Source: Bacteroidota bacterium (lineage in GTDB: Bacteria; Bacteroidota; Bacteroidia; B-17B0; Aurantibacillaceae). Taken from it: DNA of 50,950 nucleotides. Position 1 is the first letter of the stretch. Each line of letters starts with the position of its first letter. Under the pieces are notes generated by a model that saw only the letters and a list, made by a program, of their open reading frames with translations, did not search any database and was not told the DNA's origin. Of the stretch, positions 1-50,950 are shown piece by piece. The stretch lies in NCBI GenBank assembly GCA_021323535.1, contig JAJONO010000057.1:1-50950 (forward strand), read 5' to 3'. A program made the position numbers and the translations under genes.

Positions 1-324
1 AAAACAATAGATCCTAAATATCTCGCCGCTTTACAAAATGGCAAAAAATTGTTTAAATTGAATTGTGCCACTTGTCATGCTGCGCATGGCGACATGGGCA
101 TTAAATTAAATAATATTAAGGACAGGTTGCCTTCTCCGCCAGAGGAATATTTTATTAAATATGTACTTAATAGCGAAAAGCTTCGTAATGCAGGAGACGC
201 TTATGCGATAAAAGTCTGGGAAGATTGTGGTAAGGCTTCGATGCCTGTTTTTGAGGGTGTGTTAACTGAAGTAGAAATTGCCCAGATTTATTTATTCATT
301 GCGGGGCCCGGACCTAAGCCATAA
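1..324 (+). CDS. c-type cytochrome, 5' end outside window
   Basis: The frame is open from the first base, so the gene starts before the window. The visible part has the class I cytochrome c pattern: NGKKLFKLN followed by CATCH (the CxxCH haem-attachment motif), then about 75 residues and a possible axial Met in ASMPVF before the C-terminal helix EVEIAQIYLFIAG. It should be a periplasmic or membrane-anchored single-haem electron carrier, or the cytochrome domain of a larger protein; the missing 5' end prevents a choice. Downstream is a repeat-bearing gap, so it is probably the last gene of its unit. Confidence 0.8.
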   Translation, partial: KTIDPKYLAALQNGKKLFKLNCATCHAAHGDMGIKLNNIKDRLPSPPEEYFIKYVLNSEKLRNAGDAYAIKVWEDCGKASMPVFEGVLTEVEIAQIYLFIAGPGPKP

Positions 325-343
325 CAATTTTACTGTGACAATT

Positions 344-440
344 TTACCACAAGGGTTCACAAAGAAAGCACAATGTAGCACAAAGAGCGCGTGTACTCTT
401 TGTGAACCTTAGTGATTAACTTTGCGTTACTTTGTGGTTA
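344..440. repeat. imperfect palindromic intergenic element (CACAAAG type)
   Basis: This gap is a nested inverted repeat. The outer arms are TTACCACAA at 344-352 and TTTGTGGTTAA at 430-440; the inner arms are AAGGGTTCACAAAG at 351-364 and CTTTGTGAACCTT at 398-410. The middle holds further copies of GCACAAAG-like words. Similar words occur at 39472-39519 and 48045-48100, so this is a dispersed repeat family, not a gene-specific site. A transcript would form a hairpin behind the cytochrome gene. Confidence 0.6.
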
Positions 441-467
441 AGCATCAAAGTAAATCACAGGATATAA

Positions 468-818
468 ATGCCAAAATTAATCAGGATAATCAATGCGTGG
501 GTAATCAGAGATAGTTTTACTGTGGTTGAGGTTGAACATTCGTTTCAGGGCTTGCCGCAAAAAACAGAATTCACCGACGGAACCACTTTATATCATATCA
601 ATCAAAGAATTCTTTTCGCTCACACAGCTCATCAGCAAAGACAATTTAAGCGCGAAACTACCAGCACTACTATGCTTTCATTTAAAGATGAAGAAGCAAT
701 GAAACAATCAGCCAGTCAACTTTTAGGTAAAGAAACAATGGGTATTTACCAATATACCTTAATGGAAAAAGTCAAAATTAAAACCGGGCACTATGAGATT
801 ATTTCTGACTTGAATTAA
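468..818 (+). CDS. hypothetical protein, 116 aa
   Basis: A small soluble protein with no signal peptide and no membrane segment. It has several short beta-like stretches (IRIINAWVI, FTVVEVEHSF, GIYQYTLMEKVKI) and a His/Gln-rich middle (HTAHQQRQFKRE). I do not recognise the family. The ATG at 468 follows the repeat element directly. The next gene (DUF1444) begins 27 bases after the stop on the same strand, so the two may be co-transcribed. Codon use and length suggest a real gene, but the function is unknown. Confidence 0.6.
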   Translation: MPKLIRIINAWVIRDSFTVVEVEHSFQGLPQKTEFTDGTTLYHINQRILFAHTAHQQRQFKRETTSTTMLSFKDEEAMKQSASQLLGKETMGIYQYTLMEKVKIKTGHYEIISDLN

Positions 819-845
819 TGATTATCTTTAATTAAAATAAAAATC

Positions 846-1442
846 ATGAGTGAGCCAAAAGATCTTTCAACTATCTATCCGTATTTTAAACAGTTTCTGC
901 ACTCGCACGGGAACGCAGAACCTCTTCCTGATGATTTCAGTAATATAGATAAAAGTAAAACATACGAGGCGTCGTCGTTCAGACCCGTTATCAGGAATGT
1001 AAGCGAAGATTTAAACTGCCTTTACGCTTTTGATACTCATTATGGTTATGATATTATTCTTGAAAGTACGCTTAAAGAAATGAATATGACCAAAGAACAG
1101 CTTCATGAGATTGCCATGGAAAATTTCAGAAAGCTGCTTCAAACGAATATGAAAATCATGGGCGATAAAAATGCCCTGATGATAACCGTTAACGGAAACC
1201 TAGAGGCGGGAATGGTATTGGTAGATGAAATATGGGACCAGCTTGAAGAAATAGTGGGCGAGGAAGTTGTGATCGCTGTTCCTTCACGCGATGTGATTGT
1301 AGCGACCGGAAAATCAAACCGTGAGATGATTGATAATTTTCGAGCGAAAGGAAGACATATTTTAGCCACTGCGAGCCACCCTATATCAAAAAACTTTTTT
1401 GTGCGAAATAATAAAAAGTGGGAATTGCTGGAGGAAATTTAA
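846..1442 (+). CDS. DUF1444 (UPF0354/YtpQ-like) protein
   Basis: A 198-residue cytoplasmic protein. The C-terminal two thirds follow the pattern I associate with DUF1444: an N-terminal helix with LHEIAMENFRKL, a central strand NGNLEAGMVLVDEIW, then VVIAVPSRDVIVATGK and a C-terminal segment ending SKNFFVRNNKKWEL. Family members have no firmly established biochemical role. There is no signal peptide. The gene lies 27 bases behind the unknown 116-residue gene, and the next gene is convergent. The family call rests on pattern memory only. Confidence 0.65.
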   Translation: MSEPKDLSTIYPYFKQFLHSHGNAEPLPDDFSNIDKSKTYEASSFRPVIRNVSEDLNCLYAFDTHYGYDIILESTLKEMNMTKEQLHEIAMENFRKLLQTNMKIMGDKNALMITVNGNLEAGMVLVDEIWDQLEEIVGEEVVIAVPSRDVIVATGKSNREMIDNFRAKGRHILATASHPISKNFFVRNNKKWELLEEI

Positions 1443-1476
1443 ACGACCATGTAGGACTTTGGCGAAGTCCACGCAA

Positions 1477-3576
1477 CTACAACCTCGCTCCAAAGATCAA
1501 CACATCGTCTGTCTGCTCCAGCTTACCTTTCCAGTCATTGAACACGCCCGATAATTTTTCTTTTTGCTCTGTTATCGAAAGTTGTTTATTTGAAACCAAT
1601 AACTGAACCAGATTTTTACGTTTAAACTTCTTACCATGCGCGCCGCCAAACTGGTCGGGCATTCCATCGGTAAACATGTAAATGCAATCTCCGCTTTCGT
1701 AATTAACTTCAACTCCTGTAAATGGCAATCCTCTTCCCCTGAAATAACCAACAGGGCGTCGGTCGCCTTTGATTTCTTCGAACGTTTTGTCATCCGCAGA
1801 AACTTTATCGGAGGCGGATCTCGCAACGATCAGCGAATTATTGGCTCCTGCAAATTCAATTTTCTTTTTCGATTCGTCAATACAGATAATGCCAATGTCC
1901 ATTCCATCACGGGCTTCACCCTCGGCCCCGGTTTGTTTTAATGATTTAATGACAAGGTGGCGCAGCTCGCTAAGAATTTCCTGAGGTTGTGAAATGCCCC
2001 TTTCGTTAATGATCTCATTCAGGAAAGCGCTTCCCGCAATACTTAAAAATGCTCCCGGAACGCCGTGCCCGGTGCAATCTGCAACCGCGATTATTTTCTT
2101 CCCGGCCTTCTCTCCGAACCAGTAAAAATCTCCCGACAAAATATCTTTTGGTTCGTATAGAACGAAAAATTCATTCAGTAATTTATTTGTACCGCCAAGG
2201 TCAGGTAAAAAAGTATCCTGTATTCTTTTCGCGTAAAAAATACTATCCGTAATATCCTTATTCTTATTGGTAATGATGTTGTTTTTTTCTTCAACTTCTT
2301 TTGTGCGGACTTTCAGTAGTCTCAGTGTCTTCTTGCTTTTATTGTAACTTCTGAACACCAGTACAAGAGCGCCGCAGATAATTATAATGCCAATGATGCC
2401 AATAATAATGAGATAGTTTTTTTGTTTAAGTTCTGTTTCCTTCAGAAGGCTCTTATTGTTCAGGCTTTTAATTTCATTTTCTTTTCTGTCGTATTCGTAC
2501 TCGGCTTGTAAACGGCGAAGACTTTCATTGTTATTCTGACTGCTCACTGAATCTTTGATATGCGACATTAACTCAAAGGCTTCAAGCGCCTCAGCTATTT
2601 TATTTTGGGCCTTTAATGCTTTCACATAAATATCAAGTGTTGCTGAAACGTCGTGTAAAGAACCTGTTACCTTGGCAATGTCAATGGAAAGACGCGCATT
2701 GGCCTCACTCTTCTTATAATCTTTAACAAGAAAATAGTATTGAGCATAACCCTGGTACAACCACATTAAATCTGATTTTTTTCCACTTATACCAATGAGC
2801 TTGTCCATTTGCTGAACCGCTTCAAAACATTTTGTAGCCTCTTCTCTTAAATAGTAGATCTGCGACAAGCCTTTATAAATATCAATTCCTTTTACTGGTT
2901 CGGCTTCAATGTTTATTGTATCGAGGGCTGAATGAAAACAGTTTTCGGCTTTATCCAGGTAATTAGCATAGAGATAAATTTCTCCCATCATAGTAATGGC
3001 CTGACCGTAACCATCAGCGAATTTATTTTTAGTGCAGATGTCCACCGCTTTTTCGGCGTATCTTATAGTTGAGGCTGTATCGTTGATCTGAAGATACTGA
3101 ACAGCGATATTAAGATTGGAAGTCACAGAACCGCGAATATCTCCGTGCGCCTCTTTGTACCTGGCCGCAAGTGACATGTATTTGATCGACGTTTTCCAGT
3201 TCCCCTGGTGCGAATAAGAAGCGCCAATGGAATTATAAATTTGTCCGATACGTTGATGATCGTTCAGTTTTGTAGCAAGTTTAAGAGCGGTATCAAGATA
3301 GTTGAGTGAGGCAGGAATATTTCCCGATTCCTGTTCAATAACGCCAAGCACATGAAGTGAGCGAAGCAATGTTCTTTCATGACCAAGTTGTCTTGCATCA
3401 AAATAACATTGACGCGAAAGTTCAATGGCCGAATCAATATTTCGATAATGCATTGGCCAAACCGTTTCCAGTTTTTTTATAATAGTAGTTGAATCGGGCC
3501 CGGCGCCAATTAAAGAAAAAGTAAAAAGGAATGCTGCTGCAAAGAGCAGGATTTTCCGGGGGTTATAAAATGTCAC
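1477..3576 (-). CDS. TPR-repeat membrane protein with SpoIIE-type PP2C phosphatase domain
   Basis: 699 residues. Order of parts: signal peptide (residues 1-25), six or so TPR motifs (about 60-340), a coiled-coil approach, one membrane helix at about 388-409 (LIIIGIIGIIIICGALVLVF), a second coiled coil (412-445), and a C-terminal PP2C/SpoIIE domain from about 450. Metal-site motifs are visible: VADCTGHGVPG (498-508), DGMD (557-560), FTDGMPDQFGG (from 635) and the terminal TDDVLIF. The layout predicts an external TPR sensor controlling an internal Ser/Thr phosphatase, as in partner-switching pathways. This architecture is common in Bacteroidota. No anti-sigma or kinase partner is adjacent. Confidence 0.9.
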   Translation of the reverse strand: MTFYNPRKILLFAAAFLFTFSLIGAGPDSTTIIKKLETVWPMHYRNIDSAIELSRQCYFDARQLGHERTLLRSLHVLGVIEQESGNIPASLNYLDTALKLATKLNDHQRIGQIYNSIGASYSHQGNWKTSIKYMSLAARYKEAHGDIRGSVTSNLNIAVQYLQINDTASTIRYAEKAVDICTKNKFADGYGQAITMMGEIYLYANYLDKAENCFHSALDTINIEAEPVKGIDIYKGLSQIYYLREEATKCFEAVQQMDKLIGISGKKSDLMWLYQGYAQYYFLVKDYKKSEANARLSIDIAKVTGSLHDVSATLDIYVKALKAQNKIAEALEAFELMSHIKDSVSSQNNNESLRRLQAEYEYDRKENEIKSLNNKSLLKETELKQKNYLIIIGIIGIIIICGALVLVFRSYNKSKKTLRLLKVRTKEVEEKNNIITNKNKDITDSIFYAKRIQDTFLPDLGGTNKLLNEFFVLYEPKDILSGDFYWFGEKAGKKIIAVADCTGHGVPGAFLSIAGSAFLNEIINERGISQPQEILSELRHLVIKSLKQTGAEGEARDGMDIGIICIDESKKKIEFAGANNSLIVARSASDKVSADDKTFEEIKGDRRPVGYFRGRGLPFTGVEVNYESGDCIYMFTDGMPDQFGGAHGKKFKRKNLVQLLVSNKQLSITEQKEKLSGVFNDWKGKLEQTDDVLIFGARL

Positions 3577-3599
3577 AGAATCAGTTCAAATACTATTAA

Positions 3600-6266
3600 T
3601 TATTCTTTTAGCACTTTTATCATGCTTTCATTTCCGTTTTCCGGAAAAAGCTTAATGATATAAACTCCCTGGACATACTCGCTGAGATCAACAACGATTG
3701 AATTGGAAGATTCAATGTTTTTGTTCCTGATAAGCTGGCCTAAAGAGTTATACAAAGTTAGCTTTCCTGTGAAATTAATATCAAAACTAATTGTTAGTTT
3801 TTCCTTAACGGGATTCGGGAACAGAGAGAAATGTCCGCCATTGCTCAATTCGCCAATTCCTGTACACGCCGAAACAGAAACCGTTACCATTGCAGTATTT
3901 CCGCTACAGCCCGCAGTTGTTGTTCCAATTACATTGTACGTTGTTGTTGTGGCCGGACTAACACTCACGTTGTTTCCGGTTAATGAACCAGGGTTGAAGG
4001 TATAGTTTGTTGCACCGCTTGCAGTTAATGTTGTGGTTTGCCCCGCACAGATAAATGTAAGTGAAGCCACCGCCGAAACAGTAGGATTAGCATTCACAGT
4101 GATCGTAAATGATTTAGGCGCGCTATTACAATTTCCGCTTTTCCCCAGAACAGTATAAGTGGCGTTGCTGCCCGGATTCAATGTTTGTGTTGCTCCGGTT
4201 AATGCGCCTGGGTTCCAGGTATAAGTGGTTGCGCCGCTTGCTGTGATTACGGTTGGGCTTCCAATACAAATGTTGGCGTTGTTTACATTCACTGTAGGAT
4301 TTGCGATTACGCTCATTGTGCCATTGGCTGTGTTACTACAGGTTCCGTTGCTTCCTGTTACATTATAAACCTGTGTGCTGGCCGGACTAACAGTTTGTGT
4401 GGCGCCTGTCATACCACCCGGACTCCAGGTATAAGATGTAGCTCCGGAAGCAAGCAATGTTGCCGATGTTCCAGCGCACATGGTATTGGAAGTTACAGCA
4501 ACTGTTGGAATCGCTACAATAGAAACTGTTTTTGATAAGGTAGAAGAAGAACCCACTCCATTTGTAGCCACCAACGAAACAGTATATGTTCCCGGAGAAG
4601 AATACGACGTAGAAGTATTTTGCGTAGTGGCCGAACTAATGGCTCCGCCTGTCATGGTCCACGCCCAGTTAGTTGGCCCGTTAGTAGAAATATCAGTAAG
4701 CGTTAAAAAATTTCCGACACACAAAGGAGAAGTTACATTGAACGATGCAGTAGGAGCAACGAGACTACACTGTCCAACAGCAATAGCTGTCATAGTAGGT
4801 TGACCACAAACGCCACCTGAGGTATTTCTCGACATTACATTTAATCCGCCATTAATATCATTGGCAATAGGATTACGTTTGTTTTGTGCGTTAGCGATAG
4901 AGTAGTGCATAAAATCATTGGTATTGATCACATGCGATAATTGATGTCCATGCCCTAATTCATGCACTGCTACCGATTCAAAATCAAATTGCGATCCTGT
5001 TGCGTTTGCAGGTCCATACTGCCAGGTGGTTCCACTATCGAAACAAATATCAAGCTCAGAGACATACACGCTTATAACGGTTCCTACTGAACAGGCCGAG
5101 AAATAACTGGTACATCTTCCTAAGACACCGCCCGGCAATTCTGCTCCAACATCAAAACGAACCATGTTTACGCCATCGAGGGCAATTGTGTTTGTTGATA
5201 CAGCTGTGCCAAGTTTCCAGTTAATAAGCGTATTGCATCTCCAGGTATTAAAGGCCCTTATGAAAGGAGCTTTTCCCGACGATGCATCAAAACCCGTATA
5301 CATCTGCCAGGTTATTCCTGCGTTACCGTTAAGGCCAACGTGACGTGTATTTTTTATTGTATTGTTTGAAGTAATATGAACATTAAGTTCTCCGTGGTTT
5401 ACCGTGAGGGTTTGAGCGCTGAGTGTTGGACTGCCCGCAACTGTTACACGCACTTGGCCGGTTCCTGCGGTTCCGCAAACAGTAGAAGCTTTTGTAGGAA
5501 CAAGAACCTGTATCTGTGTATTGCTCCACGAAATATATTGCGATGAATGTGGTTGAATAAAAGTAGCCCCTCCATCGTCGGCATTCAGAAATTCAACAAT
5601 CGATGTTCCTTGTGTTGCCCCAAACGCGCTTCCTGTAATGGTAAGCGTGCTGCTGGTTCCGGCTGTAATGGTGGTTGGCGAAATTCCTGTAATTGCTGCT
5701 ATAGACGATGAAGAGGTAAACTTTGCCCCGGAACCGGGAAGATCAAATTTTGGAAGCCTTGTATTTAAAGCGCTCTGAAGCGCACTGTGTAACTCTTCGT
5801 TCACCGAACCATAGATCTTAAAAGGCTCATAGGCTTTGTTCTCTTTAACATCAAAACGAATAAAGCCTTGTTGGTCGCAATGCGCCTGATAAACCTGGTG
5901 ACCGTATTGTGAAAGTTGCGATTGGAAACCATTCAGCATAAAAACACCCTCCTGGCCCGGAATGAGCTGTAAGGAAGGCTCAACTACCTGTATTTTATCA
6001 TCAACCTCGCCACCTTCTGTAATCACTTCAATGAATTGTAAGGCCAGGGAGCCTTTTAAGACGCTTTGAACTTTAACAAGATTAGAGGTATGAATGTAGT
6101 TCTTTGCTTCGTTCCAAAACGACTTCTTAGCCATTACCTGACCTTTAATGATCAAAGAGCTGTTGCTTACTCTCGAATTCATTGGCACCGCGTACAACAT
6201 ACATTGGCTATAAAAAGTATTGCACATTAGTATGCTGAAAACGCAGAAGAGATAGATTTTTTTCAT
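3600..6266 (-). CDS. T9SS-secreted metzincin-like protease with IPT/TIG and PKD-type domains
   Basis: 888 residues with a signal peptide (1-20). An N-terminal region of about 180 residues is followed by an IPT/TIG domain (about 190-290: ITGISPTTITAG). The protease domain carries HELGHGHQLSH at 435-445 and a Met-turn candidate DFMHY at 451-455, matching the metzincin HExxHxxxxxH layout except that Gly at the usual eighth position is Gln. A PKD-type domain (about 505-590) and three Ig-like repeats with YTWNPG words follow. The end (about 810-888) is a type A T9SS sorting domain: FSLFPNPVKEKLTI, GVYIIKL, and a final basic stretch. The protein should cross the outer membrane and be released or anchored. 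Confidence 0.88.
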   Translation of the reverse strand: MKKIYLFCVFSILMCNTFYSQCMLYAVPMNSRVSNSSLIIKGQVMAKKSFWNEAKNYIHTSNLVKVQSVLKGSLALQFIEVITEGGEVDDKIQVVEPSLQLIPGQEGVFMLNGFQSQLSQYGHQVYQAHCDQQGFIRFDVKENKAYEPFKIYGSVNEELHSALQSALNTRLPKFDLPGSGAKFTSSSSIAAITGISPTTITAGTSSTLTITGSAFGATQGTSIVEFLNADDGGATFIQPHSSQYISWSNTQIQVLVPTKASTVCGTAGTGQVRVTVAGSPTLSAQTLTVNHGELNVHITSNNTIKNTRHVGLNGNAGITWQMYTGFDASSGKAPFIRAFNTWRCNTLINWKLGTAVSTNTIALDGVNMVRFDVGAELPGGVLGRCTSYFSACSVGTVISVYVSELDICFDSGTTWQYGPANATGSQFDFESVAVHELGHGHQLSHVINTNDFMHYSIANAQNKRNPIANDINGGLNVMSRNTSGGVCGQPTMTAIAVGQCSLVAPTASFNVTSPLCVGNFLTLTDISTNGPTNWAWTMTGGAISSATTQNTSTSYSSPGTYTVSLVATNGVGSSSTLSKTVSIVAIPTVAVTSNTMCAGTSATLLASGATSYTWSPGGMTGATQTVSPASTQVYNVTGSNGTCSNTANGTMSVIANPTVNVNNANICIGSPTVITASGATTYTWNPGALTGATQTLNPGSNATYTVLGKSGNCNSAPKSFTITVNANPTVSAVASLTFICAGQTTTLTASGATNYTFNPGSLTGNNVSVSPATTTTYNVIGTTTAGCSGNTAMVTVSVSACTGIGELSNGGHFSLFPNPVKEKLTISFDINFTGKLTLYNSLGQLIRNKNIESSNSIVVDLSEYVQGVYIIKLFPENGNESMIKVLKE

Positions 6267-6458
6267 CAGGTTTTATTTAAGTACCTAAAATATAAAAAAT
6301 AAGTTATAAATCAAAGAGTTAGGGTAGAAGGAGAGGCGTATTAAGACTGGCATGATTTTGTAAATAAACAATTGGCTGTTCAAATCAATTTGTCTCACAT
6401 TCTCAAACAGGATTTTGCTTTTATAGTTTTACTACAAGTTTTTTAAAATATTTCTGAT

Positions 6459-7811
6459 ATGTCTGTTAAACCGAAAAAGACAAGTATCACTGACAAAAAG
6501 ATTTTTGTATTAGATACCTCTGTAATCATCTACGACCACACGGCAATTAAAAATTTTGCTGAGCACGATGTGGTGATCCCGATAACTGTACTTGAAGAAC
6601 TTGATAACTTTAAGAAAGGAAATGACACTAAGAATTTTTCGGCTCGGGAGTTTACAAGATATGTCGATGCCCTCAGCGGCAAAAATACTCTGCAGGAATG
6701 GACCTCTATCAATGGTCCTACACGTGGCAAGTTCAAGATCGAAATGCATACTTCAAGCACCGTAAATGCCGAGAAGGTTTTCGATGAGAGAAAAGCCGAT
6801 CACCGCATCCTTAACACGGCCTTATTCGTAGCTGAGAATAATCCTGGAAGAAAAGTTATTCTTGTTACGAAAGACATTAATCTTCGTATTAAAGCAAAGA
6901 GCCTTAGCCTGCAGGCCGAAGATTATGAAACAGGTAAGATCAAAACTGTTGATGAATTATACAGTGGAATTACTGAAGTTCAGAAAGTAGATAACAGTAA
7001 CATTACCGCGATCTATAACCAGGGACAATGTAAAGCCGCCTCCGTTCTTAAAAAATCGAAGTCGCTGCCAAATCATTATTACATCCTTAAGAATGGTTCG
7101 CAAAGCGTGCTTTCGCGTTATAATGCCGAAGATGATACCATGCGCCGCGTTATTAAAACTGCAGCTTTCGGAGTAATTCCTAAGAACGCGGAACAGGCTT
7201 TCGCGCTTGAAGCTATCATGAACCCGGATATTAAACTGGTGTCGATACAAGGTGTTGCCGGTACCGGAAAAACATTACTATCATTGGCAGGCGCTTTGGA
7301 GTTAAGAAGAAATTATCACCAGATTTATCTTGCACGTCCTATTGTTCCATTGAGCAATAAAGACATTGGGTATCTTCCGGGTGATGTAAACAGCAAGTTG
7401 AATCCATATATGGAGCCGCTGTGGGATAATCTTAAATACATCCGCAGTTTGTTCAGCGAAAAGGATAAGGAACATAAACAGCTCAACGAAATGGTGGAGT
7501 CGCAAAAACTTGTGGTTTGTCCGCTCGCCTATATTCGTGGCCGTAGTTTAAGTAATGTGTTTTTTATTGTGGATGAAGCGCAGAATTTAACGCCACACGA
7601 AGTAAAAACAATTATTACACGCGCCGGAGAAAATACCAAGATCATTTTCACTGGTGATATTCACCAGATCGATACTCCTTATTTAGATGCTCAAAGTAAC
7701 GGTTTGAGTTATTTAATTGAGAAAGTAAAAGGACAGCCACTCTATGCTCACATAACACTTGAAAAAGGTGAACGTAGCGAACTCGCAAATCTTGCAAACG
7801 ACTTGTTATAG
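6459..7811 (+). CDS. phoH: PhoH-family ATPase with N-terminal PIN domain (PhoH2-like)
   Basis: 450 residues. The N-terminal PIN domain (about 12-165) has FVLDTSVII with the acidic site residue Asp19 and LEELDNFKKG. The PhoH ATPase domain (about 235-450) has Walker A GVAGTGKT (265-272), Walker B VFFIVDEAQ (367-375), and sensor FTGDIHQID (397-405). This PIN-PhoH fusion is the PhoH2/YlaK type, described as an RNA helicase coupled to a ribonuclease. All expected catalytic words are present and the length is normal. A strong terminator follows within 30 bases, so it is probably transcribed alone. Confidence 0.93.
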   Translation: MSVKPKKTSITDKKIFVLDTSVIIYDHTAIKNFAEHDVVIPITVLEELDNFKKGNDTKNFSAREFTRYVDALSGKNTLQEWTSINGPTRGKFKIEMHTSSTVNAEKVFDERKADHRILNTALFVAENNPGRKVILVTKDINLRIKAKSLSLQAEDYETGKIKTVDELYSGITEVQKVDNSNITAIYNQGQCKAASVLKKSKSLPNHYYILKNGSQSVLSRYNAEDDTMRRVIKTAAFGVIPKNAEQAFALEAIMNPDIKLVSIQGVAGTGKTLLSLAGALELRRNYHQIYLARPIVPLSNKDIGYLPGDVNSKLNPYMEPLWDNLKYIRSLFSEKDKEHKQLNEMVESQKLVVCPLAYIRGRSLSNVFFIVDEAQNLTPHEVKTIITRAGENTKIIFTGDIHQIDTPYLDAQSNGLSYLIEKVKGQPLYAHITLEKGERSELANLANDLL

Positions 7812-7837
7812 TTAGTTCTAAAATGGTTCCAAAAACG

Positions 7838-7868
7838 AAAGAAGCCGGTTGCTGTGACCGGCTTCTTT
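7838..7868 (+). terminator. Rho-independent terminator after the PhoH gene
   Basis: A perfect 12-bp stem, AAAGAAGCCGGT (7838-7849) with ACCGGCTTCTTT (7857-7868), closes a 7-base loop 26 bases after the phoH stop codon. The T-rich end of the stem gives the required U tract. It could also act for the convergent gene ending at 7993, but the repeats lie in between. Confidence 0.85.
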
Positions 7869-7877
7869 ATTAACTTG

Positions 7878-7971
7878 CGACTCCTCTGGAGTCGGAATCG
7901 AAAGATGACTCCGTAGGAGTCACACACGTGTAGACAATTATAACATAGGAGATTCGACCCCAGCGGGGTCG
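7878..7971. repeat. three 17-bp triloop palindromes
   Basis: Three separate palindromes share one design: 7-bp arms around a 3-base loop. They are CGACTCC-TCT-GGAGTCG (7878-7894), TGACTCC-GTA-GGAGTCA (7906-7922) and CGACCCC-AGC-GGGGTCG (7955-7971). The loops differ while the stems keep pairing, which points to selection or copying for hairpin form. They lie between two convergent genes. Short palindromes like these resemble REP-type elements. Confidence 0.7.
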
Positions 7972-7992
7972 CACCAATAATGAAATCAAAAA

Positions 7993-8691
7993 TTATTTTT
8001 TCGAATTTAAAACCGTGTATCCCTGCAATTTTTCTTTGTTGCTGTAGATCTCGCTTTTAACCATACCAATGTCTTTGCTATACCATTCGGCGCATTTTGA
8101 ACGAATGGTGAACAACATTTTGGTTTCCACATCATAAGTTATCTTCACACATTTGAATGTTCCTGCGGGAACTGTTACATCTTCTATCGCTGCAACTTTA
8201 CGATTACTGATGCCAATAGTAAGATTAAGCCCTATTGGATTATCTTCTGTTTTGGAAGACATTTTTAAAGAGCCGTCTTTGAGTGTTTGTCCCACCTGGG
8301 GATTTGCAGGAATATCGAGTTTATCAGCTGTAATAGTAACTTTAGTATCCTTAAAACTTTTACGTTGTTCTTCTGTGATCATGGATTGCATATCTACAGT
8401 AAATCCTCCGTTTTCACAGGTAAGAACATAAGTTGAAGTGCCAGCTGATTTTTCTTTTTTGTCAAAAGCCTCTGCCTGCATTTCTATTTCCTGTTTAGTG
8501 GCAGATTTGCGAATAGCAACAACTTTTGTCCGGTTCATGCCCGTAAATTTATTATCGTCGTTATAACTTTTGTATTCCATTTCGCTGCCTTCTTTTGAAG
8601 GAATGTATAATACACAATCGTCAGCGGGTAAAAACGCGCTGAAAGAAATAACAATGGCAATTAAGATTACCGGTTTAAAAAGTATTTTCAT
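7993..8691 (-). CDS. exported protein, DUF3108/TapB-like
   Basis: The start at 8691 gives 232 residues beginning MKILFKPVILIAIVIS, a clear signal peptide; the frame stays open to 8820, but those extra 43 residues would place a non-signal sequence ahead of it. The mature protein is beta-rich and ends with TVPAGTFKCVKITYDV and AEWYSKDIGMVKSE, a C-terminal pattern shared by DUF3108 and TapB-like Bacteroidota proteins (periplasmic or surface beta barrels of unknown role). One Cys pair (CVLYIP near the N-terminus, CENGG) may be structural. It is transcribed alone, towards the phoH terminator. Confidence 0.7.
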   Translation of the reverse strand: MKILFKPVILIAIVISFSAFLPADDCVLYIPSKEGSEMEYKSYNDDNKFTGMNRTKVVAIRKSATKQEIEMQAEAFDKKEKSAGTSTYVLTCENGGFTVDMQSMITEEQRKSFKDTKVTITADKLDIPANPQVGQTLKDGSLKMSSKTEDNPIGLNLTIGISNRKVAAIEDVTVPAGTFKCVKITYDVETKMLFTIRSKCAEWYSKDIGMVKSEIYSNKEKLQGYTVLNSKK

Positions 8692-8837
8692 GGGATTTGT
8701 TTTAGTAGAAGCGAATATATTATTTAATCTGAAATTGGAAAAGAAGATAAGCGCGGAAAATTTTCCCCGGACACATTTCACAATCTCTAAAGTCCCGAAG
8801 GGCCTTAACACTATTAACACGTAGAATCTAAAGCGCT

Positions 8838-9037
8838 CCAGCCCCGGAGGGGGTGAATATCAAAAGTGTTTTATCAGACTCAACGTTGTCCTTCAGATCT
8901 ACTATGAGATAAAGCCGAACTAATTACATTCAGAAAACGGTTATTATTCACCCCCTCCGGGGCTGGGGCATCTCATTCATGCATACCTTAATAATATTTA
9001 ACCCCTTCAGGGCTAATGAATGAGGTTCTTCGGGGCT
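8838..9037. repeat. GC-rich palindromic repeats in a 424-bp gap
   Basis: The gap 8692-9115 holds no gene I can support. It contains a perfect 22-bp inverted pair: 8838-8859 (CCAGCCCCGGAGGGGGTGAA and two more bases) and its reverse complement at 8945-8966. Each arm contains its own small triloop palindrome CCCC-GGA-GGGG. A third, degenerate unit (AACCCCTTCAGGGCT, then GTTCTTCGGGGCT) lies at about 9000-9037. The arms enclose about 85 ordinary AT-rich bases. This looks like a REP-type element related to the set at 7878-7971. Confidence 0.7.
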
Positions 9038-9115
9038 TTTGTAAAATAATCTTAGGAGTGCGTTGTAGGTTAAAACATAACACGACACAATAACGCAAAC
9101 AAACTCTTCCATGAT

Positions 9116-10804
9116 TTATCTCAAAATCTTCCTCACGAAAGCTACCGTAAAATAACTCATAAGAAATACACCGGAGAAGCCTTCGCATACCGCGAGAATT
9201 TTGATGATTCCTCCGCCAAAATAATCGCCATAACCAATTGTGAAGAAGGTAATGGCGCTATAATACATGCTGTTTAAAAATGTAGTAGCAGAATTAAGCT
9301 CAGGCGGCAGAGTAGTGGCCACTGTTCCGAGATGAGGCAGATAATTGCTGATGGCAAAATAAAGGCTACCATAAACGAAAATAGCGACAGCCACATTCAT
9401 TAAAACACGTACAGGATCTGTACCGTAACGCCCGATATAATCGAACATGTACTTCTGGAAATAATAAATGATGTGCGCAATAACAGTATTGTGATGATGT
9501 GCGCTGCTTCTATCCTCTTTTTTGGCTTTGGCTTCACAACGCTTGAATTCTACGTACGATTCATCTTCATCATCGTACTGACCGTTATTTCTGAAATTTT
9601 CTTTTAATATCCTGAATTGTTCCGCTTTCTGGAACAAAGAAGTTTTTTTCTGATTGTAGATCAGATCATAAACATCGTTGGCTCGCCAGTCAATGAATAT
9701 CCTTCCAAGAATGCGCATGCCAGTAAGATTCATTTCTTTGATGATCACTTTTTCTTCTTCAGGTTTTACGTCAAGAATATCGCGAACGATAGTATTGCTG
9801 AGATCTATCAGATGACATTCACCAACGCGGAGGTCGGTATAACAATTCATATGGCAACCGGTGAATGAAATATCCGCTACCCTTGCTTTATTAAATGTAA
9901 TTTCTCCGGTGCCAAAGTCTACATAATCAAACTGCGCTTCGCCATGAGCGAAATCGGAAAGATGGAAAGATTTATGACCATGTCCGAATACCGAACTTCT
10001 GAAACTAACTTTCCCGTTTCCGAATTCAACACCTTCGAACGAAACGTCGCCGCTATTGAACGCCACTCTTCTGAAATCTATTTTTCCACCACCGAATTCA
10101 ACATTTTTAAAATCTTTTTTGCCGGTACCAAAACTTGCTTTTTCAAAACTGATATCCCCGTTGGCAAAACGCGCAAATTTAAAATCTACATGTCCGTCGC
10201 CGAAATAAGTATTTTTAAAATCCACATTTCCATTGCTGAAATTGGCATCAACAAAACTTAAATTTCCCGTTCCGAAATTGGTGTTATTAAACGTAATGGA
10301 CCCGTCGCCGAATTTTACGGATTTAAACGTAGTGCTTCCGCTTCCGAATTTTGCTTTCTTAAAACTAACATCGCAGTGATTAAAATTGGCGCTGAAAAAA
10401 TTAGTATTACCGTTTCCGAAAATGGTAGATTCAAACGTGATCTTGTTTCCTAAAAATTCGGCGTAACTGAAATCGGTAGAAATATCACAATCAAAAAAAG
10501 CCTTTTTAGCGCTGAAGTTAGGAAGCGGAATGTGTACATGATCATCGAGCCCTTTACTGGTTCTATAATTTGTCAATGAAAAATCCTTAACATAAGCATG
10601 ACTAAGGTTAATGGTTTCTCCAATTTCTATTTTTTTGTAAATGTCCTCAAGTAGGTAAACACCATATTTTAAAACCGAAACGCGTTTGTTGTTCTCGTCG
10701 TAAAACGAAACCAGCGCGGTACGTTCGTAGCTTTGAAACGGTTCGTCTGCAATCTCAACTTCATAACGAAGAAGGTGGTGTTCGTGTAAAGGACTCTCAA
10801 GCAT
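9116..10804 (-). CDS. two-helix potassium channel with 16 x 12-residue repeat domain
   Basis: 562 residues. Residues 1-110 form a soluble N-terminal region. Residues 117-308 are sixteen consecutive 12-residue repeats of consensus F-G-x-G-x-x-x-F-x-x-x-x (for example FGDGSITFNNTN, FGTGNLSFVDAN). A linker with FRILKENFRNNGQYDDEDE precedes the channel: membrane helix VLMNVAVAIFVYGSLYFAI, pore loop with selectivity filter TIGYGD (522-527), and second helix to the C-terminus. This is a 2TM K+ channel (Ion_trans_2). The repeats should fold as a right-handed beta helix, like pentapeptide repeat proteins, but the period is 12, not 5. Expected location: inner membrane with the repeats in the cytoplasm. 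It is transcribed alone. Confidence 0.88.
   Translation of the reverse strand: MLESPLHEHHLLRYEVEIADEPFQSYERTALVSFYDENNKRVSVLKYGVYLLEDIYKKIEIGETINLSHAYVKDFSLTNYRTSKGLDDHVHIPLPNFSAKKAFFDCDISTDFSYAEFLGNKITFESTIFGNGNTNFFSANFNHCDVSFKKAKFGSGSTTFKSVKFGDGSITFNNTNFGTGNLSFVDANFSNGNVDFKNTYFGDGHVDFKFARFANGDISFEKASFGTGKKDFKNVEFGGGKIDFRRVAFNSGDVSFEGVEFGNGKVSFRSSVFGHGHKSFHLSDFAHGEAQFDYVDFGTGEITFNKARVADISFTGCHMNCYTDLRVGECHLIDLSNTIVRDILDVKPEEEKVIIKEMNLTGMRILGRIFIDWRANDVYDLIYNQKKTSLFQKAEQFRILKENFRNNGQYDDEDESYVEFKRCEAKAKKEDRSSAHHHNTVIAHIIYYFQKYMFDYIGRYGTDPVRVLMNVAVAIFVYGSLYFAISNYLPHLGTVATTLPPELNSATTFLNSMYYSAITFFTIGYGDYFGGGIIKILAVCEGFSGVFLMSYFTVAFVRKILR
9881..10456 (-). repeat. sixteen 36-bp coding tandem repeats in the channel gene
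   Basis: This part of the channel gene encodes 16 uninterrupted 12-residue units (residues 117-308) with no insertions or deletions between units. At DNA level the units have diverged, with only the codons for F-G-x-G and the second F well kept. The repeat is therefore old and held by protein structure, not a recent slippage product. Confidence 0.8.
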
Positions 10805-10886
10805 GTGATTAAGAGCATAAAGATTGTAAAATAACCTAAAATTCCAAAATTAGTTTAGAATTGGAATTTCATTATTTGTTTTTTAG

Positions 10887-10914
10887 TTGTTTTACATTTT
10901 AAAGGTTATCTTTG
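10887..10914 (+). promoter_or_regulatory. Bacteroidota-type promoter for nadK
   Basis: A TTG (-33 element) at 10887-10889 and TATCTTTG at 10907-10914, a perfect match to the TAnnTTTG -7 element, are separated by 17 bases. The predicted start of transcription is near 10920, leaving a leader of about 15 bases before the nadK ATG at 10936. This is the best promoter match in the window. Confidence 0.6.
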
Positions 10915-10935
10915 ATTAAGATTTGTAGTTAATTT

Positions 10936-11814
10936 ATGACTATAGCAATTTACGCCCGCTCAACTAAAGACAACGAACCAAAATACATTGAGCAGATTTA
11001 CAGCTTCCTGAAGAACGAAAAAATCAATCTGATAATTTACGGGCCTTACTTAGAATTCCTGAAGGAAAAACATAATTTTAATCTTAAACTTAATACGTAT
11101 TCTACTTCAGAGGAGCTCATCTCAAAAGCGGATTATGTTATTTCTCTTGGTGGCGATGGCACTATGCTTGAAACACTGGCCCTGATAAGAAACACCGGAA
11201 TTCCTGTTCTGGGTGTGAATACCGGTCGTTTAGGTTTTTTAGCTTCTGTAAACAAAACAGAGCTTACTAAATCCATCAAAAAACTGGTGAAAGAGAAATT
11301 CACACTCGATAAACGCGAGCTAATAGAAATTGAAGGCTGCGATAATTGTTTTGATGGCGTGAATTACGCGCTTAATGAATTTACCATTCACAAAAAAGAC
11401 AGCAGCGCTATGATTAGCATTGATACGTATGTGGATGGCGTGTTCCTGAACTCGTATTTTGCCGATGGATTAATTGTTTCAACGCCTACCGGTTCCACAG
11501 CATATTCGTTGAGCTGCGGCGGCCCAATTATGATACCCGATTCAGAGAACTTCATTATTACACCAATTGCACCGCATAACCTTAATGTAAGGCCCATTAT
11601 CATTTCCAACAATAAGCAGCTCAGCTTTAAAGTAATTGGCAGAAGCGATAGCTTTAACATTTCACTTGATTCCAGAAGCGCCCAGGTACCTGCAAATACC
11701 GAACTAAAAGTTAAAAGAGCCAGTTTTAGATTTAATATGGTGAATTTAGAGGGGCAACATTTCTTTACCACCCTGCGAAATAAAATGATGTGGGGTATTG
11801 ATAAAAGGCACTAA
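10936..11814 (+). CDS. nadK: NAD kinase
   Basis: 292 residues, the normal length. It phosphorylates NAD+ to NADP+ in the cytoplasm. The family signature GGDGT is at 72-76 (ISLGGDGTMLETL), followed by GVNTGRLGFLA, the second conserved block ADGLIVSTPTGSTAYSLS, and a C-terminal SLDSR block. No key residue is missing. It has its own promoter. The next gene begins 33 bases downstream on the same strand but is an unrelated secreted protease. Confidence 0.97.
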   Translation: MTIAIYARSTKDNEPKYIEQIYSFLKNEKINLIIYGPYLEFLKEKHNFNLKLNTYSTSEELISKADYVISLGGDGTMLETLALIRNTGIPVLGVNTGRLGFLASVNKTELTKSIKKLVKEKFTLDKRELIEIEGCDNCFDGVNYALNEFTIHKKDSSAMISIDTYVDGVFLNSYFADGLIVSTPTGSTAYSLSCGGPIMIPDSENFIITPIAPHNLNVRPIIISNNKQLSFKVIGRSDSFNISLDSRSAQVPANTELKVKRASFRFNMVNLEGQHFFTTLRNKMMWGIDKRH

Positions 11815-11847
11815 TTTCATTATATTAGTATTCTTAAAAAACAACAC

Positions 11848-14145
11848 ATGAAAAAATTTTTATTATGCGCGTTATCGCTATTTGTGCTAAGCAGCAAAGC
11901 ACAAAACGGTGGTGACAGATTCTGGACCCCCATTAATGAGTCAGGTGTAAATCCGAAAGGAAAACGTCAGATCATTCCCCAGAAATTTCAGACAGTTCAT
12001 TTGAATGGAACCGAATTGAAAGACAAATTATTTACAGCCCCTAACGAAAGAGCCGTACTTATAGATCAAAGTTCATGCGTGATAACGCTCCCTCTTCCGG
12101 ATGGCACAATTCAACATTTCAGAGTAGTTGAAGCGCCAATTATGGAAGCAGGTCTTGCCACTCAGTTTCCAAACTGGAAAACATTCAGCATTGCAGGTAT
12201 CGAAGATCCAAACGCGAGTGGTAAACTCGACTGGAACGAATTCGGTTTCCACGGAATGGTTCGTTCCATTAACGGCGGGTTTTTTATTGACCCATACTGT
12301 GTTGGAAATACCAGCGATTACATTACTTACTATGTAAATGATTTCGTAAAAGATCCATCGCAAAGACTTCCTGAAGCCGGAGTGGTTAGCATGCCTGAAG
12401 ATAAATCTCATGGAACATTGTTCGAAGGAAAAAAAGCTTCTTCTTTAAATGAATTAAACAGCATGCCTCCTGCAGCCTGTGTAGGTACACAATTACGTAC
12501 GTACCGTTTAGCGGTGGCATGTACTGGTGAATATGCTGTTGCAGCGACAGGATTATCTAATCCAACTGTTGCGCAAACCCTTGCTAAAATTGTAACAAGT
12601 GTTAACCGTGTTGACGGTGTTTACGAAACAGAAGTAGCAGTGCGTTTAGTACTTGTTGCAACTGAAACAATGGTGGTGTTCACGTCTGCTTCAACAGATC
12701 CATTCAATGGTAACAATAACGCAGGAACACTTATCAATGAAAGTCAGACAATAATCACCAACACGATTGGTACAGCCAACTTTGATATTGGCCACACATT
12801 CAGTACCGGTGGTGGTGGATTAGCAGGACTTGGTGTAGTTTGCGTTAATGCTCAGAAAGCAAGCGGAATCACCGGAAGTCCGAATCCTGTGGGAGATCCT
12901 TACGATATTGATTATGTTGCTCACGAAGTCGGACATCAATTCAGAGGTAATCATACTTTTAACGGATTAACCGGTTCTTGCAATGGTAACAGAAATGCAT
13001 CAACTTCTGTTGAACCTGGAAGCGGTGTTACCATTATGGGTTATGCTGGTATCTGTACCTCCAATGACCTGGCTCCAAATAGTATCGCGTATTTTCATGC
13101 AATCAGTTACGATGAAGTTGTGAATTTTGTAATGACGGGTAACGGCAGTAGCTGTCCTGTTATCAGCACAACAACCAACAATCCTCCTGTTGTTACAGGA
13201 TCGGGAAATTATGTAATTCCAAAAAACACAGCCTTTGCTTTAACAGGAAGCGCAACTGATCCTGACGGCCACGCTTTAACGTATTCGTGGGAAGAATGTG
13301 ATAATGGTCCATCGGGTGGAAACTGGAACAATGGCAACAAACCTTATTTCAGATCTTACAATCCTGTAGCCACGCCAACACGTTTGTTTCCTAACGCTAC
13401 TGTACTTGCAACAGGAAATTACACAACAACAAAAGGGGAATTTGTTCCGCAAACAGCTCAGACATTATCGTTTCGTTTAACCGCTCGCGATAATAAAATG
13501 GGTGGTGGCGGAGTTTGCTACGCCATTAACACAGTTACTGTAAACGGAACCGCTGGTCCTTTTGCTTTAACCTATCCAAGCGCTGCAAGTATTTTCTGGG
13601 GTATAGGAACGCAACAGACCATTACCTGGAATGTGAATGGTACAACCGCTGCTCCGGTAAGCTGCGATACGGTAAAAATCTGGATCTCTTACAACAGCGG
13701 CACAACGTATTCATTGATTACCAATTCAACTCCTAACGATGGAACAGAATTAATTACAGTTCCTACTTTAACGGCAACCATTAATACCTGCAGAATTAAA
13801 GTAGAATCAAAAGGAAATATTTTCTTCGACATCAGTAACAATAATTTTACTATTTCTACAGCAGTTGGAATTTCTGAAGCTTCGAAAAATAATCCAGTTG
13901 GATTAAGTGTGTATCCGAATCCGTTCTCAGGAGAAATTAATGTTGCCGCCGGAAACTTAGTTGGCACCTCGCCAACAACTTTAAAAGTGGTTGATGTTTT
14001 AGGTAAAACAATTCTCACCGAGAATTATTCAGGAAAAACAGAATTAAATGAAACACTTAATCTTGGAGAGTTAAGCAAAGGCGTTTACTTTATAAGTATT
14101 ACAAACAACAATAAACATTCGGTTCACAGGATCATAAAAGACTAA
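11848..14145 (+). CDS. T9SS-secreted reprolysin-like zinc metalloprotease
   Basis: 765 residues. A signal peptide ends at about residue 19 (SSKAQN). A pro-region of about 200 residues precedes a protease domain with the full metzincin motif HEVGHQFRGNH at 359-369 and a Met-turn IMGYAG near 396, matching the Reprolysin_4/M12B-like peptidases common in Bacteroidota. After the protease come a cadherin/PKD-like domain (PPVVTGSGNYVIPKN onward) and another beta domain. The last 80 residues are a type A T9SS sorting domain (LSVYPNPFSGEINV ... GVYFISI). It is expected to be secreted and self-processed. It differs from the protease at 3600-6266, which lacks the motif Gly. Confidence 0.92.
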   Translation: MKKFLLCALSLFVLSSKAQNGGDRFWTPINESGVNPKGKRQIIPQKFQTVHLNGTELKDKLFTAPNERAVLIDQSSCVITLPLPDGTIQHFRVVEAPIMEAGLATQFPNWKTFSIAGIEDPNASGKLDWNEFGFHGMVRSINGGFFIDPYCVGNTSDYITYYVNDFVKDPSQRLPEAGVVSMPEDKSHGTLFEGKKASSLNELNSMPPAACVGTQLRTYRLAVACTGEYAVAATGLSNPTVAQTLAKIVTSVNRVDGVYETEVAVRLVLVATETMVVFTSASTDPFNGNNNAGTLINESQTIITNTIGTANFDIGHTFSTGGGGLAGLGVVCVNAQKASGITGSPNPVGDPYDIDYVAHEVGHQFRGNHTFNGLTGSCNGNRNASTSVEPGSGVTIMGYAGICTSNDLAPNSIAYFHAISYDEVVNFVMTGNGSSCPVISTTTNNPPVVTGSGNYVIPKNTAFALTGSATDPDGHALTYSWEECDNGPSGGNWNNGNKPYFRSYNPVATPTRLFPNATVLATGNYTTTKGEFVPQTAQTLSFRLTARDNKMGGGGVCYAINTVTVNGTAGPFALTYPSAASIFWGIGTQQTITWNVNGTTAAPVSCDTVKIWISYNSGTTYSLITNSTPNDGTELITVPTLTATINTCRIKVESKGNIFFDISNNNFTISTAVGISEASKNNPVGLSVYPNPFSGEINVAAGNLVGTSPTTLKVVDVLGKTILTENYSGKTELNETLNLGELSKGVYFISITNNNKHSVHRIIKD

Positions 14146-14160
14146 GCAATTAGTCTTTTA
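14135..14160 (+). terminator. AT-rich hairpin overlapping the protease stop codon
   Basis: A perfect 10-bp stem TAAAAGACTA (14135-14144) / TAGTCTTTTA (14151-14160) with a 6-base loop covers the TAA stop of the protease gene. The stem has only three G-C pairs, so termination would be weak. It could instead protect the 3' end of the mRNA. Confidence 0.4.
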
Positions 14161-14180
14161 AATCCCGAACCTTCCCCAAA

Positions 14181-15083
14181 GTGCTGAAAAGGATTTTATA
14201 CATAGTTATTCTATTCGTTTCCCTGGACGCGCTTTGTCAGACCCAAACATTTAAGGATGGAAAAAAATGGGGCATTAAGGAAAATGAAAAAACCCTTATT
14301 GCCCCTTTTTATGATACCATTTTTAACTTTGATGCAGCAGGGAAAGTTTGTCTCGCCTGCCACAAAGCCAAACCTGTAAACAATAACAGGTTCATAAAAC
14401 TAACAGGCCCAACTTATAACTGTAACTATCTCAATAAAAAAGGCGAACGCTTAATTATTACGAACGCGATCGGCGACACCGCCAGTGTTTTCGCATTAGG
14501 AAAAAACGCAGTAAAGCAATACCAGGAAGATCCGAAATACATTATTGCCGGAATCAAAGACAAAAAGTATTTAACGGACAAAAATTTCAAACAAATTACC
14601 GCGAAGGATTACACCGAAATTTATTTTACCGATCATCCTGAGTTTATCATGGCTGAAATTAAAACCGAAGGCAATATGATTTTAAAGGGGCTTCTTGATC
14701 TCAATGAAAAAGAGATCATTCCCTTCCTTTACTCCAACATTAAAATCCTTCCCGATTCAATTATTGTTGCCTGCAGCGCCGGAGTGGGAGTTAACCGCGA
14801 AGACGATATTTACAATTACGCGGGAAAGAAACTCGACAGCTATAGAAGGCACATTGATTTAGTGACAAAGGATTATGTGATCCACAAAATTTTTGAACCT
14901 AAAGAATATTATATCATCTACAACACCAAAACCAAAGAAGAAAAAATGGTATATGCCGAGCAGGCGCAGCTTTATGAAGGAGAAGAACTGCTGATGGCAA
15001 ACGACGACCATTGGTTCACATATAATATGGCCACGGGTAAAAAGAAATCTTACGATCACAAACACAAAAAGGAGAACAAATGA
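14181..15083 (+). CDS. exported WG-repeat-like protein with a CxxCH motif
   Basis: 300 residues from a GTG start chosen because it directly begins the signal peptide (MLKRILYIVILFVSLDALC). The mature part opens with KKWGIKENEKTLIAPFYD, the typical WG-repeat phrase, and has weaker copies later (KGLLDLNEKEIIPFLYSNI). Residues near 57 read VCLACHKAKP, so one CxxCH is present; whether it binds haem is uncertain because no c-type fold is evident. The stop overlaps the start of the GAPDH gene by four bases (ATGA), suggesting translational coupling. The C-terminus is very basic (KKKSYDHKHKKENK). The function of WG-repeat proteins is not established. Confidence 0.72.
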   Translation: MLKRILYIVILFVSLDALCQTQTFKDGKKWGIKENEKTLIAPFYDTIFNFDAAGKVCLACHKAKPVNNNRFIKLTGPTYNCNYLNKKGERLIITNAIGDTASVFALGKNAVKQYQEDPKYIIAGIKDKKYLTDKNFKQITAKDYTEIYFTDHPEFIMAEIKTEGNMILKGLLDLNEKEIIPFLYSNIKILPDSIIVACSAGVGVNREDDIYNYAGKKLDSYRRHIDLVTKDYVIHKIFEPKEYYIIYNTKTKEEKMVYAEQAQLYEGEELLMANDDHWFTYNMATGKKKSYDHKHKKENK

Positions 15084-16075
15084 ACAAGATCAGAGTAGCC
15101 ATCAATGGCTTCGGAAGGATAGGGAGAGTTTTTTTCAGGAACGCAATCAACAATCCAAACATAGACATTGTAGCAATCAACGACATTGCCGACATTAATA
15201 CACTCGCACACTTATTAAAATACGATTCGATACACCGTGCATACCCGGGGAAAGTAGAAACGCAGGGGAATAATTTAGTGGTAGATGGAAAAAGCATTAA
15301 GGTAGTTTCGGCAAAGGACCCTTCGCAATTGCCATGGAAAGAAAACAACATTGACATTGTTATTGAAAGTACAGGATTATTTCTTGATACCGAAAGCGCA
15401 AAAAAACATTTAGCGGCAGGCGCGAAGAAAATTATTTTATCGGCTCCTGCAAAAGAAGACTCCGTAAAAACAATTGTGTTAGGCGTTAACGATCATCTTC
15501 TCACGAAAGAAGACGTTATTATTTCCAATGCAAGTTGCACAACCAATTGCGCGGCACCCATGTTAAAAGTCCTGGAGCCATTTGGAATAGAAGAAGCTTA
15601 TATTACTACTGTTCACTCTTATACGAATGATCAACGTATTCACGATGCGCCGCATAAAGATTTAAGAAGGGCAAGAGCAGCGGCCATGAGTATTATTCCA
15701 ACATCAACAGGCGCGGCGAAAGCAATTACAAAAATATTTCCGAACCTCGAAGGAAAAATAGGCGGATGCGGTATGCGTGTGCCGGTGGCAGATGGTTCGT
15801 TAACAGATATAACTTGTGTGCTTACAAAAATTCCTACTGTTGAACAGATCAATGCTGCATATAAGGAAGCCTCGCAAACTCATCTTAAAGGAATTCTTCA
15901 ATACACCGAAGATCCTATTGTAAGTGTAGATGTTATTGGGAATCCTTACAGCGCATTATTTGACGCTGAATTCACTAGTGTAGTTGGTAACCTTGTAAAA
16001 GTTATTGGCTGGTACGATAACGAGTGGGGGTACAGCAACAGGCTGGTGGATCTTACCGTGAAGATTGGGAAATAA
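15080..16075 (+). CDS. gap: glyceraldehyde-3-phosphate dehydrogenase
   Basis: 331 residues, the normal length. It carries out the NAD-dependent oxidation and phosphorylation of glyceraldehyde 3-phosphate in glycolysis. The Rossmann motif INGFGRIG is at 8-15. Asp35 in AINDIAD suggests NAD preference. The active-site block SNASCTTNCAAP places the catalytic Cys at 153. The C-terminus WYDNEWGYSNR is intact. A Shine-Dalgarno-like AGGAGA lies seven bases before the ATG, inside the upstream WG-repeat gene, with which it overlaps by four bases. Bacteroidota often carry several gap copies; the rest of the genome cannot be seen. Confidence 0.97.
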   Translation: MNKIRVAINGFGRIGRVFFRNAINNPNIDIVAINDIADINTLAHLLKYDSIHRAYPGKVETQGNNLVVDGKSIKVVSAKDPSQLPWKENNIDIVIESTGLFLDTESAKKHLAAGAKKIILSAPAKEDSVKTIVLGVNDHLLTKEDVIISNASCTTNCAAPMLKVLEPFGIEEAYITTVHSYTNDQRIHDAPHKDLRRARAAAMSIIPTSTGAAKAITKIFPNLEGKIGGCGMRVPVADGSLTDITCVLTKIPTVEQINAAYKEASQTHLKGILQYTEDPIVSVDVIGNPYSALFDAEFTSVVGNLVKVIGWYDNEWGYSNRLVDLTVKIGK

Positions 16076-16105
16076 ACCTTTTCTTAATCTAAGGAGATAT
16101 CGAAA

Positions 16106-17107
16106 ATGAAAAAAGTTCTTCCATTACTCCTTTTGTTTTCCTGCTCCTCCCCGGAGGAAATAAAAGTCAATAAACCTATTTCTGATACCCTTTTAGTCAA
16201 AACAGAAATTCCAGTTTCTGATTCCATTGATCAAATACCAAGGAAGAAATTTGACGTTGAAAAATTTACGCATCAGGTAGATTCTTTACTCAAATTAATT
16301 GAAGGAAAGAGAACGATGCTTCAAGTCAGCTCCCATACTGTACAAACAGGAAAAGATTTGCCGCACTTTAAAGCAACGTCAACTAATACTATTGTAATTC
16401 ATTCGTTTAAAGCCGGCGCTCACTGGGCACTTAACTTCAGGATCATTGAGGCAACATTCAATGACAAAAACAAACTGGAAGAAGCATTTAGTTCTTTATG
16501 GAACGATGCAATGGATCTTAGAAAGGGCGATGAAAAATTTTCACCGGGACTTTCTTATACTAACGACTACGTTATTAAAACTGATGAAGCTATTTTCTGG
16601 TTAAATCTATCCTGTGCCTATGCCGGAAAGAATGGCGCTAAGATTGAAAAACTTTGGCGAAGTTCACTTTCGCTGGGAAAAATCACAGACTCCATTGTTT
16701 GCAGTTGCGGCCAATCGTGGTGCAACGAAAAGAACAGTCCTGTTATTCCAAACAATTTACATGAATGTTCATCGTATTTTGATCGTAACCTGAGTGAGTC
16801 TCTCAAAGACTCAATTAAAGCAACTCCTGAGAATTTGCTTACGGGCCGTTATCATAAATCACTCGGCATGTTCATACGTAATAACTGGATTCGCGATAGC
16901 AGAAGTCCGCAACTCGTTAAATTCTTTCAAGACCGCGGTGTCACAAATCCGGATGACATTTCGTTTCTTATCATCAAAAGATATTGGTGCAATTTAAACA
17001 GCAAGTATTTTGACGAGGAAGCAGAGATAAAAAAATACCAGGATCTTTTGAAAGGAAAATCAAATACGAAGGAAGTTACGGATAGTGTATTAACGCTTCC
17101 TCATTGA
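16106..17107 (+). CDS. hypothetical lipoprotein
   Basis: 333 residues with a lipoprotein signal MKKVLPLLLLFSCSS; Cys13 would be lipidated. The mature protein is alpha/beta with SCGQSWCNEKNSP near residue 203, where the Cys residues could pair or bind metal. I recognise no family. A textbook Shine-Dalgarno AAGGAG at 16091-16096, ten bases before the ATG, is unusual, because Bacteroidota mRNAs mostly lack it. It starts 30 bases behind the GAPDH gene and may be read through from it. Confidence 0.65.
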   Translation: MKKVLPLLLLFSCSSPEEIKVNKPISDTLLVKTEIPVSDSIDQIPRKKFDVEKFTHQVDSLLKLIEGKRTMLQVSSHTVQTGKDLPHFKATSTNTIVIHSFKAGAHWALNFRIIEATFNDKNKLEEAFSSLWNDAMDLRKGDEKFSPGLSYTNDYVIKTDEAIFWLNLSCAYAGKNGAKIEKLWRSSLSLGKITDSIVCSCGQSWCNEKNSPVIPNNLHECSSYFDRNLSESLKDSIKATPENLLTGRYHKSLGMFIRNNWIRDSRSPQLVKFFQDRGVTNPDDISFLIIKRYWCNLNSKYFDEEAEIKKYQDLLKGKSNTKEVTDSVLTLPH

Positions 17108-17143
17108 GGGCTGGAAGGTTTTACAGTAAGGGTTGAAAATTCC

Positions 17144-17215
17144 TTAAATTACATTGCAAAGCAGGATCACCAATAAAACAAAGATCGATCCTAAAAGTGC
17201 GGCACCATTACTCAT
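17144..17215 (-). CDS. possible 23-residue membrane peptide
   Basis: On the reverse strand an ATG at 17215 opens a 23-codon frame, MSNGAALLGS then IFVLLVILLCNVI and TAA at 17144-17146. It is a short polar start followed by a run of hydrophobic residues long enough to cross a membrane. It lies alone in the 255-bp gap between two lipoprotein genes. There is a purine-rich stretch upstream but no clear ribosome site. It could be chance in AT-rich DNA; nothing else marks it as a gene. Confidence 0.3.
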   Translation of the reverse strand: MSNGAALLGSIFVLLVILLCNVI

Positions 17216-17362
17216 AACTAATTTTTTTCTTCAAATTTCTTTATTCGATGCTTCTGTATCCATGAAAATGGAGGACCTGAACCTACATATGTAAGATTTT
17301 TGGATGTTTTGGAAAGATCTGCTACAATGTTCGTGGGATTTTTTAATTTTGATTAGCGACCG

Positions 17363-17764
17363 ATGAGATATTTGATTTTAAATTCTGCTATCCTGTTAAT
17401 GCTGAGTGCCTGTGGGCGAAGGACAAATGCATCTCTTCAAGGCAGCGAATGGACCAGCAATTTCTATCATTACCAGAATAAATATTATTTCCTGACCGAA
17501 TCGACAGGGTTTTCAAAGGACGGACAATTTCTGTGGAGCACTTTAATTGATCCGGCTTTATACAATAATTCGCGGGACAGTATTGATTATAGCGATCCGG
17601 TTAATTTTACATACACGCTTAAAGACACCGTACTCACGATTGAGTACACAAACGGCGTTCAGGAGAAACGGGTATTTTACAAAGCCGGAGATAGTTTATT
17701 TATTTCGGAATACGAATACGCTTATGGAAAGGAAGGGATTGAGATGACGGGGAGGATAAAATAG
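17363..17764 (+). CDS. hypothetical small lipoprotein
   Basis: 133 residues with a clear lipobox: MRYLILNSAILLMLSACGRR, lipidated at Cys17. The mature part looks like a small beta protein (FTYTLKDTVLTIEYTNG, RVFYKAGDSLFI), similar in shape to lipocalin-like or DUF-type surface proteins that test for a small molecule or hold a structure. I do not recognise the family. It ends 61 bases before the GyrB-like operon on the same strand. The last residues (EGIEMTGRIK) look natural, not truncated. Confidence 0.6.
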   Translation: MRYLILNSAILLMLSACGRRTNASLQGSEWTSNFYHYQNKYYFLTESTGFSKDGQFLWSTLIDPALYNNSRDSIDYSDPVNFTYTLKDTVLTIEYTNGVQEKRVFYKAGDSLFISEYEYAYGKEGIEMTGRIK

Positions 17765-17787
17765 CAGCAAAAATCATACAAGTTTCA

Positions 17788-17818
17788 TTGATAATCTTTT
17801 CCCTTTTCCGTATCTTAC
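17788..17818 (+). promoter_or_regulatory. possible promoter of the GyrB-like operon
   Basis: TTG at 17788-17790 and TATCTTAC at 17811-17818 are 20 bases apart, eight bases before the ATG at 17826. The -7 element has two mismatches to TAnnTTTG, so this is a weak call. The same core TATCTTA occurs in the candidate promoter at 43331. If right, the operon has its own short-leader transcript separate from the lipoprotein gene. Confidence 0.35.
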
Positions 17819-17825
17819 AAATACA

Positions 17826-18878
17826 ATGAGCAACCCCTACAGCGAAGAAAATCTTCCCAAAATTTTTAACTGGCATGAAGCCATACGTAAACGTCCCGGT
17901 ATGTATGTGGGCGATTTGCGCATTACCGGCTTTAAGGTAATGCTCGAATATTTGTTTGAAGAACTCCTGGAAAACAGTTTGCAAAAACCTGTTTTTGAAA
18001 TAGAGCTTTGGCCAAACATACAACTGCGGTTTAAAATAACCGGAATTGATGTAAACACTATTATTGAACGTATACGTGATTTAAAAAACTCAGAGCCCCG
18101 TGCAACCGATCTTGGCTTGCGTGTTTTAATAAGCCTGGCGCAGCATATTGCAATAAGGGCTCACAACATTCCCACCTGTAGTGTGTTAAATGCCAGGGAG
18201 GGCAATTGCGAAATTACAGAGCTAAGCTCGCTCGAAAAAGAAAATTGCGCGTACATAGATTACCTCTGCGATAAAACCATTTTTAAAGATCTCGAAGTTT
18301 CTTACCACACCCTTAACCAATACTTCGGGGAGTTTACTTACCTCAATCCTGATCTTAAAATTATTTTTACAGATAAAAGCACTGAAGATCTGCAAAGAAA
18401 CATTCATCATGCGCCAACTGGCATTTTTAAAAAGATGGAGCGTTATTTTCACCGGCCGTTCAGGGTAAATATTGAGGGTGTCATAAATAATTATGCATAC
18501 CAGGTGGCTATCTGTAATCACTCTTATTACTGCGGAGGTTCCTTTTTTAAAACCTACGCCGGCAATCTTGAAATGACGAATGGCGGCTCCCTTGAAAATG
18601 GCATTGCCAAAGGAATTGCAATTGCCATAGAAAAACTGGCTGAAGAAAGAAAAATAAAAGTTGTAGTAAATAAACACCTTATTCTAAAACATTTCACTGT
18701 GCTGGCGGTTGTAAAAGGAAACGATTTTGAATTTTTAGGTTCCACCAAAACAAAGCTGGGGGTCGACGCCATCCGTAAAGATGTAATGCAGCTGGTGTGT
18801 GATAAAATGATGTCGGAACTAAAACTGGCGGAAAAAGAAGCTAACTATATTCTGTATGATTTCGAAATTCAAGAATAA
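17826..18878 (+). CDS. GyrB-like ATPase/transducer protein lacking the TOPRIM domain
   Basis: 350 residues, about half the length of GyrB or ParE. The start carries HEAIRKRPGMYVGD, the hallmark of the type II topoisomerase GHKL domain. The N-box EELLENS keeps Glu and Asn at the spacing of the catalytic Glu and Mg-binding Asn in GyrB. The next motif DGRGIP is not present (KITGIDVNT instead), and the Gly-rich lid is reduced to ATDLGLRVLISLA. The second half matches the transducer domain, with MTNGGSLENG and FLGSTKTKLG (compare GQTKTKLG in GyrB). The protein stops there: no TOPRIM EGDSA or DxD. It therefore cannot be a complete gyrase subunit. It heads a three-gene operon. Confidence 0.75.
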   Translation: MSNPYSEENLPKIFNWHEAIRKRPGMYVGDLRITGFKVMLEYLFEELLENSLQKPVFEIELWPNIQLRFKITGIDVNTIIERIRDLKNSEPRATDLGLRVLISLAQHIAIRAHNIPTCSVLNAREGNCEITELSSLEKENCAYIDYLCDKTIFKDLEVSYHTLNQYFGEFTYLNPDLKIIFTDKSTEDLQRNIHHAPTGIFKKMERYFHRPFRVNIEGVINNYAYQVAICNHSYYCGGSFFKTYAGNLEMTNGGSLENGIAKGIAIAIEKLAEERKIKVVVNKHLILKHFTVLAVVKGNDFEFLGSTKTKLGVDAIRKDVMQLVCDKMMSELKLAEKEANYILYDFEIQE

Positions 18879-18883
18879 GAACA

Positions 18884-19273
18884 ATGACCCTCAAAGTAAA
18901 AATAGAAGCGCTGGACTATGAAGCCGAAATTGAGATAAAGAAAGACGGCGATCTTTACCGCCTCATTGTTATTAAATCAAAATCGGCTTACTACAAGCAC
19001 AATGGCAAAGCCTGGCATGGCCAAACTGCTGCTGATGCGCAAATAAAAGAAATTACCGGTTTGGTGGAGGAATGTTATGTTGCTCCAACAAAAACAAAAA
19101 TGATTTGTATTTTAGATTGTACGGTTGTAACATTTTTGTACGACAATGATAAAACGAAAATAAACTATTCTATTAAAGATTTTGAAGAGGGAGCAAAACA
19201 GGATATGTTAATGGCTAAACTATATGAGCTTTGTAATAAACTAACCGGCGAAATTATTTTTAAAAAATTTTAA
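18884..19273 (+). CDS. hypothetical protein, 129 aa, in the GyrB-like operon
   Basis: A small soluble alpha/beta protein with no signal or membrane segment. It starts five bases after the GyrB-like stop and ends six bases before the SUKH-domain gene, so it is tied to both. The N-terminal half is beta-like (LKVKIEALDYEAEIEI, DLYRLIVIKSKSAYY), followed by a Cys-containing core (MICILDCTVVTFLYDND) and a C-terminal helix. I do not recognise a family. It may be an adaptor or accessory subunit, judged only from its position. Confidence 0.6.
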   Translation: MTLKVKIEALDYEAEIEIKKDGDLYRLIVIKSKSAYYKHNGKAWHGQTAADAQIKEITGLVEECYVAPTKTKMICILDCTVVTFLYDNDKTKINYSIKDFEEGAKQDMLMAKLYELCNKLTGEIIFKKF

Positions 19274-19279
19274 AGACAA

Positions 19280-20263
19280 ATGAAATCGATAAGCAAAGTA
19301 ATTGAGAAATATAAGAAGCAAACCCTGAGCGATGCAGATGGAGACGCTGTAACCATGGAGCTTCAAAAGAAAAGCTCTAAAACCGTTATTGAAAAATTTG
19401 AAAAGCAATCCGGAGCTAAACTGCCATCTCAGTTAAAAGAGCTTTATTCATTATCGAATGGGGCAGATCTATTCGGAAGTGAAATTGTTCCCATAGAAGC
19501 AGTACTTTACGAGCCCGATTTTAATGCGTTTCAGTTTCATGGCTGGGGCAATGGCGATTTTGATTACATTATGAAGGATGGCCAAATTGCCTTTCTCGAT
19601 AACAGATCGCGCAAGCTCGTTCCTGTTGCTTCATCCCTGGGAGAGTGGGCTGAAAAAGTTATCCTTGAAATTAAAAAGAACGGATGCCTGAGCCACCCCG
19701 ATGATTTTTTAAATTATGAAGAAAAAGATGCATTGTATTACCCGGTGTATCTTAAAATAAAAACTCCGGCAGAAAGAAAGAAAGCCAAGGGAAAGAAAAA
19801 ACCAAAAGCAAAACCTGTTTCGGAGCCTGTTTCAAAGTCGGCGAATAAAGAGCTTAATGTGTGGCAAAAGGTTTATATTTTAGGTGTCGATAAAAACTTC
19901 CGTGCTTTTGAGGATCGTATTGCGGCAAAAAATGGCGCAAAGATAGCACGCAAATATTCAGATGCAGATTTACATGAGACAGGAAATTGTATTGCAACTT
20001 CGCTTTATTCTCTTGAAACCGTATGGAAGTTTTTACAGGATAACGAAAAACAAATTCATGCTTTTGATGATTCTGTTTGGGATGCAATAACGAATGAGGG
20101 CTGGAGTTTCCAGGAAGGATTTAGTTTGAGAACAGGAATTTATTTGTGTTATCTGAAAGACAAGAACTTTGACGCCCTTCGTAGTTATCTTCTTCTGTCA
20201 GATTCGCGCGATACAGACGATACTTTAACACAGATCAAAAAATTAAAGTTGAAATTGGTTTAG
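19280..20263 (+). CDS. SMI1/KNR4 (SUKH) domain protein with C-terminal extension
   Basis: 327 residues. Residues about 33-150 match the SMI1/KNR4 pattern: VIEKFEKQSGAKLPSQLKELYSLSNGADLFG, then IVPIEA, then a hydrophobic stretch ending LGEWAEKVI. A Lys/Pro-rich linker (about 172-190, KAKGKKKPKAKPV) joins a second domain (about 195-327) that I do not recognise. SUKH proteins are often immunity proteins of polymorphic toxins, and also occur as regulators. No toxin is adjacent. It is the third gene of a tight operon behind the GyrB-like protein (six-base spacing). Confidence 0.72.
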   Translation: MKSISKVIEKYKKQTLSDADGDAVTMELQKKSSKTVIEKFEKQSGAKLPSQLKELYSLSNGADLFGSEIVPIEAVLYEPDFNAFQFHGWGNGDFDYIMKDGQIAFLDNRSRKLVPVASSLGEWAEKVILEIKKNGCLSHPDDFLNYEEKDALYYPVYLKIKTPAERKKAKGKKKPKAKPVSEPVSKSANKELNVWQKVYILGVDKNFRAFEDRIAAKNGAKIARKYSDADLHETGNCIATSLYSLETVWKFLQDNEKQIHAFDDSVWDAITNEGWSFQEGFSLRTGIYLCYLKDKNFDALRSYLLLSDSRDTDDTLTQIKKLKLKLV

Positions 20264-20320
20264 GGGACTTAAACTACGTTGCCCGGACTATTAATTATCG
20301 TCTAACGACTATCAACTAAA

Positions 20321-20596
20321 TTACCCCACCGCCGTCGCATCGCCTTCAATTAAATCTTCTTCGTTATCGGTGTTACGTGTTGTTAAACGATACGAATATT
20401 CAATGTCAATGTAAAGAAAATCAAATTCTTCTTCTACTTTTCCAATAAGACGATAACAGCCCGGCCCGGTAAACGGAAAAGCCCGCGCCGATGGTGGGAA
20501 ATGTACCGTGTCTATCCAGTAACCTTCTATATCCAGAAAAGTTCCAAAGTACATGCGCTCGCCTTTGCTGGTTTGCGTGTTTTTGGTGGTTACCAA
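20321..20596 (-). CDS. OB-fold C-terminal piece of the frameshifted DnaE
   Basis: This frame encodes the DnaE C-terminal OB fold: GERMYFGTFLDIEGYWIDT, VHFPPSARAFPFTGPGCY, FLYIDIEYSYRL. Coding in this frame continues upstream past the Met at 20596 as YIGKTVEIIGQLV, back to the A5 run at 20631-20635, where it joins the main dnaE frame if one A is added. It is therefore not a separate gene but the last 100 or so residues of the polymerase, put out of frame by one base. Confidence 0.75.
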   Translation of the reverse strand: MVTTKNTQTSKGERMYFGTFLDIEGYWIDTVHFPPSARAFPFTGPGCYRLIGKVEEEFDFLYIDIEYSYRLTTRNTDNEEDLIEGDATAVG

Positions 20597-20610
20597 CTGG
20601 CCAATGATCT

Positions 20611-23319
20611 CTACCGTTTTACCAATGTAATTTTTATGTCTTCCTTCAATAGTTTAAATGGCGAACATAAAGGAAAATCAAGGAGCTCCACCTGGTCGAA
20701 CGCGTCATGCAACCACGATGTTTCCAGCTTCGGTAATTTATATTCCTGAGGCCTTACATCAAACAATTCTTTATTAAAAGGATTTTTTTTAATGGGATTA
20801 ACCATCATATGCGCGTCCCACAACAATTCTTTTTTGTTTTTTCCTGTAAAAGTAAATGCGCCAACGCGAATAAGAAGTCGTAATTGCTCCAATGAAACAG
20901 GAGCACGTTTTATAAAATCATATAGATCTTTAAACGCTCCGTTCTGGTTTCGTTCGTTAAGAAAAAGCGCCACGATGTTTTTTTCGAGGGAACGCACCAT
21001 GTTAAAGCCCAGATAAATTGTTTTGCCAATAATGCGGCACAGCTCCTGGCTGGTGTTTATACATGGAGGAACAATATCGGCGCCATGCATGCGCGCTTCG
21101 TGTACGTAAACTTCGGTGCGGTAAAATCCTCCGCCGTTATTGAGTGTTGCTACCATGTATTCGAGAGGATGATAGGTTTTAAGATACAAGGCCTGGTAAC
21201 TTTCCACAGCATAACTTGCCGAGTGACCCTTGGAGAAAGCAAAGTTGGCAAAGCTTTCTATCTGGGTCCATGTTTTTTCAATGATGTCGTGCGGATGACC
21301 TTTAATGTAACAGTTATTAAAAAACTTATCCTGTACGAGATGAAATTCACTTCGCTGCTTGAATTTCCAACTCATACCACGACGAAGATAATCTGCTTCT
21401 GCCAGCGTGAGATCGGCAAATATATGCGCGATCTTGATCACATCTTCCTGGTAAACCATTACGCCATAGGTTTCTTCGAGCAGGTCGTATAACTCAGGCA
21501 ATTCTTCACGGGCCTGTTCGCGTTTCTCTTTGTTGCGGTAACGTAAAATATATTCGCGCATCATTCCGCTTTTTGAAACACCGGGACGAATAATAGAACT
21601 TGCCGCTACTAATCTCAGGTAATCATCGGCCTGTAATTTTGCAAGCAGCATTCGCATGGCCGGAGATTCAATATAAAAACAACCAATGCATTTTCCTACA
21701 CGGAGATTTTTCTTTACTTCTTCATCTTCATAAAAACGTTTTACATCATGAATGTCTATTGTTTCATTTTTATTTTCTTTGATGATGGATAGCGCGTCTT
21801 TTATTTTTCCTAAACCACGCTGACTCAGAATATCAAATTTGAACAAGCCAATGTCTTCCGCTTCCAGCATGCTGAATTGCGTAGTCGGATATCCTTTAGG
21901 CGGCATAAACGTTGCCGAATAAGCGGTAATGGGTTCCTGCGAAATTAAAATTCCACTGGCGTGAATGCTCAGGTGGCTCGGAAAATCATGAATGAGGTTT
22001 CCGTATTTTATAACCAACTGACTTACATGATCGAGCTCTTTCATGCTTTTTGCTTTTTGCAGCCTGTCTATTTCGCCGGGTGGAAGTCCGAATACTTTCC
22101 CAAGTTCGCGCGTTACCGAATCTCTTTGAAATGTAGAATAAGTTGCAAGAAGCGCTACGGTTTGTTTTTCTTTTTTTGTTACTTCATCTTTTCCAAAACG
22201 ATCAAAAATATAGCGTGTCATATCATCGCGGTCGTTCCACGAAAAATCAATATCAAAATCGGGAGCGTTGGCACGATGAATGTTTATGAAACGTTCAAAA
22301 TAAAGATCGAGTTCAATGGGATCAACATCGGTAATGCGTAAAAGATAAGCAACAAGGCTGTTGGCCCCGCTACCCCGCCCAACGTAATAATAACCCTTAT
22401 GCCGCGCGTATTCTGTAATATCCCAGTTAATGAGGTAATACGAAGCAAATTGTTTTTGTGCAATAACGTCGAGTTCGGTTTCGAGACGATCCATTACTTT
22501 TTCAGGGCGATCTTTATATCTATAGTCCAGATTTGCCATGCATTTTTCTCTTAGAAAATCCAGGTCTTCCTGTAAACCGGATGTATAATACGTACGGTTT
22601 TTGTTGGCCAGTTTCCCATACGTAAAATTTACCGAGCAATCGTTGAGTATGTTTTCGGTGTTTTGAATGATCTGAGGATGTGATGCAAAAGCTTCGTACA
22701 GTTTTTCTTTAGGGAGCATGACTTCGTCTTCGGTGGTTTGTTCCGATTCCGAAAGCATACTCAGCAAAACATTTTTATCGATGGCTCTTAACAGACGATG
22801 CGCATTGTAATGTTTTTTATTGGCGAAGGTGGCAGGTTGAAGCACCACCATTTTACGCGCCCAATGGCGCGCCGGTGAAAAAGGAATGTTTCTTAATTCT
22901 TTGGCGGAGATGCCTATGTATTCATTTTCTTTAAGGATGCGCCCCTGGTATTTGCTGAAAGGGAAAATAACATAGGCATGATTAAATTCAGGAAGTTCTT
23001 TTTCGTTGAAATCTGTTTTTGTATGAAGATGCTGTGTGAGATGTTCGTTCAGTTCTTTGTAACCTTCGTTATTTCTTGCAATACCAACATATTGTTGTGA
23101 TACGCCATTGCGGAAATCGATACCAGGAATTACTTTTAACGGACAGGGATTTTCGACTGGCGGAGAACACAGGCGAATGGCATCAAGAATAGCGGATGTG
23201 TTATTGATATCGGAAATAACCAGCTGCTGATATCCGTTCTTTTGTGTTTGGTCAAAAAGCTCTTTGATGGAAAGTGTTCCGTAACAAAAACTAAAATATG
23301 TGTGGCAATTGAGGAGCAT
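20611..23319 (-). CDS. dnaE: DNA polymerase III alpha-like (second DnaE), truncated by frameshift
   Basis: 902 residues as read. The polymerase active site is intact: GRGSGANSLVAYLL, PDFDIDF (353-359) and FDIL with Asp496. The N-terminal PHP domain is decayed: HxH is NCH near residue 6 and TDHGN is SDINN, so the proofreading metal site is unlikely. The frame ends ...EDIKITLVKR; restoring one A at 20631-20635 gives EDIKNYIGKTVEI and adds the OB fold, for about 999 residues in total. It lies next to DNA polymerase IV, as in inducible mutagenesis (ImuB-DnaE2-like) gene pairs, and is shorter than a replicative DnaE of about 1,150 residues. Confidence 0.88.
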   Translation of the reverse strand: MLLNCHTYFSFCYGTLSIKELFDQTQKNGYQQLVISDINNTSAILDAIRLCSPPVENPCPLKVIPGIDFRNGVSQQYVGIARNNEGYKELNEHLTQHLHTKTDFNEKELPEFNHAYVIFPFSKYQGRILKENEYIGISAKELRNIPFSPARHWARKMVVLQPATFANKKHYNAHRLLRAIDKNVLLSMLSESEQTTEDEVMLPKEKLYEAFASHPQIIQNTENILNDCSVNFTYGKLANKNRTYYTSGLQEDLDFLREKCMANLDYRYKDRPEKVMDRLETELDVIAQKQFASYYLINWDITEYARHKGYYYVGRGSGANSLVAYLLRITDVDPIELDLYFERFINIHRANAPDFDIDFSWNDRDDMTRYIFDRFGKDEVTKKEKQTVALLATYSTFQRDSVTRELGKVFGLPPGEIDRLQKAKSMKELDHVSQLVIKYGNLIHDFPSHLSIHASGILISQEPITAYSATFMPPKGYPTTQFSMLEAEDIGLFKFDILSQRGLGKIKDALSIIKENKNETIDIHDVKRFYEDEEVKKNLRVGKCIGCFYIESPAMRMLLAKLQADDYLRLVAASSIIRPGVSKSGMMREYILRYRNKEKREQAREELPELYDLLEETYGVMVYQEDVIKIAHIFADLTLAEADYLRRGMSWKFKQRSEFHLVQDKFFNNCYIKGHPHDIIEKTWTQIESFANFAFSKGHSASYAVESYQALYLKTYHPLEYMVATLNNGGGFYRTEVYVHEARMHGADIVPPCINTSQELCRIIGKTIYLGFNMVRSLEKNIVALFLNERNQNGAFKDLYDFIKRAPVSLEQLRLLIRVGAFTFTGKNKKELLWDAHMMVNPIKKNPFNKELFDVRPQEYKLPKLETSWLHDAFDQVELLDFPLCSPFKLLKEDIKITLVKR

Positions 23320-23346
23320 TTGTTTTTTTAAAGTCGAACTACTGAC

Positions 23347-23430
23347 CTGTCAGGCTGAGAATAGTCGAAGCTTTCTTTATTTTTAAAATCATTTCTTTCG
23401 AGCCGCCCTTCGACTGCGCTCAGGGTGACA
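23347..23430. repeat. dispersed palindromic element (CTTCGACTGCGCTCAGGGTGAC type)
   Basis: Two imperfect inverted arms, TGTCAGGCTGAGAATAGTCG near 23347-23366 and CCTTCGACTGCGCTCAGGGT from 23407 (continuing GACA), lie between dnaE and dinB. The same sequence family appears at 27802-27850, 39306-39330 and 49060-49119. It is a short non-coding repeat, well known by sight in Bacteroidota intergenic DNA. It could act as a transcription end between the two polymerase genes. Confidence 0.65.
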
Positions 23431-23480
23431 TCGAAAGAAGATTACCTGTCCAAATGCGTCACACTATCGCAGTTGAAGCG

Positions 23481-24686
23481 CTACGCCACAAATACAGGTT
23501 TCTTACTCTTAATACCATTAAACAAGCTCGTATCTCTTTTATTAAGATCAAGGCCCGCCGCGCGCATTACCGCCGCTTCCCCGAAACGGTTACGGAGCTT
23601 ATCCATAGCCTGGTAAAGCTGAATTTGTTCGCTCATGTCGTTAAATAAATCGAACTGGTAAGTGCCCTGTATGAGGTGACTGAATTTCACACCAATCAAA
23701 CGAATAAGCATGCGTTTCTGATGAAGTTTATCAAATAATTCTTTTACTTTTTCAATGAGCATAGAATCCAATGCCGTGTACGGAACGCGCATTTGCATAG
23801 TGTAGGTATTAAAATCGGAGTAACGGATCTTTACCGTAACACAGGAAGTTAATTTTTCCTCTTCACGCAACTGGTACGTTAGTTTTTCTGTCATGCTTAC
23901 CATTACGCGTTTTAAATGCGCAACATCAATGGTGTCCTTCTCAAATGTACATTCGGTAGAAATGGATTTACGTTCGTTATAAGGTTCCACAGGCGAGTTA
24001 TCAATGCCATTTGCTTTCTTCCATAACACGGCTCCGTTTTCGCCAAGCACCTGTTGCATTAACTGCATGGGCATTTCCTGAACGGTTTTTACTTTTTCAA
24101 TTCCCATGTTGCGAAGCAGTTGATAGGTTTTTTCGCCAACCATCGGAATTTTTTTAATAGATAAGGGCGCCAGAAAAATTTTCTCATCACCAAAATCAAT
24201 TTTTCTTTGCCCGCTTGGTTTTACTTCTCCTGTACAAATTTTAGAAACTGTTTTGTTGCTCGATAATCCAAACGAAATAGGTAATCCTGTTTCGTGAATA
24301 ATTCTTTGCCGCAATTCTCCGGCCAGTTTGTAGCAACCAAAAAAACGATCCATGCCGGTAAGATCCATGTAAAACTCATCGATGGATGGCTTCTCGTAAA
24401 CCGGAACACTCTCTTTGATAATATCGGTTACGGTGTTAGAGAAATTGGTGTACTGATCGTGATCCCCTTTTACAACAATGGCTTCAGGACATAATTGTTT
24501 TGCCGTTCGCATGGGCATGGCTGAGTGCACGCCAAACTTACGCGCTTCGTAACTGCATGAGGCAACAACGCCGCGATCGCTGGTGCCGCCAACAAGTACA
24601 GGCTTTCCGTTTAATTTGGGATTGAGCATGCGCTCCACCGACACAAAAAAACTGTCGAGGTCCATATGTACTACGTTTCTTTCCAT
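23481..24686 (-). CDS. dinB: DNA polymerase IV (Y family)
   Basis: 401 residues. A translesion polymerase. Catalytic residues are Asp9 in HMDLDSFF and Asp103/Glu104 in PSIDEFYMD; SYEARKFGV and the little-finger region are complete. A beta-clamp binding motif QFDLF is at 344-348, followed by about 50 more residues, so the full protein seems present. It is on the same strand as the truncated dnaE and upstream of it by 161 bases. The pair suggests a shared role in damage tolerance; no LexA box was recognised in the 108 bases upstream. Confidence 0.93.
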   Translation of the reverse strand: MERNVVHMDLDSFFVSVERMLNPKLNGKPVLVGGTSDRGVVASCSYEARKFGVHSAMPMRTAKQLCPEAIVVKGDHDQYTNFSNTVTDIIKESVPVYEKPSIDEFYMDLTGMDRFFGCYKLAGELRQRIIHETGLPISFGLSSNKTVSKICTGEVKPSGQRKIDFGDEKIFLAPLSIKKIPMVGEKTYQLLRNMGIEKVKTVQEMPMQLMQQVLGENGAVLWKKANGIDNSPVEPYNERKSISTECTFEKDTIDVAHLKRVMVSMTEKLTYQLREEEKLTSCVTVKIRYSDFNTYTMQMRVPYTALDSMLIEKVKELFDKLHQKRMLIRLIGVKFSHLIQGTYQFDLFNDMSEQIQLYQAMDKLRNRFGEAAVMRAAGLDLNKRDTSLFNGIKSKKPVFVA

Positions 24687-24794
24687 AACTCTAAGTTACA
24701 GCGGGCCAGGCCGAAGTCTTGCTATGGATTGTAGTAAGAGGGGGTTGATAGTCAGGGGATTAGTTTCAGATCCAGATTTAAATTCTAAGGTTCG

Positions 24795-25124
24795 TCAGAT
24801 CATATCTACCAATCCTTTGGCAAACGTCATAAAACCTGCAATGATCAATCCATAAAGGACATACACTACAGGCGATCCGGAATTAAAACTGAAATAGGTA
24901 AACGCGACTCCTGCAAGCACGGCAGCCAATCCTCCAATCATAAGTTTTACGCCAACGCGCCTCTTGCCAGCCTTACGCAATGTTTTTATTTTTTTAATAA
25001 CGGCTTCGGTTGTTTCATGATCAATATTTTTTTCGGCGAAATCGCTTCTAATATAATCGTTGTCGTAACCTGATGCATACAAGCGAACGGCGTCATCGTA
25101 TAATTCATCAAAATTTGTACTCAT
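24795..25124 (-). CDS. small two-helix membrane protein
   Basis: 109 residues: a charged helical N-terminus (FDELYDDAVRLYASGY, then DHETTEAVIKKIKTLRKAGKRR) and two membrane helices (LMIGGLAAVLAGVAFTYF and VVYVLYGLIIAGFMTFAKG). Last gene of the operon led by the MFS exporter; it starts 12 bases after the 182-residue protein. The helical N-terminus followed by a basic cluster and membrane helices resembles the N-terminus of that neighbour. No family recognised. Confidence 0.6.
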   Translation of the reverse strand: MSTNFDELYDDAVRLYASGYDNDYIRSDFAEKNIDHETTEAVIKKIKTLRKAGKRRVGVKLMIGGLAAVLAGVAFTYFSFNSGSPVVYVLYGLIIAGFMTFAKGLVDMI

Positions 25125-25136
25125 GCTATTTAATTT

Positions 25137-25685
25137 TTAATCTGTAAACGTCACAGAGTCTACTCTTTGCCCGGGATTTGTTTTTTGAAGTTCTTTGTCG
25201 AGAATGTAATCGCCCGAAAGTTTGCTGTCGAGAAAAAACGAAACAGCAATGCCATAAGCTGAGAATGAAAGAATAGCTATATAGACCCAATCGAAATAAA
25301 AAATAATTTGCCCCAACGATATCAGAGCCATAACCGATAAAAGAATGCCACTGATAAGATGGGCATTGCGTTTAAAATTATACACGCCCCAAAGCAATAA
25401 ACCAGGAACAATGATTTGACCGACAGACAGGTTGGTTTTATGTTCCACAGCAAGAAAAAAATTGACGAGATGAAACAAAAGAAGAATACCAATCATGCCA
25501 AGCAAAACAAAGTTGGTGGACCGGTATTTTTTTCTTCCTTCGAGTGTAGGAACTTTTCTGATAATATCCGCCGCGGAATGAATGCTGATATCTGATACAG
25601 TTACCACTTCATTAAAAACTTCCTGGCGACTTTTTCCTTTCAGGATTTCCCGTTCTGTGAAATGTTCTACCTGAGATTTAGTCAT
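25137..25685 (-). CDS. four-helix membrane protein
   Basis: 182 residues: a soluble helical N-terminus of about 55 residues (FTEREILKGKSRQEVFNEV, SAADIIRKVPTLEGRKKYR) then four hydrophobic segments (FVLLGMIGILLLFHLVNFF, IIVPGLLLWGVYNF, LISGILLSVMALISLGQII, WVYIAILSFSAYGIAVSFF) and a polar tail. It overlaps the preceding gene by eight bases and has a strong Shine-Dalgarno (AAAGGAG) inside that gene, pointing to translational coupling. Function unknown; it may be a partner of the 109-residue protein next to it. Confidence 0.62.
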   Translation of the reverse strand: MTKSQVEHFTEREILKGKSRQEVFNEVVTVSDISIHSAADIIRKVPTLEGRKKYRSTNFVLLGMIGILLLFHLVNFFLAVEHKTNLSVGQIIVPGLLLWGVYNFKRNAHLISGILLSVMALISLGQIIFYFDWVYIAILSFSAYGIAVSFFLDSKLSGDYILDKELQKTNPGQRVDSVTFTD

Positions 25686-26433
25686 AGTTAACTCCTTTCA
25701 TGTCGTCTTTATTCAATGATACATTTGGCAGCAGCATTGCTTCATGACCCTCCGGAGCGCCCATAGGGGTATAAGTGAGATAATTTTTATTTTTAATTAA
25801 AATATATTGCGATAATTTCCAGCTTTCTTTAATTGCTTTTATATTTTCGCCGGATAAAACCATTTCATAATTATTTTTCGGGCCAATAAATACAAGTGTC
25901 ACTTTTTCTCCTGCCTTTGTGCTGGCTATAGCGGAAATGATACTTAAAGCGCGCCCCTCAATATCTTTGGCCATTTTCCACGAAAAATGATTTAAAACCT
26001 CGCGCCATTTCTTTCCAAAATACTTTCTTTGAATGTAAGAGCCACCTTCAGCCAACGGGTTGCTTTCCCACGCTCCGTTTTTAATTTTAACTCGTGTTCG
26101 TGTGGCATTATAAACAGTATCGCTTAACAAAAAAGCCTTTAAATAAATATGTCCGTTTACGGAAACAGGAGTTTCGATACGGGATTTCATTTTGCTTATG
26201 GAGCTTTTATGATGATACCATCCGGCTTGTGTACCTTTCACTTTTTTAAGATCAAAATGTTTTATGATTTCAGGATACTCCTTTTTCGAATCTTTTTCTA
26301 ATCTTTCAAGAGTTTCGGCAGTAATTTTTTCACTCCGTTCTTTTTGTTTTTTTAAATACTCTTCCAGACTTGGCACCTGGCAAAAGCCTGAGTTTGCAAA
26401 GCAAAGGAAAAGTATAAAAGTTTTTATATTCAT
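25678..26433 (-). CDS. hypothetical exported protein
   Basis: 251 residues with a signal peptide (MNIKTFILFLCFANSGFCQ). The mature N-terminus is a charged helix (LEEYLKKQKERSEKITAETL), then a mixed region with KNGAWESNPLAEGGSYIQ and a C-terminal part with SLNKDDMKGVNYD. No family recognised. It starts eight bases after the MFS gene stop and overlaps the next gene by eight bases, so it belongs to the four-gene operon. Its role may be linked to the exporter, judged by position only. Confidence 0.6.
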   Translation of the reverse strand: MNIKTFILFLCFANSGFCQVPSLEEYLKKQKERSEKITAETLERLEKDSKKEYPEIIKHFDLKKVKGTQAGWYHHKSSISKMKSRIETPVSVNGHIYLKAFLLSDTVYNATRTRVKIKNGAWESNPLAEGGSYIQRKYFGKKWREVLNHFSWKMAKDIEGRALSIISAIASTKAGEKVTLVFIGPKNNYEMVLSGENIKAIKESWKLSQYILIKNKNYLTYTPMGAPEGHEAMLLPNVSLNKDDMKGVNYD

Positions 26434-26441
26434 AATCAGAA

Positions 26442-27665
26442 CTAATGCAATTTAAACTTATGCGTTTTTACACTCCAGTAAATTACCAGCGCACCAATAA
26501 CACTTAGCACGGCGCTTAAGGCAAACGAAATGCCCGGAAAATAGACAGTAGCATCGGGTTTAGAGAACTGGTAAAATAAATTGGTCATAATAAAGGGGCT
26601 AATAATGGCGCTAACACTCATTAAAGCCGTAAACACTCCCTGAATTTCGCCCTGCTCGTTATTCGGAATCTGGTTTGAAATAAGACCCTGTATGGCAGGG
26701 CCGCACAGGCCGCCAAGGCAATACGGAATTAAGGCCACATACATTACCCAACTGTGGGTGGCAATAGACAATATAGCAAGGCCCACCGCATAAAACGCAA
26801 TGCCATAAAAAATAGATTTTATTTGCCCGTACTTCGGAATAAACCATCGAATTAAACCGCCCTGTACCGCCGAAACTAAAATTCCTACAAAGGTAAGCGA
26901 GTAGCCAATTTCGGCCTCACTCCAATCAAACTTTAAAATATTGTAATAACCCCAAATGGTTTCAATAGTTTTGCCTGCAATGTAAAGTATAAGCAAGCCA
27001 ACAATTAAGCCAATAATTTGTGGATAGCGGCGCAGGTTATAAAATGTACCCAAAGGGTTGGCACGTTTCCAATCAAAACGCCGGCGATTTTTAAGAGCGA
27101 GCGATTCGGGAATAAAAAACAAACCATACAAAAAGTTTAGCAGCGATAAAATGCCTGCGGCCACAAATGGCGCACGCAAATCTATTTTACTGAACAAGGC
27201 GCCAAGCAATGGGCCAATAATAAAACCAACACCAAAGGCCACACCAATGAGGCCAAAATTCTGCGCGCGTTTTTCGGGCGGACTAATATCTGCAATGTAA
27301 GCACTGGCCGTTGTAAAACTTGCGCCGCCAATACCTGCAATAATGCGGCCCACCACCAGCCATGCGATATTGGGTGCATAGGCCAGCAAAAAATAATCGA
27401 GACCCAAACCCAGCAGCGATGCTAATAACACCGGCCGGCGCCCGAACCTATCGCTGAGCCCACCCAGCACCGGCGAAAACACAAACTGCATGATAGCGTA
27501 AAGCACCAACAGCCAGCCGCCCACCAGGCTTGCCTCGGCAATGTTGCCGCCGTTAAGTTTTTCGATAAGTTTAGGAATAATTGGAATAATGATACCAAAG
27601 CCCACACAATCTATAAGAATAGTAGCAAAAATAAAACCAAGCGAGGCGTTTTTAGATTTTAGCAT
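26442..27665 (-). CDS. MFS exporter, TetA/TCR-like
   Basis: 407 residues with about 12 membrane segments. Motif A of the 12-helix drug:H+ antiporters reads GLSDRFGRRPVLL (69-81), and the fourth-helix region has VVGRIIAGIGGASFTTASAYIAD, then PEKRAQNFGLIGVAFGVGFIIGP, as in TetA-type proteins. It is probably a proton-driven exporter, substrate unknown; the TetA resemblance does not prove tetracycline resistance. It heads the reverse-strand operon with three small membrane or exported proteins. No TetR-like regulator lies beside it. Confidence 0.87.
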   Translation of the reverse strand: MLKSKNASLGFIFATILIDCVGFGIIIPIIPKLIEKLNGGNIAEASLVGGWLLVLYAIMQFVFSPVLGGLSDRFGRRPVLLASLLGLGLDYFLLAYAPNIAWLVVGRIIAGIGGASFTTASAYIADISPPEKRAQNFGLIGVAFGVGFIIGPLLGALFSKIDLRAPFVAAGILSLLNFLYGLFFIPESLALKNRRRFDWKRANPLGTFYNLRRYPQIIGLIVGLLILYIAGKTIETIWGYYNILKFDWSEAEIGYSLTFVGILVSAVQGGLIRWFIPKYGQIKSIFYGIAFYAVGLAILSIATHSWVMYVALIPYCLGGLCGPAIQGLISNQIPNNEQGEIQGVFTALMSVSAIISPFIMTNLFYQFSKPDATVYFPGISFALSAVLSVIGALVIYWSVKTHKFKLH

Positions 27666-27801
27666 AAGTGAGAGTAAAGATAAATGAAATTTGGCGACGT
27701 GGTAGTACGTAAAAACACGGATAAAAGCGTGTTAAATTTTACCACCAGTATCCCTGCGGGAACTATTTACATTAAACCTTTTAGATATTCTGCAGCCTTG
27801 T

Positions 27802-27850
27802 TGTCACCCAAATTTTTTGTCCAGACCCTGAGCCAAGTCAAAGGGTGACA
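27802..27850. repeat. short palindromic element (TGTCACCC ... GGGTGACA)
   Basis: Eight-base arms TGTCACCC (27802-27809) and GGGTGACA (27843-27850) flank CCCTGAGCCAAGTCAAAGG, a degenerate copy of the same family as 23347-23430. It lies in the 235-bp gap between divergent genes. The start of the sensor kinase gene is 50 bases away, so it could sit inside its promoter region. Confidence 0.55.
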
Positions 27851-27900
27851 GTATCTATTTTGAGAGCAGAATTCTCTATCTTTATCCAAACAACTACAAC

Positions 27901-29415
27901 GTGAACATATACACTAAAAAGCAAAGATGGAAACTGGTACTGGCGGCACTCGCCTTTCTTATTGTTATTGCTTCATTGTGGTACACCAATAATCTTGTAA
28001 AACGAATTCGTAACGACGAAAAGAAAAAAGTGGAGCTCTGGGCCAAAGCTGTTCAGAAAAAAGCCAAGCTTGTAAAATTTACCAATGAATTATTCGAAAA
28101 AATAAAAGCCGAAGAGCGTAAAAAAGCCGAACTCTATGCCGAAGCAACCCGCCAACTCAGCGGCGATTTAAAAGACCCCTCATTTGTTTTAAAAGTATTG
28201 CAGGAAAACACTACCGTGCCGGTCATTCTTACCAATGAAAAAGACGAACTATTTCCTACAACAGCATCACGGAACCTGGATTCTTTAAGAGAGAAAGATA
28301 CCGTTTATCTGCGTCAGCAGCTCAATATTATGAAGGCCCTTTATCCTCCCATGGAAGTGGAAGTTTATAAAGGGATCAAGCAGCGTTTGTATCACAAGGA
28401 TAGTCGCGTATTCACCGATATTCAATTGGTATTTGATAGTCTTACTAAATCATTTATGGACGAAGTGGCTGTAAATTCCGCCGCGGTGCCCGTAATTTAT
28501 ACCGATTCAAGTAAAACAAAAGTCATTGAGAAAAACGATAAAATTGATGTAAAACAGATCGATACTCCTGATAAATTAAAAAACACACTGAACGATCTTT
28601 CCGGCCAGAACGAACCAATTAAAATTATTCTCAAAGAAGGAGAAGCGAATTATATTTTTTATGCCGAGTCCGAACTTCTAACCAAACTCAGGTTGTATCC
28701 TTACGTGCAATTCGGGGTTATAGGTTTATTCTTACTCATTGCCTACATCCTTTTCAGCACGGCGCGTAAAGCAGAACAGGACCAGGTATGGGTGGGCATG
28801 AGCAAGGAGACAGCGCACCAGTTGGGAACGCCGTTGTCGTCGCTCATGGCCTGGAATGAACACTTGCGTGGACTTGGAGTAGACGAAAATATTGTGAACG
28901 AAATGCAGCGCGACGTAAAACGCCTGGATACGATCACCGACCGCTTTAGCAAAATAGGATCGCAGCCAACGCTCACGCAGGAAAATGTAAATGATGTTCT
29001 TAAAAATGCAGTGGAATATCTGAAGAGCCGTACCTCGAGAAATGTAACGTATCATATCGAAATGCCTTCCGAAAACCTGCAGGCACAATTGTGCGTACCG
29101 TTGTTTGAATGGGTGATTGAAAATTTATGTAAGAACGCTGTGGACGCTATGAACGGAAAAGGCGAGATTTGGGTAAAGCTAAAAGACATTCCTGAAGGAT
29201 TGATTATAGATATCAGGGACACCGGAAAAGGAATTCCTAAATCGAAGTTTAAAACTGTTTTTGAACCGGGCTTTACTACCAAGCAAAGAGGCTGGGGATT
29301 AGGATTGAGTCTCACCAAGCGCATCATAGAAAACTATCATGAAGGAAAGATCTATGTTCTGAATAGCGAAATCAATAAAGGAACAACATTCAGAATTGAG
29401 ATGAAGAGGTTCTGA
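27901..29415 (+). CDS. orphan sensor histidine kinase
   Basis: 504 residues, GTG start just before the first hydrophobic helix (about 12-28, LVLAALAFLIVIASLWY). A periplasmic or external region (about 30-265) with a coiled-coil Lys/Glu-rich start follows, then a second helix (about 270-287). The dimerisation helix has the phospho-acceptor His306 in KETAHQLGTPLSSL, a His-box form common in Bacteroidota. The ATPase domain has N-box ENLCKNAVDA (407-416), DTGKGIP (440-446) and GWGLGLS (464-470). No response regulator is adjacent. The extracytoplasmic sensor is not of a recognised family. Confidence 0.93.
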   Translation: MNIYTKKQRWKLVLAALAFLIVIASLWYTNNLVKRIRNDEKKKVELWAKAVQKKAKLVKFTNELFEKIKAEERKKAELYAEATRQLSGDLKDPSFVLKVLQENTTVPVILTNEKDELFPTTASRNLDSLREKDTVYLRQQLNIMKALYPPMEVEVYKGIKQRLYHKDSRVFTDIQLVFDSLTKSFMDEVAVNSAAVPVIYTDSSKTKVIEKNDKIDVKQIDTPDKLKNTLNDLSGQNEPIKIILKEGEANYIFYAESELLTKLRLYPYVQFGVIGLFLLIAYILFSTARKAEQDQVWVGMSKETAHQLGTPLSSLMAWNEHLRGLGVDENIVNEMQRDVKRLDTITDRFSKIGSQPTLTQENVNDVLKNAVEYLKSRTSRNVTYHIEMPSENLQAQLCVPLFEWVIENLCKNAVDAMNGKGEIWVKLKDIPEGLIIDIRDTGKGIPKSKFKTVFEPGFTTKQRGWGLGLSLTKRIIENYHEGKIYVLNSEINKGTTFRIEMKRF

Positions 29416-29441
29416 TCATGCAAATCCCTTACAATACAATT

Positions 29442-29547
29442 TGTCATCCTGAGGAACGAAGGATCTGCCCTTAACAGCTGATAAAGCCCAGATCCCTCGT
29501 GCCTCCTTCGGACGCTGAAGCTTTAGCGAAGGCGCTGCGGGATGACA
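29442..29547. repeat. palindromic dispersed element (TGTCATCCTGAGGAACGAAGGATCT type)
   Basis: The left arm TGTCATCCTGAGGAACGAAGG starts at 29442 and runs to GGATCT; the right arm runs from AGATCCCTCG (29490) to GGGATGACA (29539-29547), with an insertion containing CGCTGAAGCTTTAGCGAAGGC. That insertion resembles ACGCCGAAGCTTTAGCGCAGG near 46328. It fills most of the 218-bp gap behind the histidine kinase and would form a long hairpin. Confidence 0.65.
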
Positions 29548-29633
29548 GTGTAGAATGTAGGAGTGTTTTAACCTTTTTTTCATCCCCCGGCATGTATTTT
29601 TCCAAGGTAGAATTCGTAATTTAGTAAGACTTT

Positions 29634-30899
29634 ATGAGAAAGATTTTATTTCTGGTTTTATTGTCTGTTTTATCTGTAAGAACATTCGCCTCTTATATTC
29701 TTATTCCTATGGACGATGGGCAGAAGAACCATCTGAAAGCATACGGACTGGCTTACTGGGCGTTGAAAGGCGAGCTGGAAATTCATTGGCTCACCAATTA
29801 CCGTGGTGGAAGTTTTTTAATTCCTAACGCTACACCCGTTCCAAAAGAATGTGTGATCAGGGGTATCAGCTATGAAACCATTTCCGACGCGCAAAAAAAC
29901 GCTATTCTCGCCGAGATCGCGAATCCGGAAGTAAACCAGGATGCTGTGAAACTTGAAAAAGCGCCGCGTATTGCAGTGTATTCTCCAAAAGGTAAACAAC
30001 CGTGGGACGATGCGGTAACACTGGTATTGAAATATGCTGAAATTCCTTACGATGTTATTTACGACGAAGAAATTTATCTCGAAAAATTAAAAGATTATGA
30101 TTGGTTACACCTGCATCATGAAGATTTCACAGGGCAGTATGGTAAGTTTTACGGAAGCTTTGCCTATGCAGCCTGGTACCAGAACGAAGTGAAGGAAAAC
30201 GAAGCCATGGCCAAAAAACTGGGCTTCTCAAAAACATCGCAGATGAAATTACACTCTGCAAAAAAGATCAAAGACTTTGTTTTTAATGGAGGATTTTTAT
30301 TTGCCATGTGCAGCGCCACGGATAGTTACGACATTGCACTTGCAGTAGAAGGCATCGACATCTGTGAAACCATGTACGATCATGATCCCGCCGATAAAAA
30401 TGCGAATACAAAAATAGATTACTCAAAAGGCTTTGCTTTCGAAAACTACAAGTTAAGTATGAACCCAATGGAATATGAATATTCTACAATTGACACTTAC
30501 GGTTCGAGAAGAAATTTTGGGATGACGCAAAAAACAGATTTATTTACATTGTTCGAATTCTCTGCCAAGTGGGATCCTGTTCCAACCATGCTTTGTCAGA
30601 ATCATACCAATACCATTCAGGGGTTCTGGGGACAAACCGCAGGATTCGATAAAAAATACATTCGCAAAAACGTTCTTATTATGGGCGAGGCAAAAGCTTT
30701 TGGGGAGGCGCGTTACATTCATGGCGATCACGGAAAAGGAACCTGGACGTTCTACTCGGGCCATGATCCTGAAGATTACGAGCATAGGGTAGAAGAACCC
30801 CCAACTGATCTCTCGTTGCATCCTAACTCACCGGGTTACCGTTTAATTCTTAATAACATTTTGTTCCCTGCCGCGAAAAAGAAAAAGCAAAAAACGTAA
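29634..30899 (+). CDS. conserved exported protein, often auto-named asparagine synthetase B
   Basis: 421 residues with a signal peptide (residues 1-19, ending TFAS). Immediately after it comes YILIPMDDGQKNHLKAYGLAYW and NYRGGSFL, a set of phrases I associate with a conserved Bacteroidota family that databases label asparagine synthetase B. Neither an N-terminal Cys nucleophile nor an SGGxDS PPi motif is seen, so that enzyme activity is not supported. LHHEDFTGQYG and FNGGFLFAMCSATDS suggest a class I glutamine-amidotransferase-like fold. Probably periplasmic. A lysine-rich tail (AAKKKKQKT) ends it. Confidence 0.7.
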   Translation: MRKILFLVLLSVLSVRTFASYILIPMDDGQKNHLKAYGLAYWALKGELEIHWLTNYRGGSFLIPNATPVPKECVIRGISYETISDAQKNAILAEIANPEVNQDAVKLEKAPRIAVYSPKGKQPWDDAVTLVLKYAEIPYDVIYDEEIYLEKLKDYDWLHLHHEDFTGQYGKFYGSFAYAAWYQNEVKENEAMAKKLGFSKTSQMKLHSAKKIKDFVFNGGFLFAMCSATDSYDIALAVEGIDICETMYDHDPADKNANTKIDYSKGFAFENYKLSMNPMEYEYSTIDTYGSRRNFGMTQKTDLFTLFEFSAKWDPVPTMLCQNHTNTIQGFWGQTAGFDKKYIRKNVLIMGEAKAFGEARYIHGDHGKGTWTFYSGHDPEDYEHRVEEPPTDLSLHPNSPGYRLILNNILFPAAKKKKQKT

Positions 30900-30908
30900 C
30901 TTCGCCCT

Positions 30909-31277
30909 ATCAATTTCATTCTTCAGATATTAGTTTCTTCCATCGCGGTTTTTATAGTGGCGCATATTGCTCCCGGTGTCACTATCGATAATTACGTTTC
31001 TGCCATTCTTGTAGCAGTTGTATTATCGTTCCTCAATCAGATCGTAAAACCAATTCTTACTATTCTCACCATTCCTATTACCATTTTTACTTTAGGATTT
31101 TTTCTTCTCGTTATTAATGCCATCATTATTCTTCTGGCCGATAAACTCGTAAGCGATTTTAAAGTAAATGGCTTCTGGTACGCTTTACTGTTCAGTCTTA
31201 TTCTTTCTGTAATTACCAGCATCCTCAATCGCTGGTTTGGTGTGAAGAAAGATGAAGAGCGGGAAGAGCGTCAATAA
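30909..31277 (+). CDS. holin superfamily IV (PF04020-like) membrane protein, non-canonical start
   Basis: About 122 residues with four membrane segments, matching the Phage_holin_4_2 family of small membrane proteins (VVLSFLNQIVKPILTILTIPITIFTLGFFLLVINAI split: first, the NQIVKPIL-TIPIT block; then VNGFWYALLFSLILSV). The conserved N-terminal helix NFILQILVSSIAVFIVAHI is in frame back to the preceding stop at 30897-30899, but no ATG, GTG or TTG lies before it. The best candidate start is ATC at 30909; the first normal start, GTG at 30957, would remove the first helix. These proteins are widespread in bacteria and are not evidence of a prophage. Confidence 0.72.
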   Translation: MNFILQILVSSIAVFIVAHIAPGVTIDNYVSAILVAVVLSFLNQIVKPILTILTIPITIFTLGFFLLVINAIIILLADKLVSDFKVNGFWYALLFSLILSVITSILNRWFGVKKDEEREERQ

Positions 31278-31289
31278 CGGTTCTCGCTG

Positions 31290-31600
31290 AGTTCACAGTG
31301 ATCGCAGAGTCCGCTGAGGAAAAATGTAAATCTGTGTCAATCTGAGAAATCTGTGTCATTTTTTTAGGCGGTTAGATTAGTATCAATTTGCGCCATTCGC
31401 GTTAACCTTCTTCGGTTAGATCTGTGCTCATCTGCGAAATCTGTGGTAGTTTTTTGAGAGTTTAGATTAGCGTACATTCGCGTCAACCTTCTGCAGCTCG
31501 ATTAGTGTCAAATCGTGCAATTCGTGTCTTCTTCTGCAGTTAGATTTATGAAATCTGTGTCTTTTCTCTGCGGCTTGAGTTGTGCAATTCGTAGCCAAAA
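31290..31600. repeat. degenerate AATCTGTGTC-type repeat tract
   Basis: The 358-bp gap holds about ten degenerate copies of short words: AATCTGTGTCAATCTGAGAA, ATCTGCGAAATCTGTGG, GTTAGATTAG, TTCGCGTTAACCTTC, TTCGTGTCTTCTTCTGCAG. No open frame fits a gene. The same style of repeat is commonly seen between Bacteroidota genes. Copies alternate in spacing and do not form one clean hairpin. Confidence 0.6.
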
Positions 31601-31608
31601 TAAACCAC

Positions 31609-31630
31609 AAAAAAAAGGGGCTCTCGCCCC
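31609..31630 (-). terminator. Rho-independent terminator of the DUF4412 gene
   Basis: Read on the reverse strand: GGGGC-GAGA-GCCCC followed by eight T. The stem is at 31617-31621 and 31626-31630, the T run is 31609-31616. It lies just past the stop of the reverse-strand gene ending at 31636. Confidence 0.8.
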
Positions 31631-31635
31631 TCTCA

Positions 31636-32274
31636 TTATTTATCAAATTTGTTGTAATCCGAAGGCACTTTTAAATTCGCCTCATCCGGAATGGTTTTGT
31701 TGATCTTCACAACTTCCAGTCTCGTTAAAGCCTTACCATCACTGAGTTGTTTTTCTTCACTTAATAAAGGCATGCTTCCTTCTGGTAAACCTGTGATCTG
31801 GCTGAAATAAACACTTTGTTTGTCCTTACGGTTCCACAGTTTAACAATAGGAACGAAGAAATTAAACTTATCCTGGGCGATCCAGTAAGTAATTACAGTA
31901 TTTTCTTCAGTATTCTTTACAATGTATTCATTGCATTTAACCCCCTGAACCATTTTGGTGTTGGTTCCTTTGGTAACCTCGCATTTACCCTTAATAATGG
32001 CAGGTGTTTCGCTTTTTTGCTCGCCCCACACCTTACGTTTAGGATTTATCCATTTAATGGTATTGGTATTCATGTCAAAGATAAAACTTCCTTCAATGTT
32101 GCCGGTTTTACGGCTAAACTGGTCAAGTTTTACCATTTTATCCTTTACATAATAGGTGTTGTTGGTAGTGTCTTTTGAATTAGAGTATTTAAAATCAATA
32201 CTTCCGTTAAATCCCTGCGCGCTGATACCGCCTGCAAGGAGAAAAGTTGCTGCTACGAGTAAGGTTTTCTTCAT
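31636..32274 (-). CDS. DUF4412-type exported protein
   Basis: 212 residues with a signal peptide ending GGISAQ. The mature part is a beta-rich carrier-like fold: FNGSIDFKYSNS, TNTIKWINPKRKVWG, NEYIVKNTEENTVITYWIA. The pattern fits the DUF4412 family, which is periplasmic and functionally unassigned but often near lipid or metal handling genes. Its own terminator follows. It is divergent from yraN, with 79 bases between the two starts that must hold both promoters. Confidence 0.7.
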   Translation of the reverse strand: MKKTLLVAATFLLAGGISAQGFNGSIDFKYSNSKDTTNNTYYVKDKMVKLDQFSRKTGNIEGSFIFDMNTNTIKWINPKRKVWGEQKSETPAIIKGKCEVTKGTNTKMVQGVKCNEYIVKNTEENTVITYWIAQDKFNFFVPIVKLWNRKDKQSVYFSQITGLPEGSMPLLSEEKQLSDGKALTRLEVVKINKTIPDEANLKVPSDYNKFDK

Positions 32275-32341
32275 GGGTTAGTTTTTAAAAAATAGGATCC
32301 AGAGTTCGTTCAATGGGTCGTATTCGGACATCTAATATATA

Positions 32342-32349
32342 TAATTTCG
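32342..32349 (+). promoter_or_regulatory. candidate -7 element directly before yraN
   Basis: TAATTTCG (one mismatch to TAnnTTTG) ends four bases before the yraN ATG at 32354. No clear TTG lies 17-20 bases upstream (TTC at 32323-32325). If used, the transcript would begin at or next to the ATG. The same spacing is seen at 32731-32738. Confidence 0.35.
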
Positions 32350-32353
32350 GCAA

Positions 32354-32728
32354 ATGGATGCCAAAAAAAATTCACAAAAAACGGGAAATGAAGCCGAAGA
32401 AACAGCCCGGAAACTACTTGTTAAAAAAGGGTTTACCATACTTCACAGAAACTGGAGGTTCAGAAAATATGAAGTGGACATCATTGCCGAAAATGCCGAT
32501 TTTATTGTATTTGTAGAGGTAAAAGGAAGAACAGATACAACAATGGGCGAGCCTGAAGAATTTGTCACGAAACAAAAACAAAAGTTCATTATTTCTGCTG
32601 CCAATCATTATATCCAGGAACGCGATATCACAAAAGAAGCGCGATTCGATATTATTTCGGTTTTAGTAATTAATAACAATATAACTGTAAAACATTTAGA
32701 GGATGCGTGGTATGCTTCGCTTAAGTAG
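32354..32728 (+). CDS. yraN: YraN family (UPF0102) endonuclease-like protein
   Basis: 124 residues, the family's usual length. The restriction-endonuclease-like fold is visible: GNEAEETARKLLVKKGF, HRNWRFRKYEVDIIAEN with the conserved E and D, VFVEVKGRTD with E and K of the PD-(D/E)xK core, and EARFDII. YraN is a widespread single-domain protein linked to DNA processing; its exact role is not settled. It is followed directly by the pseudouridine synthase gene, 14 bases later. Confidence 0.9.
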   Translation: MDAKKNSQKTGNEAEETARKLLVKKGFTILHRNWRFRKYEVDIIAENADFIVFVEVKGRTDTTMGEPEEFVTKQKQKFIISAANHYIQERDITKEARFDIISVLVINNNITVKHLEDAWYASLK

Positions 32729-32730
32729 TG

Positions 32731-32738
32731 TACCTTTG
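32731..32738 (+). promoter_or_regulatory. candidate -7 element directly before the pseudouridine synthase gene
   Basis: TACCTTTG is a perfect match to TAnnTTTG and ends four bases before the ATG at 32743. No TTG is found at the right distance upstream. The gene would be transcribed from its own ATG or very near it, or the match is accidental. Confidence 0.4.
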
Positions 32739-32742
32739 CATT

Positions 32743-34455
32743 ATGCAAAAATTTAACAGGCCGTCGGGTAAATCTGATGGAAAAAAGAAACCTTTTCGTT
32801 CAGGGAAAGGCTCTTTCAAAAAAGATGGTGATTCATCACGTTCCGGTGGAAAAAGAGATGAATTCAAGCCTAAAAAATCGTTTAGCCGCGATGGTGATAA
32901 CGACTTCAAAAAAGATAGAAAATATTCCGGCGAAAAATCGTTCAGCCGCGATAAAAAATCTTACGACGATAAAGGAAAACGCCCTTTTAAACGCGATGGC
33001 GATGGCCCTGTAAAAAGGTCATTTAAAAAAGAGGGTGATTTCAAAGAAAAACGTCCGTTTAAACGCGATGGCGACAATGAAAAAAGATCATTTAAAAAAG
33101 AAGGCGACTTTAAAGAGAAACGCCCATTCAAACGCCGCGATGAAGAAGGTTCAGAAAAAAGATCTTATGGTTCTTCCAGAAAAGAAGGCGTCGATTTCAA
33201 AGAGAAACGTCCGTTTAAACGTCGTGATGAAGAAGGTTCAGAAAAAAGATCATACGGATATAAAAAAGACAATAGCGATTTCAAAGAAAAGCGACCATTC
33301 AAACGTCGCGACGATGATAGTTCCGATAACGATTTTAAAGAAAAACGCCCTTTTAAACGTCGTAACGATGACGACACTGAAAAAAGCTACAAAGAAAAAC
33401 GTTCTTTTACACGCAATAAAGCAATCAGAAAATCATCGGGACCTAAAAAAGACGAAGGGCATTTTCGCGGTAACTTTGATAGAAAACGCTCGTTCAGCAA
33501 AAATGATAAATACAGCGACAAAGCCCGCCTGAACGAATCTTCATTCGGGCAGGGCGAAAAGTTCAAAAGCTCTTACGATGATTCTAAGAAGTTTGACAGG
33601 GATGAAAAGAAACCCTTCAAAAAGAGATTCGACAGCGAAGGTTCGTCTGAAAAACGCCTCAAATATGATGATCTTGAACAGGGAAAAGGATTTACAGAAT
33701 ATTCAAAAGAGAAAAAATCTTCCCCGAAACCTAAACAGAATAACGACGGATTAACCCGCCTCAATAAATACCTGGCAAATGCGGGAATTGCTTCACGCCG
33801 CGACGCCGACACGCTCATTAAAAGTGGTGTGGTAAAAGTAAACGGTGTACCTGTTACAGAAATGGGCTTCAAGGTAAAAGCCGGAGATGTTGTGACTTAC
33901 GGAGATGAAGGCGTGAAAAGCGAACGTAAAGTTTACCTGCTTCTCAATAAACCAAAAGATTATATCACCACTGTAGACGATCCACAGGAACGTAAAACAG
34001 TAATGGATCTTATTAAAGGCGCCTGCAAGGAAAGAATTTATCCGGTGGGCCGTCTCGATAGAAACACAACCGGATTGTTACTTTTTACCAATGACGGAGA
34101 GCTTACTAAAAAACTAACGCATCCAAAACACCAGATCAAAAAAGTGTATCATGTAAGTCTAAATAAAGGTCTTAAACCTGAACATTTTAAAGATATCCTG
34201 GAAGGAATTGAGTTGGAAGACGGAAAAATTGCAGCCGATGATCTTGCCTTCGTTGGAGAAGGAAAAAAAGAGGTTGGGATTGAGATCCACAGTGGAAGAA
34301 ACAGGATCGTGCGTCGTATTTTCGAACACCTTGGATATGAAATTGAAAAGCTGGATCGGATAACCTTTGCGGGCCTTACCAAGAAAGATATCCCTCGTGG
34401 TAAATTCCGTTTTCTCACAGCAAAAGAGGTGAGTTTCTTACAAATGATCGGATAA
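32743..34455 (+). CDS. RsuA/RluB-family pseudouridine synthase with Lys/Arg-rich N-terminal repeat region
   Basis: 570 residues from the ATG at 32743; an earlier start at 32728 would add five residues. The first 330 are low complexity, rich in K, R, E, D, S, F and G, with five copies of FKEKRPFKR separated by RDEEGSEKRSYG-like spacers. The C-terminal 240 residues are a normal synthase: S4 domain (TRLNKYLANAGIASRR), LLNKPKDYITT, catalytic GRLDRNTTGLLLFTNDG with the Asp, KKVYHVSLN, and RRIFEHLGYEIEKL. It probably isomerises a uridine in rRNA. The basic tail may bind RNA and is common in Bacteroidota homologues. Confidence 0.9.
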   Translation: MQKFNRPSGKSDGKKKPFRSGKGSFKKDGDSSRSGGKRDEFKPKKSFSRDGDNDFKKDRKYSGEKSFSRDKKSYDDKGKRPFKRDGDGPVKRSFKKEGDFKEKRPFKRDGDNEKRSFKKEGDFKEKRPFKRRDEEGSEKRSYGSSRKEGVDFKEKRPFKRRDEEGSEKRSYGYKKDNSDFKEKRPFKRRDDDSSDNDFKEKRPFKRRNDDDTEKSYKEKRSFTRNKAIRKSSGPKKDEGHFRGNFDRKRSFSKNDKYSDKARLNESSFGQGEKFKSSYDDSKKFDRDEKKPFKKRFDSEGSSEKRLKYDDLEQGKGFTEYSKEKKSSPKPKQNNDGLTRLNKYLANAGIASRRDADTLIKSGVVKVNGVPVTEMGFKVKAGDVVTYGDEGVKSERKVYLLLNKPKDYITTVDDPQERKTVMDLIKGACKERIYPVGRLDRNTTGLLLFTNDGELTKKLTHPKHQIKKVYHVSLNKGLKPEHFKDILEGIELEDGKIAADDLAFVGEGKKEVGIEIHSGRNRIVRRIFEHLGYEIEKLDRITFAGLTKKDIPRGKFRFLTAKEVSFLQMIG

Positions 34456-34514
34456 AATTTGTATTTTTAAATGTTCAAAATTAAACCCCAATTCTTTTTA
34501 ACCATCAATAGCAC

Positions 34515-36359
34515 ATGTGTGGAATAGTAGGATATATTGGTAAGCGCGAAGCTTACCCGATCATGATCAAAGGACTTCAGCGCCTTGAATACCGCGGTTA
34601 CGACAGCGCAGGTGTTGCCATGTTAAGCGCTTCAGGAAATCTTAACGTTTATAAGCGTAAAGGCAAGGTAAGCGACCTTCTTGAGTTTGTGAAGGACAAG
34701 GATAAATCAGGTAACATTGGCATTGGTCACACACGATGGGCCACGCACGGTGAGCCTAACGATGTTAATTCGCATCCACACTATTCGCAAAGTAAAAACA
34801 TTGTGATGATTCACAACGGTATCATCGAAAATTATGCAGCGATAAAAGAAGGTCTGGCAAAACGCGGACATACATTCCTATCGCAAACCGATACTGAAGT
34901 TCTGGTTCATCTCATCGAAGAAATCAAACAACATGAGGGTATGAAACTGGGGCACGCTGTAATTGCAGCATTGAACCAGGTGATCGGTGCATATTCGATT
35001 GTGGTGATGGATAAAAATGATCCTGATACCCTGATCGCTGCAAAAAAAGGTAGCCCAATGGTAATTGGAATTGGCGCCGATGATTTTTTTATTGCCAGCG
35101 ATGCTTCTCCGATTGTAGAATACACAAAAAATGTGGTGTACCTCGAAGATGAGCAGGTGGCCATAGTAAGAAGAGGTCAGGAGTTAAAAATCAGAAATCT
35201 TAAAGATAAAGAAGTGACACCGTTCGTACAGGAACTTACGATCGAATTAGAATCGATTGAAAAGGGCGGATACGATCACTTCATGTTAAAAGAAATTTAT
35301 GAGCAGCCGCGTTCAGTTCTTGATAGTATGCGTGGCCGTTTAAATGCCAACAAAGGAAACATTACCGTTGGAGGAATTGTTGAACATCAGAAAAAATTTG
35401 AAAAAGCAAAGCGTATTATTTTTGTTGCTTGCGGAACTTCATGGCACGCCGGCCTTGTAGGAGAATATCTTTTCGAAGAGCTTGCAAGAATTCCCGTTGA
35501 GGTTGAATACGCGTCGGAATTCCGTTACAGGAACCCGATCATTTACCAGGATGATATTGTTATCGCCATTTCTCAGAGTGGCGAAACAGCCGATACATTA
35601 GCGGCTATTGAATTAGCAAAATCAAAAGGAGCAACTGTTCTCGGAGTTTGTAACGTTGTAGGTTCATCTATTGCTCGTGCAACGCATGGAGGAAGTTATA
35701 CACACGCCGGCCCTGAGATCGGTGTGGCATCTACAAAAGCGTTTACAGCCCAGGTAACTGTACTCACATTAATGGCGCTTGAAATGGCTAAAGCAAGAGG
35801 AACGCTATCGGAGAGCAGGTTCCGCCAGATGCTTTACGAGATGGAAGCGGTGCCTTCGAAAATAGAAGAAGTTTTAAAACTTAATGATCAGCTTAAAGAG
35901 ATCGCGTACCGTTATAAGGATACAAGTAATGCTTTATATCTTGGCCGCGGTGTATCTTTTCCTGTGGCGTTAGAAGGCGCATTAAAACTGAAAGAAATTT
36001 CTTATATACATGCTGAAGGTTACCCGGCAGCGGAAATGAAACACGGTCCAATTGCGCTTATCGATGATGAGATGCCAGTGTTTGTTATTGCCACCAAAGG
36101 CGCCAACTACGAAAAAGTCGTAAGTAACATCCAGGAAGTAAAAGCAAGAAAAGGAAAGATCATTGCTGTTGTAACCGCGGGAGATAAAGAAGTAAAAGAA
36201 ATGGCGGATATTTCTATCGAAATTCCTGAAACAGATGAATTGCTGGTGCCATTGATCTCGGTTATTCCTCTCCAGTTATTGTCTTATCACATCGCGGTCA
36301 TGCGTGGCTGTAATGTAGATCAGCCAAGAAACCTGGCCAAGAGCGTAACAGTAGAATAA
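34515..36359 (+). CDS. glmS: glucosamine-6-phosphate synthase (isomerizing)
   Basis: 614 residues, full length. Makes glucosamine 6-phosphate from fructose 6-phosphate and glutamine for peptidoglycan and lipopolysaccharide. The N-terminal glutaminase begins MCGIVGYIGKR with Cys2 as nucleophile; GIGHTRWATHG follows. Two SIS domains follow (VACGTSWHAGL, SQSGETADT). The C-terminus ends with the LAKSVTVE tail typical of GlmS. No glmS ribozyme was seen in the short leader (about 60 bases). The next gene starts eight bases after the stop. Confidence 0.97.
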   Translation: MCGIVGYIGKREAYPIMIKGLQRLEYRGYDSAGVAMLSASGNLNVYKRKGKVSDLLEFVKDKDKSGNIGIGHTRWATHGEPNDVNSHPHYSQSKNIVMIHNGIIENYAAIKEGLAKRGHTFLSQTDTEVLVHLIEEIKQHEGMKLGHAVIAALNQVIGAYSIVVMDKNDPDTLIAAKKGSPMVIGIGADDFFIASDASPIVEYTKNVVYLEDEQVAIVRRGQELKIRNLKDKEVTPFVQELTIELESIEKGGYDHFMLKEIYEQPRSVLDSMRGRLNANKGNITVGGIVEHQKKFEKAKRIIFVACGTSWHAGLVGEYLFEELARIPVEVEYASEFRYRNPIIYQDDIVIAISQSGETADTLAAIELAKSKGATVLGVCNVVGSSIARATHGGSYTHAGPEIGVASTKAFTAQVTVLTLMALEMAKARGTLSESRFRQMLYEMEAVPSKIEEVLKLNDQLKEIAYRYKDTSNALYLGRGVSFPVALEGALKLKEISYIHAEGYPAAEMKHGPIALIDDEMPVFVIATKGANYEKVVSNIQEVKARKGKIIAVVTAGDKEVKEMADISIEIPETDELLVPLISVIPLQLLSYHIAVMRGCNVDQPRNLAKSVTVE

Positions 36360-36367
36360 GAAACAGG

Positions 36368-37798
36368 ATGAGAACAATTTTTGCGATTGTTTTCATATGT
36401 ATTTATTCTGTTGTTATTTCCCAGAATATCACCTTCACAAAAGTTTTTGAAACTCGGAAGAAGAGCGTTCCGGTTGCTATCATTAATAATCACGAGACTT
36501 ATTTTCATGTGTTGCGCTATAATAAATCAGCGCACGATCTTACCATTGAACGCCGGAAAAAACCAAATGGAGAAATCGTTGCATTTACACCATTAAAACT
36601 CGACAGTATTAACGCCAAATGGTTCGATTATGAGAACCTGGATTATTTGATATTTGAAGATAACTACAAACTCTATTTTGTTTTTACCCAGGAATTAATC
36701 ACTGAGAACAATACCTATCTTAAAATTATTGACACCACCGGAAAATCGGAGGGTTTTTTCAGGTTAGCTACAGGATCAACCGGTAGTGACAATGGAGTGA
36801 AGACAAGAGTGTACCAAACAAAGGGAAATAAAATTCTGGTACGAAACACAAATTACCAACTGCTGAATGATTATGAACGAAATGTTCTTACTCTTTTCGA
36901 TCCAAAAACAAAAAAACAGATCTGGAAAAAAGAATTGCCCCGGGAGAATGCTGAAACCCTTGGTTCTTTTGAAATAAATGATTCTGATGATCTGTATTAT
37001 ATCAATTACCGTTCTAACATGTTCACCCCGCTTTATATCTGTAAAAGCGAAGTCAACTCTAAAGAAGTTCAAAAGTATCCGTTAAGTATTACCAATTTTG
37101 GTTCGGTAAGAAGCGGCGTAATAATAGCAGAAGGCAATACGGTACTGTTTAGCGGACTGGTAACAGAGCAGAAAGAGAAACGACTTAGATATTTGTTCTA
37201 TACAGAAAAATTAAAGAACGATTTTTCAGAAATTATTTATTCAAAAACGTTTCCTCTTCCCGATACTATTCGTCAGCAACTCACGTTTTACGATGGCACA
37301 GAACAAAAAGAACCGGAGTTTAAATTTTATTACAAACAAAATATTTTTCTCAATAAAAACAAGCTTCAGTTTGTAAGTCAACGCACCTCGAAAGATAACT
37401 ACAACGAGTTGTTATGCTGGAACACGAACGTTCAATCGGGAAATCTTAACAATATAGAGGTCGTTCCAAGGAAAACATTTTATTTCGCCAGCCGTACGCG
37501 TTTCAGAAACGCGGGCGAAGCCATGAGCACTTTTAAAAAAGATTCGCTCAGTATTTTTGTTTCCGAGCATCCGGGTAATTTTGGCATGAGCGGAAAAAAC
37601 TTCAACTTTAATAAATACAAAAAACAAAACGGTACGATCGGAAATCTTGTGCGGTATAAATCCGGAAATAAAAGCCTCATTTATAAGGGAAGGGACTTTG
37701 ATCTTGTTCCCATGAGATACATTTCTGAAAATACCAGCGACGATGTGTTTTATTTCGTAAGCAGGAAAAAAGAAAAATTCGGATTACTTCCTGACTGA
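36368..37798 (+). CDS. hypothetical exported protein, probable beta-propeller
   Basis: 476 residues with a signal peptide (MRTIFAIVFICIYSVVISQ). The mature protein has alternating strands and phrases such as YLIFEDNYKLYFVFTQE, VLTLFDPKTKKQIWKKE and DDLYYINYRSN; these resemble propeller blades, but I cannot count blades with confidence. No enzyme motif seen. It starts eight bases after glmS and its 3' end overlaps the convergent DUF4296 gene by 15 bases. Possibly co-transcribed with glmS. Confidence 0.6.
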   Translation: MRTIFAIVFICIYSVVISQNITFTKVFETRKKSVPVAIINNHETYFHVLRYNKSAHDLTIERRKKPNGEIVAFTPLKLDSINAKWFDYENLDYLIFEDNYKLYFVFTQELITENNTYLKIIDTTGKSEGFFRLATGSTGSDNGVKTRVYQTKGNKILVRNTNYQLLNDYERNVLTLFDPKTKKQIWKKELPRENAETLGSFEINDSDDLYYINYRSNMFTPLYICKSEVNSKEVQKYPLSITNFGSVRSGVIIAEGNTVLFSGLVTEQKEKRLRYLFYTEKLKNDFSEIIYSKTFPLPDTIRQQLTFYDGTEQKEPEFKFYYKQNIFLNKNKLQFVSQRTSKDNYNELLCWNTNVQSGNLNNIEVVPRKTFYFASRTRFRNAGEAMSTFKKDSLSIFVSEHPGNFGMSGKNFNFNKYKKQNGTIGNLVRYKSGNKSLIYKGRDFDLVPMRYISENTSDDVFYFVSRKKEKFGLLPD

Positions 37799-38185
37799 AT
37801 CTTTTCTGGCAGAATCTGTCTTTGCCTGAAGTTGCGCGCGCTTAGCCTGCATTTCTACAAGCATCTGCATCGATTTTTCATAAGCCTCTTTGTATAGATC
37901 GGGATGCATTGAATAGAAATGAGCAGAGCTGTCGTACTGCTGTTGTGTAGTGTTGTTTTCTTTAAAAGGATCAAACGCGTAAGTAGAATCTATCTTCTCT
38001 ATCTTTACATTTTTAATGTTGAGGTTAGCCGCGCTTTCTGCAAGGGCAAGGTCAGTAAGTATTTTTGCGAATTGTTCCTGCTTCAATATTCCCGGAGGTA
38101 TTTCTACCGAGTTTTCTTCTTCTGAACAGGAAGAGAAAATTAAAACAAGCGCAAGTAAAACAAGAGTATGAGTGCGTTTTTTCAT
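37784..38185 (-). CDS. DUF4296 lipoprotein
   Basis: 133 residues, lipobox LIFSSC with lipidated Cys at about position 20. The domain has the DUF4296 style: PPGILKQEQFAKILTDLALAESA, then LYKEAYEKSMQMLVEMQ, ending in a charged tail. DUF4296 proteins are outer-membrane or periplasmic-face lipoproteins in Bacteroidota with no assigned function. The start codon directly follows the stop of the L,D-transpeptidase gene with no spacer, so the two are translated from one message. Confidence 0.75.
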   Translation of the reverse strand: MKKRTHTLVLLALVLIFSSCSEEENSVEIPPGILKQEQFAKILTDLALAESAANLNIKNVKIEKIDSTYAFDPFKENNTTQQQYDSSAHFYSMHPDLYKEAYEKSMQMLVEMQAKRAQLQAKTDSARKDSVRK

Positions 38186-38959
38186 TTATGATTCAACAAT
38201 GTAATTACCGGCCTTATCAGTTTTGATCTTTGGCATGCTTTTATTTTTTTCGAAATAGTCGTAGGCAGTTTTTAAGGTGGTCCAGAAAGTAATGTGTTCT
38301 TTATTATCACTTTTATTCAGGGTGGTCCAGTTTTGTTCTGTAAAACGACAAGGATACATACCGAGTGTAATGGCGTTATTGTAATTTTTTGTCTCAACAC
38401 AAATAACATATAATTCTTCAATAGGTTCATTCTTGAGTGGTATGCAGCCAATGGTTACGCAATTACCGTGAATCATAATGTCGCCGCCGGGTCTGTTGCC
38501 CTTTGCTTTAATTCTGTCACTCTGATTGGGGTAATTTACTTTTAGTCCAAGGTGATAATCGCTCATTGGATTGAACCAGTTTACTTCATAAAATCCTTCC
38601 GGAACCTGGTAATCGCCTTCTTTTCGCTTTGGCCCTAATACGCCACTTGAAGCGCAGATCTTAAAAGTTTTGATGAGTTTATAATGTTGGTCGCCTTTAT
38701 TTCTTGCCCACAGTTCAAGCTCTTTTTCGTATTTAAAATTGCGGAGATGTACTTCAAAATTATCCTTGTCTATCCCTTTTTCTTTGAGGAGCTTTTTAAG
38801 CCCGTCCCATTTCTTTGAATAGGCATTTTTTACCCTCGCGTACTTTACCTGTGTTTCTTTAAAACCCGCCCCAGGCCTGAAAGACAGGACAGGGATCAGG
38901 GAAACTAACAACACAAGTTTAATAACCTTTTTAAATGATAAACTCCGGCTGCAACTCAT
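38186..38959 (-). CDS. L,D-transpeptidase (YafK/YkuD-like)
   Basis: 257 residues with a signal-like hydrophobic N-terminus (VIKLVLLVSLIPVLSF). The YkuD catalytic motif is present: IMIHGNCVTIGCIP with His164 and the nucleophile Cys172. Preceding strands (FKICASSGVLGPKRKEGDYQVPEGFYEV) fit the family. Such enzymes make or cut meso-diaminopimelate links or attach lipoproteins to peptidoglycan. It is co-transcribed with the DUF4296 lipoprotein and stands divergent to an FtsB-like gene, placing it among envelope genes. Confidence 0.88.
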   Translation of the reverse strand: MSCSRSLSFKKVIKLVLLVSLIPVLSFRPGAGFKETQVKYARVKNAYSKKWDGLKKLLKEKGIDKDNFEVHLRNFKYEKELELWARNKGDQHYKLIKTFKICASSGVLGPKRKEGDYQVPEGFYEVNWFNPMSDYHLGLKVNYPNQSDRIKAKGNRPGGDIMIHGNCVTIGCIPLKNEPIEELYVICVETKNYNNAITLGMYPCRFTEQNWTTLNKSDNKEHITFWTTLKTAYDYFEKNKSMPKIKTDKAGNYIVES

Positions 38960-38963
38960 TTGG

Positions 38964-38971
38964 TAAATTTG
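38964..38971 (+). promoter_or_regulatory. possible -7 promoter element of the FtsB-like gene
   Basis: TAAATTTG is a perfect TAnnTTTG match, 17 bases before the ATG at 38989. No TTG is visible at the expected -33 distance. It lies in the 29-base gap between divergent genes, so both promoters must overlap the L,D-transpeptidase start region. Confidence 0.4.
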
Positions 38972-38988
38972 ATAGAGACTAAGTTAAA

Positions 38989-39273
38989 ATGTTTTTCCTT
39001 AAGATTATAAAGAATAAGTATTTTTTAACGTGCATTGGTATTGTTACGTGGTTGCTGTTTTTCGACAGGAACGATGTGTTCACTCAAATGGAACTGATAC
39101 AGAAATGTCGTAAACTGAATAACGAACGAAACTATTACATAACCGAGATAGAGAATAATAAGACCGCCCTTACTGATCTTCAGACCAACAAAAAAAGTCT
39201 TGAAACACTGGCGCGTGAGAAGTACCTCATGAAAAAAGATAACGAAGATGTTTTTGTCTTCGTTACCAAGTAA
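38989..39273 (+). CDS. FtsB/DivIC-like septum formation initiator
   Basis: 94 residues: short cytoplasmic start, one membrane helix (YFLTCIGIVTWLLFF), a coiled coil (about 40-75, LIQKCRKLNNERNYYITEIENN), and the conserved end ETLAREKYLMKKDNEDVFVF, the normal FtsB/DivIC signature (compare the E.AR.Y gap before a hydrophobic tail). It would hold the divisome complex with FtsL and FtsQ in the inner membrane. Confidence 0.87.
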   Translation: MFFLKIIKNKYFLTCIGIVTWLLFFDRNDVFTQMELIQKCRKLNNERNYYITEIENNKTALTDLQTNKKSLETLAREKYLMKKDNEDVFVFVTK

Positions 39274-39305
39274 TCCCTCAATTATATGTTATGTGGCTTT
39301 AACCA

Positions 39306-39519
39306 CCCTTCGACTTCGCTCTGGGCAGGCCTCGGGCACATGGTTTTTTAATTTTCAAATCCTTTTAAGGGAGCAGTTATTTCATAGCTGATAACCTTCG
39401 GTTATCGTAAATAGAAAAAATATCTAATGTGAACTTTTGTCTTCAACTGAAAGCTGAAGAACTCTGTTTGCTTTTAACCACAAACACACAATCAATTCTA
39501 TGTGTCTACGTGGTTAAAA
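39306..39519. repeat. dispersed repeats in the gap after the FtsB-like gene
   Basis: The 260-bp gap holds a half-element CCTTCGACTTCGCTCTGGGC near 39307 (family of 49060-49119) and a palindrome TTTTAACCAC (39472-39481) / GTGGTTAAAA (39510-39519) with inner ACACACA / TGTGT arms, related to the CACAAAG-type element at 344-440. Nothing else is seen in the gap. Confidence 0.55.
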
Positions 39520-39533
39520 AAACATAGAAGTTA

Positions 39534-40064
39534 TTATCTGTCGTTCTTGCCCTTATCAATGCCCGCCTTTGTTTTAGCAGCTAATGATTCAAGGTCCCTG
39601 TCGAAGAAATATAAACCACTTTTATCGTCGCCGATCAGTTTTAATTTGTCAACGATCTGGCGAGCTAAAGCTTCCTCTTCAATTTGTTCGCTTACATACC
39701 ATTGAAGAAAATTGTGTGTTGTGTAATCTTTTTCTTTAAGACAGATCTCAACAAGATTATTGATCTCATTAGTAACTTTGATCTCGTGTTTAAGAATTTC
39801 TTCGAACACTGCTTTCACCGACTTAAAAGTTACAGGGGGTTGTTTTAAGGCAGGAACTATTCCGTGTCCGCCACGCTCGTTTACAAACTTAATGAGTTTT
39901 AGCATATGCATGCGCTCCTCATCGGCATGTTCATAAAGGAATGTGGAAACACCGTTTAAACCTTGTGTTTCGGCCCAGCTGGCCATAGATAAATAATACT
40001 GCGAAGATGAAGCTTCAAGCTCAATCTGCTTATTTAATGATGAACTTACTTTTGCTGATAACAT
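39534..40064 (-). CDS. ftnA: ferritin
   Basis: 176 residues, non-haem ferritin. The four-helix bundle with ferroxidase residues is visible: Glu17 in QIELEASSSQYYLSMA, HADEERMHMLKL with Glu and His of the second metal site, and ISEQIEEEALARQI-like text (VSEQIEEEALARQIV) in helix D. It stores iron and detoxifies Fe(II). Start at 40064 gives the usual MLSAKVSSSLNKQIELE N-terminus. Transcribed in the same direction as the S41 protease gene upstream (53-bp gap). Confidence 0.95.
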   Translation of the reverse strand: MLSAKVSSSLNKQIELEASSSQYYLSMASWAETQGLNGVSTFLYEHADEERMHMLKLIKFVNERGGHGIVPALKQPPVTFKSVKAVFEEILKHEIKVTNEINNLVEICLKEKDYTTHNFLQWYVSEQIEEEALARQIVDKLKLIGDDKSGLYFFDRDLESLAAKTKAGIDKGKNDR

Positions 40065-40117
40065 AGTCTGAGATTTTTTATAAAGTTACTCTTTTTTAGA
40101 AAATTGAAAATTAAAAA

Positions 40118-41857
40118 TTAAAATCTTTTCTTTAAGTTAAACGGTTTGGTTGGCTTGTCGCTTGTGGTTAAAATGATCTTTACTTTGTTGTTGTCAATGA
40201 TCAGTCGCGTTGCTTCTTTAATATCATTATCATTACGGTTCGAAAACTCGATCCTTCCTTTTTCAAAATAATAACGGCCAACAATTTCCGATTCAAGATA
40301 TTCTTTGATCTCGTCTTTGTGTTTAATAAGATCATCTTTTTTATTGGAGTTCATTTTTGCAACAAGAGCTTCGTATTCTGTTTTTATATCGGCAAAATAT
40401 TTTTCTTTTTCCGCGTTCTTTTTCAGATCCAACAATTCAACTTCGCTACGTGTTTTGTAAGTGTAATCTTTATCTTTCAGATAATTTACAAAGTCGGTGT
40501 ATTCTGCTTCTGTAAGACTGAATTCCTGGGGCGATGAAATTTTAGGATGTTTTAAAAAATAGTCTGTCGCGTAATTGAAAATATGATATTTCGAAATCAA
40601 TGAAAGTAATACATTGCTGAACCTTTCATCTTCTGTTTTTACATCCGGCATAACTCCCGCGCCATCGTAAACAATGCGTCCGCCTTTTGTTTTAAAAGCG
40701 GTGATAAGACTATCAGGAACTTTTTCAACGCGCCCTTCATCATCTTTATTCGTGTAATCAAGTGCCTGAACGCAACGTCCGCTTGGAATGTAATATTTCG
40801 CAACGGTGATCTTTACTTTCGAATTATAAACAAGATCTTTAGTCTGCTGAACCAATCCTTTTCCGTAAGTACGTTTCCCAAGGATGATGGCACGGTCCAG
40901 GTCCTGCAGGGCGCCACTCACAATTTCAGAAGCAGAAGCAGAATTTTCATCTACAAGAACGATGAGCGGAATTTGTGTATCAATAGGGTTGTTCATAGCA
41001 GGATAGGTTTTATCCCAGTCGGCAATTTTTCCCTTTGTGAATACGACCTCTTGGCCTTTTTCAATGAAAAAATTCACAATGTTTACCGCTTCATGCAATA
41101 AGCCGCCAAGGTTTCCTCGAAGATCAAGAATAAGATTTTTACATCCTTTTCCTTTCAGAGTAAGCATAGCGTCTTTTACTTCGCCGCTACAGTTTTCGGT
41201 AAAAGAAAGAAGTTTGATGTATCCTGTTTCTCCATTAGGGAGCATGGCCGAATACGGAACAGCTTTCGATTTTATTTCTTCGCGAACGAGATTGTATTCC
41301 GTAGGGCTGGTTTGTCCGGCTTTGATGATTTTTAATTTGATCGGGGTTCCGGCGGTGCCTTTGAGAAGCGGACCAATTTCATCGGTGTGTTTTCCTTCTA
41401 AATTTATTCCGTTAATACCAATAAGTTGGTCTCCGGCCCTTAGCCCCGCTTTATGTGCTGCAAAGCCTTCTGCTGGATCGGAGAGAATGATTTTTCCGTT
41501 AATATCGTTCACTGAGGCGCCAATTCCTCCATATTCCCCGGTGGTCATGTACCTGAAATCTTCAATGTCGTTTTCGGTGTAATAAACAGTGTATGGATCG
41601 AGTGAGTTCAGCATGGCGTCGATCCCCGTTTTCATCAACTGGCCCGGCTTTGTGCCATCTACATAGGCCACGTTCAATTCGCGGTAAACTGCATTAAAAA
41701 TGTCGAGATTCTTACTTATTTCGAAATAATCGGGGGTATAGTTACTTTTTAGTTGTTGTGTTGAGGCCTGTAGCGAAGGGGTGTTCTGCGCATTGACAAA
41801 AATGGTAAGTGGCAGGGTGACTACGAGCAACCATTTTTTAATTTCTTTCTTTAACAT
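40118..41857 (-). CDS. S41 family C-terminal processing protease (CtpA-like)
   Basis: About 579 residues from MLKKEIKKWL at 41857; the frame also has an ATG at 41866 that would add three residues. A signal peptide ends near VNAQ. The PDZ domain contains EYGGIGASV, GDQLIGINGINLEG; the catalytic region contains LILDLRGNLGGLLHE and SASASEIVSGALQDL, with the Ser of the Ser-Lys dyad, then ILGKRTYGKGLVQQT with the Lys. This is the CTP/Prc type, which cuts C-terminal tails of periplasmic proteins. A 256-bp gap separates it from queA on the other strand, and nothing but AT-rich promoter-like DNA is seen there. Confidence 0.92.
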   Translation of the reverse strand: MLKKEIKKWLLVVTLPLTIFVNAQNTPSLQASTQQLKSNYTPDYFEISKNLDIFNAVYRELNVAYVDGTKPGQLMKTGIDAMLNSLDPYTVYYTENDIEDFRYMTTGEYGGIGASVNDINGKIILSDPAEGFAAHKAGLRAGDQLIGINGINLEGKHTDEIGPLLKGTAGTPIKLKIIKAGQTSPTEYNLVREEIKSKAVPYSAMLPNGETGYIKLLSFTENCSGEVKDAMLTLKGKGCKNLILDLRGNLGGLLHEAVNIVNFFIEKGQEVVFTKGKIADWDKTYPAMNNPIDTQIPLIVLVDENSASASEIVSGALQDLDRAIILGKRTYGKGLVQQTKDLVYNSKVKITVAKYYIPSGRCVQALDYTNKDDEGRVEKVPDSLITAFKTKGGRIVYDGAGVMPDVKTEDERFSNVLLSLISKYHIFNYATDYFLKHPKISSPQEFSLTEAEYTDFVNYLKDKDYTYKTRSEVELLDLKKNAEKEKYFADIKTEYEALVAKMNSNKKDDLIKHKDEIKEYLESEIVGRYYFEKGRIEFSNRNDNDIKEATRLIIDNNKVKIILTTSDKPTKPFNLKKRF

Positions 41858-42113
41858 AATCAGCACTTTAGGGTAATGTTATAAAATTAGATAAAATACT
41901 TTGATTAATACCTGAATAGCAGTCTTTTATCGAATTTTAAGATAATTTTATGCCAAAAGCTACGAAAATGTATTAATTTTGCCACCCATTAATCCCGTAA
42001 GATTATGATACATATTTCTTAGTCGGATCGTTTAAGTCGCGATCTGATTATTTTCAACAAGACTTAAACTCCGTCAAGATTTACATTTCGTATTCTTACC
42101 TCTAAGTAAACAA

Positions 42114-43163
42114 ATGAAATTATCGTATTTTAAATTCAATCTCCCCAAGGAACTCCTTGCTGAGCACCCGGCTAAAAACCGTGAAGATTCGCGTTTAATG
42201 GTTCTTGAGCGCGCAACCGGAAAAATTCTTCACAAGAAATTCAAAGACATTATCAATTATTTTGACGATGGCGATGTTATGATGCTTAACGATACCAAGG
42301 TATTCCCTGCCCGTATGTACGGGAACAAGGAAAAAACCGGCGCTAAGATCGAAGTGTTCCTTCTTCGTGAATTGAACGCTGAGAGCCGCCTGTGGGATGT
42401 TCTCGTTGATCCTGCACGTAAGATCCGTATCGGAAATAAATTATATTTTGGCGAAAACGATAGTCTCGTTGCCGAAGTAATTGACAATACAACTTCACGC
42501 GGAAGAACATTACGTTTTCTTTACGACGGAAGTTATGAAGAGTTTCGTAAAGTGCTTTACGATTTGGGAGAAACACCACTTCCAAAATATATTAAACGTG
42601 CCGCTGAAGAATCGGATATTGAAAGATACCAGACTGTTTTCGCGAAGAACGAAGGCGCTGTTGCTGCACCAACTGCAGGATTGCACTTCAGCCGCGAATT
42701 ATTAAAACGTCTTGAAATTAAAGGCGTGCAGTTTGCACCATTAACATTGCACGTTGGTTTAGGAACTTTCCGCACTGTTGAAGTGGAAGATCTTACCAAA
42801 CATAAAATGGAAAGCGAAGAAGTTCTTATTTCAAGCGATACATGCAAAATTGTAAATGCCGCGAAAGAGAAAAAGAAAAGAGTGTGCGCTGTTGGAACAA
42901 CTGTAATGCGTGCGGTTGAGTCTTCGGTTTCTACAACCGGGCAATTAAATCCGTATGTTGGTTGGACAAACAAATTCATTTTCCCACCGTACGATTTCAG
43001 TGTTGCAAATTGTATGATCACCAACTTCCACATGCCTGAAAGCACTTTATTAATGATGGTTTCTGCATTCGGAGGATATGATCTTGTAATGAAAGCTTAC
43101 AAAGAAGCGATCAAAGAAAAATACCGTTTCTATTCTTACGGAGACGCGATGTTGATCATATAA
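42114..43163 (+). CDS. queA: tRNA preQ1(34) S-adenosylmethionine ribosyltransferase-isomerase
   Basis: 349 residues, the family's length. Makes epoxyqueuosine at the wobble base of tRNA. It begins [20 protein letters not shown], with conserved [12 protein letters not shown], then [24 protein letters not shown]-like text ([15 protein letters not shown]), [10 protein letters not shown] and the C-terminal [20 protein letters not shown] terminator follows. No riboswitch was recognised in the 250 bases upstream. The nearest possible -7 element is TAATTTTG at 41974-41981. Confidence 0.97.
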
Positions 43164-43186
43164 ATCAACACAATAAAACTATCAGA

Positions 43187-43221
43187 AAATCCCGGAGGTA
43201 TAACTGCTCCGGGATTTTTTT
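43187..43221 (+). terminator. Rho-independent terminator after queA
   Basis: An 11-bp stem AAATCCCGGAG (43187-43197) / CTCCGGGATTT (43207-43217) with a 9-base loop is followed by more T. It begins 24 bases after the queA stop. Confidence 0.88.
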
Positions 43222-43309
43222 ATTACCTGAATTCACCTCCAATGCATCTAAAGTGTATTCAGATTATTATGTTTTCTTAATCATGTAAGAAAAGGTCTAT
43301 TTAGCCATT

Positions 43310-43338
43310 TTGCCGCAAAAGAAATCCTTTTATCTTAG
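43310..43338 (+). promoter_or_regulatory. probable promoter of the SprB-repeat gene
   Basis: TTG at 43310-43312 and TATCTTAG at 43331-43338 (one mismatch to TAnnTTTG) are 18 bases apart. The ATG at 43369 gives a leader of about 25 bases. It lies just past the queA terminator, so the adhesin gene has its own control. Confidence 0.5.
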
Positions 43339-43368
43339 CTCGAATTTTAAAATCCCATTACTCCCATT

Positions 43369-46185
43369 ATGAAAAAAATTACACAATTATTTCTTATTGC
43401 ATTTACTGTTCTCACATCTGTGACTTTTTCCCAGCCCGTAAATGGCACAACCACTTTTTATACAACCACAACAACAGCGCTGGTAGCTAATACAGCTTGT
43501 TCAGTTACAAAAACCGTTAACCTTTCTGGTTGGCACATGTCGGTATCTACCACGTCCAACTGTGGTTTTAACTGGACCAATACAACTGGAGGAGATGGCA
43601 GGTTTCAATACCTGTGTGGCTTTGGAACCCTAACCCAGGCAACCTTCGGATCGGATGACGGAAGCCAGTTCGCCCTTAATAATTTAGTATGGGGAGTGTC
43701 AACTTCAAGTTGGACCTCAAAGCCAATGCAATTTGTGGGATATAAAAACGGATCGCCCGTTCCCGGTGCTACATTAAATGCTGTAACGCCTTCCGGAACC
43801 GGTATATCCAATACACTTATTGTGACTTTTACAAATAATACCGCATTTAATGACGTGGATGAGATTACTCTTGCACCAAATTCCGCAACCTGCAACAGCA
43901 TTTTGTTTTTTGAAGAAATAACTATTGGAACGGCAACGGCAGCATGCACAACACCTACTTTAACTCTTTCGGGCAATACCAATGTTTTATGTAATGGCGG
44001 AAGCACTGGCTCAGCAACAATGTCGGCATCCGGTGGTTCAGGATTTACCTACACCTGGTTCCCAAGCGGTGGAAACTCGGCCACAGCAAGCGGTCTGTCA
44101 TCGGGAATCTATACGCTCTCCACAAAAAACAGTTGCGGGTCTATTTCCAGTAAAACAGTCCAGATCACACAACCCCCGGCCGTCGTCACAAGCACCGCTC
44201 TTACAAATGTTTTATGTAATGGTGGATCAACCGGAAGCGCAACAGTAACGGCGAGTGGAGGAACAGGGGCATATACTTACTTATGGTCAACCGGCGGAAC
44301 AACTTCTGTTATTACAGGACAAACATCCGGAGTAAAAACTGTTACCGTAACAGATGCCAATAATTGTACAAGTACGAAATCAGTTAATATAAACCAGCCT
44401 TCTGCACTTAATACTTCAACCGCATTAACAAATGTGTTGTGTAATGGCGGCAACAACGGTTCAGCAACAGTAACAGCAAGTGGTGGTACCGGTGCCTACT
44501 CGTATTTATGGTCAACCGGCGGAACAACTTCTGTTATTACCTCGCAAACTTCAGGAGTGAAAACTGTAACTGTAACCGATGCCAATAGCTGTACTAGTAC
44601 AAAAACTGTTAACATTAATCAACCTGCGGCGTTGGTAACATCAACGGCTGTAACCAACATATTATGTAATGGACAAAATAACGGCAGCGCCACTGTAACA
44701 GCGAGTGGTGGAACAGGGTCATATACTTATTTATGGTCAACAGCAGCAACTACTTCAGTTATCACTGGTCAAACATCAGGGGTGAAAACAGTAACAGTAA
44801 CCGATGCGAATAATTGTACGAGTACAAAATCGGTGAGCATTACGCAACCGGCAGCCATTTCTATTACGCCATCGCAAACAAATATTACATGCGTTAATCC
44901 TTTAGGAACGGCAAGTGTTTTAGTAAGTGGCGGATCGGGAGGATTTACCTACACATGGTCGCCAAGTGGTGGTAACGCAGCTACAGCTGCAGGATTAACT
45001 GCAGGGATTTATTCCTGCACCACAAAAGATCTGAATAACTGTACGGCTATGACAAGCGTTACAATTACTGCGAACATTACTGCACCTGGCGTTGCTATTT
45101 CAGGAACTGCTCAGATCTGTAACGGACAAAACGCTGCGCTTACCGCAAGCGGTGCATCAAGCTATACCTGGAACACCGGAGCTACAACAGCCGCAATTAA
45201 TCCTGCGCCATCTTCAACCACAAACTATACTGTAACCGGAACAAACGCAGCGAATGGTTGTACAGCTTCTGTTGTGCATGCATTAACTGTAAACAGTAAT
45301 CCAACCATTACAGTGAGCAATGGAACAATTTGTCCGGGAGGTTCATATACCATAAATCCTGCAGGAGCATCCACTTACACTTATAGCGGCGGCACCAATG
45401 TGGTTTCGCCATCTTCTACAACTTCTTACTCGGTAACCGGAACCAGTTCGGTGGGCTGCCAGTCTGCCAATACCGCTGTTGCAGTTATTACTGTTACAAA
45501 TAGTCTTGTTGTATCCATTTCAGGAACCAACACTATTTGCAATGGCGAGCCTCTTAACCTTTCAGCTTCAGGAGCGAGTTCCTATACGTGGAACACAGGA
45601 GCCACAACTGCCACTGTTGTTCTCACGCCAACGGCCAACACAACATATTCGGTACTTGGTGCAAGCGGAACCTGCAGTAATATTGCGCAGATAAGTTTAA
45701 CGGTAAACCCTCTTCCAAACGTAACAGCAGGCAGTAGCCCAACATTAATCTGCACCGGGCAATCGGCTACACTGAATGCTAACGGAGCTTTAACTTATTC
45801 ATGGACGCCGGCCATACCTTTGAACAGCATAGTAAGTCCTACAACAACTACCAGCTACGCAGTAACAGGCGCCGATATTAACGGATGCAGTTTAACTGTA
45901 ACAATTACTGTAAATGTTTCAGCGTGTACAGGCATTGACGCCAACAGTAAAATTGCTTTTGGAAATTTATCAATATACCCTAATCCTTCGGGTGGACTCT
46001 TTAATATCAATGTTGACGTAAAGACACATGTTGAATTATTTGATATTACCGGACGGAAGATTTTAATTTCGGAAGTGGGAGCAGGGACATTAGTATTAGA
46101 CATAAAGGATCATCCGGCCGGAATTTATTTACTCAATGTATCGCAAAACGGAAAAAGTAAAATGATAAAACTGGTGAAGGAATAG
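43369..46185 (+). CDS. SprB-repeat T9SS-secreted adhesin-like protein
   Basis: 938 residues with a signal peptide (residues 1-22, ending TFSQ). After a 190-residue N-terminal domain come SprB-type repeats: a divergent copy, then three of exactly 75 residues (for example ITGQTSGVKTVTVTDANNCT), then Ig-like repeats with TASGASSYTWNTGATT. The C-terminus is a type A T9SS sorting domain (LSIYPNPSGGLFNINVD ... GIYLLNV). Similar proteins are surface adhesins used in gliding or attachment. All other T9SS machinery is outside the window. Confidence 0.9.
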   Translation: MKKITQLFLIAFTVLTSVTFSQPVNGTTTFYTTTTTALVANTACSVTKTVNLSGWHMSVSTTSNCGFNWTNTTGGDGRFQYLCGFGTLTQATFGSDDGSQFALNNLVWGVSTSSWTSKPMQFVGYKNGSPVPGATLNAVTPSGTGISNTLIVTFTNNTAFNDVDEITLAPNSATCNSILFFEEITIGTATAACTTPTLTLSGNTNVLCNGGSTGSATMSASGGSGFTYTWFPSGGNSATASGLSSGIYTLSTKNSCGSISSKTVQITQPPAVVTSTALTNVLCNGGSTGSATVTASGGTGAYTYLWSTGGTTSVITGQTSGVKTVTVTDANNCTSTKSVNINQPSALNTSTALTNVLCNGGNNGSATVTASGGTGAYSYLWSTGGTTSVITSQTSGVKTVTVTDANSCTSTKTVNINQPAALVTSTAVTNILCNGQNNGSATVTASGGTGSYTYLWSTAATTSVITGQTSGVKTVTVTDANNCTSTKSVSITQPAAISITPSQTNITCVNPLGTASVLVSGGSGGFTYTWSPSGGNAATAAGLTAGIYSCTTKDLNNCTAMTSVTITANITAPGVAISGTAQICNGQNAALTASGASSYTWNTGATTAAINPAPSSTTNYTVTGTNAANGCTASVVHALTVNSNPTITVSNGTICPGGSYTINPAGASTYTYSGGTNVVSPSSTTSYSVTGTSSVGCQSANTAVAVITVTNSLVVSISGTNTICNGEPLNLSASGASSYTWNTGATTATVVLTPTANTTYSVLGASGTCSNIAQISLTVNPLPNVTAGSSPTLICTGQSATLNANGALTYSWTPAIPLNSIVSPTTTTSYAVTGADINGCSLTVTITVNVSACTGIDANSKIAFGNLSIYPNPSGGLFNINVDVKTHVELFDITGRKILISEVGAGTLVLDIKDHPAGIYLLNVSQNGKSKMIKLVKE
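44191..44865 (+). repeat. three tandem 225-bp repeats in the SprB gene
   Basis: Units at 44191-44415, 44416-44640 and 44641-44865 each encode 75 residues with long blocks identical in protein, such as GVKTVTVTDAN and ASGGTGAY. They align with no gaps. The repeat count can change by recombination or be misassembled. Confidence 0.85.
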
Positions 46186-46249
46186 CCAGATTCTTTAATC
46201 AAGGCAGAGCCTTGTAAATAATCGGCACGAGGCAGAGCTTCGTGCCAGC

Positions 46250-46279
46250 AAAAAGCCCTTCTCTTCAGAAGGGCTTTTT
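46250..46279. terminator. bidirectional terminator between the SprB gene and the coiled-coil gene
   Basis: A perfect 13-bp stem AAAAAGCCCTTCT (46250-46262) / AGAAGGGCTTTTT (46267-46279) with a 4-base loop CTTC lies between convergent genes. It has A runs on one side and T runs on the other, so it serves both. GGCACGA and TCGTGCC words before it (about 46224-46247) form another small palindrome. Confidence 0.88.
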
Positions 46280-46385
46280 AATTTTTAAACTAGTCTTGTT
46301 TCTTGCAGCGCCGTCGGCAAGCCTTACGCCGAAGCTTTAGCGCAGGAGCATGGCGGCCGATGGAATCTTTGCTCTTGATTCTGTA

Positions 46386-47303
46386 TCAATCCAGCTTCAG
46401 CGTACTACTTCCAATCACAACACCATCGCAGGTAATTTCGATCTGGTAATTGCCCGGAACGTATTCTCCCTGGCCTTCGCAATAGGTTTGCCCGGTAATT
46501 TCAGCGTTGGCATAATTCAGGGTTTCTTTCCCTGCGTAATATCCGTTGCTCTTATTGAATGTGAATTTATAACTATCATCGTAGCTCTTCGCCATTTCTT
46601 TTCCGTCAGGGGTCATCACACGAATGAAAACAGTTTTCTCCCCGGGCTTCGCGATTTTGTTTTCACCCAGACTGAAGGTCACTTTTATTTTTTCCATTTT
46701 CTTGGCCTTGCTTGTTTCAACTACTTTCTTTCCTCCCCGTTTAAAGAATACGGCTTTGGCACTTACATTAAAACAGGTTAAAATACTTCCTTTGGCAATA
46801 GTGGTTTTTAATTCTTCTTTTTCCTTGACAAGAACATCCTGTTTTTCTTTTTCCTGGTCGAGCTGTTTTAGAACCGTTTTCTTTTCAGCGATCAGGTTTT
46901 GATTCAGGGTGTTCAAAGAGTCTATTGTAACCACATAGTGCTTCATGATCTCACGAAGCGTCTCAGTTTCTTTACGGAGCTGGGCAATGATATAAGCATC
47001 TCCTTTATGTTTTTCGGCTTGTTTAATGAGCTCTTCGATGCGCGCTTTTTTCTCATCAATGTCCTTTTGCATCAAAGCATCGCTGGCTTCAAGGTTCGCG
47101 AAATCTTTCTGAAGAGCAAGAAGGTCGGATTTTACATTGTCGCGTTCAACAATAATAGTTTCGGTGACGATCTTCTGTTCTATCACCTTATTTTTTTCCT
47201 TAAATAGCAACCAGCAGGTAAAACCATTGGTACCCACCAATAGGGCTATCAGGACCCATAAAATGACGCCTCGTCTTTTCTTTTTTTCCTGTTGTTCATT
47301 CAT
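46386..47303 (-). CDS. membrane-anchored coiled-coil protein
   Basis: 305 residues from MNEQQEKKKRRG at 47303; a start at 47327 would add a hydrophobic MFLIYFCV not seen in related layouts. A membrane helix (VILWVLIALLVGTNGFTCWLLF) is followed by a long coiled coil (about 45-185, with repeated EK, KE, EL words) and a beta-rich end (FNVSAKAVFFKRGGKKV, GNYQIEITCDGVVIGSSTL). No family recognised. A similar layout is common in Bacteroidota. Divergent from comF with 43 bases between starts. Confidence 0.65.
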   Translation of the reverse strand: MNEQQEKKKRRGVILWVLIALLVGTNGFTCWLLFKEKNKVIEQKIVTETIIVERDNVKSDLLALQKDFANLEASDALMQKDIDEKKARIEELIKQAEKHKGDAYIIAQLRKETETLREIMKHYVVTIDSLNTLNQNLIAEKKTVLKQLDQEKEKQDVLVKEKEELKTTIAKGSILTCFNVSAKAVFFKRGGKKVVETSKAKKMEKIKVTFSLGENKIAKPGEKTVFIRVMTPDGKEMAKSYDDSYKFTFNKSNGYYAGKETLNYANAEITGQTYCEGQGEYVPGNYQIEITCDGVVIGSSTLKLD

Positions 47304-47346
47304 AACACAAAAATATATCAAAAACACTATTTTTAGCGCCGTTCAA

Positions 47347-48042
47347 ATGACACTTATTAACGATTTCATGTCATTAATTTATCCGAGGCGATGTGAAGCC
47401 TGTGGCGAATTAATGCTCCGGCACGAGAAGTATATCTGCAGTTACTGCGTGATTAGCCTTCCTAAAAGCAATTATCATAAACGGCCCGATAATGAGCTGT
47501 ACCAGACCTTCTGGGGGCGCATACCATTTATGGACGCTCTCAGCTTTTTTGTGTTTGAAAAAAGTGGAAGGGTACAGCGCATACTCCATAACATCAAGTA
47601 TCAGGAACAAAAAGAACTTGCCTTTCATCTCGGGAAAATATATACCCAAGAATTGTTAAAAGATAAATTTTCACTCGGCTACGACATGATCGTACCCATT
47701 CCCCTTCATAAGAAAAAATTAAAGTTGAGAGGTTATAACCAGAGCGAATGGTTTGCCATGGGCATAGCCGAAGAAAGTAAAGTAGAAATGAATACTGAAA
47801 TTATGGTTCGTGTAAATGAGACATCCACCCAAACTAAAAAGAAAAAATACGAACGTTGGGAAAATGTTCAGGGCATTTTTCAGGTCACAAAAAAAGAAGA
47901 AGTAAAAGGAAAACATATTCTTCTGGTAGACGATGTTATTACCACCGGCGCCACTCTTGAGGCGGCATGGACCTCCTTCAAAGACATTGAAGATGTAAAA
48001 ATTTCGGTGGCGTCAATCGCCTTTGCAGCTCGTGGATATTAA
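47347..48042 (+). CDS. comF: ComF family phosphoribosyltransferase
   Basis: 231 residues from the ATG at 47347. The frame is open back to 47137, but that part overlaps the divergent coiled-coil gene and has no homology pattern. An N-terminal Cys pair (RRCEACGELM and YICSYC) forms the zinc finger, then the double phrase VPIPLHKKKLKLRGYNQSE and the PRPP loop HILLVDDVITTGATLE. ComF is linked to DNA uptake or late competence; in Bacteroidota it is a common single gene. No other com genes are adjacent. Confidence 0.9.
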   Translation: MTLINDFMSLIYPRRCEACGELMLRHEKYICSYCVISLPKSNYHKRPDNELYQTFWGRIPFMDALSFFVFEKSGRVQRILHNIKYQEQKELAFHLGKIYTQELLKDKFSLGYDMIVPIPLHKKKLKLRGYNQSEWFAMGIAEESKVEMNTEIMVRVNETSTQTKKKKYERWENVQGIFQVTKKEEVKGKHILLVDDVITTGATLEAAWTSFKDIEDVKISVASIAFAARGY

Positions 48043-48044
48043 AT

Positions 48045-48100
48045 AACCACAAAGGCCACTTCGTGGCTCACAAAGAGCTCGCAAAGTGACACAAAGAATT
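48045..48100. repeat. CACAAAG-type repeat after comF
   Basis: TAACCACAAAGGCCACTTCG, then TGGCTCACAAAGAGCTCG, GCAAAGTGACACAAAG: degenerate relatives of the element at 344-440 and 39472-39519. GGCCAC ... GTGGCT makes a small hairpin just after the comF stop. Confidence 0.5.
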
Positions 48101-48131
48101 TACTTTGGACGGTTGGTGGTTCGGGTTCTCC

Positions 48132-48297
48132 CTTTTTGACTTTTTGCAGAAGTAGCTGCAATCAAGCTCTCGTAGCCCCTTGTGGGCCTTACGGCTTGAT
48201 TGGGGCGGTTTTCTTTCGCTGTATCTAAGTCGCGAAAGAAAAACTTCCTTTCAAAAAGTCAAAAGCGTTTTGCCTACTTTTTCGCGCGAAAAGTAGG
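48132..48297. repeat. multi-hairpin intergenic element
   Basis: Four paired segments: outer TTTTGACTTTTT (48134-48145) with AAAAAGTCAAAA (48253-48264); inside it CAATCAAGC (48159-48167) with GCTTGATTG (48194-48202), continued inward by CGTA/TACG and GCCC/GGGC; and TTTTCTTTCGC (48209-48219) with GCGAAAGAAAA (48232-48242); after it CCTACTTTT (48273-48281) with AAAAGTAGG (48289-48297). The 376-bp gap 48043-48418 contains no gene. As RNA or single-stranded DNA it could fold like a branched structure. Confidence 0.6.
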
Positions 48298-48418
48298 ATA
48301 AAATATAGTTTGCGAAATTTGTGTCAAATAAAGTGTGAGTGTCAGAGTGAGGGCGGAGAATGGAGGAAGAAGATGAGAATCAAGTGAGTGACACACTCCG
48401 CACTGTTTCCCGCACTGT

Positions 48419-48982
48419 TTATTTATCCTTATAAATAACCATATTAATCCTTCCTTTGGTAGGGGTAGAATTATCGCTCAATGAAACCACGAACGGTTTA
48501 CGTTGTCCTTCGAAACAATTGTAAACCACGTAGCCTTTGTCTTCCTGTGGGTTCGGCAATTTGTTCGCGTAATAATCTTTGAAATCACAGAAGAGATAAG
48601 AGGTAAGTTCAAGATCATCGCTGTCGATCTGAACGTTGATTTCCTCAAGACTATCATTGTTAAGCGTGTAATCGATGGAGTAATTGGTTGTGCTGTCGGC
48701 TTTATATTCAAAATACAAATGCCCCGGAGTGGTTTCTATTGGCGCAATCTTCTCCACCGTTTTAATGGCTTCGGCTTTACTGTTGAGGTTCAACCCTCTG
48801 AAAACACCTTGTTTGGTAATAATAATTTCGTCAAGAAGCGGATGGAAGCCTTCAAATACACGTGCTTTAGGCTTTTCTTTCTCCTTCACTTCCGGCTTGC
48901 AGGACACGATAACGAGTGCAAAAGCCAGGATGGTTCCAACTATTTTAAGACTGATTTTCAAAACCAAGGTAAAATTACACAA
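48419..48982 (-). CDS. hypothetical lipoprotein
   Basis: 187 residues with a long signal ending ALVIVSC, a plausible lipobox with lipidated Cys at about 28. The mature part starts with a Lys/Glu-rich linker (KPEVKEKEKPKARV) and a beta-rich domain (HLYFEYKADSTTNYSIDYTLNNDS split here by wording, and FCDFKDYY, FVVSLSDN). No family recognised. Transcribed alone towards the multi-hairpin element. Confidence 0.6.
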   Translation of the reverse strand: MCNFTLVLKISLKIVGTILAFALVIVSCKPEVKEKEKPKARVFEGFHPLLDEIIITKQGVFRGLNLNSKAEAIKTVEKIAPIETTPGHLYFEYKADSTTNYSIDYTLNNDSLEEINVQIDSDDLELTSYLFCDFKDYYANKLPNPQEDKGYVVYNCFEGQRKPFVVSLSDNSTPTKGRINMVIYKDK

Positions 48983-49059
48983 TAATTAAAGCGGTAGATC
49001 AAAAATTATAGAATTAAGCTAACATGGGAATGTTGTTAGAGTAATTACTCATACCCGGC

Positions 49060-49119
49060 GTCATCCTGAGCGAAGTCGAAGGAAAGGCTTCCAGGCGCTT
49101 CGACTTCGCTCAGCGTGAC
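49060..49119. repeat. palindromic dispersed element (CCTGAGCGAAGTCGAAG type)
   Basis: Arms 49060-49081 (GTCATCCTGAGCGAAGTCGA and two more bases) and 49098-49119 are inverted and match at 20 of 22 positions, with a 16-base middle. Same family as 23347-23430 and 27802-27850. It lies between lysS and the lipoprotein gene and could end lysS transcription. Confidence 0.75.
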
Positions 49120-49161
49120 GAGATTATATTCAGCATCAGAAAACCTATAAAGGCTACGGGC

Positions 49162-50697
49162 TTAATTTACCTCTTCCGTCTCGTGCTTAACTTCAGGCCT
49201 CATTTGAGGAAAGAAAAGAACTTCCTGGATAGCGGCGTTATTTGTTAAAAGCATGGTTAAACGGTCAATTCCAATACCAATTCCTGCCGTTGGAGGCATA
49301 CCGTATTCAAGTGCTCTTAAAAAGTCATGATCAATGAACATGGCCTCATCATCGCCTCTTTCCTGCAGTTTTAACTGATCTTCGAAACGCTCGCGCTGAT
49401 CAATAGGGTCATTTAACTCGGTATAAGCATTGGCAATTTCTTTTCCGTTCACCATTAATTCAAAACGCTCAACGAGCCCTTCAACAGTACGGTGTTTTTT
49501 GGTAAGCGGACTCATCTCCACAGGGTAATCTGTGATAAAGGTTGGTTGAATATAATTCCCTTCGCATTTCTCTCCGAAGATCTCGTCAATCAGTTTTCCT
49601 TTGCCCATGCTGGCTTCCGCATGAATGCCCAAATGTTTACAGGCACCACGCAGGCCTTCCTCATCCATGCCGCTGATGTCGATTCCTGTATGTTCTTTGA
49701 TAGCTTCAAACATGGTAACGCGCTTGAACGGTGCTTTGAAATCAATGTCCTGCTCGCCTACCTTTACAACCGTGGTTCCGTAAAGATCCATGGCTACTTT
49801 TTCAAGCAACTGCTCAGAGAAATTCATCATCCAGTTATAATCTTTGTAAGCCACGTAAAATTCAAGAACGGTAAATTCTGGATTGTGCGTGCGGTCCATA
49901 CCCTCGTTACGGAAATCTTTCGCGAATTCGTAAACGCCCTCGAAGCCGCCTACAATAAGACGCTTGAGGTAAAGCTCATTGGCAATACGAAGATATAACG
50001 GAATATTTAAAGCGTTGTGATGCGTAATAAAAGGACGCGCAGTTGCGCCACCCGGAATACTTTGAAGAATTGGCGTCTCTACTTCTAAAAGTCCCGCGTT
50101 GTTCAGCGTATTACGGATCGATGTCATGATCTGCGTACGTTTTTTGAACGTATCTCTTACATGTGGATTGATAATGAGGTCCACATAACGCTGGCGATAA
50201 CGGAACTCAGGATCGCTTACTTCATCAAATGAATTTCCGCTATCGTCGGTTTTCACGATCGGCAATGGTTTCAGCGATTTACTTAAAATGCTGAGGGAAG
50301 TAACGTGTAACGAAATCTCCCCGGTTTTTGTAGTGAAAACATATCCCTGTACTCCTACAATGTCGCCAATGTCAATGAGTTTTTTCCAAACGGTATCATA
50401 AAGGGTTTTGTCTTCACCCGGACAAATATCATCCTTGCGAACGTAGATCTGTAAACGTCCGGTTGCATCCTGGATCACAGCGAAACAGGCTTTACCCATG
50501 TCGCGGATGCTCATGAGGCGTCCGGCTATTGAAATGTCTTTATAGTTCAGCTTATCGCGTTCGTAGTTTTCCTTTATATCCAATGCCGTTGCATTCACCT
50601 TGAATTCTTCCGGTGGATAAGGATTAATACCAAGAGCTTTGAGATCATTTAATTTTTGTCTCCTTAAAAGTTCCTGTTCGCTTAACTGAGTTGACAT
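49162..50697 (-). CDS. lysS: lysyl-tRNA synthetase, class II
   Basis: 511 residues, full length. Charges tRNA(Lys) in the cytoplasm. The N-terminal OB fold (about 50-150) has ISIAGRLMSIRDMGKACFA; the class II core has motif 1 in RTQIMTSIRNTLNNAGLLEV, motif 2 FRNEGMDRTHNPEFT, and motif 3 GIGIGIDRLTMLLTN. The C-terminus is short and normal (EVKHETEEVN). Upstream, divergent, is the photolyase gene, 112 bases away. It is transcribed towards the palindrome at 49060-49119. Confidence 0.97.
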   Translation of the reverse strand: MSTQLSEQELLRRQKLNDLKALGINPYPPEEFKVNATALDIKENYERDKLNYKDISIAGRLMSIRDMGKACFAVIQDATGRLQIYVRKDDICPGEDKTLYDTVWKKLIDIGDIVGVQGYVFTTKTGEISLHVTSLSILSKSLKPLPIVKTDDSGNSFDEVSDPEFRYRQRYVDLIINPHVRDTFKKRTQIMTSIRNTLNNAGLLEVETPILQSIPGGATARPFITHHNALNIPLYLRIANELYLKRLIVGGFEGVYEFAKDFRNEGMDRTHNPEFTVLEFYVAYKDYNWMMNFSEQLLEKVAMDLYGTTVVKVGEQDIDFKAPFKRVTMFEAIKEHTGIDISGMDEEGLRGACKHLGIHAEASMGKGKLIDEIFGEKCEGNYIQPTFITDYPVEMSPLTKKHRTVEGLVERFELMVNGKEIANAYTELNDPIDQRERFEDQLKLQERGDDEAMFIDHDFLRALEYGMPPTAGIGIGIDRLTMLLTNNAAIQEVLFFPQMRPEVKHETEEVN

Positions 50698-50809
50698 GTG
50701 TAATAAAATTTTAGACCTTAAAATTACGCTTTTATCCCTGAGACTGTTAACATAAGTTGATAAAAATTGAATCTTTTTTAGGCCAATTACCGCTAGTTTT
50801 AAAGGACAA

Positions 50810-50950
50810 ATGGAAGGGGAAATAACGGTTTTCTGGTTCAGGAGAGATTTAAGGTTACAGGATAACGCCGCCCTTTACCACGCTTTACGATCAGGGAAAA
50901 ACGTGCTCCCGGTTTTTATTTTCGATACCAATATCCTCAATCAACTCGAA
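50810..50950 (+). CDS. phrB: deoxyribodipyrimidine photolyase, 3' end outside window
   Basis: The first 47 residues read MEGEITVFWFRRDLRLQDN then AALYHALRSGKNVLPVFIFD, the unmistakable N-terminus of the photolyase/cryptochrome family (VFWFRRDLRLxDNxAL). A Shine-Dalgarno-like AAAGGA lies three bases before the ATG. The rest of the gene continues beyond the window, so photolyase and cryptochrome cannot be told apart here. Confidence 0.85.
   Translation, partial: MEGEITVFWFRRDLRLQDNAALYHALRSGKNVLPVFIFDTNILNQLE

Follow-up and report, generated by a model that had tools for sequence, protein, structure and literature searches.

We observed that a stretch of 50,950 nucleotides (the window) carries at 17826..18878 a gene whose product, P1, is by good support a pseudo-enzyme: the GHKL and transducer fold is kept in prediction, and the motifs of the ATP site are lost. 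P1 is a descendant of the N-terminal half of GyrB/ParE. Our main reading, which we hold tentatively (a probability of about 0.36), is that P1 is a non-enzymatic GyrB/ParE stand-in on accessory DNA, a decoy that would occupy a GyrB-directed interbacterial toxin.

Layout of the locus

P1 is the first of three genes on the + strand between 17826 and 20263. Its ORF of 350 aa encodes a TOPRIM-less GyrB-like protein with a GHKL part and a transducer domain. P2 (18884..19273, 129 aa) is an orphan protein, and P3 (19280..20263, 327 aa) combines a SUKH-1 (SMI1/KNR4) domain, placed by Pfam at 19376..19654, and an uncharacterised second domain. The ORF coordinates agree with the close spacing given in the preliminary description, the gaps being 5 bases between P1 and P2 and 6 bases between P2 and P3. 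P1 and the SUKH gene P3 are likely to lie in one transcription unit; any joint role of P1, P2 and P3 is something that we infer. Repeats in the window were just short pairs, as chance would give.

The Pfam-scanned neighbours of P1 (14181-24686) were GAPDH, a DUF6794 protein, a small lipoprotein-like gene, a polymerase III alpha-type gene and a Y-family polymerase. Pfam models recognised no toxin gene and no tandem immunity genes among the nine proteins scanned in this region, P1-P3 included; such a scan would overlook toxins that have no Pfam model. The model of the type III effector HopW1-1 scored on the DUF6794 protein at chance level (E 0.15).

P1 resembles the N-terminal half of GyrB/ParE

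Profile searches upheld the description of P1 as GyrB-like. Pfam DNA_gyraseB matched residues 238-343 above its cut-off (E 2.5e-9), and the best of the NCBIfam GyrB models reached E 5.9e-23, although its 81 bits fall short of the curated GyrB/ParE threshold of 740. The protein stops at the transducer boundary, and neither Pfam nor NCBIfam gave a TOPRIM match, in agreement with the preliminary description.

The two motifs named beforehand, IRKRPGMYVG and STKTKLG, were present. RKRPGMYVG (residues 21-29, 17886..17912, + strand) was placed in the alignment of Bacteroidota members, where R-x-R-P-x-M-[YF]-x-G is kept in all five full-length proteins. STKTKLG (residues 306-312, 18741..18761, + strand) is in our alignments the counterpart of the GyrB QTK loop, with Gln replaced by Ser and Lys kept. 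Here we assume the E. coli GyrB numbering and the usual roles of Asn46, Gln335, Lys337 and Tyr5. The N-terminus of P1 (PYSEENLPKIFNWHEAIRKRPGMYVG) closely tracks the ParE-type protein of its own genome, the arm tyrosine included.

The AlphaFold (AF2) model of P1 had a pLDDT of 87.9 and a pTM of 0.83. Its best PDB match was a GyrB ATPase region (Z 32.1 over 338 residues, 2.9 A), and the 50 matches listed were all GyrB, ParE or topoisomerase II chains. P1 is therefore predicted to carry the GHKL and transducer fold of GyrB 43K, in a model that is favoured towards GyrB because 30 of the 32 sequences in the AF2 input alignment were viral GyrBs.

The ATP site of P1 has lost its motifs

The preliminary description held the ATP site to be degraded. 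Motif tests bore this out, as the N-box, G1, lid and G2 were all absent from P1, the N-box call being dependent on the alignment. The proposal that EELLENS is the N-box fared unevenly: MAFFT with viral GyrBs aligned N50 to the catalytic Asn, whereas the family profile and a mixed alignment, both running without gaps here, placed E46 there. The E46 position holds Glu or Asp in all five Bacteroidota members, and the helix around this region ends at residue 48 in the AF2 model. EELLENS could be a motif-like stretch that lies out of register.

We further counted the motifs without alignment in 16 TOPRIM-less proteins (the five Bacteroidota members and 11 borne on Streptomyces/Kitasatospora plasmids), against 100 full-length controls kept from 125 loci after a length and N-terminal motif filter. 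The strict N-box occurred in 0/16 TOPRIM-less proteins versus 94/100 controls, and the strict lid motif in 0/16 versus 91/100; G1 and G2 were found in 4/16 each, versus 100/100. As these motifs are lost and TOPRIM is missing, P1 is expected not to cut DNA and not to hydrolyse ATP by the established mechanism. GG[KR], in the region of a known toxin-cleavage site, was likewise absent from all five Bacteroidota members, P1 included.

P1 is under purifying selection and patchily distributed

Besides P1, four full-length Bacteroidota relatives were found (in G010, G562, G642 and G723). The five proteins are 325-356 aa long, have intact frames and all stop at the transducer end. The relatives are 22-31% identical to P1; mean identity among the five is 30% in the transducer and 33% in the N-terminal motif region, above the 17-19% in the rest of the GHKL part. 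A partial second copy, L022, is 88% identical to P1, and over 162 codons the pair gave dN 0.058, dS 0.458 and dN/dS 0.127. These values support P1 as a functional gene under purifying selection. The two copies have in common a leader of about 40 bases (17786..17825, + strand), the DNA match starting at 17786 with none upstream of it. As the L022 contig ends inside P1 and the remainder was not found in that assembly, this copy is uninformative on P2 and P3.

A decaying gyrB relic would account for the missing domain and motifs. However, the dN/dS ratio, the unbroken frames that stop at a common point in all five genomes, and downstream genes P2 and P3 that are unrelated to GyrB make this extremely improbable. 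The genome also has full-length genes of the GyrB/ParE type, which sit on other contigs (C122 and C66), so that P1 is not the relic of an adjoining gyrB. A relic with a frameshifted TOPRIM part, which had been named beforehand as one of the findings that would undo the proposal, thus fails.

A relative of P1 was present in 1/36 other genomes of its genus and in 3/394 other genomes of the class sample (E <= 1e-26). Within the families of two of the carriers, it occurred solely in the carriers themselves (1/36 and 1/10). P1 is therefore patchily distributed, and it is probably an accessory single gene that has moved horizontally. Phage records gave no match for P1, and viral contigs gave no relative of P1, P2 or P3 among the loci sharing a peptide pattern. 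The plasmid matches H1 (642 aa) and H2 (625 aa) were discarded as kin of P1, being full-length genes, and so were H3, H13, H17 and H40.

We also considered integron cassettes for the relatives, as intergenic repeats in L066 and L067 were suggestive of them. GTTAGC motifs were enriched in L067. The IntI model scored above its cut-off in 0/6 carriers, and below it in 6/6 carriers and 14/14 control genomes. Folding of four stretches for attC gave z values from +0.35 to -2.7.

The three genes are not found together elsewhere

The preliminary description had proposed that P1, P2 and P3 may form a defence or conflict module. The close same-strand spacing and the SUKH domain of P3 fit a conserved module of this kind. 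However, tblastn found neither P2 nor P3 near the four full-length relatives of P1 (9.5-14.5 kb each), and no SUKH protein was among their Pfam-scanned neighbours. Gene neighbours differ among the Bacteroidota loci of the family, and the dnaE2 loci of 11 further genus mates held nothing resembling P1-P3. PADLOC models matched none of the three proteins at E <= 1. As homologues of the three genes were not found together elsewhere, the idea of an operon conserved across Bacteroidota fails, and we regard the module as very unlikely.

P2 had no relatives in 59 other genomes, on plasmids, in viral contigs (loci sharing the peptide pattern) or in the fetched loci, and it fell into no confident family. 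A match to Aha1_N was tempting, since Aha1 acts on Hsp90, itself a GHKL protein; at E 0.022 it was below the cut-off and was set aside. The AF2 model of P2 was unusable (pLDDT 36). For P3, Pfam SMI1_KNR4 (PF09346) matched with E 1.6e-8 and 35.7 bits against a gathering cut-off of 25.4, in keeping with the SMI1/KNR4 domain described earlier. Its sole relative was in G081, one of 394 other genomes; this was 25-26% identical, the match running past a TAG, and no GyrB-like gene lay in the 14 kb fetched around it. The genome of P1 holds eight SUKH-1 genes, so the SUKH gene beside P1 could be there by chance.

Similar proteins on Streptomyces and Kitasatospora linear plasmids

We found a second group of stand-alone, TOPRIM-less GyrB-like proteins (383-396 aa) on linear plasmids of Streptomyces and Kitasatospora, annotated as 'DNA gyrase subunit B' or 'ATP-binding protein'. 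All 11 examined have lost the catalytic Asn and the strict lid motif. In being TOPRIM-less and stand-alone, with the strict N-box and lid lost, they are like P1; they differ from it in that four of the 11 keep G1 and G2 and seven have GG[KR], S536 alone of these at the aligned position. At least some of the Streptomyces plasmid proteins that carry the annotation 'DNA gyrase subunit B' are not gyrases and are unlikely to be ATPases.

The free tree placed the plasmid proteins beside a Streptomyces GyrB (100/97), and the Bacteroidota members formed a separate clade (100/100). This favours two independent origins of the pseudo-GyrBs, which are not established because the AU test left one shared clade of plasmid and Bacteroidota proteins unrejected (p 0.123).

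Possible roles of P1

We infer a decoy or immunity function for P1 as follows. The N-terminal half of a GyrB would have lost the ATP motifs and TOPRIM and kept its fold, giving P1. The partner of P1 would be the gyrase or topoisomerase IV of the host, or a toxin attacking them; since the neighbours of P1 mostly change between genomes, this partner should be in every host or come from outside. P1 would then bind and occupy a GyrB-directed interbacterial toxin in place of GyrB/ParE, with the SUKH gene P3 as an immunity-type neighbour. According to PMC12136450, both GyrB and ParE are cut at LHAGGKF by the toxin Cpe1, which is rendered harmless when its substrate site is competed for. Immunity in polymorphic toxin systems is said to be dominated by two superfamilies, of which SUKH is one (PMC3482391).

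Several observations speak against the decoy. No toxin gene was recognised in the Pfam-scanned region around P1, lid loss is expected from decay of the ATP site alone, and the Lys of the QTK loop is kept. By tblastn, P3 was also absent from the other loci of the family. We had also considered that the GG of the toxin site is lost in every TOPRIM-less protein. This holds for 5/5 Bacteroidota members, but with GG[KR] kept in 7/11 plasmid proteins the notion of an uncleavable decoy does not extend to the whole set, and we rate the decoy, along with its wider form given below, slightly lower for this. A decoy for FicT gained no support, as the tyrosine modified by Fic toxins, which we take to be Tyr109 of E. 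coli GyrB, falls in a stretch missing from P1.

The main rival to the decoy is a dominant-negative gyrase regulator, which we consider possible but unlikely. P1 would use its N-terminal arm and transducer to pair with a true GyrB or ParE protomer of the host. One ATP site of this regulatory heterodimer would be dead, and supercoiling would be slowed or tuned, or the gyrase of an incoming element blocked. The resemblance of the P1 N-terminus to its own ParE-type protein, together with the lost ATP motifs, is consistent with such pairing. So is the arm of the plasmid proteins, where the arm residue is Tyr in ten and Phe in one. The arm is their best-kept region (mean identity 66%, versus 46% for the G1-lid-G2 region), the corresponding values in five full-length proteins being 59% and 58%. 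However, the arm tyrosine is missing from four of the five full-length Bacteroidota proteins, and N-gate closure of true GyrB requires ATP.

P1 could also be a clamp or sensor without enzymatic activity and with a private role apart from gyrase or toxins, such as binding another ligand or partner. Loss of the ATP motifs with the predicted fold retained, the higher conservation of the transducer and N-terminal motif region over the rest of the GHKL part, and the low identity among relatives, which leaves room for a new function, would all suit this role, yet nothing positive indicates a specific partner, and we judge it improbable. The decoy reading can also be widened: P1 would belong to an unnamed class of accessory GyrB-derived pseudo-enzymes, found in at least two phyla, without TOPRIM and with a ruined ATP site, of which the Bacteroidota kin would be target-mimicry immunity decoys. 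Taken as a whole, this wider proposal is doubtful.

Comparison with known systems

GyrB is essential and is targeted by drugs and toxins. A selected, apparently ATP-dead ATPase half of GyrB without the cleavage part suggests a binding role around gyrase, which we did not find described in the literature searched; no paper on such TOPRIM-less pseudo-GyrBs was among the matches listed.

P1 is like the 43-47 kDa fragment of GyrB/ParE in its whole-length predicted fold, the RxRPxM motif, the transducer GG and the TK loop. It is unlike this fragment in the missing TOPRIM, the missing N-box, G1, lid and G2, and the replaced Gln of QTK, and its identity to GyrB/ParE chains is 13-18% in the structural alignments listed. 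Another comparable chain is PDB 3cwv from Myxococcus xanthus ('DNA gyrase, B subunit, truncated', 369 aa), a GyrB-like chain of TOPRIM-less length with a fold match of Z 29.4 over 323 residues. It is from another phylum and 18% identical.

Imm-SUKH polyimmunity loci, as described in PMC3482391, share the SUKH-1 domain with P3, but P3 is unlike them in that no toxin or tandem immunity genes were recognised adjoining it; the first 300,000 characters of that text do not mention GyrB, gyrase or GHKL. In the Cpe1-Cpi1 system, the GyrB/ParE ATPase domain is the target of a delivered toxin and immunity comes through competition for the substrate site, although the passages on Cpi1 considered here (PMC12136450) do not present it as GyrB-like, and none of the genes beside P1 was recognised as Cpe1-type. 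Were P1 to act as a dominant-negative partner, gyrase would have a natural protein regulator; if it is the decoy that we propose, it would represent target-mimic immunity in bacteria.

Gene content of the P1-P3 locus

We observed three open reading frames on the plus strand, separated by gaps of 5 and 6 bases, as the preliminary description had proposed: P1 (17826-18878; 350 aa, GyrB-like), P2 (18884-19273; 129 aa, no confident family) and P3 (19280-20263; 327 aa), which has a SUKH-1 domain over the Pfam cut-off and a second, unnamed part. The proposed likeness of P1 to GyrB was also recovered in HMM searches, with matches to Pfam DNA_gyraseB (E 2.5e-9) and to GyrB models of NCBIfam (best E 5.9e-23), the latter scoring far under their cut-offs. 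None of the three proteins matched a PADLOC model. The window makes up contig 134 in a draft genome of 5.3 Mb, and a near-identical gene is present in a MAG titled Bacteroidetes. P2 gave a sub-threshold match (E 0.022) to Aha1_N, a domain that activates Hsp90, itself a GHKL chaperone; beside a GHKL-type gene this is odd, yet within chance.

By Pfam, the genes upstream are GAPDH, one for a DUF6794 protein and a small one that is lipoprotein-like and matches no family. Those downstream are convergent: a DNA polymerase III alpha-type gene (here dnaE2) and a Y-family polymerase. This dnaE2 (20321-23319, minus strand) encodes 902 aa, whereas 10 of 11 fetched genus mates have 993-1034 aa and the eleventh is likewise broken. 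A C-terminus-like piece lies in another frame at 20321-20596, indicating either a frameshift or an assembly error.

P1 is a selected gene with a predicted GyrB fold

A second, partial copy of P1 was found in a MAG (L022, JAJNBG010000052.1), cut by the contig end. Over 162 codons (Nei-Gojobori script), dN was 0.058 and dS 0.458, a ratio of 0.127. The DNA match begins 40 bases 5' of the start codon, with no similarity farther upstream, so the surroundings of the two copies differ. The window genome also carries full-length GyrB/ParE-type genes on other contigs (open frames of 655 and 624 aa). Together with the dN/dS ratio, these ruled out P1 as gyrB debris; it is a real gene.

The AlphaFold2 model of P1 (pLDDT 87.9, pTM 0.83) matched GyrB/ParE ATPase regions in the PDB from end to end (best match: Z 32.1 over 338 residues, 2.9 A), a prediction consistent with a GHKL plus transducer fold. 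The model is biased to this fold, since 30 of the 32 rows of the input alignment were viral GyrBs (the others being P1 and L022). A profile of the five full-length Bacteroidota members by itself also matched GyrB structures (E 2.8e-30).

The ATP site is degraded in the TOPRIM-less proteins examined

We compared the 16 TOPRIM-less proteins (the Bacteroidota five and 11 plasmid proteins) with full-length GyrB/ParE controls from Bacteroidota and viral loci; 100 of 125 loci were kept, which had an N-terminal motif and an ORF of 550 aa or more, and 25 were dropped. In alignment-free searches, the strict N-box and the strict lid motif were absent from all 16, P1 included, and present in 94 and 91 of the 100 controls, respectively, which bears out the degraded ATP site noted earlier. 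G1 and G2 were absent from 12 of 16 (each present in 100/100 controls). The [QG][SQ][TVS]K pattern, which P1 has, was also absent from 12 of 16 and present in 85 controls. A looser GG[KR] within residues 61-160 occurred in 0/5 Bacteroidota proteins, 7/11 plasmid proteins and 91/100 controls, and in the alignment the entire G1-lid-G2 stretch of the Bacteroidota members is shortened. The N-box originally read in P1 depended on the alignment: it was seen with viral GyrBs, but not in the five-member profile or the mixed alignment. Lacking both ATP motifs and TOPRIM, P1 could not, judged from its sequence, be a gyrase and would be unlikely to be an ATPase. We consider P1 a pseudo-enzyme (probability about 0.95).

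P1 relatives are rare, with no P2 or P3 in their loci

A relative with a short frame was found in G010, of the same genus (32% identity), and a profile built from P1, L005 and L022 added three of the same class, in G562, G642 and G723. All end at the transducer end (325-356 aa). They are rare: besides its own genome, the family occurred in 1 of 59 others (a further 16 genomes also matched, with frames of at least 620 aa, counted as full-length) and in 3 of 394 others in the class sample (E <= 1e-26; another four matches had frames of 648-680 aa). For 395 phylum genomes, the matches listed down to E 1.2e-19 included a short frame in the own genome only, the others being at least 544 aa; weaker short relatives may lie beyond that value. 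In the families of G723 (36 genomes) and G562 (10), each was the only genome with a match (E <= 1e-40).

The three-gene order expected across Bacteroidota was not found. We examined 28 loci by tblastn (E <= 0.01), including those of the four full-length relatives, L022, 11 genus-mate dnaE2 loci and 11 plasmid loci. P2 had no match, P3 matched only L058, and neither was present at the four relatives. Searches for P2 also gave no relative in 59 other genomes, in plasmids or in viral loci sharing a peptide pattern. For P3, a single distant relative (E <= 1e-8) came up in 394 other genomes of the phylum; its ORF is 290 aa and the match crosses a TAG. A short ORF near it, without a Pfam name, seems to resemble a toxin C-terminus. 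The window genome itself has eight SUKH-1 genes. A dnaE2 gene was present in 34 of 40 genus genomes (own included); nothing like P1-P3 lay within ~1.5 kb of it in the 11 other loci fetched. The neighbours of the relatives change: an HNH gene and another with a SWIM match below threshold (G010); small unnamed genes and MORN, with an OmpA protein ~4 kb away (G562); adjoining unnamed genes, with PIN, GNAT, RDD and TIR genes elsewhere on the contig (G642); cupin and TPR genes (G723). The missing P2 and P3 and these changing neighbours indicate that P1-P2-P3 is an arrangement local to this site, and that the site is variable.

At the G642 locus (L067, G642:C16), repeats of ~185-255 nt (780-964, 4448-4702, 5150-5405, 8647-8835) separate the unrelated PIN, GNAT, RDD, TIR and pseudo-GyrB genes, and six GTTAGCNNNA sites occur (0.9 expected); it looks like a putative cassette array. 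At the G562 locus (L066, G562:C116, 1-14501), a run of small unnamed same-strand genes surrounds the pseudo-GyrB, and repeats of 74-132 nt lie between genes (one pair 98% alike); a polyimmunity-type array is possible. Frames of 381-391 aa resembling tyrosine recombinases occur in three genomes (G000:C2:18813-19631, L070 and L076; G755:C48; G010:C313); they match the integron integrase model at its two ends but not in between, at sub-cut-off scores.

A second group on Streptomyces and Kitasatospora plasmids

A plasmid search with the G723 protein, followed by one with a Kitasatospora match, led to stand-alone GyrB-like proteins (383-396 aa) on linear plasmids of Streptomyces and Kitasatospora, annotated as 'DNA gyrase subunit B', 'ATP-binding protein' or not at all. 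From 14 top-ranked records (H23-H36), 11 proteins were taken, leaving out H25, H31 and H33. The catalytic Asn was missing in all 11; four retained G1 and G2. In a 37-row ML tree, they grouped with a Streptomyces GyrB (support 100/97), and the Bacteroidota five formed their own clade (100/100). However, one common clade was not rejected by the AU test (p 0.123) and the branches are long, so that a convergent origin of the two groups is only suggested.

Most annotated neighbours of the plasmid genes are different, and there are two exceptions to this. The loci L079 and L080 (proteins 97% identical) have the next gene in common, and in the Streptomyces plasmids L180 (NZ_CP108701.1) and L181 (NZ_CP108189.1) the pseudo-GyrB follows a 'Helicase associated domain protein', <=5-6 kb from the plasmid end, possibly a telomere-linked setting. 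In L181 (Streptomyces zaomyceticus, 3295-8077), a Fic-family toxin gene and a small partner lie ~3 kb from the pseudo-GyrB. In L079 (NZ_CP108614.1), a SMI1/KNR4 gene, SUKH by Pfam, lies ~2.8 kb from it (482-1141 and 3944-5110).

Possible role of P1 and comparison with known proteins

As P1 is patchy and selected and has no constant neighbours, it would act on something common to all hosts or delivered from outside. Two readings fit best. P1 might serve as a decoy, or confer immunity, against toxins attacking the GyrB/ParE ATPase domain, a tentative proposal that we hold at rather below even odds. It was suggested by the adjoining SUKH gene and by the existence of Cpe1: SUKH and SuFu are described as the dominant immunity superfamilies of polymorphic toxin systems (PMC3482391), and Cpe1 as a toxin that cleaves GyrB/ParE at LHAGGKF and is blocked through competition for its substrate site (PMC12136450). 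P1 and the other Bacteroidota members lack this site, and the Streptomyces-type proteins vary in this respect; ATP-site decay alone would also remove it. Alternatively, P1 might partner gyrase in a dominant-negative or regulatory way, as its N-terminal arm is GyrB/ParE-like and the arm residue is Tyr or Phe in 11/11 Streptomyces-type proteins; however, four of the Bacteroidota five lack the arm tyrosine.

In the literature searched, we did not find the combination of selected, accessory TOPRIM-less GyrB halves with ruined ATP sites in two phyla. TOPRIM-less GyrB-like chains are already on record in annotations and in the PDB, where 3cwv, a 'truncated' GyrB of Myxococcus xanthus, was among the fold matches of the P1 model (Z 29.4). 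The parts of P1-type proteins are of known kinds.
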